NCBI GenBank assembly: GCA_963969345.1
Contig: OZ017768.1
Span: 10,518,193 to 10,582,192 of the forward strand
DNA: 64,000 nt
Source: Turbatrix aceti
Lineage: Eukaryota; Nematoda; Chromadorea; Rhabditida; Panagrolaimidae
Direction: 5' to 3'
Position 1 is the stretch's first letter. Every line of letters begins with the position of its first letter. The translations under genes and the position numbers were made by a program. Under the pieces are notes generated by a model. That model was not told where the DNA came from. It worked only from the letters and a program-made list of their open reading frames with translations, and made no database searches. This document shows positions 1 through 64,000 of the stretch, in pieces.

Positions 1-1798
1 GTCATACCCGTGGACTAGTTCATGACCGATCACGTGACCGAGTCCACCGTAGTTTACTGCCTGGGGGAAAGTTGCGTCGAAGAGGGGCCAAGTCACGATG
101 CCTGTAAATAAACTTTAACTTATTACCGCATAACATAGTCCTCCCCCTAAATTCTACATAAATAAATATAAGAGATTACCCAATGGAATGTTCATCGTGT
201 TCTTGAACGGTTGATAATGAGCGTTGTTCTCGGAAGGGTTTTCTACAATATCCTCAAAAAATCTGTCAGCATCTTTGGCTCTTGTTGCCTCCTCGCTAGC
301 TTCCATTAGCACCAAGTAGATATCAAAGAAGTCATTCTGTGATACGTTAAGAACATCTTGAAAATGGGTGTGCAAATCGTCTAGTATTATTGTTCTGTTG
401 TCAAAATTGTACCAAGCCGGCCAGCCACTGTCGAGCTTGAGTTTGTTTTCTAAATTGTAAAAATGATTTTTTTTAAGTTTTTGACGACTAACTTTTCCGG
501 ATAATTTTTTGTCTAGATTCCTCGTCCACCCAATGTAAATTGACAACTGTATCAGCAAAAGCGTCTGCCAAAGCGTGCAGCATAGGATCGATACTTGCTT
601 TTGCCTCTACCCGATCCGACCTGCTGGATACGTACATGAAATTCTTAGCAACGGGCATATAAGTTGACATGACTTCTGCGCAGTGTCGAGTGGCGTTTGT
701 AGAATTGAAAGGATGCGGCGGAGATGTGAGGAAATCAGATTCAAACTTTTCCAGCAACTTCAACCCCAAGTAATTCATGACTGTGACCTGAGAATTGTTT
801 CTGCTGGTAATGACGGCATTTAAAGTTGAAAAGTACAAATAATCATTAACAGCGATTTTTGTCGATGTATTCACCGGAAAAAGAGGCGTCGAAAAAAAAC
901 TTTCCAGATCGATGGTCGGGTGAACAGCGGCAAAGAGCGAAAAATTGTTGTAAACCGAAACTGTGTCTTTTTGGTATGTTATAACCTTTTCTTTGGAGAC
1001 AAGTCCCATGGTGAGAACGCCTTCGAAATCGATAATGTCGTCGACCACTTTTTGGACCTCAACTTTGCTAAAGGCTTCGGTGAGTCCGGTTGCGTTGAAA
1101 AAAGTCCCAATCAGCTTGACGCGCTTGTCGCGGAATGCGTTGCGTTTTGCTAGGGCTGCTGTCGGTGGATGAAGTACTTCTTTCTTCAATTGGATCTAAA
1201 ATGTGTTTTTGGATGTCCATTCACGAAAAATAAATTCGTAACAACTATTATATTGCATACGATACACTCAACTCACCTGATCAAGCTTTACAAAATTTTT
1301 GTACTTGGTGACCTTGAACAGTCCGTCAATGCCGTACTTTGCCTTCCACTGCCCCATAAGTGCAAAGACATAACTCCAGGTTAAATACTTTTCACCCTGA
1401 GCAACCGGAAAGAATCCCAGATCGTCCCTCAAGATATCCAAGATTCGTGCTGGAGCATTCGTCGAAGGAGAATTCTGGTTGTAAAGGCATGACCTGTAGC
1501 CATGCTCAAAAATGCGTTCTGTCAGCGAAGACGCATCGTTGACGGTGGCCACGTGAGACACAATTTGTTCGTACATCCAAGATACATTTTGTGATATACC
1601 AAAATTGCCAGTATACGAACCACAGACATACTCGTAAAAGTCGTCGCAAGGATCTGCGTTCTGGTTAAAGCCTTCGATGAGCATTTTTGCTGCGTCGGCG
1701 TAGCCCTTGGCGTTGTATTCAAGGGTTGAATTTGGGATACCGGCGTGGATAACTGGAATCAATAAGGAAAGGATAAAAAGTTGTAGGAGATACTGCAT
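1..1798 (-). CDS. Secreted M13 (neprilysin-like) metallopeptidase, copy 1; 3' end beyond window
   Basis: Predicted zinc endopeptidase that cleaves peptides outside the cell. Exons on the minus strand: 1798-1277, 1195-493, 449-180, 101-1 (continues past the window). The start at 1798 is chosen over an in-frame ATG at 1825 because it opens directly on a signal peptide ([20 protein letters not shown]). The mature N-terminus has the M13 Cys-rich start ([12 protein letters not shown]), and the last visible exon has the zinc motif [12 protein letters not shown]. The glutamate motif and C-terminal Trp lie outside the window. Classical neprilysins are type II membrane proteins; this copy looks soluble because the hydrophobic N-terminus resembles a cleavable signal. 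It is a tandem duplicate of the gene at 2160-4463: exons 2 and 3 have identical lengths (703 and 270 nt) and intron phases. Family assignment is firm; the substrate is unknown. Confidence 0.92.
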
Positions 1799-2159
1799 AG
1801 CTTTATGTGTCGGGTAAACAAACAAGTTTTTTGAGCGAGTGAGAACATGAAAGCATAAATTTGGTGGTCATTATTTAGTGAGAAATTTGCATGTTGACAA
1901 CAAAAATTATGGAAAAAAAATTGCATATTGACAGCAAATTTCCTCTTGGACGGCGATCAATTCAAATTCAAAATATATATGTATTATATTTCAATTCCGA
2001 CAATTCTACCCCGATTTAGATGCTTCCCATCAAAGCTGTTCGTTTGCATAATCGACCTTTTATGTTCACCACAATTGACGAAGATTTTTATTACGTTGTA
2101 TAGGCAATAAACTTGTCGTTTTCAAATGCGGCTAGAAGTCCTGACACGAAAGTTTTCCT

Positions 2160-4463
2160 TTAGTTGGACCACACCTTGCAGCGATCTTTCTCGGCATGAT
2201 ACATCGGGGAACCTATTTTACACTTGAAGTCCTTGGCAAATTGCGGAATATTTTGAAGAACCTGATTGACCCGGCATTTTTCTGGAGAATGCACGCTCGT
2301 AGCTATAACTTCTTCTATTTCTTTTTTAGATATGCTGCTGCACCACTTTCGCGCAGAAGCGATCCAGAAGATTTGATTCATCGAAAATTTCTGCAGATGG
2401 GGGAGTCTGGGCTCTTCTTCGCCCTTCCGTTCGACGTCGATCAATCTTCGGTACGCGTTGTACGCCGCGATTAGGCCACCAATATCGGCGATATTTTCAC
2501 CCTGCGTGCGAATGCCGTCCGCGCAGTGAATATTGTCATAGGGACAGCAGTTCGCGCTGTACTGCTTTATGACGCACTGAGCCATGTTGTCAAAAGCCTC
2601 CGAGCTGTTCTCCGAAAGGATTCTGCAAGGCGAGGTTTTGCACTTTCCATCGGCGTGCCGGATGCCGGTGTTGTCATAGCCGTGAACAAGTTCGTGTCCC
2701 ACAATATGACCCAGTCCACCGTAGTTTACTGCCTGGGGGAAATTCACGTCAAATGCTGGCCAAAGTATGATACCTAAAAAAATGCGGTAAATTATTATCG
2801 TATAAATTATTTGTTTTTTTTTGGTTACCCAAATGTACGCTTATTGTGTTATCTAGTTGACTGTAATGCGCGTTGATTTTGAAATTGTTGTAAACGGCAC
2901 TATTCATAGTAGGCGCGCCTCCGACATCAATTTCAGTAAGCGCACTGGCTTCCATGAGCATCACATAAACATCAAAGAAGTCATCCTGCGATACGTTGAG
3001 AACACCTTGATAATAGGTGTTGAATTCGTCTAGTATTATTGTTTTGTTGTCAAAATCGTACCAAGCCGGCCAGCCACTCTCGAGCTTGAGCTTATTTTCT
3101 AAAATTGTAAAAATAGTTTTTTATGTTTCCAAAAACCTACTTTTTTGGATAATTTCCTGGCGAGACTCTTCATCAACCCAGTCCAACTTGACAACTGTGT
3201 CAGTAAAAGCGTTGACCAATCTGTCGACAAAAGGAGCGATGCTGGCATTCGCTTTCACTCGATCCGACCTGCTAGCCACGTACATGAAATTCGTAGCTAT
3301 GGGCATAAAAGTTGACATAACTGTTGCGCAGTGTAGAGAGGCGATTGTAGAATTAAAAGGATGCGGCGGAGGTGCAAGGAAGTCATCTTCAAACTTTTCA
3401 AGCAATTTCAATCCCAGGTAATTCATGACTATGACCTGAGGATTTTTCATGTTGGTCAAGACGGTATTTAGAGTTGAGAAGTACAAATAATGAGCGACAA
3501 CTACAGGTGTTGATGTATTGGTGGAAAGACGAGGCGTCGAGAAAAAGCCTTCCAAATCGATGTATGGGTGAACAGCAGCAAAGAGTGAAAAATTAACGTA
3601 TTTTGTTGCTGTGTCATCTTGGTAATCTTTTACATCGTCTTTTGTACCAGATCCCATAGTTAGTGCCGTTTCAAAATCAATGATGTCGTCAACAACTTTT
3701 TGGATTTCGGCCTGGCTGAAAACCTCGTTGAGTCCGGTGGCATTTAAAAATTTCCCAATGAGATTCAATCGCTTGTTGCGCAATGCGATAAGGGGTTCAA
3801 GGGATGCAGTTTGGGGCAGTAGCACTTCTTTCTGCAGTGAGATCTAAAATTTGTCTTTGGATGGAATACATCAGCGGTTAAAAATTTTGATTTGAAAAAG
3901 TGTATCGTTTTTTTTTCTTGTTTGCCGCACACTTTTTGTTAACTAACCTGATCAATTTGCACAACGTCGTTTGTCTTTTTTGCCGTAAACAGTCCGTCAA
4001 TGCCGTATTTGGCTTTCCACTGACCCATGAGTGTAAAAACATAACGCGAGGTTAGATACCCTTCATTCTTGGCAACGGGAAAAAGTCCTAAATCTTGTCT
4101 TAAGATATCCAGAATCCGAGCTGCAGCAGTCTTCGAAGGATTTTTTTGGTTGCGAAGGCATGAATTGTAGCCATGCTTAAAAATGCGCTCTGTGAGTGAA
4201 GAAGCGTCGTTGACGGTATCCAAGTGATCCAAAATTTTTTTGTACGCCCAAGATGTATTTTGAGCTAATCCCATTTCGCCAGGAGCACAGACGTAGTCGT
4301 AAAAATTGTCGCAGGGATCTACCTTTTCGTTGAGGCCTTCGAAGAGCACATGCGCGGCATCTGCGTAGCCCTTTTTGTTGTAAGCAGGTTTCTTTTTATC
4401 AATTTTGCCGGAGATAGCCGGAATCACAGAGGCGAGGATAACAAGTTGTAGAAGATGAGACAT
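2160..4463 (-). CDS. Secreted M13 (neprilysin-like) metallopeptidase, copy 2, complete
   Basis: Predicted zinc endopeptidase, complete at about 700 aa, near the usual M13 length. Exons on the minus strand: 4463-3948, 3843-3141, 3098-2829, 2773-2160. A signal peptide (MSHLLQLVILASVIPAISG) is followed by the conserved N-terminal start (DPCDNFYDYVCAPG), a long helical M13 N domain, the motif NAHYSQ, the zinc site [12 protein letters not shown], the third ligand in ENIADIGG, and a C-terminal Cys-x-Val-Trp. All catalytic motifs expected for an active M13 peptidase are visible. It lies 360 bp upstream of copy 1 on the same strand, with the same intron positions, so the pair arose by local tandem duplication. 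Nematodes carry expanded nep families, so no one-to-one symbol is assigned. Role (peptide hormone or cuticle processing) cannot be told from sequence. Confidence 0.95.
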
Positions 4464-5183
4464 AGCTGAGAGTGATACAAGAAATCTGAAAATTTCTCTT
4501 AAGTAACACTATTTGAAGTGTCTGCCTGCCACGTAAATTTCGTGGCGTGCTTTTATGGGTGATAACGCTTATAATTAAACACGCAGGCAATCAAAAAAGC
4601 CAGAAAACCATTGATTGTAATGGGGTTTTATACTACACGACCACACTTACGCTGTAACGATATGCCTGATTCCAGCGCGGCAACGGCAGCGGGAAAACGT
4701 TCTCACCTCCGCGTTAATTGCTGTTCCATCGAGGCTTCTATGGCTCGCGATACTGTAGCCAAGACGACGTGTTTGTTTCTATGAGACTGGCTACTGTTTA
4801 ATTTGAGAATCGAGCAGATTAAATTTTAACAAATTAAAATAGTATTTACTGATCAAAAAAATAAAAAATAATGACTATTCGGTTTAAAACATTTGGACAC
4901 CTGCGTCCGATATCTTTCATTTATCGTCTCCGATACATGTAATATGTTTTTTGTATGTCCATTACATCTTGTCCTGTAAACGCTTTTCTTTTACGGCTGG
5001 GATTGTTTTGGTTTTTTTGAATTTTCAAACGATCAACAACGTCAACAACAACATGTTAGCCGGTCATAAGCATTGCTCTTTTCCAGGCATCTTGTATAAC
5101 ACTTTTCAATGTCATTTGATTGAGTTACTATATTCATTTATTTATTACAGATGCCAAACGAAATTCTGAAAATATGCAGTTAG
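4464..5183. other. Intergenic, no gene seen
   Basis: This is the 5' flank of M13 copy 2 and the 3' flank of the proline-rich gene. It is AT-rich with no convincing coding region, RNA gene or repeat. Confidence 0.5.
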
Positions 5184-5686
5184 TCAACCATCGTATGGCG
5201 TCCTGACGTTATTTTCAGTATTTAAGTAGTAGTTGTACAACGGATAAGGCGGTGAATTAGGACCGTAGAGAGCAGTCCCGCTCGCGCTCGCAGACGGAGC
5301 AGGTTGCGGGGGTCGGGGCGGCGGTAACGGTGGTTGTGGTGACGCATGCGCATGCGCCGGGGGTAGGGGTGGGGGAGGCATCGGTGGAGGTGTTGACGGG
5401 TGCATTGGTGGAGCCGACGGCTTCGTCGGTGATACCGGAATTGTGTAAGCAGCGATGCCGATGCCGTGTTTGGGTCTCATTTTGATGTGGTGTCTCAGTT
5501 GTCGGAAAATGAAGAATGCTATTGTCAGGAAAGCTGCTAGGCTGAAAAAAATAAAAAAAACGATCGATATCACCTCAGGAAAGCAAAAAATCTAAACACT
5601 TACACGACAAAAATTGCTACAAAGAAGAATGCTCCTTTTTTCTGAACAAAGTAATCAGATTCATTTTTTGGGTCGTCGGATTCCAT
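5184..5686 (-). CDS. Small single-pass membrane protein with proline-rich tail
   Basis: Unrecognised protein of 146 aa. Exons on the minus strand: 5686-5604 and 5541-5184, joined by a GT-AG intron in phase 2. The short N-terminus (MESDDPKNESDYFVQKKG) lacks a cleavable signal. It is followed by one membrane segment (about residues 19-43, rich in Phe, Val, Ala and Ile), then basic residues (RQLRHHIKMRPKHG), which suggest an N-out/C-in topology by the positive-inside rule. The C-terminal half is dominated by Pro runs (PPPMPPPPLPP and PPLPPPRPPQP), typical ligands for SH3, WW or EVH1 domains, and ends in Tyr-rich sequence (YPLYNYYLN). The start is supported by the correct reading phase across the intron. 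It may be a small adaptor-anchoring protein; that is inference only. Confidence 0.75.
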
Positions 5687-6072
5687 GATAGGTTGTGAAG
5701 GTTTTCAAACAAATTTAATAGCCAAGTTGAAAGACTGGCTGCTGGTTTGTTCGCGAACAATCACCCCGGGAAAGCGTCGTCGTCAATCGTCAACGAGAGT
5801 CACATGAAGAAGAAAAGGGGAGAAACGAGCCTCTTTTTTTTACAGCAATATAAAAAATATAATTCAAGAAAAAATTTCTGACAGCTACTAAAAAAGCAAG
5901 AAGCAAGTGTCTCAAGCTAGCTGATGTGAGAGGAAACAGGAGAGAGGGGGATGAGTCACGTCCATATATGATGAAAAAAAAACAAAACAAAAATCAAACA
6001 TCAATATTTTGAAACAAAAAATACTGGCAGGGTACGTTTGGAATAAACAATCAAAAAAGCTTGACGATAATA

Positions 6073-8240
6073 TTATTGCTTCTGAATCCACAGCACTGTG
6101 CCTTCCCCGTCTTTGGACGTAACTCGGGGTTCACCGACGCCACTTGTTACAACCTAAATTTTTTTTTTATCGTGAGGAAAAAAAGTATAGCCTACAGCAG
6201 CTTTTAAAAGTGAATCATCAGTCTGGGTGGCAGTACTCTTGTATCGAGATCGTTGATCAGCAAGTGCATGGAGTTTCTTTTTTTCACCCGCAGGCATGAT
6301 GTGGTACATCATTCGCTTCTGCCAAGGCATTCGTTTCAGAATTTTTTCCAGGGCATCTTCGTTTTTCTCTGTCTCTGAAAAATTGGATATTGAAAAAATT
6401 GTCCTTTCCCTATATGTGTAATAAATGCATGTATATATAGAAAACTGTCAAACGTAGGCTAAAAAAAATGTCTAGATTCCGGCTCAGCGTCGCTACCATC
6501 AACGCACGCTCACTGCTGACGGATTTTGAAGAGGCCATTCGCAAAACGCTGACGACGTCGTTCTTTTCTCCCACACTGGCGAAGAACTTCAGGAAATGCT
6601 GTCGGATATGGCCGTCATCTGCAAGGACGTCGGACTGGAAGTCAACGTCAAGAAGACGCAGTGGATGGTACAGAAATGGCGGGATCAGCGACCTATCTCC
6701 TCCGGACTTCTCCTCAAGGACATCGAGGACGATTTCGAGCTCTCCCTCCACTTTACGCTGGGTCGATTCGCTCAACTCGGTGTTCAACAAGACGAAAACC
6801 AGACCACAGCAACGATGGGAAGAAGAAATCGCGACCAAAACGAATCGAGACATTTACACCTACGTGGACATCATTTGTGCCTCCTAACATCTGGTCTAAT
6901 GATAACTAACCACTGAGTAATGGTGAAATAAATAAATAAATAAATAAAATAGAAAACAAACTTTTAGGACCAAGCTCGATATTTTCAGCAGATTCGACAA
7001 CCGCTCGATTTGTATCGTTTTCCGACAGGGGAACATCTGACAATTCAATTTCTCCCGAGTCACAGGCTTCTTGTAACGCTACTTGGTATTCCTTGTCGAT
7101 AGAATCTTTCATGCCCTAAATTTTTTTGTTTTCAAGATGAAGAACACCTCTACAAAATTATACCGAAGCGAGAGCCTCAATTTGACTCTGAATAATCTGA
7201 ATGAGCGTAGAAACCAGCGCCAAGCCAACGAGGAGTAGAATACCAATCAGAACGATATCCTTTGTACTGCTTGGCAAAACGTCACCAAAACCAATTGTTA
7301 GAAAACTGATGAGGGTAAAGTACAAGCTGGTACCGTAATTCCAGTCTTCCTTAATTGAAAATACAAGCGCACAGAAGAGAACCCAAAGCACAGTAAGAAC
7401 AAATATAAAACTAAGCGGAAATCGTAGCAGGTCATCGCTGATTACGCTTTCCGTTTCTGTCTCTGCCTTTTCAGGTCCCAGTTCCTCTAATTTTTCCTTG
7501 ACTTTTGGGTTGAAGCAGGACACGGTGTGCAGAAAAGTACTCCAGACAAGCGTGCAAACTTTGGCAAAAAGACTGCCAAGTCCGATGAGTGCCAAGAGCG
7601 CGATTGGAATGCCTATAAAGGCGTAGACAATAGTAAAGAAGCGGCCAAGCCCTGTTTCTGCCGCAATGTTACCATAACCTTAAAAATACAAATTAAAAAA
7701 TCTGAAAACATTATTGCAAATAAAAAAAAAGAAAAGCCATGACCGGGAATCGAACCAGGGACTCAATGTTTTGTAGTCAACGATTTGTGTTGTATCGCCA
7801 CAAAAACAGTTCGGGAGATTAACAAATTTTTTTCTCGAAAAAAATAAAAAACACGGTAAACCCTAGAACATACCAATAGTTGTGTACACAGTCATCGAGT
7901 AGTAAACAGCGCCCCAGAAATGCCACTTGGTATTGTTTAGAGAAGGTTCTGGAACACCCAATTTTTCACGGTAACTGACCAAAGTTTGAACGGTATGATT
8001 GTAAGCTTCAATTGGAGTCATCGATTTAATAGTGTTAAGCCGAAATGCCGTGTTATCGAGTAGATATTTTTGCTTAGCAATTTCGGACGTAATTGTTTCA
8101 ATTTCATGGGGTGCCTCGATTGCAACAAAAATAATGCCACCAACAACAGTTAGCACAATTAGAACCACCAGAGGAATGAAGCCTCGTATACTACCTCGGA
8201 CAGATGTGAGAAGACGTGATATTTGTTGCGCGACTACCAT
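6073..8240 (-). CDS. Two-pore-domain (TWK/K2P) potassium channel
   Basis: Plasma-membrane K+ leak channel, 431 aa, the usual length for the family. Exons on the minus strand: 8240-7874, 7678-7164, 7115-6962, 6374-6196, 6153-6073. TM1 (about residues 22-42) is followed by an extracellular loop with Asn-x-Thr sites, then the first pore with filter TTIGYGN, which is split by intron 1 inside the filter. TM2 and TM3 follow, then the second pore with filter LTIGFGD, TM4, and a charged cytosolic tail. K2P subunits dimerise to make one pore, and nematodes have dozens of twk genes, so no symbol is given. Intron 3 (6961-6375) has swallowed a LINE fragment; its donor (GTTTGT) is weak but keeps the reading frame. 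The coding exons are otherwise intact. Confidence 0.93.
6468..6952 (+). mobile_element. Decayed, internally deleted LINE fragment in TWK intron
   Basis: The first part reads as the start of an APE-type endonuclease (RLSVATINARSLL, compare the usual L-x-V-x-T-x-N-x-R-S-L). After a short stretch it becomes the C-terminal reverse-transcriptase region (EELQEMLSDMAVICKDVG, then GLEVNVKKTQWM) and a Pro-Gln-Gln-Arg-Trp-Glu-Glu tail motif. These lie in different frames, so the copy is dead and has lost most of its middle. The 3' end carries the unit that recurs elsewhere in the window (from CGTGGACATCATTTGTGCC) and stops in an (AAAT)n tail at 6930-6950. It is inserted antisense to its host gene. Confidence 0.8.
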
Positions 8241-9178
8241 TGTCGAGTGGACTGAAATTCAAATTCAAACTAAAGTAACTGAAGTAAGTAAAAAATTGTT
8301 GCATATTAATATCTGCATAAAACATTTCACACGAGTTCTAAAATGTTCACGTTTTGAAAAACATATCAATTTTTTAATAAAAAAAATTCCAAGTTTTACC
8401 TCACTTTAGTGCGTTCGTGAGGAAAGCAATAAAAAAAGCGATTTCATTTTTATGATCCGTCAAAAAAAAGGAAAGGACATTATACTGAATACTTCAAATT
8501 GAGAGTATGCTACTTTGATAGCCCAAAAGTCGATCAACAAAAAATCAGTATGACATATCATTTCATTCACCACCGAGTGAAAGCAAAAATTGAGGGGGGG
8601 GGGTGCGAAAAAGCTACATTCACCATGTGGCGCATGCGGCAAGGCGAACAAGAGTAACGACAGTTGCCTGCCTGCCCTCCCTCCCCCCTTCTCCACCTTA
8701 CACCTCCGGGAATGCGCCGAGTACAGCAAGTCCCACACAGCCGGTGTATCACAACAGGCGACGAATGATCATTAAGCATCCAGGATAAAAAAAATGCTGG
8801 AAAGCACACAAAAATAAACCCACTACTAACTTAAAAGTTTAAGAGGCGATTTAATTGGTGTAATTAGAAAATTGCTTGCGTATCAAATTAGTTTAAGGGA
8901 GTGAAATTTTATTTTAAAAGTTAGATGCTTTTACGTACAAAAAATTGAAAAGAAATATTTGTCACTGACAGAAATTGACCCTGATGTGAAAGTCACCAGA
9001 GTGGACATAGTATGGGATGTCCAAGATTCAATACAGTCCTGCCAAATTTTTGGGAACGTGAAAATATTTTGTTCTCATATCAGCTGATGAAAATTTAGTT
9101 GTCGTTAAAACAATTTTTTCATACCTAGTGGATGTCAAAAAAACAAGCCATATGCAAAATAATTTTTTCCTGGAAAAA
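8241..9178. other. Intergenic between two divergently oriented genes
   Basis: Shared 5' flank of the TWK channel (minus) and the kinase (plus). It contains a G9 run near 8595-8603 and AT-rich sequence. I see no gene; promoters for both neighbours presumably lie here. Confidence 0.45.
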
Positions 9179-11047
9179 ATGTCTGTTGCTCATCGCGCCC
9201 ACCACCAAACTATCAGCAGTCGTTTGTTATATGACGTCAATGAATGCAGGTGGCAAATCACAGACTCCAAATCCGCTGATGGCAGTAAGTCATGTTAAAT
9301 CCAAAAGTGAGTTACCGAAAAAATTGAACATCTGCGTTCATTAAAAATTACACTCATTTAGCAACTGCACCTCCCCGTGATGCTCCCCGTCTTCTGAAAC
9401 GCGGCGAAGTACTGCAACACGTATTTGAAATCGAAGACTCTCTCGGTGGAGGAGGATTTGGGCAGATCTTTCGCTGCTATCATCAAACCTATCACGTACG
9501 TATGGCACTCAAAATTGAGCCACCAAAAACCGATATTCGACGATTTAAACTTGAAATGACTATTTTGTTGCTTTTGAGGGGATGGTATGTTTTAAATTTA
9601 AAAAAAATTGGTTATGGCACGAACATTATTACAGTCCGCATATACCTCTGATCTACGGTTGTGGCACCCAGCGAAGCTGTTCGTACATCGTCATGCAACT
9701 TCTCGGCCGTAATCTCAGTGACCTTCGACGACGGCAGCCAGAACGAAGACTTACCAAAAATACGGTATTTCGTGTGATACTTCAAGCTCTCATAGCCCTC
9801 AGACATCTCCATGATCACGGATATGTGCACCGAGATATCAAGCCCTCTAACCTGTGCATTGGTCTCGGACAGACTCGAAGACTCGTTCACCTCATCGACT
9901 TTGGCATGACTCGTCGATTTCGAGACGTCGATGGCGGCATTCGAAAACCCAGAAAGACGGCGCCATTTCGTGGAACGCTGAGGTACGCTTCATTAACTAT
10001 GCACAATCGCAAGGAAGTCGGACCTGGCGATGACATTGTTAGTTTGTTCTACAGTATGCTTGAGCTTTCAAACTCCAAGCTACCGTGGTCTGTACTCGAA
10101 AAAGGACCCGACATTATGAAGTCCAAACAGGCATTGGATCTTGCAAAAGTGTGCGAAAATAAACCGCAACAGTTGATCAAATTTGGACAGGTCAGTGTTT
10201 GTTATTTATTTCACCATTACTCAGTGGTTAGTTATCATTAGACCAGATGTTAGGAAGCACAAAGTGTTTGTTATACAGAAATTTAAAACAGTTTATATAA
10301 AAATTGCTACGTGGACGTCATTTGTGCCTCCTAACATCTGGTCTAATGATAACTAACCACTGAGTAATGGTGAAATAATAATAAAAAATAAAAATTGAAA
10401 AAAAAGAAACGGAAAAAATTCGAACCTTCTACCTTCAGGTCACAAATGTTGGCGCCATGTCAAAGGGATTGTTTAAATTTTGATATTAAAAAAAATAGTT
10501 TTACATTAATTTTTTTTTAAACTTTTTTTAGATTTCTCTAAAATACACCTATGAAGACTCCATCGATTACGAAATGCTCGTCACTCTTTTAAAATCCGCC
10601 CTCGATCCCGGTGTGACACCTGACACCCCGTATGATTGGGAGACGTATCACGCACCACGGAGAGCATCCCTTCGCAAGACTGTCGAAAAGTCAGTTGTAT
10701 GCTCCGCTGGTACAGAACCTTCCAATGCCATTCATGAACAGTCCAAACCACCTCTCATATCCCCACACTCCCGACGTCGACATCAAAAAGCTGAAATCAT
10801 AGAAACAGGTCTCGAAAAAACCGATGAAAAGTCGCCGGTTAAAAATGATGCCGATGCTTCTATTCACCTCAACGATCTCCTACCTGAGATGGCCACACCT
10901 GAGTTGCAACAAGAGCTGCCCATTCCGGAGCAGATCGACGTCGAGATCAAAAATGCGTCCAAAAAATCAGTTAAAGTTGATACGACTCAGAAGAGTTCAA
11001 AAGAGCCGTTGTTGCCTCCTGGAGGTGCCAAAAGTGCAAAACGATAA
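9179..11047 (+). CDS. CK1/TTBK-like protein kinase
   Basis: Predicted Ser/Thr kinase of the casein kinase 1 superfamily, about 466 aa. Exons: 9179-9284, 9362-9584, 9635-10190, 10532-11047. The ATG at 9179 is the only start whose frame continues through the strong donor GTAAGT at 9285 into the kinase frame. Visible motifs in order: Gly loop LGGGGFGQIF, ATP lysine in MALKIEP, HRDIKPSN catalytic loop, IDFGM metal loop, and PFRGTLRYAS, a CK1-class activation segment like that of tau-tubulin kinases and the large nematode-specific CK1 set. After the kinase domain comes a roughly 150-residue tail rich in Pro, Lys and Glu with no known domain. Intron 3 holds an inverted pair of LINE tails. The kinase looks catalytically intact; its substrate is unknown. 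Confidence 0.92.
10203..10265 (-). repeat. LINE 3'-tail copy, inverted
   Basis: This is the reverse complement of the conserved LINE 3' unit (TCACCATTACTCAGTGGTTA and onward), 13 bp inside kinase intron 3. It lies head to head with the forward copy at 10309-10390. Confidence 0.85.
10309..10390 (+). repeat. LINE 3'-tail copy, forward
   Basis: Copy of the unit starting ACGTGGACGTCATTTGTGCC and ending GTGAAATAATAATAAA. With the inverted copy 50 bp upstream it could form a hairpin with a stem of roughly 55 bp in the pre-mRNA. Confidence 0.85.
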
Positions 11048-11131
11048 ATTTTCATTACGATTTTATTTTTTGATTTGGGTGTTCGTGGTGCGATTTTTTG
11101 ACGCAATCTTTGTCGAGTAGTAGGTTATAAC

Positions 11132-11535
11132 CAAGGCATAAAACCGGCCTAAAAATCAGGCCGCCGGCCGGCTTGCGGCCGGCCTAAATTTTCAGGCCGA
11201 AGCCGGCCGGCCGCGGCCGCGGCTTATTTTTAAAAAAAAATTTTCGTGCTTTATTTTAGGATTATTTTCGTAAAATTTTACCAAATTTAGAAAAAAAATT
11301 TTTTTGGAAACAACCTAATATTATGGAAAAATGCACAATAGTAGTAAAAAGTGAAAAAAAAAGACGAATGAAGCACAAAAACGTCAGAAAATTGTACTTT
11401 TTTCGAAAAAAATCAACTTTCGAATATTTTTCCGGCTTTTTCGGCCGGCCTTGAATCGAAAAGCCGGCCCGCAGCCGGCCGCGGCCGGCCGGCCGTGCCG
11501 GCTTTTGCGGCCGGCCGGCCGGATTTTATGCCTTG
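11132..11535. mobile_element. hAT-like non-autonomous element A (GGCC-rich arms)
   Basis: A 404-bp element with terminal inverted repeat CAAGGCATAAAA / TTTTATGCCTTG. It is flanked by a perfect 8-bp target duplication GTTATAAC (11124-11131 and 11536-11543). Inside the termini are arms of repeated GGCCGGCC with short variants, then an AT-rich core of about 200 bp. There is no transposase. The 8-bp duplication and short termini point to the hAT superfamily. Confidence 0.85.
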
Positions 11536-14500
11536 GTTATAACCCCATTATTGACCAAAAAAGACGGATTCTTTTGCGTGTTGCTGATCCATCTGGTTTT
11601 CTTTTCTCGCTCCCTCAATCCTCGGTTAATCTCATTATCCCTTCTCTCCTTTTTCTGCACGAGGGATAATACTTTTTTGCACTTGGGTAATGAGCAAAAC
11701 GAACAACGTGTCGTCAGTCAGTCATCATGTTTCTTCGTCAGAGAGGAAGCAAGAAAAAAGAAAAAAAAGCCGGTGTCGATTCGATGGCAGCGGTCGTTAT
11801 CGTCTGGACTCATCACATTTTTGTGCAATAAATTGACGCGCCTCACGGATACTCATCGTTTGCAAAAATGTATACGCGCATGTTTCATGCCAGTTTAGTT
11901 TGAAACTTGTGCAGACACTGACGCCTGCCAGTTACTGCCAGCCTGAGGACTGACCAGTTGTGAGGACTCTGCGCGCGGACAAAAAGGTGTTTTGGATAAT
12001 TAGTGACGGATTTTCGCTTTGTTATCCCTTTATCCTGCTTCGAGGTAACAAAAAGCTTGCCGCCGATAATTTTTACAGCATAGCCAAACGAGTATCTTCT
12101 GGACCGATGAATCAGTTGGAAAGAGTGCATGAGATGAAACAATGGGCATACGATCTATTTAGCGAGCTGATATGTGACGCACACCACCTGGTTATCGAAC
12201 CATGAAAAAACAAATCATGGACATATGGTAACATTTAGGCATTCTGATTGCAATTCGCTTGTTATTACTTGACGAGCTTTGATGTTTAGCAAGCACCGAA
12301 ACTGGACAGCAAAAAAAATGATTGGAATTTTTCAAGGTCAAAATGACAGCTGCTTTTACGATTTCGCACTTTTATCGTAAACTTATGACCACCCACCTTG
12401 CTTTTTTTTGATATAAAAAATGTAAAACGACCACTCAAGTTGTTGCAAAAACTTATTTTAAAAAACCCAAGTTTGGAACTTTACAATTTCCACAACATCA
12501 TTTTGTGGAGTCATGGAAAAACATCAAATTCAAAAAAAACATACGGAAAACGTAATTTTTTTTTAAAGTTGTTTCAATTTTAGTTTTTTTGATTGTGTAC
12601 GCATTGTTTTTTTCATTTCGCGCAAATATGTTTTTTTCATCCTCTTTGTACAATTAAACAGGCAATAAAACATTTCTTTGACATTTTTTCGTTGTAAGAC
12701 ACAAAACTGCAACGTTTTTCAGAAATTGCAGTGAAAAAACAAAAAATATATAATTTCTGTGATCGAACAATTTCTTTTCTTATTTTGTTTCCCTGGATGC
12801 CAAAAAAACCATTGATCAGAAGTCACAATCCGTCACTCATTTCACTTATCCAGGAAAACAAACGGTCACAAAACGCAGGTCTGCCTGCAGGATACATCCC
12901 AAAACAGTTATAATAACCCATCACCGGGGTAAATATGTATATCTACTCTGTTTCTCATGAACAGCTCCCCATACGTGCATATGTATTTCCTTGAGTTTTG
13001 CAAAAGAGGAAAGAAAAAAGTCAGTCTCCCAACGCCTAAAATCCGCTAATCTTGTTGATCTCACCCAATACATGCAACGTCGCTCGTATATCCCTCATTT
13101 TTTGTGCCCTGAAAAAGCCTCCCTTTTTGCAAGATAAACAAAAAAAATGATATCTTGCACCCATTTTTTTCATTCTTCGATGTCTATTTTTGGGGCGCCA
13201 GAAAAAAACGTGCTTGATTAATTAATCGATCGTATCTCGGCAAAGAATGCCGACTATAGCAACTTGTTTTTTTAGCACAAATATTTCAATAATTCTGTTT
13301 CGCGATTATTGACTTCCTGAGAAAAAAACATGAAAAATGGTTTTTCCGTATTTTATTGACTGTTCACTTGCACAGATTTTTTTTTTGAAAAAACAAATGT
13401 GCTTGTTAATGTACATCATTAACTGTTTCCTACTTTTCTGTTTCATCGTTCCATAAAAATAAAGAGTCTCTTCAATGGTTTTTTGTGCGTATTGTTTCAC
13501 CGCGTCAGGCAGTTCTTAAAAAAAGCCCACACCGGATGATTGGTCCCTTTGAAGTGTAACGCTACCACATAAAAGTCACATTTAAAATCCATTGATCTGT
13601 GACAAATTAATGACTGTGATGAATCACACTCACAGAGATCATCGCTGGGGATCGTCACAAAACTGCAATAAACATAAATAATAAATGCATGCAATACAAA
13701 AGCAAAGCGACCACCCTGTAAGTATGAAAAAAACTGAAGAATTTATTTTTACAAAGTAAAACGCTTCATTTTTTGATTCAGACCAAATGTGTACTGTTTT
13801 CGAATTTTTGAAATTTTCTTAAAGAAAGAAAAAATGCAACAAATTTTTTGGGCATCCGGATTTCTAAAATCCCCCGAAGGCTTTGACCAGATGGCAGACA
13901 TTTTTTCGTCGGGTTTTTTTAGACAGACACCTACAATTGAAGTAAGATAAGAGAGGTTGTAATTCGTCAAGCACGGTTTTTTGTGAAACAGGAAAATTGA
14001 TAATTGATGGGTTCGGAATTTCAAATGTTGCGATTAGCACTTGGATCATCGTCCCAAATTAAATTGAAATTAAAATGGCAGTTTTGTGGATTACTGACGT
14101 TCAATAGTGACTGAAGTTACCAAATATCAAATGCATAACAAAAAAAATTTGCAAGACGAAACAATAATTATAAGTTGGAGATACCATTTGAACTGCAACA
14201 GACACAATGTAATATCTCTGGTCTTCGTGCAATCTCTTTTTTGATCACTGTTGAATATAAAAAATATTGCATAAAATGTTTTTGTGGCAGGCAACATGTC
14301 AGTTTCCGCATGTTGCCAGCAACGTGTTGTTTGTCCCAAATTATTTTTAAAGTAAAACAAAAATGTTGTAATCACCTGTTTTTGCAAATCTTTTTAGTCC
14401 CAAATTGCAAACTTTTTTTTTTGTTTTCAACACCTTTGAAATCCTCCCTGAGGCAATTTCAGAGTCAGCGTCGAAAAACTGTCAATCACCACGCTGTGAT

Positions 14501-14739
14501 TTGTCAAATCCAACAAATTTTTGTTCATCAGGACAAAAATATGTAATAATCCTGTTCTGTACATCATATTAGGCATGTTTTTGATTTATCGCATCTCAAG
14601 CGTGCAAAGAGGACATCTGGTCATCATCGGCTTATACGATAACGATCGGTGTTTTCTGCCTGAAGAAAAAGGGGGACCAAGAAGGGGAGCTCCGATTGGA
14701 GGTGACAAGTAGTCCTCTTATGTTTGGAGAAGATCGGTA

Positions 14740-15847
14740 CACTACGCGAAAAAATCCCGACACGAAGCGCGTGCGCATTTTTGCGCGTTTTTTTGAAAGT
14801 GATGTCTATTTGGCGTCATTTTTCGGGTATTCATAATTTTTTTCTTAGTTTTGCCATTCACCACTCTTAACAACCACAGACCGACAATTCAAATGCACTT
14901 TTGACCTAATTGATAACTCATCATAGCGCTCCGCTACAACGCAGCGAAAATGCTATTGCATGAAAAAACCGTTGTGCCGTTCTCAAAACTGGGATCGTTA
15001 TTCCGTATTTTGGCAGTCTACGCACCTTCTACACACTCATTGATTAAGTTGGAGCCCATGGTGGTGCCATTTGTATCGATCACTTTTGTGATATAACGGT
15101 TTACAATTTGACCCTTTTGACGTGTGTCGTCGGGACCACCTGAGTACAGCGATATTGCCCCAAATGTGTTTTATCGTACTCATTTGGCCCCGCAGGGCTC
15201 AAAAAACAAAAAAAAGTATGTGGCAATAGTGATATTGAAGTTCTCGTCGACGTACTCCTTTTGCTTCATAAAAACCTAGGGTAACACTATGCACGCGTGC
15301 GCGCAGAGTGTTCCTTGTTCTACCATAGGGTATTCTTGCCTTTGGGCATCATTGATTAGTGATATATGGCTACTTTTTTTGTTTTTTGAGCCCTGCGGGG
15401 CCAAATGAGTACGATAAAACACATTTGGGGCAATATCGCTGTACTCAGGTGGTCCCGACGACACACGTCAAAAGGGTCAAATTGTAAACCGTTATATCAC
15501 AAAAGTGATCGATACAAATGGCACCACCATGGGCTCCAACTTAATCAATGAGTGTGTAGAAGGTGCGTAGACTGCCAAAATACGGAATAACGATCCCAGT
15601 TTTGAGAACGGCACAACGGTTTTTTCATGCAATAGCATTTTCGCTGCGTTGTAGCGGAGCGCTATGATGAGTTATCAATTAGGTCAAAAGTGCATTTGAA
15701 TTGTCGGTCTGTGGTTGTTAAGAGTGGTGAATGGCAAAACTAAGAAAAAATTATGAATACCCGAAAAATGACGCCAAATAGACATCACTTTCAAAAAAAA
15801 ACGCAAAAATGCGCACGCGCTTCGTGTCGGGATTTTTTCGCGTAGTG
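14740..15847. mobile_element. Foldback DNA element with ~475-bp inverted arms
   Basis: A 1108-bp element with nearly perfect inverted arms (about 14740-15215 and 15372-15847) around a roughly 155-bp unpaired centre. The ends read CACTACGCGAAAAAATCCCG and its complement. It is flanked by a perfect 6-bp duplication TCGGTA (14734-14739 and 15848-15853). No transposase is encoded. The near identity of the arms implies recent insertion or arm-to-arm conversion. I cannot assign a superfamily. Confidence 0.88.
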
Positions 15848-16989
15848 TCGGTATCAGTGCGCCGGCTTTCATCCCACAGGCACCGCTATCCCGTCCTTTT
15901 GCGTGAAGCATTCTTTCTTCTTTTCTTTTTTTTGTAACATTCTTGCTTTGCAAGAGGCGCGGTCTGCGCACACACACACGCTGCGTGGAAAAAAGTTCCC
16001 GCAAGCTATCGTAAATTCCCTGGGGGTAGGCGTGGTCCACATGGGTGTTGGCTTGTTGGGGTGAGGATATATACGATCCGACACCTTGCTGACTGACCAC
16101 TTCCACTTGCATTTCGCTGCCAGTCTTGTGCCTACCGGTCGGTGGCTTGCCAATCATTTTGTTAACTGTTTTAATGCTACCATTCGGTTTAACAAAAAAC
16201 AACTTTTTTCTGTCAAAAAATTTTTCATAAGCGTTTTTTTTGAAGCTTTGTTTATATTTTTAATCATCGTAATATATTTTTCGATACGTCAAAAAATTTT
16301 TTGATAAAAATTAATTTGCCAGTTACAAATCAAAATTTTTTTACATGTCAAAAAATACGAACATTTTTTACTGACCAGTCTGTGTTCTCTTTAAATCAAG
16401 ATAAGCAGTCCTGGAATGTGCGAAGTAAAGGGAAGAGGATAGCTATCAATTGGCGCCGTCGGCTGCCAGCTTTTTTTTCATCCCCTCTTTCTTCCTGATT
16501 TTCATCAATACCACCCCATTATCCTACCTCCGCTCCCCTGCTCCGCCCTCCCTAATCCCCTGACAAGCAACCTCATTGTGTCAACACTACTTATTTACCA
16601 GTGATTACTGTCGAGATGTATGTATTTTTTCGTTTCTCTTCCAGGACAGAAAAAAAAGAAAGATACCTTGAGTTTCTTTCTGGAAGAGAAAAAGAAAGGA
16701 TAATAGCCTGCCTGTCTGTCAGTGAGTTGACGTGAGGTCGGACTTCCATCCCGCTGGTTTGTCTGAGAAGAACTAACCAGAAGGCAAGTCGTACATAAAC
16801 TAAGTGACCACCGACCGACCGGACCGGCCCGAACCATTCGATTGAATTTATGGGTTTCAGTCGATTGGTGTGACGATTTTTAACAATTAAGCCATTACTT
16901 ACCTTTTTATTGAAATTTAATCATGTGGACCGTGAAAAAGTTTTTGTCGCGAACTGGATTCGAACCGGGGCCATACTCATACAGTAATC

Positions 16990-17004
16990 CTTTTTTCAGA
17001 GACC
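16990..17004 (+). promoter_or_regulatory. Candidate trans-splice acceptor for collagen gene
   Basis: A T-rich acceptor TTTTTTCAG ends at 16999, five bases before the ATG. No upstream exon is visible, so spliced-leader addition is the likely use. This is inference. Confidence 0.5.
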
Positions 17005-18242
17005 ATGGGTAGCACTGAGAAGGCACAATTCATGGCGTCTCTCGGTGAATTCACCGAGAAGGACCTCCAGCACTTCCGGCGATTCGCCTTCATCGCGGTG
17101 GCCATGTCAACGGTTACAATGCTGACGTGTATTGTCATCATGCCCCTCAGCTATCAGTACATCCAGCGGATTCAATCCAGCATGACGTCTGACGTCGAGT
17201 TCTGCAGATCCAGAAATCGCGATCTCTGGTCGGAGGTTGTCACCGTTCAGCTCGGCAAAGGACAGTTTGACCGCGCAGAACGCTTCCGTCGTGAAGCGGC
17301 CAACAACAGCAACGGTCGCTGGCTCTTTGGCCACTTTGTCCAGACCCATGAGTCTCGAGAGTGAGTTGGACAAACGAGGGACCCCTACAGTAAGATGACC
17401 ATTTTAGAGCTGCCCTCCAAGCCCAGTCCAACTACGCTGTCAAGGGCGACGTCCGTCGTCAGGACCCCTATGCCGCTGGCCGCGCAGCTTCCGCCGACTC
17501 CGGATACGATACCGGATCTTCGGCTGATACAGGCACAACTCCCGCAAGCTCCTACGCCGGTGCTGCCTCAGCTGCTGGCTCATCCGTCCCCGCCGACACC
17601 AGAAACTGCCGCGTCGGACCCGCCGGTCCTCCCGGTGACTCCGGTACTCCCGGCCAGCCCGGTGCCGACGGCAAGCCCGGTGAAGACGGTGCTCCCGGCC
17701 AGGACGCTCCCCCGCTCAAGGAAATCCTCAGCCAGCCCTGCGTCCGCGAATGCCCCCAGGGCGCTCCCGGTCCCCCAGGCCCTCCCGGAGACAAGGGTTC
17801 TCGCGGATACCCCGGCGAAGCTGGATCCCCCGGATCTGCTGGAAAGCCCGGAGCCAAGGGCCCCGTCGGCAATGTCGGTCCTCAGGGCCCCGTCGGTCCT
17901 CCTGGCCGTCAAGGAGAAAACGGACCTCCTGGCAAGCACGTTCCCGGCATTGCTCCCCCCGGACCTCCTGGCCGCACCGGCGAAATGGGCCCCCCTGGAC
18001 CTCCCGGCGAAGCAGGTGCCAAGGGCAACCCTGGCATTCCCGGTCCCCCTGGCGAGCCCGGAGACATCGGAAACTCCGGTCCCTTCGGCAAGCCCGGTGC
18101 TCCCGGCCCTGTCGGTCCTCCTGGTCCTCTTGGAGACAAGGGTGCTTGCAACTGCAACCGTAAGTCATATCGTATCCCCCTACAGTATCCCAAAAATAAA
18201 ATGTCATCAATTTCAGCCCCTCGAACTCCCCCGGGTTACTAA
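17005..18242 (+). CDS. Nematode cuticle collagen
   Basis: Structural collagen of the exoskeleton, 377 aa. Exons: 17005-17360, 17408-18159, 18217-18242. The N-terminus (residues about 20-60) has the nematode cuticle collagen N-terminal domain with a hydrophobic signal-anchor segment ([20 protein letters not shown]). A region with Arg-rich and dibasic sites follows (SRNRD, RFRREA), where subtilisin-like proteases usually trim the propeptide. A Gly/Ser/Ala-rich spacer is then followed by Gly-X-Y blocks interrupted by Cys-containing breaks (TRNCRVGP and [10 protein letters not shown]), and the protein ends CNCNPPRTPPGY after a 26-nt last exon. Cys spacing and C-terminus are typical of the COL family. 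Chains trimerise in the ER before secretion. High GC at third positions in the Gly-X-Y part suggests strong expression. Numerous paralogs exist, so no symbol is given. Confidence 0.96.
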
Positions 18243-19118
18243 GCCACGTCATCACCGCCATTCTGTTTTCTGGCATCGCGACGATTCCTTCTTCAGTCAA
18301 AAGAAGGTTCACCTACTTTTCTGTTATACCTGGATTAACGATGTTATACCAAAAACCAAGTCTGCAATACTATTAACCACAAAAAAATTTATCAAGGGCC
18401 TTTTGTATCTTCACTTCCGCATTTCTGACCATGACTCCTCAAAATACAGTTTTCCACGTTTTCACCCGAAAACCGATCATTAATCGCTGTTCGATAAAGT
18501 TATCAAACAACCGTCTGCCACACAGTTGTGCCTGTACAATAAGTCACTTTCCCCTGCAGTATGCCTAAACGTGTGTTTTTGATGACTGTTTTTGGTGAAA
18601 ATGAATAAACATTCTTTTGTCAACTAAATATTCAGCTCGTTAATGGAAAAAAAGGGTGTTGTCTGACATACATATCGTATACCAAAAAAACAACCAATAT
18701 TCGAAAAACAAAAGTTTGAAACATTTTTGTTGCAAAAGTATGCAAGGCGCGCAAGGCTTCGAAATTTTGGAGATCATCGGGTTCCGGGATTTCATTCCGG
18801 GTGATTACAATATTTATTGCTAACATAAATGTCAAAAAAAAGTATTTTTAACAACATTAAAAAAATACTAATTTAAGTAAAAAAACTTAAAATATTTACT
18901 TACAAAATAAATTTAAAAAAATTTCATATATTGAATAAAAAATTTGTATCCATGAAAAATTGTCTATTTTTTTCATAATCATGTAAAAAATAAAACAATT
19001 ACAACCAGCTTGAGCAAATCATTTCAATCAAACGACAACGGTTTTTTAATCACACGCAAAAATCCACAAACTTCACAGACAATGAAAAAAGTTAAAAAAA
19101 ACCAAACACATCACAGAA
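18243..19118. other. Convergent 3' flanks, no gene
   Basis: AT-rich sequence between the collagen stop and the POLD2 stop, holding their 3' UTRs (AATAAA-like signals are abundant). I see no RNA gene or repeat. Confidence 0.5.
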
Positions 19119-21668
19119 TCAAAGAACACGTAAGAGCTGCGACTCGCGGGTTCTCAAATTGAAAATCACAGCCGTCTTGGTGTCAGCAAAAGTCGGCAAG
19201 CTGATGAGATGAACTTTTTGACCATTTTGTGCCGTAATAGTTTCGCTCGCGTATGTCGGCTGATTTCCGACGAAGAAGACATCCGGCAGCTCGTCAAGGG
19301 CAAAGATGTCCCGCTTATCCGTCCCCGAGAACGGGAAGCAGTCCAGGTGGTCAGGTGCCGACGGAGCGAGGTGTCCGAGCTCGATGATCTGCTTCATGAT
19401 GTCGAGCGGCGACCGGCCAGGAACAGTCAGTCGGCGAATCGAGTTCACGTTGGCACCCGAAGTTCCCAGAAAATGGAGACCCTTGATGGCAAAGGAGTAG
19501 GGATTGGTGACGGAGTGCAGCTGACGAGAGGGCTTACGGTAGATGCCGTAGCCCGCAGGCTGGGTGTTTTCCTTGTTGATCCTCACCGGGCCTCCGCCGA
19601 CCTTTTCCCACTTCTTGCCTGCCCTCGGAGCGTCCAGAAGAGTGTCAGGAATGTCGTAGAGATTGGGGTCGTTTTGGGAGACGATAAAGGGCTCGAAGAT
19701 GCCGCGGGGCATGGGCTGCTGGGGCCACATGAGAGAGGCTGGATCCAAGTCACCGGGCATGATGTCGACGTCAAAACGCTTCTATAAAGCGATTAAAAAA
19801 AACATGGCAAAAACGCAACACAAAATAAAAATAACGAAACTTGAAAATTCTACCGTAAATTTGAACAACTGAGCAAATAAAAATTGTTCAGTTTTGAAAA
19901 AAAAATCGTAAAGGGAAAATAAAATTTTTTTAATGGGTACATAAAGTAATGTTTTAGGACGATTTTAATGTTATCCGCAGAATCGAAACTTTCAAAAATA
20001 ACATAATAAGTCTAACTTGTGACGCACACAAAGTAACATTTTAGTACGATTTGGATGTTCGCACTGACGTAACGTAACATTTTATGCAATTTTTTTGTTA
20101 TTCAGCGTATGTGAAGTAACATTTTTTTCAGTAAAATAATATTTTTTGTTACGTTCACAAAATTTTCTGAGCTTGTTTCTTCCCCAAAATAAAAACTCAC
20201 AAACAAATTAAAAACGCGATTGCCAAGTTGATCAATAATCTGGACAGCCGGGTCAATGTGTCGGCCAAGTGGCATGGGGTCGTTGATATTGGTCTTCTAA
20301 AAAATTTTAACAAAAATTATACACAAAAATTTTTTGTATGTACTCACGTTGCATTCTTCGCATTCACAGAACGTCACAGCGGTGTCACCGGCAAAGACGA
20401 CACGAGCCAGGTTCCCGGCATATGGCTTGTCAAGCTGAAAAAAAAATTTATATACAAAAAATTATTTTTAAAAAACGTACCATTTTGTTGGAAATAGAAA
20501 TAAGTAGTCGAGATCGTTCCACAAAGGTCAGGTGATCAGCCCGAAGGCCGGAGAGGAAAAGAACGTAGCTGAAACAGTATTTTTAATAAAAACTGCGACT
20601 TCGCGCTATCAAGCGTAAAAACGTGGAATCCAGTCGGTCTGGCCGAGTGGTCTAAGGCGCGTGGTTCAGGTCCACGTCCACTTCTGTGGGCGCAGGTTCG
20701 AATCCTGCGGCCGACATCTAACCTTTTGCAAAATTCAGGTAAAATTTAAAAAAAACAAAGCGAAACCAATACTTTAGGTCAAAGAATTTTTTTTAATAAA
20801 AATTTGTTCAAAAAATAAACAAAAACTCACCAATCAGCATCCAAAACCACCTCAGGTCTGGGTGGAGGCATGGCTGGGTAGATGATCTGCTCGACGTCGA
20901 ATGTGTAGTCAGCCTGCTTGACGCCGACGATGCCAAGGGCCATGCCGGTCGTGAAGACGCCAATATCAATCTTGTTGAGACGAGTGATTTGTTTGTGCTC
21001 GTCTTCGAGCTCGACAAAATCCTTGTCCGAAGCCAGGGATTCGAGCTGAATTCTGTTGACTCCAACTGCAATCTCCTGGTCTTCTTCTTCGGCATCGAGG
21101 CCTTGGAGTACCGATTCCCGGTTTGCCATGCGTTTCACGGTGATGCCGAGGACCAGGACGCGTTGACCAATCGGGGCGTCAGAGGCTGTGGTGTGCTCGA
21201 TGTCTTCGTCTGAAAAAAATATAATATAACAGATCGAAAGCAAAAAAAAATAAATAAAGGGCATGAAATATGCTACTTGGCATGAGATCCAATATTTTCA
21301 GGTTAGGATAAAATAAAAACGCTTATTTAACGTTACTTCACACCTCACACGCTAATTTCCCCAAATTTTCCCGAAAACTCACCAATTTGAGCCGCAGCGC
21401 TCTTGATGATGCGGTCCCGCATGTATTCGAGTCTCGTGGCATAGACGTGAAAGTACTGACGCTCGTAGAAAGGCAAGGGATCATCCTTGGTCTTCTTCGG
21501 ATCGTAGACGTATCGCTCACCGGTGAACTCGTAGTCGAAGGGATGCACATCCTGAGCACCCTGTCTGCGTCCCTGTTGCCGAGTTGCAGGAGCGTTGTCG
21601 TTGAAAGTCTCATCCGCTGCGATCTCGGCGAGAAGGGCATCTTCGTTCATCGAAACATCTCCGCTCAT
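19119..21668 (-). CDS. POLD2: DNA polymerase delta small (B) subunit
   Basis: Regulatory subunit of replicative DNA polymerase delta, nuclear, about 527 aa. Exons on the minus strand: 21668-21383, 21209-20831, 20568-20481, 20434-20348, 20296-20216 (or 20201), 19781-19119. The N-terminal OB-fold part includes YFHVYATRLEYMRD. The inactive calcineurin-like phosphoesterase part includes CYVLFLSGLRADH, RVVFAGDT, DVDIMPGDLDP, LGTSGANVNSI and HLDCFPF. These match the family block by block. The end of exon 5 is ambiguous: a weak donor GTTTTT gives LGNR-KRFDVD, which fits the family better, while a strong GTGAGT donor 15 nt on adds five residues in frame. Intron 2 contains a tRNA-Leu gene on the other strand, and intron 5 contains diverged copies of the dispersed TTACTTTA repeat. 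Confidence 0.96.
19930..20150. repeat. Diverged copies of the dispersed TTACTTTA/AATAACATT repeat
   Basis: Units such as AAAGTAATGTTTTAG and AAAGTAACATTTTAG recur with roughly 50-80 bp spacing inside POLD2 intron 5. They are related to the better-preserved arrays at 26, 41 and 47 kb but inverted and more degraded. Confidence 0.6.
20633..20716 (+). tRNA. tRNA-Leu (anticodon CAG)
   Basis: A complete cloverleaf of about 84 nt without intron. The acceptor arms GTCGGTC and GGCCGAC pair with two G-T/C-G variants. The A box is TGGCCGAGTGG and the B box GGTTCGAATCC. The anticodon stem GTGG/CCAC encloses loop TTCAGGT (anticodon CAG). There is a long class II variable arm and discriminator A, as leucine tRNAs require. 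It lies inside an intron of POLD2 on the opposite strand. All Pol III signals look intact, so it should be functional. Confidence 0.93.
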
Positions 21669-22138
21669 CGTGGAACTGAAGGAGCCGGAAACTCAAAGAG
21701 GAACTCAACTCGGTGTTTTTCAAAAAAGTGCACAACAACTTCGCGCGTGTTTGCTGGGGACACGACGCCAAAAAAGTTGTTTTTTTATTTCCTCGGCAAA
21801 GCTTTTTTTGCGTTTCTTATTTTTTTGCAAACTAAAGTATTTATTTTTTATTGTTTGTTTTTGATACAAAATGAAATTTTCACCTCTGTTGACACAGACA
21901 TCCGCGCCACGTCACCTGTTGGACGGTCAGCCAGCGCACTGGCGATCGGAGTGCACCTGCATGCATGGATGGACGGTGCATTTGTTCACCTGGGGGCATG
22001 AGTAAACGCCGATGACCAACCATCCCAACGATGATGATGATACACTTTTCTGGGAGGGGGCTAAAAAGGGACAGTCTGGGGTTGATACAGGACAGGTAAA
22101 TAGCTTCACCTCATTTGCTTGGTCAAGCGCTGTTCACC
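21669..22138. promoter_or_regulatory. Shared divergent upstream region, POLD2 and EB-module gene
   Basis: A 470-bp gap between divergently transcribed genes, AT-rich near POLD2 and more mixed near 22000. It presumably holds both promoters; no specific element is recognised. Confidence 0.4.
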
Positions 22139-24608
22139 ATGTTCACCGCTCACCTATTTTCATATCTACTGCTAGCAGCTACCGTAATCCTTTCATCTTC
22201 TGCTAGGGCCCCAATTGGAGGGAACTGTGTCTTCGACAAGGATTGCTTCACCGGAGGATTCTGCTTCCAGGGCATCTGTCGTCGGGCAGTTTGCTCGATC
22301 AACAATGACTGTGCCCCGGGGGAAGTTTGTGGCCGGGGCAAAGTGGATAACGCCATCAGGCATGGATGCTTCCCGATTGACCCTGCCAGGGCTAAGAAAA
22401 TGGACCTCTGTCCGGGCGGAGGAAAGGCTATCCAGCAGAAGAAAGGCGTCTGGGAGACCTGCGATCTCAAAAAAACATGTTCCGGGATTGGGATCTGTAA
22501 TCCCATTTTGGGGATTTGTTGCACTAGTGAGTTTTTTTTGTAAAATTAAATTTAACTAAAAATTTAGAATAATTAATTTAACAAATTATTTTTTAAGTAT
22601 AGCTATAAAATGAAAAAAAAATATTTTTTTATTTTACTTTTGTAAAAAAACTTTTTTTTTCGAACTTCGCACCTGCGTCATGCCAAAAGCGCCCCTGGTA
22701 GATTTCAAAAGCCGTAAACCGGTCATCTGTCAGTTCCGAGGCTCCCCCAAGATGCAGTGCCCCTCAGGTGGAACCTGTGAAGGTGAATCAGGTTTTTGCT
22801 GCGCTGATGTCCGTTCCACATCTTCTTCATCTTCGTCATCGTCATCGTCATCATCATCTTCGTCATCATCCGCGTCCATAAACTCCAAGGCCGTCCTGGG
22901 TCATCGCTGCAGTCCCCAGCTAGGCTGCTCAACGACCGGCTCTTCCTGCGTCTGTCCCACCGGGCGATCCGACCTGTGCACCTGTGAATGCTCAAAGGAA
23001 ATGGGTTATACAAAGTCGACAAACGGAAAATCATGTACTCGATCGCGCCGTCGCCTCAAGGAAAAGTGCAAGTCGGACATGGACTGCCAAGCAGCTTTTT
23101 CGGAGTGCACGTCCGGCGGGTGCCGTTGCAAGGCAGGCTTCGCGAGGGACGGCAACGGCGGATGCAAGCCCGTCGCCCATCGATGCGTCAACCACGCAGA
23201 GCCGCTTCAGTTCGACGACGGAGTAGTCCAGTGCATGGTTGCCCGCTCCGCAGCATCGGCGCAGCAGGACGAACCCCTCGCCACAGGTGCCACGGTTTTA
23301 GAAGACCCCTCGCTTCCGACTCCTCCGGCGTGGGTTAACAACACGTCAGAAGGAACAACGGAGGCCCCAGTTTCATCGACGACGTTGGCGGCACTTGCTT
23401 TGGCAAAAAACAAAACCTTTAGCAAATTTTTGAATTCCAAGAAATGTCCATCGTCGTACTATTGTGTGCCGTATTTTGACGTTCCTGGTCAACATGGGTA
23501 TTATCAGGTAAAAAAAACTGAAATTCGCATTATTCCGGAATTGTTACAAAAAACGTAGACTTGACATTTTCATGAAAAACATCCAAAACGCACTTTAAAA
23601 TATTACTTTATGTGCGCTGAACAACACAAGTTTGACACCACTTTTCAAGTTACAATTTCCGCAAATAACATAAAAACTGTTTTACAAAAATTTTACTTTT
23701 AACATGTATTTACCGTATCTGGTTTACTGTATTTTTTTCTTGTTATTTCAAATGCGATAAAAAATATAACAGATGAAAAATTATAAAAAAAATATTTTCA
23801 TTAAATTTATTTTTTTAATCAAAGGTGTCTTTTTTGTTTTTTTACAAAACCGAAGCATTTTCAGGGATTCTGCTGCCCTCTTCCCGCCCCTGAAGTCCCG
23901 GTATGCCCGGTCGGCATCGCTCACGAATCCTCGTCCGCACCCCACTTTGGTTGTGCCCGTTGTCCTGCCGACCACTACTGTCACCAAGACCGTATCTCAT
24001 CCCGTCTCGATATCTGCTGTCCGAAGCCGTGCATTTCCCCGGACGACGTCCACGTCGATGGCCAGTGCTATCCCCTGGCCTACCACGGAGATTCCTGCTT
24101 CGTGAAACAGCAATGCGTCCTTGCATCACGGAATCCATTTGGCAGGAGCAGGGGTGGTTTCGTGGAGGACGAAGAAGTCGCTGATTCCCTGGATTGCATT
24201 GATGGGATTTGCAGTTGCCCGAGGGGATTTCTGCTGGACGACGGCGTTTGCAAGAGTATGATTTTTTTCCAGGGGGAAAAATTTTTTTTTTCGTTTCAGG
24301 ACTCGAGTGCCGTGTTGGTCTGCGTGGTGAGCCTTCAGTCAATAATCAGGGTGCAATCACTCGATGCCGTCGCAGCGCAGACTGTAGCCAGGGATACATT
24401 TGTGATCCAACGAACCGGGTTTGCTGCAAGGGAATTAACGGTTCTGTCCACTAACAAAAAAAATTCATTTACAGTACCCCTTTTTTCAGGCTGTCCCCCA
24501 AGACTCGTCGAAACAGGAGACTCCTGCAAAACCGGCAAGTGCCCGACGCCCGGCGACGTCTGTGTTCAGAACACAAAATCACGCGTCTGTTGCCGCGAAG
24601 AACCATAA
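22139..24608 (+). CDS. Secreted Cys-rich EB-module protein
   Basis: Extracellular protein of about 618 aa. Exons: 22139-22526, 22690-23507 (start could be 22702), 23865-24255, 24300-24440, 24490-24608. The signal peptide is MFTAHLFSYLLLAATVILSS. Then come repeated small disulphide modules of the nematode EB type: CVFDKDCFTGGFCFQGIC, CRRSADCSQGYICDP and CKTGKCPTPGDVCVQ, each ending in a CC pair. A polyserine run of about 19 residues (22818-22874, TCN repeats) separates the first modules from an EGF/EB-like block (CKSDMDCQAAFSECTSGGCRCKAG, given here only as key Cys spacing). Exon 2's acceptor is uncertain because two AGs give the same phase. Proteins of this layout occur in cuticle or secretions; function is unknown. 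It converges on TIMM29, 112 bp away. Confidence 0.88.
22818..22874 (+). repeat. TCN trinucleotide run coding for polyserine
   Basis: An imperfect TCT/TCA/TCG repeat in exon 2 of the EB-module gene, in frame as serine. It is likely polymorphic in length. Confidence 0.8.
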
Positions 24609-24720
24609 ACCCCAAAAAACTTTTCAAAAAATGTTTTCTGTATTTATTGATAAACGATCTATTTTTTTAACAACAAAAAACACAACAATTCATTCAAACT
24701 AGAAATTTTTACACAATCGA

Positions 24721-25460
24721 TCAGTTTTCTTTCACCGCCACAGACGAGTCCTTCCATTCATCGGTGTTGATATCGTAATCGACAAATTGTTTCTCCAACA
24801 TCCAAAACTTTCCAAATGCACCGATGTCAACGACGTTTTTGAAAACTTCGTTCCACGGCCAGTCGCGGAGGTTTGAATCCTGCGCGAGGTAGAGATCGGC
24901 CTGGAAACGATACAAATAATAAATATTGGCTTGAAACGTACTTGAAAAAAAAATATATATTTGAGGGTAACAAAATAACAAAAAAAGTATTTTTTCCCCC
25001 TAACCACCATTTTTTACGATTTCTGATTTAAATAAAAACTCACCCGTCGATCATACTTCCTCCTGATAATGAGTGAAAACAAGATACAGTTGTAGAAATC
25101 CTGTCTCCGATTGACGACCATCGACGTGCGATCAACGAGTGTTGCATCGGCTCTCGGCGAGTGAACCATGTTCGGAACAGTGCCCATCTGAACTCGCCAT
25201 TCGGCAAGTCGTTCGAGGTAATTTTCTTCGCTGGGATTCATCGCAATGGCCGTGATTGCACCCGCAAGAGCCGAAATGGAAGCCAGCGCTTTGAGAGGCT
25301 GCTTTGGGATTTCCTCGATCGTTTCGACGAAGACAATGGAATAGTCTTCGGAGAGGCGGTTGAAGTAGTCCCCGATGCTCTTCGTCGTCCGACGGAAGAA
25401 GCCTTGCTTCACGGCCGTCGTCGCTACCGTAGCTGCAGCTGTCGTCGCAGGAGTGGTCAT
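24721..25460 (-). CDS. TIMM29: Mitochondrial import inner membrane translocase subunit Tim29
   Basis: Component of the TIM22 carrier translocase in the mitochondrial inner membrane, 198 aa. Exons on the minus strand: 25460-25044 and 24900-24721. The N-terminus is Thr/Ala-rich, then FFRRTTKSIGDYFNRLSEDY. One membrane helix follows (LKALASISALAGAITAIAM), then NPSEENYLERLAEWR. The C-terminal part, NEVFKNVVDIGAFGKFWML with DYDINTDEW, matches the conserved Tim29 end. The start is set by an acceptor-like TTTTCAG at 25469-25470 just upstream, probably for a spliced leader. It lies 180 bp downstream of MPDU1 on the same strand, a spacing typical of nematode operons. Confidence 0.88.
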
Positions 25461-25475
25461 TGAGTGGCCTGAAAA
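25461..25475 (-). promoter_or_regulatory. Candidate trans-splice acceptor for TIMM29
   Basis: TTGTTTTCAG on the minus strand ends nine bases before the TIMM29 ATG. With the short gap to MPDU1 it fits a downstream operon gene receiving an SL2-type leader. Confidence 0.5.
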
Positions 25476-25640
25476 CAATAAAACTATCGTACAACACACT
25501 TTTTCCCCCAAAAGTTCAAATTCAAGTAAACGGACAAAAACCGCGGAAAAAATCGTGGTCACGTTCAAAGTATAACTGATTTATTAATTTTAATACGCGA
25601 CAAAAAAGTTAGAAAATAAATACGGTTCCGATACCAAAAA

Positions 25641-26912
25641 TCACTCCTTCTTGTGATGCTCGTTGTTCCAGTAGAGCAGGAACTGGGCAAAGATGATGCC
25701 GTTGAAAAGAGTTCCGACGAGGAATGAAGCGAGGACCAGGGGATCGTTGGCTTCGGTGATGGTCGTAAAGACACGAGCGAGACAGCCGCCAAATTGAAGG
25801 GCAACTGTCAGAAAAGCGAGTTGACCCGTGGATGATGCTTTGTAGTTAGCGGTTATTTGGAGGCCCTGGAAGTTTGGGAAATTGAAATAAGGTAAAAAAA
25901 CTGACGAAAAAACGGTGAATTTTGTGCAAAAATTAGGAAACAAAAAAGTTCATTGGCAAAAAAGTAACGTAAAATGCAAGCTAAAATGTTACTTTATGTG
26001 CGCTGGATAACGTTCAAAAATCGTTATAATATTACTTTAGGTGCGCCGAGTAATATTTATTGGATGCTATTTTGTTACGTCCCGTGCGTCGAATAACATT
26101 TATTTGGTGCCATTTTATTACTTCAGGTCAGCTGAATAACATTCAAAAATCACTATTTTGTTACTTTTGGTACGCCGAGTAACATTTAAAAAACGTTATA
26201 ATGTTACTTTAGTAGCGATTAACATTTTGAGCATAAAATACCCAATTTTCTGCCAAATCGATAAACCCCCCCCCCATAAAACACAGAACCAACCTTTGAA
26301 ACAACAATAAAACCAATTCCAAAAGCCTGAAGTGAATAAAGCACCTCAAACGGCACGTAATGGTAGAAAATGGCACATCCAATAGACCAGAAAGTCGCAA
26401 GGAATGCGAAAGCGTAGGGCGTCTGATCAGAAAAGTGAAGGATCTGCATGACGATTATGCCCATCTGAAGGGCGACAAAGAATGAATCGCCATACTGGCT
26501 GAAGACAAATTGCTTTTCATACGAGTAGGCACATGTTCCGATGGCTGGGATGAGACCGATGAGAATGCCGACAAGACTGATGCCTTCGCCGGAGCGTGCG
26601 CGATGGATTTTGAGGATTTGTGGCACGAAGAGAAGAATTGAGCCGAGGGTAATGGCAAGTCCGAGGCCACGCGAGGCTACCAGGGGAACACATTCGCCTG
26701 AAATGGGAAAAATGAAGCAGAAGTTACGTTAAAACATCAGAAATCGTAATTACGTTAAAAAAACATCGATTACTTTTTTATGCGTCAAAAAAATCGTATA
26801 CTTTCAACTTACGATTAAAAACGTCGAGCTTCAAGACGATTTCTTCAAAGCAGTTTTTCGGAAACAAAAAATGCAGGCCATCGTTCAGCTTATCCTTGAC
26901 GTAATCTGCCAT
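25641..26912 (-). CDS. MPDU1: Mannose-P-dolichol utilization defect 1 protein (PQ-loop)
   Basis: ER membrane protein needed for use of dolichol-linked mannose and glucose donors in N-glycan and GPI synthesis. 242 aa, close to the family norm. Exons on the minus strand: 26912-26813, 26697-26294, 25865-25641. The N-terminal part has LHFLFPKNCFEEIV. The first PQ-loop is FVPQILKIHRARSGEGISL, and the second is YKASSTGQLAFLTVALQFGG, with FTTITEANDP. Several membrane helices lie between, and the end is charged (NNEHHKKE), an ER-type basic tail. The order matches MPDU1 rather than lysosomal cystinosin-type relatives. Intron 2 holds a copy of the dispersed TTACTTTA repeat. It is probably co-transcribed with TIMM29. 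Confidence 0.95.
25967..26222 (+). repeat. Dispersed internally repeated element, copy 1
   Basis: About 255 bp of five or six degenerate 40-50-bp units of the form TTACTTTAGGTGCGCCGAGT followed by AACATT and an AT-rich spacer, in an intron of MPDU1. It is homologous along its whole length to 41101-41385 and to the two halves at 47568-47628 and 48168-48330, so this is a dispersed element rather than a local satellite. Confidence 0.8.
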
Positions 26913-29900
26913 GTCCGAATCAATGAAAAAAACTGCAATCAACGTAAAAGTTGGACAGAATGCAGCCGCAAACTCGGCAAATTGGTGCGTAGATAAAAAA
27001 CGTGGATTGCGGTTGGTCGCGCTTTGCCAAAGATTTTGCTAAAAATTTGTTTTTGATTTGCATTTATTTTATTTGTTATATTTTGGTTATTGTCAAGTTG
27101 TGTTTAATGTTATTATACTCAATGGAATGGTAGTTGAATTTTGCATCAGAACTAGGTTTGATACTTGATGTGTACACAAGGCTCATAATCAGGATCACAG
27201 AAAAGTGCAAAATACGGTGCGACTTGCATGAAATATTTTTAAACGGTAGTATTGAATTTCGGATTATCTTATATCCATCGGATTTGAATCACGGTGAACA
27301 TCCCAATGATCGGATAACAAACTGTTCGTGGATAGGATAATCTGCATGAACATTTATTTTCTACCTATGATCCCAATTGCTACGCAATATTGCGTCTTGT
27401 AGTCCGATGTCCGATGTCGATCATTCGTTAAGTGTGAGTGGATGAGCACGTGCATCTCTCAAGAGAGGAGATCTCCTGACATGGTCTGTTCTGAGTATGT
27501 GAAAGAACACCAAGAAGAGAGAGAGCATCGGGGTAATCCGCGGGAAAGCAAAAAAAGAGGCGGGGTCAGAAGTCAGGTCAGATCGGTGTACATTGTTATT
27601 TGTAGTGGGGGTCACGCTGTCACGCGCAATAACAGAACAGTCAATTTTATGTTCATCTGTTGATATTAATCTTGGCCGCGGTGTACTGTGAAAAACATTC
27701 GTGTTGAAATCAGACATGAAAATGGCCCGCCGAAGCCCGGCCCGGCCCGGGCCCGGCCCAGGCCCGGGCCGGGCTTGGGCGGGCCTGTGACTTTTCAGTA
27801 GGCCCGGAAAAGCCCGTTATGGCCCGTTATTTAATAAATAATGTAAAAAATTATAAAAATTTACTGCATTTTGGTTATTTTTAACAAAATTTAGTCTCTA
27901 CAGATAGAAAACATGGTATTTTGAATAAAAACGAGTTATTTATGTCATTTATATAACGATTGGCTGCTATTTTGGATAGGCCCGGCCCAGGCCCGGGCTT
28001 TCGACGGGCCGGGCCGGGCCGGGCCTGGGCCTAAAAATTAGGCCCGTTTTCATGTCTGGTTGAAATAAAAAATATTTTTGTTTTTTTTTCGTTTTTTCGC
28101 GGTTGATTCATTTTGCCCTTTGCCAAACATTTTTACCCTTCATATGAGGTTCAAAGTTCAATTCTAAAAAAATATAGTAAATAATTACTTGCATCGCTCT
28201 CCGGATGAATCCAAAATGAGCTTACCTATCCTGTTTTTTGCGCGTCAGTTTTTTTTCATCTGGCATGAACATCCACTTCCCTGTCCAATTTGCTCTCGAT
28301 CTGGCATATAATAATATTTTCCAATTAAAAAAAAACATCATTTACCTGCCTCGATTATCCACACACAGCTTATCATGTTTGTCCGTTTGATAGCCCCATT
28401 CGACCACCCAAGTGCTAATAAATAAGAAAAACTAACGTCCGCGCGCGCGGCGGCGCTCACAACATGGCTCCCGCACCCCTGCCTCGCGCATGCATGTGTC
28501 TGTTCGTAAATGTGATTGATCTCTGATTAATTCTCCCAGAGTTTGTCTTGTCTATCCAAGTGAATCGCATGAATAGCTGCCTATCCCATCCAACAACCCC
28601 CAAACAAACCTGACCCTTTGTCCATTATCGAAAAAAATTTAAAAAGTAGAGAGCGCGCAGAGAAAAACAAATTTTTTTACGATTGTGTTATACTTCGCGC
28701 AACAATGGTTGTGGGATAGCAGATATCCCATCGTTCATTGTTCGTCGATCTGTCCGTCCGCTACCTATAACCTGACTTTTATATTCGCTAAATACATATC
28801 TTTTTGTTGTTTCGCAGTTAACCGCAGTAAAACAATGAAAATTGGTTTTCATACAACTTTTACTACTGTCCATCATTGCGCTACGTTTATAATGATATCT
28901 ATTTTTCATTGACATCTGAGAATTGTTCGATGATTTGATTTGGGGTATCTGTACTTTTGGTGTCATAGTATAAATGTTGATCGCAACTGTTATCAGCAAA
29001 TTGTTGGCACGAGACTCGTTTTTGTGTGTGAAGTTTTGAATTCAAAAAAAGCTGCGTTTTGTATTTACGCCTTAGAAGATTTCTTATGCGTTACAAATTT
29101 CTGGTATATGTATGTAATGTCAAAGTATTTTTAAATTATAATATTATTATGTGTTCATTTGTTTGACGGGGCAAATTCGTAAAACCATATTTTGACAAAC
29201 TAAATATTTTTTTTGCAAGAACGTTGATTCATTTTATTTATAATGCACACGAAATAATACAAAAAGTTGATTCATCGGCAAAGCAGACAAAAAAACAAAT
29301 TTTGTGTTTTCGGAGAAACATGATGTCGAGCTAAAATGAAAATCCCCATTTTTTATGATATAAACATTTTTTATTGTGTGGAACTAATCCTATTTTTACT
29401 ATTTTATATTTGACGCCGGATTTACTCATGCCCTGGATAAGTCAAAGTAGATTTTTTTCACTTTTTTTCAATTATTTGTGCGCTTTTCTGGATTATTATT
29501 ATATTTACTATGCGTAAACTTTTTTTATATTCTGTTGTATATTTTCTATCCAATCTGGATTTTATTGTCCAGTCATACGCGTGATAGCTTGACATTTATT
29601 AAAAAAAAGGAGGAGACGCCCCTTCCCCTATCCCCACTGGCCTCTTTTTTCTGGTTTGAAGCCCGTGTGTATACACTATCACAAACTGACTGGATAGATC
29701 ATGCATAGTCCTGCTACGTTACCCTACGTCCAACCCGAAGTAAATAAAAAGTTCTTGCTCATTTTTGACACGCGCGATGCTCTATAAAAAAAGTAATATT
29801 AACGATGCTTTGGTACCTTTGCTAAAAGGATTTACGGTTCAATCGTATCATGCATGCATGCATCCCCAATTTTTATTTAGCCGAGTTACCTGTTTTTTTA

Positions 29901-30078
29901 TCACTTTTGTCAATGATTGACCCGGTCTAATTTGCAGGTAATAAGCCCAACCTCTTGAAGAATAAATGGTTACGATAAAGTGCTGAAGAAATATTGAAAT
30001 AACTTTTCAATTCCTCTACCTACGCACTTACGCACATTTTCACTACAGTAGTATTGTAAGCTCCATATTTTTGTAAAA
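26913..30078. other. Intergenic, 3.2 kb, one mobile element, no gene
   Basis: Divergent gap between MPDU1 (minus) and the SLC17-like gene (plus). Apart from the hAT-like element at 27711-28058 it is AT-rich. A CpG-rich patch (GCGCGCGCGGCGGCG, near 28441) may mark a promoter. I find no convincing coding or RNA gene. Confidence 0.5.
27711..28058. mobile_element. hAT-like non-autonomous element B (GGCCCGGGCC arms)
   Basis: A 348-bp element with termini CAGACATGAAAA / TTTTCATGTCTG. A perfect 8-bp target duplication GTTGAAAT flanks it (27703-27710 and 28059-28066). The arms consist of GGCCCGGGCC-like palindromic units, and the core is AT-rich. No coding capacity. Confidence 0.88.
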
Positions 30079-32066
30079 ATGAATGTGTCGACGATATCTA
30101 TACCATCTACGCAACGTGAGGACAAGGATGTGGAGACTAAATCTATAAATAGTAAGTTTATAAACATAAATTTAGGAAGGTTTGAACATTTTGTTCTTGA
30201 ATAAGGTGCACCTTATTCTTATTCGACAGCTGTGCTTTGCATAGTGTACACCTTGTTCGAGACAAATGCATCTAACCAGCCATCCTTGTTAAAAAAAAAT
30301 TTCCAAAAAAATGTTTTTAGGCTTTTTAAAAGTATTTCATACCCGAACTCGATTCCTGGTCATGATTCTCACGCTTCTCTGTCTTGCATCAATCTGGTCC
30401 AACATCCTCGCTTTCAATTTTGCTCTCATCTGCATCGACAATGAATACAACGAAACGTTCATTCAAAACTCAAATTTTACAGAAGGCATTATGGAAAAAC
30501 TAAAACCTTTCACATCGTACCAACGATCAATTCTAACATCTGCAGTTGCTGCCGTCGCTCTGGTTGCCAATTTTCCGGTGGTCTACCTTATTAACCAGTA
30601 CGGTATCCGAACCATCTTCGCCATTCTTGGCATGTTATCTGCTGTCAGCACACTTTTCCTCCCCATAGCTATCAATATCGGATTTCGATACACCGTTGCA
30701 GCACGCGCAGTTCAGGGTCTGGCATTTGCAGCCAATTTCCCAGTCATCGGAGCTTTTGCTTCCAAGTGGACGTACTACAAACAAAATGGTCTCTTTGTAT
30801 CTGCGCTGGTGGCATACGTCCAACTATCGCCTGCGATATCCATGCCAGTTAGTGGAGCGTTATGTGCTTCACCTATCGGATGGCCGGCTGTTTTCTGGGC
30901 ACATGGACTTGCTTCTGTGGTGCTGTTCATTGTGTTCTTTACTTTCTACCGTAACAATCCAAGTGAGTGAGCATACAAGGATTTCTGATTTGACTCTCGG
31001 AATTCCAGGAAAGCACCCATTTGTCGGCGATATCGAGCATACCAAAATCTCGGTTGGAAAGACTGCATGTTCAAAGGAAGAAATCCGAAACATACCGTAC
31101 AAGGCAATTTTAACAACAGCCTCCGTCTGGGCTGTCTGGATTGCTGCTATCGGCAATTTTGTTGCCATCAATATGCTCTTCCTTTTCTCGCCTACTTATC
31201 TGAATCGAGTCTTACACTTTGAAGTCAAGAATACAGGGTTGTCCGCCGCTGTTGCTCCGATCTTGCAATTTGCTATCAAACTCAGCGCTGGCTTTACTAG
31301 CGACAAGGTTTGTAAACATTTTGGCATATAATTGGTTAAAACATGAACACACATTTTGAACAGGGAAAACCTTGTTTACGGACTTATGTGAAACAACGCC
31401 GACGATATGTGACGCATTTGTCCCAAATAAGCTCGAACTTGTTCAAGAAAAAAATGTTTCAGTTCGTATACTAAATGACAAATTAATATTTTTAAGGTCA
31501 AAATGCTATCAGAAACCAACAAACTCCGCATGTACAACTCCATTGCCTTTTTCATAGGCGCCGGTTGCTTTCTCGTTCTCAGCTTCATGGACACAGCAAA
31601 TTCCTTTTTCTGTCTCTGCGCCCTTGGCCTGTCAGCCGGTGTCCTAGGATTTACAACGGGTGGATTCTTCAAAGCCGGTCCGCTCGTTAGCAAGCATTAC
31701 AACCACTTTGTCACCGGAAATGTTTCACTTGGTAGGTTCCACTGTAATCACATTCCAAAAAATCATATTTTTTTAGGAATCACAATAACGATGCTCATCG
31801 TCCCGTTCATCGTCAACGGCCTTGCACCCCATAACACGGCCGAAGAGTGGAGTCGGATTTTCTGGGTCACCGCAGGTGTCCTCATTGTCACCAATCTCAT
31901 GTTTATCTGCATGTGCTCCGCCAAGCCCGCCTACTGGACGACGGATGAATTTTCGCGCAACGCTTCACAAGCTGTTCTGCGTAACAGAATTCGTCCAGCT
32001 GGTGGCGCCAAGAATAGTCCCGGTTTCACGTGTCCCCCTCCTCCCCCTACCTTTACTGCGGGCTAA
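30079..32066 (+). CDS. Major facilitator transporter, SLC17-like anion family
   Basis: Predicted 12-helix membrane transporter, 512 aa. Exons: 30079-30151, 30321-30962, 31009-31307, 31497-31731, 31777-32066. A short cytosolic N-terminus leads into TM1 (FLVMILTLLCLASIWSNIL). An extracellular loop with Asn-glycosylation sites (NETF, NFTE) follows, then SILTSAVAAVALVANFPVVY and further helices. A middle cytosolic loop (HPFVGDIEHTKIS) is followed by the second six-helix half and a WTTDEFSRN tail. The order and loop lengths fit the SLC17 (phosphate, sialic acid or glutamate) group, which nematodes have expanded. All introns keep phase. The transported substrate is not predictable here. The tail ends in a Pro-rich stretch. 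Confidence 0.88.
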
Positions 32067-32525
32067 TTGTTTAGTTATTGAGAAAACAAAAGATTTGAAG
32101 CACCTTTATTGACAGTTATGCATTCCTGATTGATTTCCAGCAAGTATCCGTTCACTCATCGCTGATTGTAATTTTTGAACTTTATGATAATCGTAAATAT
32201 AACATGTACAAAACTAACGTTGAACAATTATTGTTTTTGTTGTGTCGGAGAAACCGTTTACGGAGAAGAGCAGTTGCAAAAAACTCAAAACTTGGATTCA
32301 TTAGAAAGTTGTCAGGCACGCAAACATTCGGGTTACCCCCCCCCCCCCAAAATTCGAATCGAAACCGAGAATTGATTCTCGTGCCTCGCTAAAGTCAAAT
32401 TATACCAGCATTTGTTTGACTTTTCACGTATTGTTAGTAGCAGAAAGTCTATGCAAAAAGTCTTAAAAGAAATTTGCAACGCGCGCCACATAAAGCAAGT
32501 CTTTGCGGTTGAATCAGTCGAAAAA
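32067..32525. other. Short intergenic with C11 run
   Basis: Gap between the SLC17-like gene and paralog A, with a C11 homopolymer at 32337-32348. The last 85 bp are the conserved upstream block shared with paralog B. Confidence 0.5.
32441..32525 (+). promoter_or_regulatory. Upstream block shared by both tandem paralogs (A copy)
   Basis: Roughly 85 bp, including ATTTGCAACGCGCGCCACAT and GCGGTTGAATCAGTCG, nearly identical to 35621-35705 and ending directly at the ATG in both. CATAAAG may act as a TATA-like element. It was either included in the duplication or kept by selection. Confidence 0.55.
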
Positions 32526-34576
32526 ATGCTGGTCGTCACGTGGTTGTGCACGGCGTTGAGCTTCGTCACTGTCCATGGCCTGTTCATGGATATGTACAAC
32601 GAGCTCTTCCAGATAGAGCTGCTTGATGACTGCAGCTTTTACGTCTACGACCGTGTCATCCTGAGCAAAGACTCCGAATGGTGCAAGCAACCCAAATCAT
32701 CAATATTTCCGATTCAACATGGCGTGGGTTTTGTTTATTATTTATATTTTTAGAAAATAGATCATCCGTTTGCAGCGCGTGGGAAGCAATGGATCACTCT
32801 TCATTGGCATATGGACGATTTATGCTGACGAAAACAACATTGTACATGCCTACAATTATCACACCGACGTACCCGGGGGTTTGATAGGCGATAAATTTGT
32901 TTCCCAGAAATTCTTTGAAGCTGATCTCAAGGATAAAGTATACAATGGGTCTGAACCGTCTGGCCCAGACACAGTCGGAGGGCGGTACGAGATAGTTAAC
33001 TTTAACACAAGAGATAATTTCTACGTTATCAAATATTTGGCATGTAAATTCCCTCACCCTGCTAATGATCTCTGTCGTGTTGTGACGTTAAAGAATAAAT
33101 CGGCCAGTGTAGAAGCGGTGAGTTTTACAATATTATTTTTTAAAACTGGTAAATTGTTTTAGTGCATGCCAAAAAAGCCTTGTGATCCGCTCACCCACAT
33201 AGATACCACATATAGATTCAAGAAGGGTGGTTTTAATGTCAAGGTAGTAGAAGTGCCGGGCATTGAGTCACTCCGAAAAGCTTCTGTGAACGGGCGGTCG
33301 TATGATCTAAGTCCAATTAGACAGTCAATCAGCACGGCCATGATGGATCCAAATGTTTTTCCAAACTTCATGGAATCATGTAAGTATTTTATTTCCGCTC
33401 GTTGATCCTGACTTTCACTTGCAGTTCCCATCACCGCTTTTTCAAAAAAAGTCAACGGAACGGAAGAAAGTACGCAATACAACGCAGTGATTCATAAAAA
33501 TGGCACGTTTGCGGCCGTGATCGACAATCAGATGGTCGAGTACGAATACTATGAACCGCAGGAAAATTGTGAGTTTCGCCGTTTTGGCAGGCAAAAATGG
33601 GGGGAACGATAACGTGCTTCAGATGACGACCGCCCTTTCTTTTACTACAGAGAAGACACCGGCCAATGCACGCCGTTTTTCTTGACCTACCAATCGAGGG
33701 GAGAAGACCCCAGCTTTACCCTCCGAATTCTCGCCGACGGTCAATTCCAAACAATTTTTGAAGACATTAAATATGCCGACAAATGCGGGTTTAATGATTT
33801 AAACGGAACAATCGCAGCAGCTCCTCGGATTCTCAGTCAAACGTCTGAAATGTTTTACGTCGAAAGCAAGTTTTTTTAGTTTATACCGGGTTTCATGGAC
33901 ATTTTTAGTCTTCTTCTTTACCAACGACAAGGCTTTCAAGTACTGCATTCTTGACGTGAAATATGACTACCAATCCAAGAATTACACTCTTGACGCCCCG
34001 GAATATTCCAACATCAATAGCTACGTTCATGCACAGACGCGCTCCACAAAGGCGGCCAACTGCGTGTTCGGAGAAAACAAACGCACGCGAAGGGATGGCT
34101 TTGCTTTTACCAAACATCAAGATGATAGAAGCAAAGACGTAGGCCAGCTCTTCAGTCTGAGCGACGACGTTTCGAGCCCCCTCTTTCCCTGCCCAGGATG
34201 CGACGAGACTACGGATATCCTGTGCGACGTCAATCCAACTGCAGCGGTAACGTACGATGCGGCGTACTTCCTGTTGACCGTAAAAGGCGACAAAACACAG
34301 GTTGTCTACATCGGCGTTAAACGGAAAGGCTACCAGAAGTATATCGAGTACCGTATCGACCAAGTGGACGGCAGTGTGTACTTCCTTCAGCAGGTTTCCT
34401 TACAAGTTGAAGCGCAGGATATGTTCAAGTCATTGCAATCAGGAATTTTCCATAGCAATCAACAGAACCAAGAGGACCCGATACAGAATAACCCAACAAA
34501 GAGCTTCGCCTTACTGAACCGCGTTCCGGTGATCTTCCTCATTTCTCTCGCTGTAACCAATGTATTTGGTTTCTGA
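32526..34576 (+). CDS. Secreted protein of unknown family, tandem paralog A
   Basis: Unrecognised family, 603 aa. Exons: 32526-32723, 32776-33117, 33163-33379, 33425-33568, 33623-33865, 33909-34576. The signal peptide is MLVVTWLCTALSFVTVHG. The ectodomain has spaced Cys residues (LACKFPHPANDLCRVV, CDPLTHID, QCTPFFLTY). A dibasic furin-type site RTRR sits in the last exon. Next comes a Cys module with PCPGC and LCDVN, loosely reminiscent of cystatin/fetuin-type domains. A hydrophobic C-terminus (VPVIFLISLAVTNVFGF) suggests a GPI signal. Intron 5 uses a GC donor (GCAAGT); reading it as ordinary exon sequence would hit a stop in this copy. Paralog B starts 1.1 kb downstream. Function is unknown. 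Confidence 0.82.
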
Positions 34577-35039
34577 TTCTGATTGAGATGGTGTTGCTGG
34601 TTTGATTAAACAAAGGAACATGGCAAACATGCGTTGGCAGCGGTATCATAGTGGCTTGAAAAAATGTGTTGTCGGAAGAATCTGAAACAAAAGCAAAATA
34701 ATATACGTTACATATACGGCACATCCGGCTATAGCTTTTATTGTAGGTGCTCTTCCTACGATCCTGGTACTCTTCAATAGTTAATAAATGTGAATGCAAA
34801 TGTAAATTTATAATAAACAAATCTAATGTTTCGCACAGTACATCGCGTCGGGCGGTTCCGGCTCAACCGGAAATCCATACAGCAACCAATTGAATCATAA
34901 TAAATTTTTGAAGTTTATCAATCAAAACTATTTATTATCTGTGAGAGAAGAAAAACGGGATAGAATCAAGGGACACAAAGAAAAGTAGGAAGCTTTTGCT
35001 CATCCGCGGTCGACGATGTCTTGGGCGTGATATTCTCAG

Positions 35040-35490
35040 CGCACGCTTGATCGACAAACAGCCCTCTCACAGCATGTGCTTTCACCTTAATTTCTGACAA
35101 TAGAGAAAAAATAAAAATGCGTTCATTTGCAGAGAGTGTGTTGACTTTGGCAGCTTCGCGCAATGTTATTTTAGAATTGTTAGCGACGGCATCTGCCACA
35201 ATAATTAGGGCAAGTCCTGCAATTGACGATCAAAAACCAAAACTAGAAATCACTGCAATTGTGCCAAAAATCAACATTTTTGTGCCGTTGATGGCTTGTT
35301 TAAAAGCCCAGGGCATCTGCCCTAATTATTGTGGCAGATGCCGTCGCTAACAATTCAAAAATGACATTGCGCAAAGCTGCCAAAGTCAACACACTCTCTG
35401 CAAATCAACGCGTTTTTATGCTTTTTTTCTCGTTACTGTCGGCGAAGCACATCCTGTGCCCTCTGACTTCATACGCCAAGAACAACTTTC
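35040..35490. repeat. Imperfect inverted repeat, ~440 bp
   Basis: The arms pair best over about 100 bp (35113-35216 with 35318-35420, containing TTGTTAGCGACGGCATCTGC and its complement) and continue more weakly outward to GCATGTGC and GCACATCC. No target duplication was found. It may be an old foldback element. Confidence 0.7.
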
Positions 35491-35620
35491 AATCCCTTAA
35501 AAAAACATATAGTGCAGGAAGATACCTGATAATTTTTTTTATCGAAATGTCCGAAAAACGAAAGCATTCCCAAGAACTGATCTGCATTCATGTAATTTGT
35601 CACGTATTTTTATGTTAGTA

Positions 35621-35705
35621 GCATAACATTTATGCAAAAATCTTTTCAAAAATTTGCAACGCGCGCCACATAAAGCCAGTCTTTGCGGTTGAATCAGTCG
35701 AAAAA
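35621..35705 (+). promoter_or_regulatory. Upstream block shared by both tandem paralogs (B copy)
   Basis: Counterpart of 32441-32525, differing by a handful of bases. It marks the 5' limit of the duplicated homology. Confidence 0.55.
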
Positions 35706-37829
35706 ATGCTGGTCGTCACGTGGTTGTGCACGGCGTTGAGCTTCGTCACTGTCCATGGCCTGTTCATGGATATGTACAACGAGCTCTTCCAGATAGAGTT
35801 GCTTGATGACTGCAGCTTTTACGTCTACGACCGCGTCATCCCAAGCAGAGACTCCGAATGGTGCAATCAACCAAAATCATCGATGTTTCCGATGGAATAT
35901 AGGGTAAGTTTTACCCATTATTTATATACAACCAACAAACCATCGAATTGCAGTACTATAACATCAAAGATCCTACGACTTACATGGGCGTTTTTGCAAT
36001 TTACGCGGACAAAAATGACGTCGTACATGCCTACCTTTACCACAGCGACAAACGGGATCTTGAGTCACAAGGTAATGAATTGATTTCTCAGAAGTTTTAT
36101 GAAGCTGGTGTCGGGATCGATGCAGTCAAAGGGTCAATTCCACAATTCACAGAAACAGTTGGAGGGCGGTACGAGATTGTTGGCTTTCGTGTCACCCAGT
36201 TCTTCACCATCAGGTATTTGGCATGTAAGTACTCTCAACCCAAGAACGATTTCTGCCGTGTTGTGAGATATAATTTGAGCGATGAATCTGTCAGTGTCAA
36301 AAGTGTGAGTTTTGACAGTATTTTTTTAAAACTTTTTTTTTCAACTTTAGTGCGGAAAAGACAGTACTTGTGATCCGCTTACCCACATAGATGCCAAATA
36401 TAATATCAACAACAACTATTTTACTGTCAAAGTAGTAGAAGTGCCAGGCTCTACGAAACTTCGAAGGGCTTCAGTGAACGGACGGGTATACGATCTGAGT
36501 TCGATTAAAGCGTCCATCAGCACCGCCATGATGGATCCTCGTGTTTTTCCGGACTTTAGAAAATCATGTAAGTATTGTTTTGCCGCTTGTTGATTCTGAC
36601 GCCACCTTGCAGTTCCTACTGACATTTTTACAACGGAACTCAAAAGTGAACAACCGGCGGAATACAACTCTGTGATTCTGAATGGCGACAAGTTTTCGGC
36701 CGTCGGTGAATCTGAAATGGTCACCTACACGTACGAGACACCGGATGAAAATTGTGAGTTTTGCCTTCTCGGCTGGTAACAGTGGTGACTGTGATGTGCT
36801 TCAGACGACGATCGTCCTTTCTTTTACTACAACAAAAATACCGGGCAGTACACACCGTTTTTCTTGACCTACCAGTCGAAGGGATTAGGCCTCAGCTTTA
36901 CCCTTCGAATTCTCGCCGACGGCCAATTCCATAAAATTTTCGACGAAACTAAGTATATTAACATATGCGGTTTTAACAATTTTCAAAGCACTATCGCTGC
37001 AGCTCCTCGGATTCTCAGCCAAACGTCTGAAATGTTCAACGTCGAAAGCAAGTTATTTCCTGGTTTATACCGGGTTTCATGGATTTTTTTAGTTTTTTTC
37101 TTCACCAACGACAAGGCTTTCAAGTACTGTATTCTCGACGTGAAATATTACTACCAATTCAAGAATTACACCCTAGACGCCCCGGAAAATTCCGGCGTTA
37201 ATAGCTACGTTCATGCACAGACGCGCTCCACGAAGGCGGCCAACTGCGTGTTCGGAGAAAACAGACGCAAGCGAAGGGAGGGCTTTGCTTTTACCAAACA
37301 TCAAGATGACAGAAGCAAAGACGTAGGCCAGCTCTTCAGTCTGAGCGACGACGTTTCGAGCCCCCTTTTTCCCTGCCCAGGATGCGACGAGACCACGGAT
37401 ATCCTTTGCGACGTCAATCCAACTGCAGCGGTAACGTACGATGCGGCGTACTTCCTGTTGACCGTAAAAGGCGACAAAACACAGGTTGTCTACATCGGCG
37501 TTAAACGGAAAGGCTACCAGAAGTATATCGAGTACCGTATCGACCAAGTGGACGGCCGTGTGTACTTCCTACAGCAGGTTTCCCTGCAAATCGAAGCAAA
37601 GGAGATGTACGCGGCACTGCGAACGGGAAATTTTAAAAGCGAACATTACGATGAAAATGACCAGGTCGACGACAATGCGCCCGTACCCACCATTGATTAC
37701 GATGCGATTCTGGCACAACGGAAAAAGGCAGAGGAAGCTGAGGAAGAAGCAGATAGCCTCGCTTTGCTGAACCGCGTTCCAGTGATCTCTCTCATTGCTC
37801 TCGGTGCCTTCCATGTATTTGATTTCTGA
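35706..37829 (+). CDS. Secreted protein of unknown family, tandem paralog B
   Basis: Paralog of the gene at 32526, 628 aa. Exons: 35706-35903, 35954-36304, 36351-36567, 36613-36753, 36805-37047, 37093-37829. The signal peptide is identical to that of A, and every intron falls at the same position and phase. The intron 5 donor is again GCAAGT; here the intron lacks an in-frame stop, so retention would add 15 residues. Furin-like RRKRR and the PCPGC module are conserved. B has an extra acidic stretch before the hydrophobic C-terminus (EEAEEEADSLALLNRVPV). Exons 2-4 have diverged strongly from A while part of exon 6 is identical, which indicates gene conversion or local constraint. Function unknown; the tail suggests GPI anchoring. 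Confidence 0.82.
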
Positions 37830-38457
37830 TTCTGATTGAGCCGACATTGTATTTTTTTTGCTACAATAAAACAAAAAAACTTATCTTTTATAAGGAAGGT
37901 GCATTTACACGAGTGCCTAGATATGGCATCAGTGTATCAGAGGTAACGTCCGACGGCGGATCATTTGCCGGATATTCGAAGGATACGACAGTTTTTTTTT
38001 GTTTTTCTGCTTTCTGCCGAATTTCACGTTTTGTGTTTTTAGCGGATCTTCATTTCAAAAATATGACCCCCCTGCGAACAGGCACCGACAAAACAACACT
38101 TTATTGTGGACATGTAAAAACAGAGAGGCACTTCTGGCAACAAAGCATCAAATTCCTCGTAGTACATAACATGGTAAGCACAAGTTACGGTACAATATAA
38201 AAAATCTTGAATCCAAAATGATGAAGGTGGCTTTACGTGAGATCTCGTCTATTTCAGTGGATACATGCATTGTTACACGGAAGAAAGAACAAGGAACACA
38301 GAATTAGTTATTTTCATTCAAAAATATTTGAGTCAATCTATCGAGCTTTGTTCAAAATTGGAAAAAAATACCCTTATTTGCATATTTTTTTGTGCGAACA
38401 CTACCTTTCCCAGCGTCCAGGTGATCTGCCTGGATCGTCAGAGACAAAACACGAATC
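37830..38457. other. Convergent 3' flanks, no gene
   Basis: Between paralog B and the SUN-domain gene. No coding potential or repeat recognised. Confidence 0.5.
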
Positions 38458-41400
38458 CTACGACGTGAGTGACGTTTTCTTGGTTGGCATTGGCTGAGAC
38501 AAAGTCGGCATCTCAGATGACGTCGTCGACGCGGTTTCCGTGATGTCAAGAGACATTGACGATATCGAAGTTGAGTCATCCCAGTGATGATGATGGGACC
38601 CAACGCCGAGGTCTTCTCCTCCCGGCGCCGACGGTCTCTTGGGATTCTGAGGCGTCGTCGTCGAATCCTTGTGCCTGCGTTGTCGACGCTTTTTCTTGTT
38701 GTTGAGTGACGCAGACGACGAAGAAGTTGTCGCTGTCGGACCACCGGAAGACGGGGTCGTTGTTGGAGGTGACAAAGTTATAGGCGACGACGGATCTACA
38801 GCTAAAAAAATACTTTTTTATTAAAAAAACGTTTTCAAAAAAAACTAACGTTCAGATTTGATTTGTTTAATGTCGAGTTTATTCTCGACGGAAATAGCGC
38901 TCTCTGGAGAAGGAACAATCCTCGAATGAGACGTGGTGTTTTGCAGACGAAACAGTCGCTCGACTTCTGCTTCGACCATCATCTGGACATCAATCGCCGA
39001 TGTGGGTGGTCGCAGGTGTCTGTTTCGAGGCCAGAGAAAGTTGACCAGAATTACGACAGCTAGCGTTGATAGTTGGAGGCATACGATGATTACTACGAGT
39101 TGGTGGGTCTAAAATTGAATTTGAATTGAACAAAAAAAGTTAAACAAAAAAACATTTTACTTAAATTTTGATTTAAAAAATATAAATAAATGCAAAAATA
39201 AACAATAATTTTATAACAAACTAAAAAATGTAATTTTGTTTTAAAATTTTTAACAATAAAAAAATTTCCCGCTATAAAATTTTTTTAGCCACTCACCGTC
39301 CATAATCCGTCACTGGAATCCAGCACAATGTCATCGTATTCCTGGTCGACGCCTTCATCGCTTCTCGTCGTCCTCGTCCGCTTTCCGTCATCCAGACAAG
39401 TCTGAACGACGAGGGCGTTGTGCAGCCTACCGAGGTAGTCAGGTGATGGAATCGTCGTCTGTCGTTCCTCCTTCTGAAGCCTCTCAGCCACGGATCCGGT
39501 GACAGCAAGCAACTTCATGACTTTCGTCTCGAGATCCTTGACTTCTTTTTTGAGACCATCGACTTGGGTTCCAAATTGACGACTCTGGGCTTGGACAGCC
39601 TTGTTGACGGCATCTGTCAGGGCACGGGCAGCTTCTTCGTGTTCTTTTTTGTTCTCTTCCATGTGGGCTACGTACCGCCTCGACAGCTCGGAGAGGTACT
39701 CGCTGGACAGCGACATGTTGAGTTCCAGGGCTGTCAGTCGCTTGTTCAGTTTCATGAATACCGATTCTTTGGGACTGGTCGAGCCTCCTGGAAGCGGAAC
39801 ATCCGGCGCCAGTTGTGGGGGATCGGTTACGATCACCGGTGCCGGAACAATCACTGGTGTCGGAGTTGGCAGAGTTTTGGAATTGTTCTGACTCGCCGGC
39901 GGTGGTGGTTTGGCGTTCTTCGGACACATCGGCCACTGAACTTGCACGCTCTTGATGAATCTCGCCTGGGCCAGGGTGAGGGATCTGTGCCTTCTCGGGG
40001 CTGAGCCCTGTGGGATCCCGGTGGGTTGGGGTCGATGCACATCGCCTCCCTCCAGCCTCACAGAAGAGCAGTGTGCCGGGGCGAAAACGTGGCAGAGGAT
40101 TGATGTATCGTAAATCGAGGGTCCACACTGCCCGCAATCCTGGTACTTCCACGTTGACGGTGTTTGAACCTCAGCTTCCTCTTCGACTTCTTGATCTACC
40201 AAAAAAGTTCTCGTCAGGTGTTCGTCTTCGGCTTGATCTTGATTCTGTTGTTCTTCACGCTGGGATTCTTGATTTTGGACTTCAGTGACGTCAACCTGCA
40301 GAATTTCTTCGTGGGTGGTCGGAGGCGGTTGAAATTGTTCAATAACTGCCGCAGCACTGGCCTCAGCCTCGTATTCGTCTACCATGGATATACCGTATAC
40401 CCTGACAGCAGACAGAGTACAGTAATGCTCTTTACCGTAGTGCGAGAGCAGCTCGAGGCGTATGAACTTGACGTAACCCCTGGAGTCGACGCCAAACGAT
40501 TGAACTTGCCTCGTATCTGCTGCCTGGAGTTCGAGCAACTTGGTCCACTCGAGGGAAGGATACCTTTCCGATCCGAGAACTCGAAAGTCCTTCGCCGACG
40601 ATGAAAAAAGTTCAAAGTTGGCGAGCTCGATGAGGGTCGGTCGGATGGTCTCGCAGAGCTCGATGACGACGTATTTGTCTTTGGCTTGTTCGCAGGGATT
40701 CCGCATGTAATCGTCCTTCTCTTTGTCATTGAGAATGGATGCCCGATTTTCGGCTTCCTCGTTTGCAGCCAAGATTTTTGCGCCACATTCTTTGGAAGCG
40801 TAGTTTCGACGGGGTGGGGTGACTTTGTGGAGTACGACCACTTCAGGACCGACGACTCCCGGAGGAGAAGCATTGGTGCGACCTGGAGGTTGGATGTCGC
40901 CGGGAACGGGGGTTGGAGATTTGTTGTTGTTGGATTGGTGGTGGGGCGTGACAAGAACGACATTGTCATTGGAAGATGGGGTTGGGATTCCCTGAAAACA
41001 ACATGTTAATGGAGCAAAATTTAACAAAAAAAAGTAAAAATTAGTTCTTTTTGGTAAAAATAAAGATTTCGGACAAAAAAAGAGTACATTAGAAAAGTAA
41101 CGCAAAAAACAGGCAAAAATGTTACTTCATGTGCGCTGGATAACGTTCAAAAATCGTTATAATATTACTTTAGGTGCGTCGAATAACATTTATTCGGTGT
41201 TATTTTGTTACGTCCCGTGCGCCGAATAACATTTATTTGGTTCTATTTTGTTACTTCAGGTCTGCTGAATAACATTCAAAAATCACTATTTTGTTACTTT
41301 AGGTACGCAGAGTAACATTCAAAAATTGTTATTAGGTTACTTTAGATACGCTAACCTAATAACGCGCGCTGCGTAGCATTTATTTTACGGGTTTTATGTC

Positions 41401-42304
41401 ACGTTCAAAATTTATTACTGTTCTATTTCTGTCCTTTTTTTGGCATTCTACCGCAAATTTGCCCCAAAAAACCAACCTGGTGAACAACTCTTCTTTTTTC
41501 CATTTCCATTTCAAGTTTCTGCTTCGTCCATTCCTCGAATGTGGCAATAGGGGGCTGTTCTTCCGGCTGCGTCGGTGGGGTCAACGCCGCCGTGTCCGAC
41601 TTTTGAGCAGCACCAGCATCTTCTTCCTTTGCATTTTTCAGTTCGGGTTCCAGTACCTCAGCGACCTGTTCGTCGCCAAAGGAAGTCACGGGAACAAAAA
41701 ATCTGGATGGTGGCAGGCAGTCGGATGAAGACGACACGTCGGCGATGATGCCGTTTAGGTGATCGGAGACGTTGCTGACAGCTGGGCCGTTGTACAAGGA
41801 CGGAGACGAAGAAGCAGGGGATGCCGAAGGAAAGGCCCTCGACGACGAAGAGGATTGGTCATGAAGTTGATTGGAGAAATATGAAGGACTAGAATGGAGT
41901 TGGGAACTGTATTTTCTGAAAATTTTCGTAATGTACAAACATTTTATAAAATTGTAGGATACTGTATTCGTCCATTGTATTTTTTGTCACATAAAAAACA
42001 GAAAATCTATTTTTTTCAACATTTGCAATAAAAATTACCACGCCCAAAAAAACTTACAGAAAAACTCTATCTGCCGCTACTCGTGGGAAGGAATCAAAGA
42101 ACAGTTTTTGTCTAAACGTAATACACGAATTCGACGACGCCGACAACGTTGTAAGTGTCCATGATATCAGAATTGTAAATCTGAAAAAAAAACATTCGTA
42201 ACAAAAAAATCTAAAATTTGACATACAAAAACTTACACAATATAAAACCTTAACAACCACCTAATCGTCTTAGACGTGAGCGCAAATCCGAGCACAGATG
42301 ACAT
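38458..42304 (-). CDS. SUN-domain protein, SUCO/SLP1 (osteopotentia-like) type
   Basis: Predicted ER/nuclear-envelope membrane protein, about 975 aa. Exons on the minus strand: 42304-42237, 42180-42058, 41915-41477, 40991-39297, 39108-38850, 38801-38458. Order: N-terminal hydrophobic signal or anchor (WLLRFYIVFTILISWTLTTL, split by intron 1), low-complexity Ser region, FEEWTKQKLEMEMEKRR, which typically precedes the domain, SUN domain (KDKYVVIELCETIRPTLIEL, then VDSRGYVKFIRLEL and CTLSAVRVYG), acidic linker, coiled coil (LNKRLTALELNMSLSSEYLS), transmembrane helix (VVIIVCLQLSTLAVVILVNF), and a Ser/Pro-rich tail. In yeast, SLP1 works with EMP65 to protect ER membrane proteins; vertebrate SUCO acts in the ER. 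The first exon is uncertain, and an upstream non-AUG or extra exon is possible. Intron 3 carries the dispersed repeat. Confidence 0.87.
41101..41385 (+). repeat. Dispersed internally repeated element, copy 2
   Basis: The best-preserved copy, in an intron of the SUN gene. It aligns end to end with 25967-26222, with units such as GTTACTTTAGGTACGCAGAG and AATAACATTCAAAAATCAC. Confidence 0.8.
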
Positions 42305-42948
42305 GACTTGGGCACAAATGAAGCATCTGGTGGACACAGGTAGCAGGATAGGCGTCGTCAATGGAAGTTGAGCAGGCTCAACGTGGTCGTCAGGAGGAGA
42401 AAAAAAAATAAATTCAGGTGAATGAGTGAAGCGGTGTGCAGGGGAGGGAGGATGGCAAGAAACACGGGAAAGCAAGCGATTGCTCAAAAATTAGGTGAAA
42501 GATGACAGAAGAATTGTCTGACGCGCATCAATGCTTATCGCGACTGCAGGCGGCGGCAACGTTGCGTCTGCGTGGACTGGAGGATGGAATATTCGGGAAA
42601 AGAAGATGAAAAAATCAGTCGCCGGCGTGACGGGAATGTTGCGATCCTGTCTTCTCCCGTTTCGCGTTGAGTTTGTCTGTAAAAAGTTGAAATTATTAAA
42701 AAAACAGCCTTGCAGCAGATGATAAAAACACGTGTAATAAAAAAACAAATAACACGGTGTCGGTCGGTCAGAGGAACTTCAAATGTCATTTATTTTTTTT
42801 AACGCAAAAAAATGTTGTATCATTAAATTTATCTTTCCTTCATTCTGGCAATAAAAATAGCGTCACGAGCACAACCTGACACAAGGCCTGAAAATTCACC
42901 AAAAAAAACTGCCTACAAAGCATAAAAAACCACTTTTATATAGTATAT

Positions 42949-43024
42949 CGTGGACGTCATTTGTGCCTCCTAACATCTGGTCTAATGATAACTAACCACT
43001 GAGTAATGGTGAAATAAATAAATA
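42949..43024 (+). repeat. LINE 3'-tail copy
   Basis: Begins CGTGGACGTCATTTGTGCC and ends GGTGAAATAAATAAATAG. This is the conserved 3' end only. Confidence 0.85.
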
Positions 43025-45177
43025 GTATATCTCTTATAAAAAAAACCCAACAACCGCTAGGCACAAAAAACATCTTGAAGGCTTATAAAATCCTATTCAT
43101 TATCCCTCATCATTAAAAATTGACAAACATAAAAATGTAAGCGAACACATCGGGCGCACTTTGAGGCAATATTTTTTCCATCTGGTGGAGAAATAACACC
43201 CTTATTAATCCACGTGTGCTTGCTTGTAAAAGCCAACGTGTCAAGTTGGTGCTCAAACCATTGCATGAAGCATTCCATCCATTTAATCAGAATAACAATC
43301 ACACCTTCCCTGACTCAACGTGTCAAGTCAACTATCCAGTTGTCAGCCTGAATAGCACCTTGCTACAGGTTCCCCTTTGAAAAAAAACGAAACACGGGCG
43401 CAAACGAAAAAAAGGTAAGAAGCAATAATCTGTGTCATAAAACCACGTTTTGGGGTTATCTAGCCCAGGCCCCGGGCACCCTATCACGTTTTCTTCTTTT
43501 TCATCGCGTGATGAATCGTTAGCACGCAGAGAAGCATCTTGTGTACTTCGTGTGACTTTCACGACGGATTTAAAGTTCACCTCGCACATCAGGTCGCTGC
43601 TGGAAAGCGCCTGATGTTTGACGTTCGTATAAAAATCGTCTGAAGCGTAAAAAAATCGACGCAAGACAAAAAAAAACAAAAGCATGTTTTGCAACCGTCA
43701 GTTTTTTTCCGCAATAAAAAAACGGGCGATCGTAACTTTTTTCAATGAGTCAGGAAAACGTCGAAGAAAAAATGGATCGTAAAACTTTGTAGCTATTAAC
43801 AAAATTTTTGAATTCTGTTTTCGATCGTAAAAAAATCAGTTTCGTATTTTTTTATCATTTAAAAATGTTACGTATTCCCCGATCAATCAAAAAAGTATCA
43901 AACCCTGTAAGCTTCAAAGTCAGTGCATTTACGATACAACCCAGGTGACGTAATCACACCCCTCAATCCATCAAAAAAACTGAAAAAAATTTTTTTCTGC
44001 AACCTGCAAAAAATCACACGTTTGCAGGGAACAGAGTACACTTCAGTTTAAAAAAAATGTGCGGTACCATCCCGCAAAAAATGTGCATGATCTGATGACA
44101 TGACTCCACAATAAGGCGATTTCAAGAGAGTACAATGCATTGAAAATCAAACCAAAATTAAAATTAAAAAATGACAAAAAAATGTTTCATAAAAAATAAA
44201 ACGTCCAAACAATTTTTACTGAACAATAAAAAATGAAATGAATATTTAGACAGTTTCGCACCTGCGGGTATTGGACAAACAATAGAGACCCTTCGCCTTG
44301 CTCTATGACAATTCCGATTCCAAGTCAAAGCACATGGTCTTCAGAGGTTGACGAAATTGTCTGCTTCTGGGTTCCAAAAACCGATCAAATAAATAGGAGT
44401 ACATTTTTTCGTTCATGTTTGTTTGTCGATCATGAAAGGGATGACTGAACCTTTAGAATTTTACAGTCCCTGACAAAAATAATTTTAAAACATCAAAATT
44501 GATTCCGGGGAAAAAGCGGATCAAAACTTCGAAATGTATGAAAAATTACCAAATGTATGAAAAAAAATATACGACAGCGTCAAACAAATGCAAAAGTAAC
44601 ATAGTGATTTTTGAATGTTTGTCATAATTGAAGCAAAAAAATTTCCAAATTTAAACCCCCCCCAATTTTCGAGCTACATCCAAAAATACTATTTTGTAAA
44701 AAAAGTGCATTCCATCAACACCAGTTTAGGTAAATACACGTGACCCAACGTAGTACAAGGAGTAACAGACTGTCACATGACGCCAACTGATAAGAGACCG
44801 ACAAAGTTATTTTAGAGACCCCAAAGCAACCTGTCAGTGCACCGCGGTTCGTTCGTTGCTCTCCACAAGGAAGAAAAAAATAGACAACAAAATGCAAGAA
44901 TTTTCCGTAAAAGTTGATGGATGGTCATGTCTGACATTATCGAAATGTGCACACAGTTTTTAGAGTCCGATCACAGAAAAATCACAAAGAATCAAAAATC
45001 GACAAAAAAATATGAAACAAAAAAATGAGTTTTTTATGTTTGCAGTTGTTCACGTGTAAAAAAACACGTAAGAGCCCCTGACTCAATCAAGGGCCGGGCT
45101 GTCCTCTGACACTAACTATTCCCGTGAACACAGGAAAAACACAAAAAAAATAACGAAACACTGTTGAAGAAAGGTGA

Positions 45178-45217
45178 AACAAAATTCCACGCAGGTGAAC
45201 CGACGTGGAATTTTGTT
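45178..45217. repeat. Perfect short hairpin
   Basis: AACAAAATTCCACG and its exact complement are separated by 12 nt. No transcript evidence is visible. Confidence 0.5.
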
Positions 45218-45550
45218 GCGTCCAAAAATTTGTCAGAGTTCTAGGACAATGTTTTTTCATAAACAATAATTTTTCGACCTCCGCACAACACAGAAAACTT
45301 TTTTTAATAAAAAAAAATAAAAATATGGCAACGGTGCCAAAAATCCGCCAGCAACCGTTAAAAAAACCACTTTTTTCCTCGACCTTTTTTTCATCAGTTT
45401 AACACAAGGCATAAATTAGACCAAGAATAAAAAAAACATAGAGAAAAGTAATTGTAACACACACGCGGGTGGATATAACGAAGATGTTACCGCTGAAAAA
45501 AAAACAACAAAAAGCAATGTTTCGTTTTTATCTTTCTTCCATCGCTTTTT

Positions 45551-48500
45551 TCAGTCTTCACGAAGGGCAACCTTCACCTTGCGAGGCGGCTTGCCGGCTT
45601 CGAGGACAACGGCATCAACGCTATCACCGGTACTGATTTCGCGTTCAGCGGTCATCTTGAAGGCATCCTTGACGAGAGCAATGGCACGCTCGATGGTCAG
45701 CTCGGGACGAGCAATTTTTTCGTCGAGAGTGACATGACCGACCTGAAAATGAAAAAAATTAGTACATTTTTCGTGCTGTAAAAATCAAAAAATAGAGCGT
45801 AAGATAAAAAATCCAATTTTTTTCTCGAAGGTAGAAGATCCTGTGTAATAAGATAAAAACACCAATAAAATCAATGGCTTCCTCATCGGAAATCGTTCAT
45901 TGCAAACACCTGCTTACTTGGCTGACAAAACCGAAGATCACATAAATACTTTTCCCAGAAACAAATCCAATTTTCCCCACGCAGAAAAATAAAATAAAAC
46001 AGGTCAACAAAGATAAAAGAAGCGAAGTCGTTTAGCGATTTCACACTTACGTTATCCTCCTGCTCCTCACAGAAAAAAAAAGCACGTGCGCGTGGATGTG
46101 GATCGATCCATTTCTACTTCAGTCACAAAACTTTTTTTTTCAATGCACAGAGAAAAAAAAGAAGATGAAAGAAATCCGTAAGCCAACAATTGCCTGTGTG
46201 TGTGAAATTGTACACAACTACAAAAAAAAGAATTTTCTTTTTACACTTGCAAATAAATGTGAAAAAATGGCCTTCACGATAAAGGCCATTTTTTCACATG
46301 GTTAGGTTAGGCACAATATGGATGAAGATAAACCGTAATCCACATTGTGGACATAAAAATTACAGCTTTCCAGAATAAAATGTCATAAAAAAGGTCACAA
46401 ACAACTCATAACAGCTTTTCTACCCTAAAAATTGACATAAAATGAAGTGTACAACGGACTCAACTAAAGAAAAAGTTATATTTTAGTTTTCAGACAAAAC
46501 AGGTTTTCCAAATAGAAAAATAAATCTCTCCTAGGCTTACTGATTACCGATTTCAGGAAGTAAGAAGAAAAAGAATGTGACAAACGCTAACGACATCTTC
46601 GTTGTGTTATTCGTTCGCATTTGCATGGTTGAACGTTTATGAACCAAAACGCTTTCATCGACACAAAATGACCATTTTGCGCGTTTTACACATTTTTCTG
46701 GAGTGGGAAAGGATAAAGAATCAGAGATCAGTTTTCTGTGGTATTTCGGAATTTGAACGTATAAATTCCAAAAAAAAAACCCAGTAAATTATTACGGGTG
46801 GTGAAAAAGTTTTTGTCAGCACACAAATCAGTAAAAGTATGAAGTTACCCCTGTTTGCGCATCAACAAGGAAATAAATATATACCTTCTCCATAAAGAAA
46901 CATGTCCTACGTGCGCGTGTAACACGTAACCATAAAACAACCTTCTAACTAAATAAAGACAAATAAAAAATACTCAACCCTCCCCTAGAGCAGATGACCC
47001 AGACCAACCCCTCATCCGTGAAAAACCAACAAACAATGCAGGGACGTGTCAAAAACTTTTGACCAACTCATTCACTAAAAACTAACCTGGTTGTCAAGAA
47101 GCGGCTGAATGAGGGGTTCACCAGCGCCGGTACACGAGTATGGAAGGCGTTCGATGCAACCGACAGGATCGTAGCTGTACACTGCTCCGTGGCCTAGAAA
47201 AAAGGGAAAAATTACAAGATGCACAAAAAAGTTTTTTTTTTATAATACTACGTCCCACAATAAAAAATGTCTTACCGTCCTCATCGATGCCAGCAAGAAC
47301 GACACCGGTGTAGAGAGGGAAGAAACGACGGTAGTAAAGCGTGCGAGACAAGAGCTGAGCGCAGAGATCGACAGTCATGTCGCAACGGTAGTCGAAACGG
47401 TACTTGTGGAGACGAGACTACAATTTGATGAAATTATTAATTTTACGATCAAAATAAACATTTTAGCCTAATTTGTAATAAAATACGTAAAAAAAGGTGC
47501 ATTTTGTGCAGAAATTTGTATTTTAGGGCAAATACTAAAAAATGGGAAAAATAACATAAAATTAAGCAAAAATGTTATTTCATGTGCGCTAGATAAGGTT
47601 CAAAAGTCTTTATAATATTACTTTAGCTCAGAGTTGTTCGATGCTCACAAAATTGCTCCTGCTCACTGCTCGCTCCTGCTCAGCTCACGAGCGCGAGCGG
47701 AGCGAGCGCGAAAAATTGGAGTGCTCAATGAGCATGAGCAGAGCGAGCACGAGAAATTGAATTGCTCAAAGAGCGCGAGCAGAGCGAGCAAGAGAAATTT
47801 TTAAAATGAGCACTGCTCACTATAAATTTAGTGCTACAAATACTAAAATACTGGTAATTTCGACCAAAAACACGATGTTGGGGGTATCTCCAAGGAGTAT
47901 ACGGTCTTTCTTTTAGTGAGGAACTGAATTTTGGCTCAAAATTCACTTTTTTTTGTGTGAGCCATGTTCGCTCATTGCTCGCTCTTGCTCAACTCACGAG
48001 CGTGAGTAGAGCAGGAGCAGAGGATCTGAGAATAAAAGAGCGCGAGCGGAGCGAGCGCGAAAATTTTAGGAACTCAAAGAGCATGAGCAGAGCGAGCACG
48101 GAAAATTGAATTGCTCAAAGAGCGTGAGCAGAGCGAGCGCTGAAAATTGTCGAATTAAACAACTCTGCTTTAGCTGCGTTAAGAAACATCTATTTCGTTC
48201 TATTTTGTTACTTCAGGTCTGCTGAATAACATTCAAAATCACCGTTATGTTACTTTAGGTACGCCGAGTAACATCTCAAAAATACTAAAATGTTACGTTC
48301 GGTGCACTGAATAACATCAAAAATTTAGTAAATCACTATTTTTTGAACAAAAGGAACCCGGCAACGTTCGTTCCTTTACTTACGCAAAAAACCCGCAAAT
48401 TGCAGTTCTAACGCCAAATTTTTTTTCCGTTTTTATCCAACTAGAAGCCAATTTTTGTCCCTTTAGTATGGTTTAGCAAAACATCCGCTTTTTATTCCCA

Positions 48501-48944
48501 ACATACCTTGAGAGTGCGCTTGAGTTCGAGAACATCGCCATAGAATCCAGAGGAAGCCAAAACGATGTCTTTGTTCCTGCAAAAGCTTTCAATTCATTCC
48601 TCAATCTTTCTGAAAAGTGACAACTCACAGAATGTGGATCTTCTCAGCGGTACGAGTCAGAACATTGACGTCAAACTGGGACATACGGGTGTCCGTAGCG
48701 ATGACGGCGAAATTCTTGCCCGCGATGGCACAGGTCGATCTGAAGTCATCATTTTTGGATGAACGATTTTTTCGATAGTTTGGCTGACTTACCCTCCCTC
48801 GATGGAGTAGGGATTCCACTGGTTACGATCACGAGTCGACTGGGTCTGCCAGGGAGGATGGACGAAAGCCTTGTTGAAGGCCTTGTCGAAGTGGCGCATC
48901 TCCTGGAGTCCAGCTTCGTGGGTCGAGAGTTCGTACAGCGACAT
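45551..48944 (-). CDS. PSMB1: 20S proteasome subunit beta type-1 (beta6)
   Basis: Structural, non-catalytic beta6 subunit of the 20S core, 257 aa. Exons on the minus strand: 48944-48793, 48739-48629, 48576-48507, 47417-47276, 47193-47087, 45742-45551. Motifs in order: WNPYSIEGGSTCAIAG (the family's FxPYxxNGG start of the mature chain), NFAVIATDTRMS, ASSGFYGDVLELKRTLK, LSRTLYYRRFFPLYT, GIDEDGHGAVYSYDPVG, LIQPLLDNQVGH, and a Lys/Arg-rich end. No N-terminal nucleophile Thr is present, as expected for beta6. Introns 3 and 5 are over 1 kb, far longer than neighbours; intron 3 carries the dispersed repeat plus a nested hAT-like element. The start is preceded by an acceptor AG six bases upstream. 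Confidence 0.96.
46258..46300. repeat. Perfect short hairpin in PSMB1 intron 5
   Basis: GTGAAAAAATGGCCTT and its exact complement flank a 7-nt loop (CACGATA). It could be a minimal foldback remnant or a small-RNA hairpin; nothing decides. Confidence 0.6.
47568..48330 (+). repeat. Dispersed internally repeated element, copy 3, split by hAT-like element
   Basis: The left part (47568-47628) and right part (48168-48330) together match the copies at 26 and 41 kb. The break falls within a CTTTAG unit, exactly at the target duplication of hAT-like element C. Confidence 0.8.
47629..48167. mobile_element. hAT-like non-autonomous element C (GAGCGAGC arms)
   Basis: A 539-bp element with termini CAGAGTTGTT / AACAACTCTG. 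A perfect 8-bp duplication CTTTAGCT flanks it (47621-47628 and 48168-48175). Arms are repeated GCTCACGAGCGCGAGCGGAG-type units; the core around 47820-47940 is AT-rich. It lies inside an older repeat in a PSMB1 intron. Confidence 0.88.
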
Positions 48945-49314
48945 TCTGTCCTGAAGATTGGGATAACCAATTTGAAAAGAGGAAAAAAGTACGAGAAGGA
49001 CGGAAAACGCGAGTATAAAATTTTTTATGCACTCAAAAACGGTGACAATTCTTCCTTCGCAAAAATTCCTGAAGTGAAAAAGATTTTCGCGTCGAGAACC
49101 CCCGCATGCAGAGCACTCTTGCGCGCATGTTTTTGGTTGGTTGCTGCCTTGCTGGCTGCGGCTGCGCTGTGCGCCTTTTTTTGAGCGCGCGTGTGCGAGA
49201 TCAATAAGCTTGTTGGCTTTTCGGCGAGTCGAGTCTCCTAACTTTTGTCTTCTTCAAATTAAATTTTTTTTATCAGGGCTTGATCACCTGCTCGGGAAAC
49301 GTCTCTTCGTCAAG
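48945..49314. promoter_or_regulatory. Divergent promoter region, PSMB1 and Flower
   Basis: A 370-bp gap between oppositely transcribed genes. It holds a candidate trans-splice acceptor for each: AG at 48951-48952 (minus) and TTTTTTTATCAG ending 49276 (plus). Confidence 0.5.
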
Positions 49315-50568
49315 ATGGGTGCCGCGTCGTCTGTCCAGACCCAGATGCAAACCGAGCACGATCCAAATGCCGCATTTCCGTGGTGGATTCGTTTTGTCGC
49401 GAAGGGACTCGGAATTCTTGGTGGCTTTGTTGCCATGTTTTTTGCAATCTTGGGTCTACTCAGTCTGTCACCGACCTGCATTTTGGCTGTCCTCTTGCAA
49501 CTGTGAGTCACCTTTCTTGGTATTTTGAAAGCATTTGTCATCATTTTCGAATTTCAGAGCCGCTGGATTTCTAATCATCGCGTTGGAAGCTCCGTTCTGC
49601 TGTACGTTTGTCGACTTCATCGAAAGAATTGCACTGTTTTCCGAATCCCGGGCATACTGGCAGAAAGGTGTTTTGTACGTGACGTAAGTATTTTTTTATA
49701 TCGGAACGTGAATTACATCAAAAGTGTTATCTTTGTTACTGTAAGGTGGACGCAGAAACGATACTTGTTGAAAGTAATACTTTTCTGCTGTTTTGGTTAA
49801 AATTTGTTACTTTTCGGAATTTAGTATCGTTGCTTTTGTTTTTCGGTCAAACGTCGCATTTATTTTTTTGAGCGTGGCGTGTAAATTTTTTTTACATTGT
49901 AACATGAAACGTGTTACCTTTATTACGGTAGGAACGACTCAAAGTAATACTACATACTTTTGTGCTGTTTTGGTTCTCCTTTGTTAATTTTCGACGTTTA
50001 GTATTGTTACTTTTGTGGTTTTTTACGTCAAAGCTCTTTTTTAGGCTAATTTTGCCATTTTCTCTTGTTGTGTAGATTTTCCAAGATTTTACGTTCATAC
50101 ATTTTATGCATGAACAGAAGTATTTTGAGGCAAATTTGCCATTTTTGAGTCAAATGAGTACGCATTCATCGATTTTGAAGGCCTAAAAACGTCTTTTTGT
50201 TGATATAGGGTTGCTAATGAATTTGCCTTTGTTTGCCCGGGGTTTTCAATGTTTTAACACTAATTTTATTTTTTCCTTTGTTAAAAGACATAATGTGTTT
50301 TAAAAAATGACGTTTCCTTAGCAACGGCATCTCATGAGATGTATAATATTACAGCATGGGTGCCCTGCCAATCTTCCTCTGCACCGAGCTCAACACCGTC
50401 CTTGGCGGTGGCATGATCTTTGCATCCGGCATTGCCTACGGCGTCATGGCTCTTGGCAAGAAGGCAGACCGTGATACCATGCTTGGCTCCGGATCCAATG
50501 GCAGCTCGTCCGCGTGGACGCAGCACTCGAACGAACCCGGACCTCCCTCGGGCTTCAACCAGCCTTGA
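49315..50568 (+). CDS. CACFD1: Calcium channel flower homolog
   Basis: Small vesicle-membrane protein linking exocytosis and endocytosis, reported as a Ca2+ channel in flies. 175 aa, as usual. Exons: 49315-49502, 49558-49683, 50355-50568. N-terminus MGAASSVQTQ (a possible myristoylation-type Gly2), then PWWIRFVAKGLGILGG, TM helices, the conserved segment with acidic residue LIIALEAPFCCTFVDF, YWQKGVLYV, and FLCTELNTVLGGGMIFASG. The C-terminus is Ser/Pro-rich. Intron 2 is about 670 bp and carries degraded TTACTTT-type repeats. Divergent from PSMB1. Confidence 0.95.
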
Positions 50569-51240
50569 GTACGATAGACCCCCAAAAAAAGTTGAGGTTC
50601 AAGTTCTTTTTCCTCCTCTTTTTTTCACAAAATGTGAGTCTTTTTTCCTACGACAAACACTGTCTCAACTTATTACATATGCTTTTCGGTCTTTTTAATA
50701 ACTTGTCATCTGTTCTATATTCTTTTTCATCTTTCCACTAAAAATGATTTGTTTGTGAATTTAATAGCGAAATTATCTGTCCTCCGAAGTCATTGGTTTC
50801 CGTTTTATTTTCGTCTCTCTCAAATGTGTTTTTTAAAGTACCCCATTCTGGTTGGCCTATCTTCTATTTTTTCCTGAAAGCTGTTATATTCGTTTTCCAT
50901 TTGATCACTTTTTTCACAGAATTAGAAAAAACACGGTATTGTCATCTTTATAGAGTTTTTACGATATTTATTTTTGTCTATCTATATAGTTACGTACGAC
51001 TAATTTAACTGATAACTTTTTTTGTGTAATGAAAAATAATTTATAACTATGTATGCAGGCACAAAGGATTTTTGGGTGAAAAAAAATGTACGTCAGCAGG
51101 TAAAAAGTTATGTGTATTGAATTGCACGAAATATGATACAGTTAACAAAAAACAAATAGAACACTGACAATCAGTAGAAAAACACAGGTCGTTGATCAAT
51201 GATGACTTTTGCCAGGGTAAAAAGGTTGTTGGCATTCAAT
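50569..51240. other. Convergent 3' UTR region
   Basis: Between the Flower and DDAH-like stops. T-rich sequence, no gene or repeat seen. Confidence 0.5.
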
Positions 51241-52851
51241 TCAATAAGGCAGAATATTTTTTACGCTACGAATCCTCTGAACCAAAAGGCAGAATTTGGA
51301 TAGTGGGTTTCCGAATTTTGACAATTCAGCTGCTGACACGCCCCAGAGTTCGGTGGGGCTCTGAAGAACGCCGTATTTCTGAAAAAAAGATGGTGAAAAG
51401 AAAGTAAAAACGGAAAAAAATAATCGAAGAACCAAAAAATGTAATTTTTTTTTATTTTTCCCTCAAAAAGTATTACTTTTTTTACCGTAACTGTTATGAT
51501 GAGAAAAATCTCAAGACAACTCCGGCAAAAATAACAGTTTTTGCGTCAAAAATGTATTATTCATAGCAGTAACATAAAATTAATTGGTTACTTTGGAGTG
51601 ATTTGATCAAGAAAACATACCAATTCGTTGACATCAGTTCTGAAGATGAGATGATCGTTAACCGAAATGCAATTAATGGCTTCTTCCTTGTCGAGAGTGA
51701 GCACTTTGTATCGGAACGTTGCCTCTTTTTCCATTTTCTAAAGAAAACCGTAATTAGTTTTTTTCTGGAAATTTCCCATGGAGCCAAAAAACGCTTACGT
51801 GTTTAATAGCAGTAGACTCCTTATCAGCGGACGTCGTCAGCACTCCATTGGCAGCAATGGAAACGTAGTGCTTGAGCGGCAGCTTTGACCCGTTCATTTG
51901 AATCGGAATCACGGGCCAGTCTGCGAAGACTCGTCCGACGATGAGGGCGCCTTCCATGTTTGTGCCATTCTTTCGGATGCCAACAAATATTTCCTTCCCT
52001 GTGAAAAGGACGTCAGAAGCCTCGAGAATGACGGGTTTGCCTTGTTCTTGCTCGGGTGATTCGACGATATTCCACACGAGATCCTTGAGAACAGATCGAA
52101 TTTCAGGTAATCGAACGACTTCGTACTTTTTTGGCCTGGTGATGAGCGCGGTGCCGTTGATGACGATTGCCGCGTCACCAGGGAAGAGGGAGTAGACATC
52201 GGGGGTTGTGTCGTCGGGGGAGAGCTCGATTATGTCGACACCTGCCTGGAAAAAGAAAAAAACGAAATTAATTGATAAGGATGTAAAAAAACAAAGAAAT
52301 AACAAAAAGCAAGAAAAATGAACCAGATAAACTTTTTTGAATGTTTTTTATGATACGTTCAAAAAAGTTTATCGTTGCGAGACAAATGTACATACTCTTG
52401 CCGAAGAGTACGCTTTTTACAAAAAAATCAAGTAAAAAAGTAAATAATAGAAAAAAAATCGTTTTGAGACAAATCAGGCAATAGTAACAATTTTTCAAAA
52501 GCATGTACGCTTGTTTGCGCTTAAAAACGTAACATGCTTTTTACGCTCAAAAGTAACATTATTTTTCATCCAAGAAGTATTATTTCTTACGGTAATTATT
52601 CTGAAAAAAATCGTCCCAAGATAGTACCAAAAAGTAACGTAAAAAATTTAGTTATTTTATTATTTTTTTAATTTTTCATAAAGATCGTAAAAATGTTTCT
52701 TCTCACACAAAAAACTCACTTCTCGAAGCGTTTCATTGAGATCTTCCTGTTCCTTCCTCGCAGCCGCGAGATCAACAGATTTGCCAGTTTTTTTGTCATC
52801 GAACTTGACATTTGGTGGAATGCGCACGACTATTGCGTGCGTGTACTTCAT
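51241..52851 (-). CDS. DDAH-family protein, probably catalytically dead
   Basis: Matches dimethylarginine dimethylaminohydrolase along its full length, 277 aa. Exons on the minus strand: 52851-52720, 52245-51799, 51737-51621, 51378-51241. Conserved: N-terminal THAIVVRIP, PDDTTPD, GTALITRP, DVLFTGKEIFVGI, LPLK, NCISVNDHLIF. DDAH hydrolyses asymmetric dimethylarginine to citrulline and dimethylamine. Here several expected active-site residues differ: the Glu-Asp pair reads Gly-Asp (LFPGD), the Arg after TNx is Glu (TNMEG), the catalytic His of the LHLK motif is Pro (LPLK), and the C-terminal Cys appears one place off (LSKFCLLV). The fold and length are intact, so this may be a pseudoenzyme rather than a pseudogene. 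The start has an acceptor AG eight bases upstream. Confidence 0.86.
52331..52375. repeat. Perfect short hairpin in DDAH-like intron 1
   Basis: ATAAACTTTTTTGAA and its complement are separated by 16 nt. Confidence 0.5.
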
Positions 52852-53534
52852 ATTTGACCTGAAATTAGTTGAACGATTAAAATTTTATCAAACAGGTAAA
52901 CACAATTTTACTAAATCGGTGTTTTTACGTTTTTTTTGTTAAAATTCGCGCAAACAACAACTCGACAACAAAAAAACCATGCGCAAAGCATGTGTAACAC
53001 GAGGTGCGGGTGCAGGTGCAGGTGAAGGTCTCCTCGCGTGACGAAGGAACAGGGAAGAGTCTAGGCGGGTGGCAGCATGCATAGCTGTCACCACCATAAC
53101 TCATGAATACACCCTTCAACCACACCACCGGAGCCGCCGCACGCACGTTTGCGCTTGCGCGCTAGAGTGCGTTACAAGGGACGCCCGCGCAAACAAAATC
53201 GCAGCCTTCTCGGTTGCGAAGAGTCGCGGCCGTTGCAGCCAGTGCAGGCAACCAAGTTGCCTTGGTATTTCAATTTTATGGTTTCTTTTATTTATTTCCA
53301 GTCGCCTTGTTTTCCGGAGTCCTGGATTTTGATTGTGTTTTGGTAGTAATGCGTGGACAATTTGGGAGGAGGATTAGGAAAAAAGGGAAAAATAAGAGCG
53401 TGTTTTTTTGAAACTGCTTTTATTTGCAAAAATTTTCCGACCGTTTACGGCCGATTTTTGTTTTTATCGTTTCAACGCACGTCCAAAAATAGGTGAAAAC
53501 ACTGATTTGTGAATCCTCGGAGTTCATTGATGCG

Positions 53535-53996
53535 TCAAAAAAATTTACAATTTTGCAGAAATGTTTTTGTGGATGCACGAATTGCATGAAAAAAATATTT
53601 TATATAAAAAATGTTCAAACTAAAATTAAAAAAGTTCATTTTTTTCAAAAACCACTTTTCCGCATTCCAACGAACAAAAACGTGACACAAGAAAACAACA
53701 GCGACCATGACCGCGGCGCCATCCAAGCCACGGCTCATGTTCATCTTCTTTGTTCCGTTCGACATACTTGAAGAAAGAAATTGAATTGCATTGGTTAGGG
53801 GGTTACTGGAAAGGGATTTGTCTTGCACCAAAACTTCCCCGGCGGCAGAGGCATTTGCGAACACGACGAAGAAGAAGAAGGCTACCCATCCTTGTTGTTG
53901 TGACACAGGGTGACGATTAAAGACTACAGGCCGGAGGGCAAGCCGGGTTGTCTTACGCAGCCATCGGGGGAGTTGCCGATGCTGTTTCGGGGCCAT
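53535..53996 (-). CDS. Doubtful small membrane protein
   Basis: An open frame of up to 153 codons starting at 53996. The N-terminus is basic (LPRWLRKTTRLALRP). A hydrophobic segment (GWVAFFFFVVFANASAAG) and a second one (AAVMVAVVFLCHVFV) follow. The last 30 codons are low-complexity and may be intronic. No family is recognised. It is included because the frame is longer and less biased than the surrounding noise; it could be spurious. Confidence 0.3.
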   Translation of the reverse strand: MAPKQHRQLPRWLRKTTRLALRPVVFNRHPVSQQQGWVAFFFFVVFANASAAGEVLVQDKSLSSNPLTNAIQFLSSSMSNGTKKMNMSRGLDGAAVMVAVVFLCHVFVRWNAEKWFLKKMNFFNFSLNIFYIKYFFHAIRASTKTFLQNCKFF

Positions 53997-54639
53997 TGGT
54001 TATAAGAACGGAGGAGGGACAGTTGAGGTCAAAGATGGCACATGCGAATGAATATATCGGATCAGAAAAGAAAATGAACGTCAACATCGAAAAAACCGTC
54101 AAACAACATTAAAAACAAGTTGTTTGAAAAAATCTTCAATTTCAACAAGAAATGCACTCTTTTGCCAACCAACGGGTTTGGCTAATGGTTTTGAGATGGA
54201 TTGCCCCGAGTCTCAGCTAGACTTGACATTACGCGACAAAGAACAACAACAACGAACATATACATACTACACATCACTCCGGCCAGCCAGTCAGTCAGTC
54301 AGTTGCTGCAGCTGACGCATGTACATATACGCTGCCCCTGCAGGCGTTACTCTCACTTTTCTGATGAACGCAGTCAGGAAGGAGAAAGGAAGGCGGTGTC
54401 GCCAGCGGTCGGCCGCAACGATGGAAGACCAAAAGTGCTCGAGCAGCTAGTGGCCATGGCCATGGACGACCGAAGCAATCAGCCAGCTTGGTCTGTTCGG
54501 GGAGGAGGTCGAGTGCCATGCGGTCGCCATCTGTCGCGCAGGCAGGCTAATGCACCACATCGCACCGAACTGCTCTAATTTCGTGCTTCGGCCGGCACTA
54601 ACCAGGATCCCCTCAATTCATGTTGAATAGAAAAAAAAG

Positions 54640-54750
54640 GCTGCGCTGGGCCGACCCTCTCAACTCGGTGTTCAACAAGAGGACGTGGACATCATTTGTG
54701 CCTCCTAACATCTGGTCTAATGATAACTAACCAATGAATAACGGTGAAAC
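54640..54750 (+). repeat. LINE 3'-tail copy with extra upstream piece
   Basis: Carries CAACTCGGTGTTCAACAAGA, also found in the copy at 6.8 kb, joined directly to the ACGTGGACATCATTTGTGCC unit. It is therefore another internally deleted copy. Confidence 0.8.
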
Positions 54751-55394
54751 AGAAAAAAAGAAAGAAAAAATGGCGAAAAGAGCAATCACACATTTTTTTC
54801 TACTCCGGCGATCAACTACTAGTACATACATATTTTATTTATTTCTGCTAGCCTGATATAAACTCGTTTTAGTACTGGCCGAGGGTATTTAACACAGCTT
54901 ACGAAGCGTAACAAAAATATAAATTGAGTTGAAGCGGAGCATTTAGATAATACCTTTGATGTTTTCAATCGTTGTCAAAAATTTCAACTATGCCGAGAGG
55001 GAATTTTTTTAAGCCAGAAGACTGAATATTACAAAACAAGTGTTGGAATTCAGTGTTGTTTGCAGCTGTTTTTCTTTAATTCCAAAAAAACCCGTTCGAC
55101 GAAAAACTCCATGGTTGCTTTTTTGTGCTATATAAAAAAATGTTTGCATTATTGGAATATCAAGCTGCCAACAGCGTAAATTAAAAATACAGGTGAACTT
55201 CTCATTTAAATTTCGTATCTTGCTGGAGTAACCAAAATTGCACTATGTTTACCGGGAGTCTTTTTTGATTTAAAAAAAGTAAAACAAACAGCTGCAATAA
55301 ATCCGTAAGATAATTCTATGAAAGCAATATTCATATTTGCGGTAACCACTGACTAAACGCAGCTTTCAGTTTTCTTTTTTTTTCGGCTGCAAAA

Positions 55395-58154
55395 ATGAAA
55401 TATCTGACTTTCATTTTAGTGCTCTGTATCCAAAGCGTTTTATTCAGATTAACATTATCGGTTATCACGTGTCCACCTGAATTCAATTTTAATGCTACCC
55501 TGAACGGCATTTCAAAATGTTATATTAATATTCACATGCCGGAAATGCAACTTGATCGCTGCAACTACCCTTTTGCATGTCATTTTCTTCACAATGAATC
55601 TATTCCGGTGATTATCCAATCCGATCTCGAAAACGATCTTCTTTGTAGGTTTCGCTATGCTTTTAATACATACATAGTAGGGGAAGGATATGTAATTATA
55701 GTTTTTTTGCAGTTCGATATTACTATAAGTATTACGATTATTATAATCCCGCTTACGTAGGATTATACGTTCCATGCAATAAATCGGAAAATGACACGAA
55801 TACTAGTGATTTCGAATGGGTCGATGGATCACCTCTTACAGTAAACCACCTTGATTATAACGGCATAGGCGCATTTGCAAATTTGGGACAAGACAATAGC
55901 AAACCTGTATGGAGTCGTGATGACGGAAAGCTGCCATCAACATCGACAAATATTCTGTGCCAAATTGTGTTGGACTCTTACCAAAATACTAATTTTTTTT
56001 TTCGTAATGATGTATATATTACGAACTGGGAAAGTGATGAAACATTAGAAGAAGAACCCCAAATCACATATTCAGATTATGAAACATATAGTGAATACAA
56101 TAGAGAAGATTTTTATCTTTATTCGCCGTTTCTACACGATTTACTTAGATTTTTGTGGGACGCAGTACACTTTCAACTTCTCTGTAATACTGTTTTGTTA
56201 TTGATCGTCGGATTTCTTTTGATATACGGTTGTTTCAAAAATGATATGATGAAGTCGTCTTATTTTGCACTCGTTATTATTGGTTGCCTATACAACTTTA
56301 TTAGTAATTTTCCGTTTTTTTTAAATACAAATGTCCAATATTTGCATATTATAAATATGCTCAGCTTTCACACAGGCATTTTGAATGCAAATTGGTTCAT
56401 TCTTATTTCCTTCAACAGATTTTCGGGTATGTATTTTTTACTTTTGTTTTTCTAAAAATGCATTCATAAAAATAAATTACGCTTTTTTTGGCAGAATCGC
56501 CTCTGATTTTGACTCCGACTCTGTGATGATGCAGATGCAGAGGAAATTGGAGGTGCCTCAGAATCAGAGAGAATCAGAGGCGCTTCCGAATAGCCTTAAA
56601 GTCTAAATGTAGTTTATTTTCATACTTTTTACATGAAAATTTTTTTGTAGTGGTAACTGATCAGTGTTGTCGGTTCTGAAAATTTTTCGGGTACCCGAAC
56701 CGGAACTGGAACCGAAATCCTGATTTTTCGGGTACCCGGAACCGGAACCGAAAATAAATTTTTCGGGTACCCGGAACCGGAACCGGAACCGAAAATAAAT
56801 TTTTCGGGTACTCGGAACCGGAACCGGACCCGAAAGTAGAAAATTCGGGTACCCGAACCGGAACCGAAGAACCGAACCGGAACCGAAACTTTTCAAACCG
56901 CGTGCGAAACAAAATTTGAAGGATTTTCGTTACAAAAGTGTTCAAAATGAAAAAAATTGCTTTGAATATGAACTTATAATCGATTTCTAAGCGCTTTTTT
57001 TCACTCTGACATGAGAGCTCGTTTTTTCCGTCATTTGAACTCATTTTTAAAATCCGGGTACCCGGAACCGGAACCGAAAATAATTTTTTCGGGTACCCGG
57101 AACCGGTACCGGAACCGAAAATGATTTTTTCGGGTACCCGAAACCGGAACCGGAACCGAAAATGATTTTTTCGAGTACCCGGAACCGGAACCGGAACCGA
57201 AAATAAATTTTTCGGATTCCCGAACCGGAACCGAACCGGTTCCGGTTCGGGTACCCGACAACACTGTAACTGATGTTACATAGTAGTTCAAATATTATAA
57301 CATTAAAAAAACAAATTTACTGTGAAAAAACAGTTTTAAAAACGTTTGGCTGATAAGTATATTTTAACGCAGAGTTGTCAAAATTACACTTTTATTTTGA
57401 GGCCTCCGAGCGAACAGCCTCTGGCTCTATGCAGAGGGGGCAGAGAGAGGCGGCGTCATACTGTTTGAAACGGGCTTTATTTGCAGCGGTTTTTCTGTGG
57501 CGCCATATGAACACGATCTGGTGCAAGCCGCTTACAGTATTCTATATCATTTTTATTCTTCTCTTCCCTCTTTTTGTTCAATTACCAATGGTTTCACACT
57601 GGCACTGTTTATTTGACATTAGTGCAAAATGCAATGTCGAATATGAATTTATTTTCGAATGGCGAAAATATGTCACAAATATATCAAATGCTATTTCTGC
57701 TGTGATGTCACTATTTTTTTGTACTTTTGCAAGTCTTAGCAGTCGATTTGGTAAGAAAAATGAGCAAGTGGTTTCAAATGAACGACGAAAAGCTGAAAAT
57801 AAACTTCTCATACAGACTACTTTTTTTTCATTTTTTCATTTCCTTTTTATTTTGTCTTTATTCGTGAATAATTATTACTTTGGCAAAATGACATTTTTGG
57901 AGCAGAAAGTTTGTGTTCTTCTTCAAAACTTTACTTCACATTTTGCCATTACGTCGCTTATTGTTCCGTTCGTCGTTTGCAAAACTTGGAGAACAAAGAT
58001 ATTTGGATCCATGTGGCTGACAGCGTTTTTTGCAAAACCGTCTTCCAACCCGGTGAAACGTATTGTAACGGCCATCCCTTTTAGTGTCTACATGATTTTA
58101 TACTACGTTATTCCTTCCTTCTCTTTTGCTCTGTATAAACATTTTTATTTTTAA
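55395..58154 (+). CDS. C-type-lectin-domain seven-transmembrane receptor
   Basis: Predicted cell-surface receptor, 543 aa. Exons: 55395-55644, 55713-56426, 57487-58154; both introns are phase 1 on both sides. After a signal peptide (residues 1-22), residues about 24-170 form a C-type-lectin-like domain: CPPEFNF, SKCY, a Cys/Ala-rich helix (NYPFACHFLHNESIPVII), YVGLYVPC, DFEWVDGSPLTVNHL and STNILCQI. An acidic Tyr-rich stalk follows (to about 235). Then come seven helices near 239-258, 266-287, 296-317, 337-354, 384-405, 430-449 and 468-487. NRF at the end of TM3, the HWHC loop and PFVVCKTWRTKIFG after TM7 resemble nematode serpentine chemoreceptors. An eighth hydrophobic stretch (516-537) may be genuine tail or a missed intron. 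Intron 2 (1060 bp) contains hAT-like element D. Confidence 0.82.
56662..57266. mobile_element. hAT-like non-autonomous element D (GGGTACCCGGAACC arms)
   Basis: A 605-bp element with termini CAGTGTTGTCGG / CCGACAACACTG. A perfect 8-bp duplication TAACTGAT flanks it (56654-56661 and 57267-57274). The arms are repeats of GGGTACCCGGAACCGGAACC separated by AAAATAAATTTTTC; the core is AT-rich. It sits inside intron 2 of the lectin-7TM gene. Confidence 0.9.
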
Positions 58155-58233
58155 GCAAGTTTCAAGTGCGTTTTTTCGATGCGTGCTCGAAAGTTCCAAA
58201 AGTTCTGTTTTCTGTAGTATATTGTATTTTGAT

Positions 58234-58916
58234 TTATGCAACCAAAAGAACTTTCAAGGAACACAACAAAATCCATGAAAACACTAAACTGGAGGCTGCA
58301 TTTTTGTGTTCTAATATGTGAATGTTTTCTGTTGAATAAATCTTTGTATCTTTGTCGGAATCCAATAAAAGTTGACAGAGTATGTTTGCAGGTTCTTGAT
58401 ATAGGATTGCGGGAGCATTGTGCCAATGATTTCCAAATTCTTCTGTATATAGTAACTGTGCTAGCGCGCCATTCATGCGGTCTTCTTTATTAACTTTTAA
58501 GTGATTGAGAGTGAGAGGTGATCCGTCTACCCATTCAAAGTTATCGGTTGTGCCATCTTTCAATTTCCCGCACGGAATGTATAATCCGATGAATGCGGGA
58601 GGGAAGTCGTTGTAGCGTTCTACTGTAACTTTTGTATCAAACTATAAATTTTAGGATATAACATACTAAGAACTCTGTTTTCAAACTCGGTTTGAATAAC
58701 GACGGGAATTGATTCGTTGTGTAGAAACTGACACGCCTGGGGATAATTACAGCGATCAAGATCTTTGGCTGGCGCATGTAGATTAGCGTAACATTTAGAA
58801 ACGTTGTTTATCGTAACATTGAAGTAAAATACAGGTGGACACTTTGAAACAGTCAATACATTCTGCAGTACAACAAAGCAAACTGTTAACATTTGAAGCA
58901 ACGCCGATATACCCAT
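58234..58916 (-). CDS. Lectin-only paralog of the 7TM ectodomain
   Basis: Secreted or GPI-anchored C-type-lectin-like protein, 212 aa. Exons on the minus strand: 58916-58667 (250 nt, exactly the length of exon 1 of the neighbouring receptor) and 58622-58234, with a phase 1 intron at the equivalent position. The signal peptide is followed by CPPVFYF, SKCY, NYPQACQFLHNESIPVVI, FIGLYIPC, NFEWVDGSPLTLNHL and ANILCQL, residue for residue parallel to the receptor. It then ends in a hydrophobic tail (SSLVFSWILLCSLKVLLVA) instead of a stalk and seven helices. It converges on the receptor gene with an 80-bp gap. No Ca2+-binding EPN/QPD-type motif is evident in either domain, so sugar binding is uncertain. 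Confidence 0.85.
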
Positions 58917-59485
58917 TTTTTGGCCACTAAAACCAAATGCTGACTTTAAATAACAAAATTATCTAAAGATATTAGACGTTGTCTAAATGTAAAAAAGCAC
59001 CTGTTTTATTTGTATTTTGTTTGACATTTTCAACAAAACAAGATTGCCTGTTACGCAGACACTACAGCCGCTGTGTGCGCAACATGTCTCCGACTCCGAA
59101 GTTCGCGTTGACAGCCATCGACAGAGTGTTTACCCGATATTTCCCTGATAAGTGATCTACTCAGTAAAAAAGCATTCAAATTAGAGCTTGAGCATGACAA
59201 ATGTGGTACGAAAAATTCCTACAAAACAGACTTCAATATAAAAAAAACACGAAAAAAGTGCGTACGCGCTTTGCGTCAGGAATTCTTACTCGTGAAAGTC
59301 ACTAAAAAAACTGCAAAAAATAAATTATGCAATTGAAAAGCGGGGGATGTGAATCTTCTCAAGTTCCACACACACAACCTTTTATCGACATTGAAGTCAA
59401 ATTGCTTCCAAAGTCAAAGTGCGAGAGGCACATAAGCGTTGTTGATTTAGAGCTTTTCTTTGATGCACTTTTATCACCATTCACA

Positions 59486-60094
59486 ATGACTTCTCTTGTC
59501 TTTGTTCATCTTCTCTTTACCGGTCTTGTAGCAGTTGTTTCTGGAATTCTTGATCGTGATTGGCATTCCGTACCAATCAAGGATTCTGTAGTAAAGCAGC
59601 AGCTTCTTCCATTGGCTATTGAAGCTCTCAACCAAGGTTTTTATGATTCAGGAAACGAAGCAGTTTTCCAAACTGCTGCAACAAGATCGTTTTTTGATGA
59701 CGGCGACAACAACAGTGCTTCAAATTACCGCCTAGATTTCAGTTTGCCTGATGAAATATTTCTTCGAGTTAATTTTCATCATTCATTTAAAGCCACTGTT
59801 GTCAACAGTTTGGAATCCCTGGATATCTTTGTTAAAGAAAACTCCGATAGCCAAGTAGTCCAGGATCTTATTCCCATCGCAAGAAAAGCCCTGAGTGAGC
59901 ACGGCCTTCCTGTAATGATATTCATCGGAGCGTTAAAAAAACGATTTGATGTAGACCCCCCTAAACCAAACTATCGACTACATTTTAATACAGAATTTCG
60001 TAAAAAATGGCGCGTATCTATATACCATTCGGGAAACATCACCGATGTTCTGGATGTGACACCAGGTTTACGTATTAGCAAGAATATAACATAA
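59486..60094 (+). CDS. Small secreted protein with two cystatin-like repeats
   Basis: Intron-less, 202 aa. The start at 59486 opens on a signal peptide (MTSLVFVHLLFTGLVAVVSG); an in-frame ATG at 59327 would bury it. Repeat 1 begins DRDWHSVPIKDSVVKQQLLP and contains SNYRLDFSL; repeat 2 begins SDSQVVQDLIPIARKAL and contains PNYRLHFN. The pattern helix (acidic-V-x-x-L-x-x-x-A-x-x-x-L), then Asn-Tyr-Arg-Leu and beta strands, resembles the cystatin fold but lacks its QxVxG loop, and there are no Cys residues. The function is unknown. It is related to the gene 430 bp downstream. Confidence 0.68.
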   Translation: MTSLVFVHLLFTGLVAVVSGILDRDWHSVPIKDSVVKQQLLPLAIEALNQGFYDSGNEAVFQTAATRSFFDDGDNNSASNYRLDFSLPDEIFLRVNFHHSFKATVVNSLESLDIFVKENSDSQVVQDLIPIARKALSEHGLPVMIFIGALKKRFDVDPPKPNYRLHFNTEFRKKWRVSIYHSGNITDVLDVTPGLRISKNIT

Positions 60095-60527
60095 TACATG
60101 TATGTAAATAAATAGTCACAAAGCTTGATATTTAGTAACTTTTTCAAATATCGTACTTCAAATATACACATATTCACACAACACATTTGCCGAGTCGATT
60201 TCGGTCATTTTTTTCTATTTTTTGGGCCATTTTTTACTCGATCGACAACTCTGATGCAAACCTTTTAGTTCATTGAAGTTAATGTAAAAAATCAAAACGC
60301 TGTATAAATAATCAGTAAAAAAACTAAAAGTTTAAGAAAATTTTGCAATTGCAACGCAATAAAGAGCGAGGACGTGACTCTCGTCATGTTTTCGCACACA
60401 ATATTTATTTTTATCCTTTTTTAAAGCAGTTATATCAAAATCAAGGTGTGGCTGTTACAAAGTGGTTGTTGAGAATAGCTTGACATAAGAAGAGCTTCTC
60501 TGTGGTGAATTTTTATTATTACTCACA

Positions 60528-60875
60528 ATGAGTTTTTATTTCTTCGTTTTTCTTCTTTTCACCGGTTTTGCTGTCTCCGCTTTTCACATTGGTGATCTGG
60601 ATTGGCATTCTGTACCCATCACGGATTCTGAAGTTCAGGGGCTTCTTACTTACGCCCAAGATGCTCTTACTGATCAGCTGTATGTCGATGGAAGCAAAGC
60701 CGTTCTCTTTGCTGCTTCAACACGTACGCTTTTTGATTACGGCAACAATGAGAATGTTCCAAACTACCGTCTGGATTTCGCATTGCAATATGAAAAATAC
60801 ATGCGCGTTTCTTTTTACAAATCGTATAAAAACACTTTGATCATCAGTATCGACGAGATACTTCTTTTGAGGTAG
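60528..60875 (+). CDS. Small secreted protein with one cystatin-like repeat
   Basis: Intron-less, 115 aa. The signal peptide MSFYFFVFLLFTGFAVSA is followed by GDLDWHSVPITDSEVQGLL and a central PNYRLDFALQYEKYMRVSF, parallel to repeat 1 of the upstream gene. The second repeat is missing; the frame ends soon after IISIDEILLLR, so it may be a truncated duplicate or a single-domain form. The (ATTT)n tract begins about 70 bp after the stop. Confidence 0.65.
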   Translation: MSFYFFVFLLFTGFAVSAFHIGDLDWHSVPITDSEVQGLLTYAQDALTDQLYVDGSKAVLFAASTRTLFDYGNNENVPNYRLDFALQYEKYMRVSFYKSYKNTLIISIDEILLLR

Positions 60876-60943
60876 CATACAGAGCCTGATTTCTTGCGAT
60901 TCAGCACGTTTTAAAAACTGTAGTGTATGCAGGTTAAAGAATA

Positions 60944-61136
<193 letters not shown>

Positions 61137-62994
61137 AAATAATAAATAATTCGTCCCTAATTCACACAAAAATCAATGAAGTGCAATTATAAATTCCGTG
61201 ATAATTTTTGTGAAACAACAAGGCAATGTTAACCTTTATTGGGTATGGTTTTCAAACGACACCACCATTGACTCAACTTTCATTTTTCATTTATTAACCG
61301 TCTCGGACCAGACAATAAGTTCCAAGGATGGAGAGTCAAATTGATTCAACTATGAAGTCAAAAAGATATTCTGCAGCGGTCGTTTGCTTGAATCAGCTGC
61401 AAATGTCATTGGACCATTCCTTTCCGAGAAAGGAACACTTGCCGATGGTATGTAGATAAAAGTGCCAAATGTATTTTTTTGTGGTAGCGCCCTCAACGAA
61501 GTGCATATTGGTACAACCAAGTCAATCCAGAATGAACCAAAAACACAAAAACTGGTGTCATTTCAAGGTAGTTGCGTATGTGCTTGGGAAACGCATTTTC
61601 CCATGTCTTTATCCCGAAAATCACTAACATAAGGCAGTCGGCATATTATGCGATTAAACAATTATTTTTGAGCAGTTTTTTGTTGTTTTCATTTTAGCTG
61701 CAACTGTGCCGAGCAGGAAGTTATTGGCTCGCCCACAGTTTGATCGGCTAATTTGATTAAGAAAATGTTATTTCCGGGTATAATGTTAACAAAAAATGTC
61801 CCAGGTGTTGGATTTGCCAGAAATGTACCCCCTGTAACAAATGTTGTTTCCTGGTTCTTATATATCTTTGTAAATAATAAATATTGTTTTTGATGATCTA
61901 AAAATGTTGGTTTTGTGCTGTTTGCTAATTATTAGGATTTTCGTTGTTTTTTTCTGAAAAAAAAAACATAAATAGAATTTTCTTTGTTCGCCTTATTAAA
62001 AATAGTACCTGACGTTGTTTCATTAGTTTATTTTCGCATGCTAATCTTTCATTCAAGCTAATCAGTCAACTAATTTATCAAATGCCGTTGCTCGCAGATG
62101 ATTTGTTTTTGACGCACAACAAGAAATTATTGCAAGAAGTTTCTGAGAACTCCATTTAGCAGAAGTACACCTGCTTTTATGTCAGCCGTTCGGTAAGCTT
62201 ATTCTTTGCGCGTGCTGCCGCATTTGTTCGCGTTTGTTTGAGAAAGGTTACAGTACGACAAGAATCTCGGATTTGCTTTTTTTAACCAAGATTCTGACGT
62301 TATTTTCCGGTTTCCGTTTTTATCATAAAATGATTCTCAGACATAATGATTTTTAAATACATCATAAATATAGCGAACATAATTTTGATATTGCATATAT
62401 TTGCAGACGATTTGTGGGAAAACGTGTATACTAATTTTGCGATCTATAAGAAAAATGCAAGCAAATAAACACATATTATATCTGACATTTTGCCCTAAGT
62501 CCTTTTTGTGTCCTACACCATATGATCTTTTTTAAAGGTCGCGTGTAGGATGCTATCTACACTTTTTTACGCAAATGTCAGTTACATAATCTTCGTTAAA
62601 AAAAATAATAACTCTAGGGTACTGTAATTTTCTTTGTACTTTTACTCAATTCTCCTAAAAAGTAGAAAATCTGCCAAAAAACGTTTAGAGCATGCCACAT
62701 ATACAGATTGTTCTCGACATTTTTTTTATTTGTATAAAAAGTTCATCGCACAATGAAATTGTTTGCGAATGTCATCTTTAGATTTTATATTCATTTTTGA
62801 AACAACATTCAGAACAGACAATACGCAATAACGAATCATTAAGGCAGTCATCCTTCATTTTTAACAAACAAATTATACTGTATATACAATATTTTTCATA
62901 TATACATGAGCATGAACGAGAATACTGTAATTTCATTCGATGTGTCATTTTGTTTTAACCGTGTGCAAAAGTTCGATACGTTGAAAGATCGGGA
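61137..62994. other. Intergenic 1.9 kb, no gene
   Basis: AT-rich sequence between the cystatin-like gene and the last small secreted gene. No supported feature. Confidence 0.5.
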
Positions 62995-63696
62995 TTACAA
63001 CGAGTTGTTTTCAGACGTCGGATTCAACACAAATCGGATGTTATCACCGACTTGAGCGTTTTTTACAATTAAGTAAGATTGCTTGTTGAGAATTTCTATT
63101 TGTTTGTTTATGTCTGAAAATGAAAAAAACGGTTAGTAAGAAATTTAATGTCAAATAATATGAGCTGCATTTTTTAACTCGGATTAACTTGGAAAGGATA
63201 TAATAACTTTGACTCATTTCATATAACAAAAAATTTTAGGAAATCGGAAAAAGGTCCATAGGGTGTAAAAAATTACCTGAAGCTACAAGTTGTCGTTTAA
63301 ACTGCGGCCTGGTTCGCCGGTTGCCACTGATGAGAATCATATTAGCTTTTGAATCAAGCGAAGAGCTGTAGATGGTTAAGCTCGATGGAGTACTTGGCAG
63401 CTGCATAGTGCACGGGTCTGTATCGGACGTAACAGTCAATTGAAGTTTCTTATTGTAGCTCTGCTCATCCAAATGAACGTAGCAACCTGTAATAATATGT
63501 ATTTATAATTTGATCAACGCAAAAAAATTTAAAGTAATCTACCGAAATTAGTAATCGTGTTTTCATTCTCAACATAGGGTACCTCAACTTCAGTTTTATG
63601 CAATTCCGGTTTGAATGTTGGCGCGCATTTTGTCAGTTTTGCAGTGGTAGATAAAATGACAACACAAGTAAACGACATCAAACTTTGTTTGACCAT
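62995..63696 (-). CDS. Small secreted protein of unknown family
   Basis: Unrecognised, 160 aa. Exons on the minus strand: 63696-63543, 63486-63277, 63113-62995, with both introns in phase 1. The start at 63696 gives a signal peptide (MVKQSLMSFTCVVILSTTA). The mature chain has few Cys (KCAPTF, GCYVH, DPCTM) and a central beta-rich stretch (KLQLTVTSDTD, SSLTIYSSSLDSKANMILIS), ending IRFVLNPTSENNSL. The consistent splice phases and sensible signal sequence support a real gene. No domain or function is proposed. Confidence 0.65.
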
Positions 63697-64000
63697 TGTT
63701 ATCAGGATAGGATCGTTGTAGTCGTCTGACAAAAAATTAATCGTGTTTGACTTAAAGAAGTGAGATTTAACGAAAGTCGCAGCTTCTTATATTTAAATCT
63801 TTTGGCGCGCGCGCACGCAATGGAACAACCCGCCTTAAAAAGTGGGGTGGCACATGTTGTATCCTTCCCCTAAAGGATGAATGATTCATCGTACTGCCGT
63901 TGCTCACGCACACGCGCACACACACATACAAAGATTATAAACAACGCCGGCTTTACCAATTTGGAAAAAAATTGTTGCGCAGATGTCTTGTCCATTTACA
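63697..64000. other. Upstream flank with CA/CG-rich simple repeat
   Basis: CACGCACACGCGCACACACA occurs around 63905-63927. No gene is seen before the window end. Confidence 0.45.

What the first reader, a model, noticed from the sequence alone, without database searches (positions are those of the whole stretch)
55395..58154. A C-type-lectin-like domain fused to a nematode 7TM chemoreceptor core
Seen: exon 1 and the start of exon 2 carry the hallmark CTLD elements (CP start, GLYVPC, FEWVDGSPL, ILCQ). The same exon then runs without a break through a stalk into TM1-TM3, and a phase-matched splice (56426 to 57487) adds TM4-TM7. Known: nematode serpentine receptors normally have very short N-termini, and CTLD proteins are normally secreted or single-pass. 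I know of no described nematode family with this fusion. Inference: a receptor that captures a protein or glycan ligand with a lectin ectodomain and signals through a chemoreceptor body.
Basis: partly seen in the sequence, partly recalled or inferred. Interest (0 to 1): 0.92.

Follow-up and report, generated by a model that had tools for sequence, protein, structure and literature searches.

The report
Lectin-like domain fused to nematode chemoreceptor
This roundworm genome carries about twenty gene copies that join a secreted lectin-like domain to the seven-pass body of a smell or taste receptor, a combination we found no earlier description of, and one that suggests a worm neuron may sense large molecules as well as small ones.

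Summary
The window gene (exons 55395-55644, 55713-56426, 57487-58154; 543 aa) encodes a signal peptide, a divergent C-type-lectin-like domain (CTLD), a stalk and an Srx/Srg-type seven-pass body. It is one of 20 loci in this genome in which the CTLD C-half runs into TM1-3, 19 of 20 in one open frame; 11 models are open throughout. Both halves show purifying selection and their trees share 10 of 13 splits. The 7TM passes a Pfam Srx or Srg cut-off in 3 of 6 paralogues and has two published SRX hallmarks. The lectin call rests on profiles and stays under Pfam's cut-off; sugar and calcium motifs are lacking. Added here: all 15 non-redundant fusion genes have a CA(G/C)CTG E-box within 250 nt of the ATG, against 16.7% of background pieces. 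That is the published HLH-4/HLH-2 site tied to chemoreceptor expression in the C. elegans ADL neuron. Best reading: a sensory-neuron receptor with a captured CTLD ectodomain. No RNA, fold or ligand evidence was available, and other nematode genomes could not be searched.

The parts
55190..55195 (-). E-box CACCTG (reads CAGGTG on +), 205 nt upstream of the ATG
55289..55294 (+). E-box CAGCTG, 106 nt upstream of the ATG
   Evidence: CAGCTG is the top-ranked 6-mer of fusion-gene upstreams (11 of 15)
55395..55644 (+). exon 1: signal peptide (by hydropathy) and N-terminal half of the CTLD-like domain (CPP...KCY...RC.YP..C.FLHNESIPVIIQS..EN)
   Evidence: donor TTT|GTAGGT at the site used in the paralogue models
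55645..55712 (+). intron 1 (68 nt, phase 1)
55713..55963 (+). exon 2, first part: C-terminal half of the CTLD-like domain (GLYVPC, FEWVDGSPL, P.W, NILCQ)
55964..56170 (+). exon 2, middle: acidic stalk between the CTLD-like domain and TM1
56171..56426 (+). exon 2, end: TM1-TM3 with the invariant NRF at the inner end of TM3
56427..57486 (+). intron 2 (1,060 nt, phase 1) with 41-nt tandem repeats; 42-65 nt in 14 paralogue models
57487..58154 (+). exon 3: TM4-TM7 and short C-terminus, stop codon included
58667..58916 (-). convergent CTLD-only paralogue, exon 1 (signal peptide, CTLD N-half)
58234..58622 (-). CTLD-only paralogue, exon 2 (CTLD C-half and a hydrophobic tail that looks GPI-signal-like by eye), 79 nt from the end of the fusion gene
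58998..59003 (+). E-box CACCTG upstream of the minus-strand CTLD-only gene

Best explanation
A family of about twenty nematode gene copies encodes one-chain receptors: a signal peptide puts a disulphide-rich, probably N-glycosylated CTLD-like domain outside the cell, an acidic stalk of about 70 residues joins it to an Srx/Srg-type seven-pass body, and the body signals through G proteins. SHOWN by sequence: one open frame across the domain boundary in 19 of 20 loci, usable GT/AG junctions at the same sites, purifying selection on both halves, largely joint inheritance, Srx/Srg membership of the body, and CA(G/C)CTG E-boxes before 15 of 15 non-redundant fusion genes. INFERRED: expression in a chemosensory neuron (in C. 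elegans this site is tied to the nociceptive ADL neuron); that the CTLD-like domain binds a protein, peptide or surface ligand and presents it to, or gates, the 7TM; that transcripts are spliced as modelled; G-protein signalling. Origin, inferred from trees: a CTLD-only gene that already had the E-box promoter gained an Srx-like body by an exonic fusion (no intron lies between the CTLD and TM1), the pair was amplified, and one CTLD-only clade, which includes the neighbour at 58234-58916, later lost the body again.
For: family, one frame, splice sites; dN/dS: CTLD 0.08-0.26, stalk 0.09-0.32, 7TM 0.19-0.46 in five pairs; CTLD and 7TM trees of 16 fusion loci share 10 of 13 splits; 1,000 random relabellings gave mean 0.19, maximum 3; Srx 28.7 and 26.6 bits against cut-off 23.8, Srg 24.4 against 22, in 3 of 6 fusion proteins; NR in TM3 in 10 of 10; ECL2 cysteine pair in 9 of 10, both lost together in the tenth; CTLD profile evidence; four 7TM-only neighbours with short N-termini; CTLD tree; E-boxes and the published HLH-4/HLH-2 site.
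Against: No transcript data. The lectin assignment is not shown over Pfam's curated cut-off, hhalign gives only 79% probability, and no fold could be predicted. A simple hydropathy count finds seven TMs in only 6 of 11 open models (4-6 in the rest). The window protein itself misses the Srg cut-off (20.0 against 22), and 3 of 6 paralogues scanned reach neither cut-off, one of them with only 10.1 bits for Srx. In C. elegans srx promoters are not E-box enriched (3 of 137). E-box counts come from related genes and include broken copies, the motif was first noticed by eye, the background was not promoter-matched, and two other 6-mers (AAACAG, AAAGCA) are enriched as well. The fusion group is not one clade on the CTLD tree (3 changes). 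Several copies are broken.
Confidence: 0.62

Rival explanations
1. The 7TM body serves only as a membrane anchor: the working part is the CTLD-like domain, a surface adhesion or immune protein, and the family simply swaps anchors (GPI-like tail, single-pass TM, 7TM).
For: The same CTLD occurs with a hydrophobic tail, with repeats and one TM (C1:6270987-6271971), and with 7TM; in one pair the CTLDs are far closer than the 7TMs (98% against 54%).
Against: An anchor would not need the invariant NRF, the conserved S...R.AEN.LL.QT stretch before TM6 or the ECL2 cysteine pair; dN/dS on the 7TM is 0.19-0.46.
Confidence: 0.14
2. An ordinary small-molecule Srx chemoreceptor that senses through its TM bundle; the CTLD-like domain is accessory (trafficking, stability, ciliary matrix contact) and binds no cue.
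For: The 7TM is Srx/Srg-like and Srx relatives work without ectodomains; the CTLD lacks sugar and calcium motifs.
Against: dN/dS is lower in the CTLD than in the 7TM in four of five pairs, and a CTLD-only clade is kept beside the fusions.
Confidence: 0.16
3. A gene-model error: two neighbouring genes, an assembly chimera, or pseudogenes.
For: No RNA evidence; several copies are broken (one TAG at C2:11352812, frame breaks at C4:8836640, C4:8844194 and C1:7919222, a stop at C4:10888223, a shortened 7TM at C4:8306562); long repetitive intron 2 in the window copy.
Against: CTLD and TM1-3 share an open frame in 19 of 20 loci on four contigs; 11 open models; purifying selection on both sides of the joint.
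Confidence: 0.04
4. The ectodomain is not a CTLD but an unrelated six-cysteine nematode domain with a chance WVDGSP-like motif.
For: Pfam Lectin_C stays below cut-off (19.0 against 22.6 for the consensus); other weak hits such as CCCH zinc fingers also occur.
Against: Lectin_C is the family most members hit (8 of 25, the next 2 of 25); 14 of 20 PDB profile hits are C-type-lectin chains by name, none below E 0.001; hhalign score 36.8 against a best of 21.1 in 200 column shuffles.
Confidence: 0.12

Closest known systems
SRX / SRXA and SRG families of the nematode Srg chemoreceptor superfamily (PF10328, PF02118)
   Same: Pfam scores over cut-off in 3 of 6 paralogues scanned; NR in TM3; cysteine pair inside ECL2. 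By eye the 7TM-only neighbours' first frames also end just after the NRF/NKF site.
   Different: About 236 residues before TM1, with a signal peptide and a CTLD-like domain; 534-580 aa against the 300-400 aa reported for C. elegans chemoreceptors (PMC3534327, passage); E-boxes in the promoter, for which srx genes of C. elegans are not enriched (PMC2576165, passage).
Nematode C-type lectin (clec) proteins
   Same: CTLD-like profile, secreted N-terminus, tandem families.
   Different: Divergent six-cysteine form lacking WND and, but for one row, EPN/QPD; joined to a 7TM. The C. [quoted passage not shown]
Adhesion GPCRs with modular ectodomains (recalled; PMC12716839, passages on ectodomains)
   Same: Long modular ectodomain on a 7TM body; in other animals some carry lectin-like modules (recalled, not checked).
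   Different: No GAIN/GPS domain found by Pfam; the 7TM belongs to nematode chemoreceptors, not to the adhesion class.
Class C receptors such as T1R taste receptors (recalled)
   Same: Works like: a folded extracellular domain binds the cue and drives a 7TM body.
   Different: Unrelated ectodomain and 7TM family.

Membership tests
SRX / Srg superfamily chemoreceptor | Pfam Srx (PF10328) or Srg (PF02118) at or over the curated cut-off | tested here: met
   Family level: Srx 28.7 and 26.6 bits (cut-off 23.8) and Srg 24.4 (cut-off 22) in 3 of 6 full-length fusion paralogues; the other three are below. Window protein alone: Srg 20.0 against 22, so below.
[quoted passage not shown]
   N139 R140 F141 in 10 of 10 rows of A2
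SRX / Srg superfamily chemoreceptor | potential disulphide within extracellular domain 3 (PMC2576165, passage) | tested here: met
   Cys pair in 9 of 10 rows; both replaced by Tyr in the tenth
SRX / Srg superfamily chemoreceptor | short N-terminus and 300-400 aa size usual for the class (PMC3534327) | tested here: not met
   TM1 starts near residue 237; 534-580 aa. A usual, not a defining, feature; it is the novelty.
SRX / Srg superfamily chemoreceptor | seven transmembrane helices, N-terminus outside | tested here: inconclusive
   Hydropathy finds seven in 6 of 11 open models, 4-6 in the others; a hydrophobic N-terminus and 3-8 N-glycosylation sequons before TM1 fit N-out
C-type lectin-like domain (Lectin_C, PF00059) | Pfam score over cut-off 22.6 | tested here: not met
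   8 of 25 members match at E<=10, best E 0.0019, bits of that member not printed; consensus 19.0 bits at E 0.0025
C-type lectin-like domain (Lectin_C, PF00059) | profile similarity across the CTLD core in register | tested here: met
   hhalign score 36.8, P 1.7e-5, probability 79%, best of 200 column shuffles 21.1; first version 34.6 against 26.0 in 60 shuffles; PDB profile search: 14 of 20 hits are C-type-lectin chains, best E 0.018
C-type lectin-like domain (Lectin_C, PF00059) | conserved cysteines for the outer and N-terminal disulphides | tested here: inconclusive
   Six cysteines invariant in 25 of 25; which pair with which is untested
C-type lectin-like domain (Lectin_C, PF00059) | calcium/sugar motifs EPN or QPD and WND (recalled) | tested here: not met
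   EPN/QPD 1 of 25, WND 0 of 25. Needed for classical sugar binding, not for the fold
C-type lectin-like domain (Lectin_C, PF00059) | CTLD fold | not testable with these tools
Adhesion GPCR | GAIN/GPS domain next to TM1 | tested here: not met
   No GAIN or GPS hit in 7 full-length fusion proteins (at E<=10, at E<=1)

The most novel reading that the evidence does not exclude
A new class of animal sensory receptor: an ADL-like nociceptive neuron uses up to about twenty CTLD-7TM receptors, together with co-expressed GPI-anchored or secreted CTLD partners from neighbouring genes with the same kind of E-box, to detect proteins or surfaces of microbes, predators or other worms by contact, with the CTLD as the recognition module on a signalling chemoreceptor body.
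Probability: 0.3. Interest if true: 0.92.

Novelty: new variant of a known kind. Interest (0 to 1): 0.78.

Why it matters
C. elegans has about 1,300 to 1,500 putative serpentine chemoreceptors (PMC2576165, PMC3534327, passages), mostly 300-400 aa long. A family with a folded lectin-like ectodomain would let such a receptor read macromolecules, would join two large nematode-expanded families (lectins and chemoreceptors) on one chain, and gives testable handles: a defined ectodomain to express, a defined promoter site, and natural controls (CTLD-only and 7TM-only relatives in the same clusters). It also shows a blind spot: the standard survey resolved apparent gene fusions by splitting them at introns (PMC2576165, passage), which could hide fusions of other kinds, though this one lies inside an exon.

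Tried and rejected
Two separate genes or a chance ORF: rejected, 19 of 20 loci keep one frame. CTLD as a classical sugar-binding lectin: not supported, motifs lacking. Adhesion GPCR: no GAIN/GPS. Operon of fusion plus CTLD-only gene: three same-strand gaps of 186, 187 and 191 nt (two follow a fusion gene, one lies between two CTLD-only genes) are suggestive, but each downstream gene has its own E-box inside the gap and no intercistronic signal was tested, so left open. Relatives elsewhere: protein search with the full model (4,213 candidates, none E<=10), with the exon-2 alignment (2,253 candidates, none E<=1) and viral contigs (128 pattern matches, none confirmed); since nothing showed that these collections hold nematodes, this says nothing about other nematodes. 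PDB search with the 7TM profile: no hit at E<=10. Structure prediction was not run: the CTLD spans an intron, spliced proteins and loci from the whole-genome search are not on that tool's list of allowed sources, and window sequence alone gives no useful alignment. Organism: unnamed; nematode by 145 exact SL1 copies, 0 in the control (SL1 letters recalled); Oscheius tipulae is only my guess from genome size and was not tested.
Full report
What the sequence shows. The window is a 64-kb piece of an unnamed 60-Mb genome (28 contigs) that is a nematode's: the SL1 leader (letters recalled) occurs 145 times exactly, 0 times in the control. At 55395-58154 (+) three exons with GT/AG ends encode 543 residues: a hydrophobic N-terminus that fits a signal peptide, a CTLD-like domain (about residues 26-167), an acidic stalk, and a seven-pass body with TM1 near residue 237. 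Exon 2 holds, without a stop, the second half of the CTLD-like domain, the stalk and TM1-3. My splicing script searched only for phase-1 junctions, so the shared phase is an assumption that worked, not an independent finding.

It is a family. Searching the same genome with the exon-2 frame gave 52 matches at E<=0.001 (a lower bound). I fetched 20 stretches, built profiles of exon 1, the CTLD part of exon 2, TM1-3 and exon 3 from the first 30 loci, and scanned stop-to-stop frames of the 20 stretches and the window; 13 of the 52 matches lie outside these stretches (one CTLD match on C27, twelve weak matches to the TM part). Of 25 TM1-3 hits, 20 loci have the CTLD C-half upstream and 19 of these have both in one open frame; the exception, C2:11353498, has one TAG. 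Of the 19, C4:8835693 has no exon 1 of its own, C1:7919937 has a frame break inside the CTLD, and C4:10889011 has a stop before the end of TM3. Four further hits are 7TM-only genes and one is a second piece of a broken copy. The script modelled 18 distinct fusion loci; 11, the window's included, are open from ATG to stop, 534-580 aa. The rest are truncated, broken or masked. Intron 2 is 42-65 nt in 14 other models and 1,060 nt in the window copy, where it holds 41-nt tandem repeats. Of 39 distinct CTLD C-half hits, 18 have no TM1-3 downstream; one of these is on the opposite strand of the window, 79 nt beyond the fusion gene's stop. Several CTLD-only models end in a hydrophobic stretch that looks GPI-signal-like by eye.

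Selection and history. In five paralogue pairs dN/dS (NG86) is 0.08-0.26 for the CTLD, 0.09-0.32 for the stalk and 0.19-0.46 for the 7TM (three pairs include a partial or broken copy, compared over aligned codons only). Trees of the two halves over 16 fusion loci share 10 of 13 splits, against a mean of 0.19 and a maximum of 3 in 1,000 relabellings, so the halves have mostly travelled together. Two pairs (C4:10880599/10888223 and C5:9288150/9284516) have much lower dS in the CTLD than in the 7TM (0.12 against 1.18; 0.20 against 0.96), which suggests gene conversion of the CTLD. On a CTLD tree of 29 rows (6 of 35 models were dropped because the domain-end pattern failed), the fusion label needs three changes; with a midpoint root, CTLD-only genes lie outermost and a CTLD-only clade of six (support 99/99), which includes the window's minus-strand gene, lies in a group with eight fusions (96/93). 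The simplest reading is gain of a 7TM body by a CTLD gene and one later loss; the root rests on one long branch and is unsure. Four 7TM-only neighbours have short N-termini and no CTLD motif in the 900 nt before their frame; at one of them, in L031, a lone exon-1-like fragment lies further upstream.

What the body is. Pfam: of 6 full-length fusion paralogues, Srx is over its cut-off in 2 and Srg in 1; the other three are below both, one with only 10.1 bits for Srx, and the window protein reaches Srg 20.0 against 22. In a scan of 10 7TM parts at E<=1, 8 hit Srx (best 6.5e-7) and 6 hit Srg (best 6.4e-7). A published survey (PMC2576165, passages read) gives SRX an NR motif in TM3 and a cysteine pair in extracellular domain 3; both are here (10 of 10; 9 of 10 with joint loss in the tenth). 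That paper's main text holds no occurrence of lectin, N-terminal or amino-terminal. I place the body in the Srg superfamily, nearest to Srx.

What the ectodomain is. Six cysteines are invariant in 25 rows. Lectin_C is the Pfam family most members hit (8 of 25, best E 0.0019) but no hit is shown over the cut-off, and the consensus scores 19.0 against 22.6. A profile search of PDB sequences gave 20 hits at E<=10; 14 are C-type-lectin chains by name, best E 0.018, none below 0.001, and the other six are unrelated, zinc fingers among them. Five alignments were printed; in the three mincle ones and one other lectin the WVDGSP stretch lines up with the lectin's own, and one is a zinc finger. Profile-profile comparison with ten CTLDs gave score 34.6 against a best of 26.0 in 60 column shuffles and, with five rows of divergent relatives added (not five new domains), 36.8 (P 1.7e-5, probability 79%) against 21.1 in 200 shuffles. 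EPN/QPD occurs in 1 of 25 and WND in 0 of 25 (motifs recalled). I call it CTLD-like and expect no classical calcium-dependent sugar binding.

Where it may act. In 250 nt upstream of the ATG, after dropping 3 near-copies of 18 fusion models, CAGCTG is the most enriched of 1,282 6-mers (11 of 15, expected 0.9); among 17 CTLD-only upstreams CACCTG is first (12 of 17, expected 2.1). CA(G/C)CTG occurs in 15 of 15 fusion and 12 of 17 CTLD-only upstreams, against 16.7% of 250-nt pieces of all held stretches, the tested regions included; the upstreams otherwise share a median of zero 10-mers. Of ten E-box variants, CACCTG and CAGCTG were reached by 0 of 300 Markov shuffles in the fusion set; in the CTLD-only set only CACCTG was, and CAAATG and CAGATG are mildly raised in the joint set. 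I first saw the motif by eye, so the ranking of all 6-mers is the fairer test; relatedness still inflates it, broken copies are included, and AAACAG and AAAGCA are enriched too. PMC5908064 (passages) states that the C. elegans HLH-4/HLH-2 heterodimer binds CA(G/C)CTG and that CACCTG predicts expression of GPCR genes in the ADL neuron; PMC4972359 (passages) shows an E-box needed for srh-234 in ADL; PMC2576165 reports E-box enrichment in sre, srh, sri and srz but not srx (3 of 137). The fusion genes' promoter therefore seems to have come with the CTLD side. Expression in an ADL-like neuron is an inference across species.

Mechanism. I think it most likely that the CTLD-like domain binds a protein or surface ligand and that the Srx-like body signals; a pure-anchor role and a purely small-molecule role are the main rivals. 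The invariant residues at the inner ends of TM3 and TM6 (NRF; S...R.AEN.LL.QT) argue for signalling. None of this has been shown by experiment.

Prior description. Eight targeted searches of the held open library showed no nematode CTLD-7TM protein (I saw listings and abstract starts, only 15 of 29, 12 of 22 and 12 of 22 papers, and passages of five papers: PMC3534327, PMC12716839, PMC2576165, PMC4972359, PMC5908064). Most subscription papers and any protein database with nematode entries were out of reach, so an unnoticed database annotation is possible. Hence 'new variant of a known kind'.

Noticed in passing
window 55190-55195, 55289-55294, 58998-59003; upstream of 15 fusion and 12 CTLD-only genes: CA(G/C)CTG E-boxes, the published site of HLH-4/HLH-2, before every non-redundant fusion gene and 12 of 17 CTLD-only genes.
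   Followed up: yes
window 56427-57486: Intron 2 filled with 41-nt tandem repeats built around GGGTACCCGGAACCGG with palindromic cores.
   Followed up: partly
window 59324-60094 and 60489-60875 (+): Two related ORFs (DWHSVPI ... motifs) that look by eye like tandem secreted cystatin-like proteins.
   Followed up: no
L040 4947-5382 region; L042 6182-6621 and 5279-5866 regions: CTLD-only genes follow another family member on the same strand at gaps of 186, 187 and 191 nt, short enough for an operon.
   Followed up: partly
L042/L043 (C4:10880599 and 10888223), L045 pair (C5:9284516 and 9288150): CTLD parts far more alike than 7TM parts (dS 0.12 against 1.18; 0.20 against 0.96), suggesting gene conversion of the lectin module.
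   Followed up: partly
L046 (C5:9198000-9207900): Tandem array of divergent CTLD-only genes, one with two CTLD-like domains in a row and some with an extra cysteine pair.
   Followed up: partly
L049 (C1:6270987-6271971): CTLD-like domain followed by near-identical repeats (NEGQNDGMLP...) and a single TM: a third way of anchoring the same domain.
   Followed up: no
G000 C4:728148-753655: Cluster of SL1 copies about 1.5 kb apart, perhaps an SL1/5S array.
   Followed up: no
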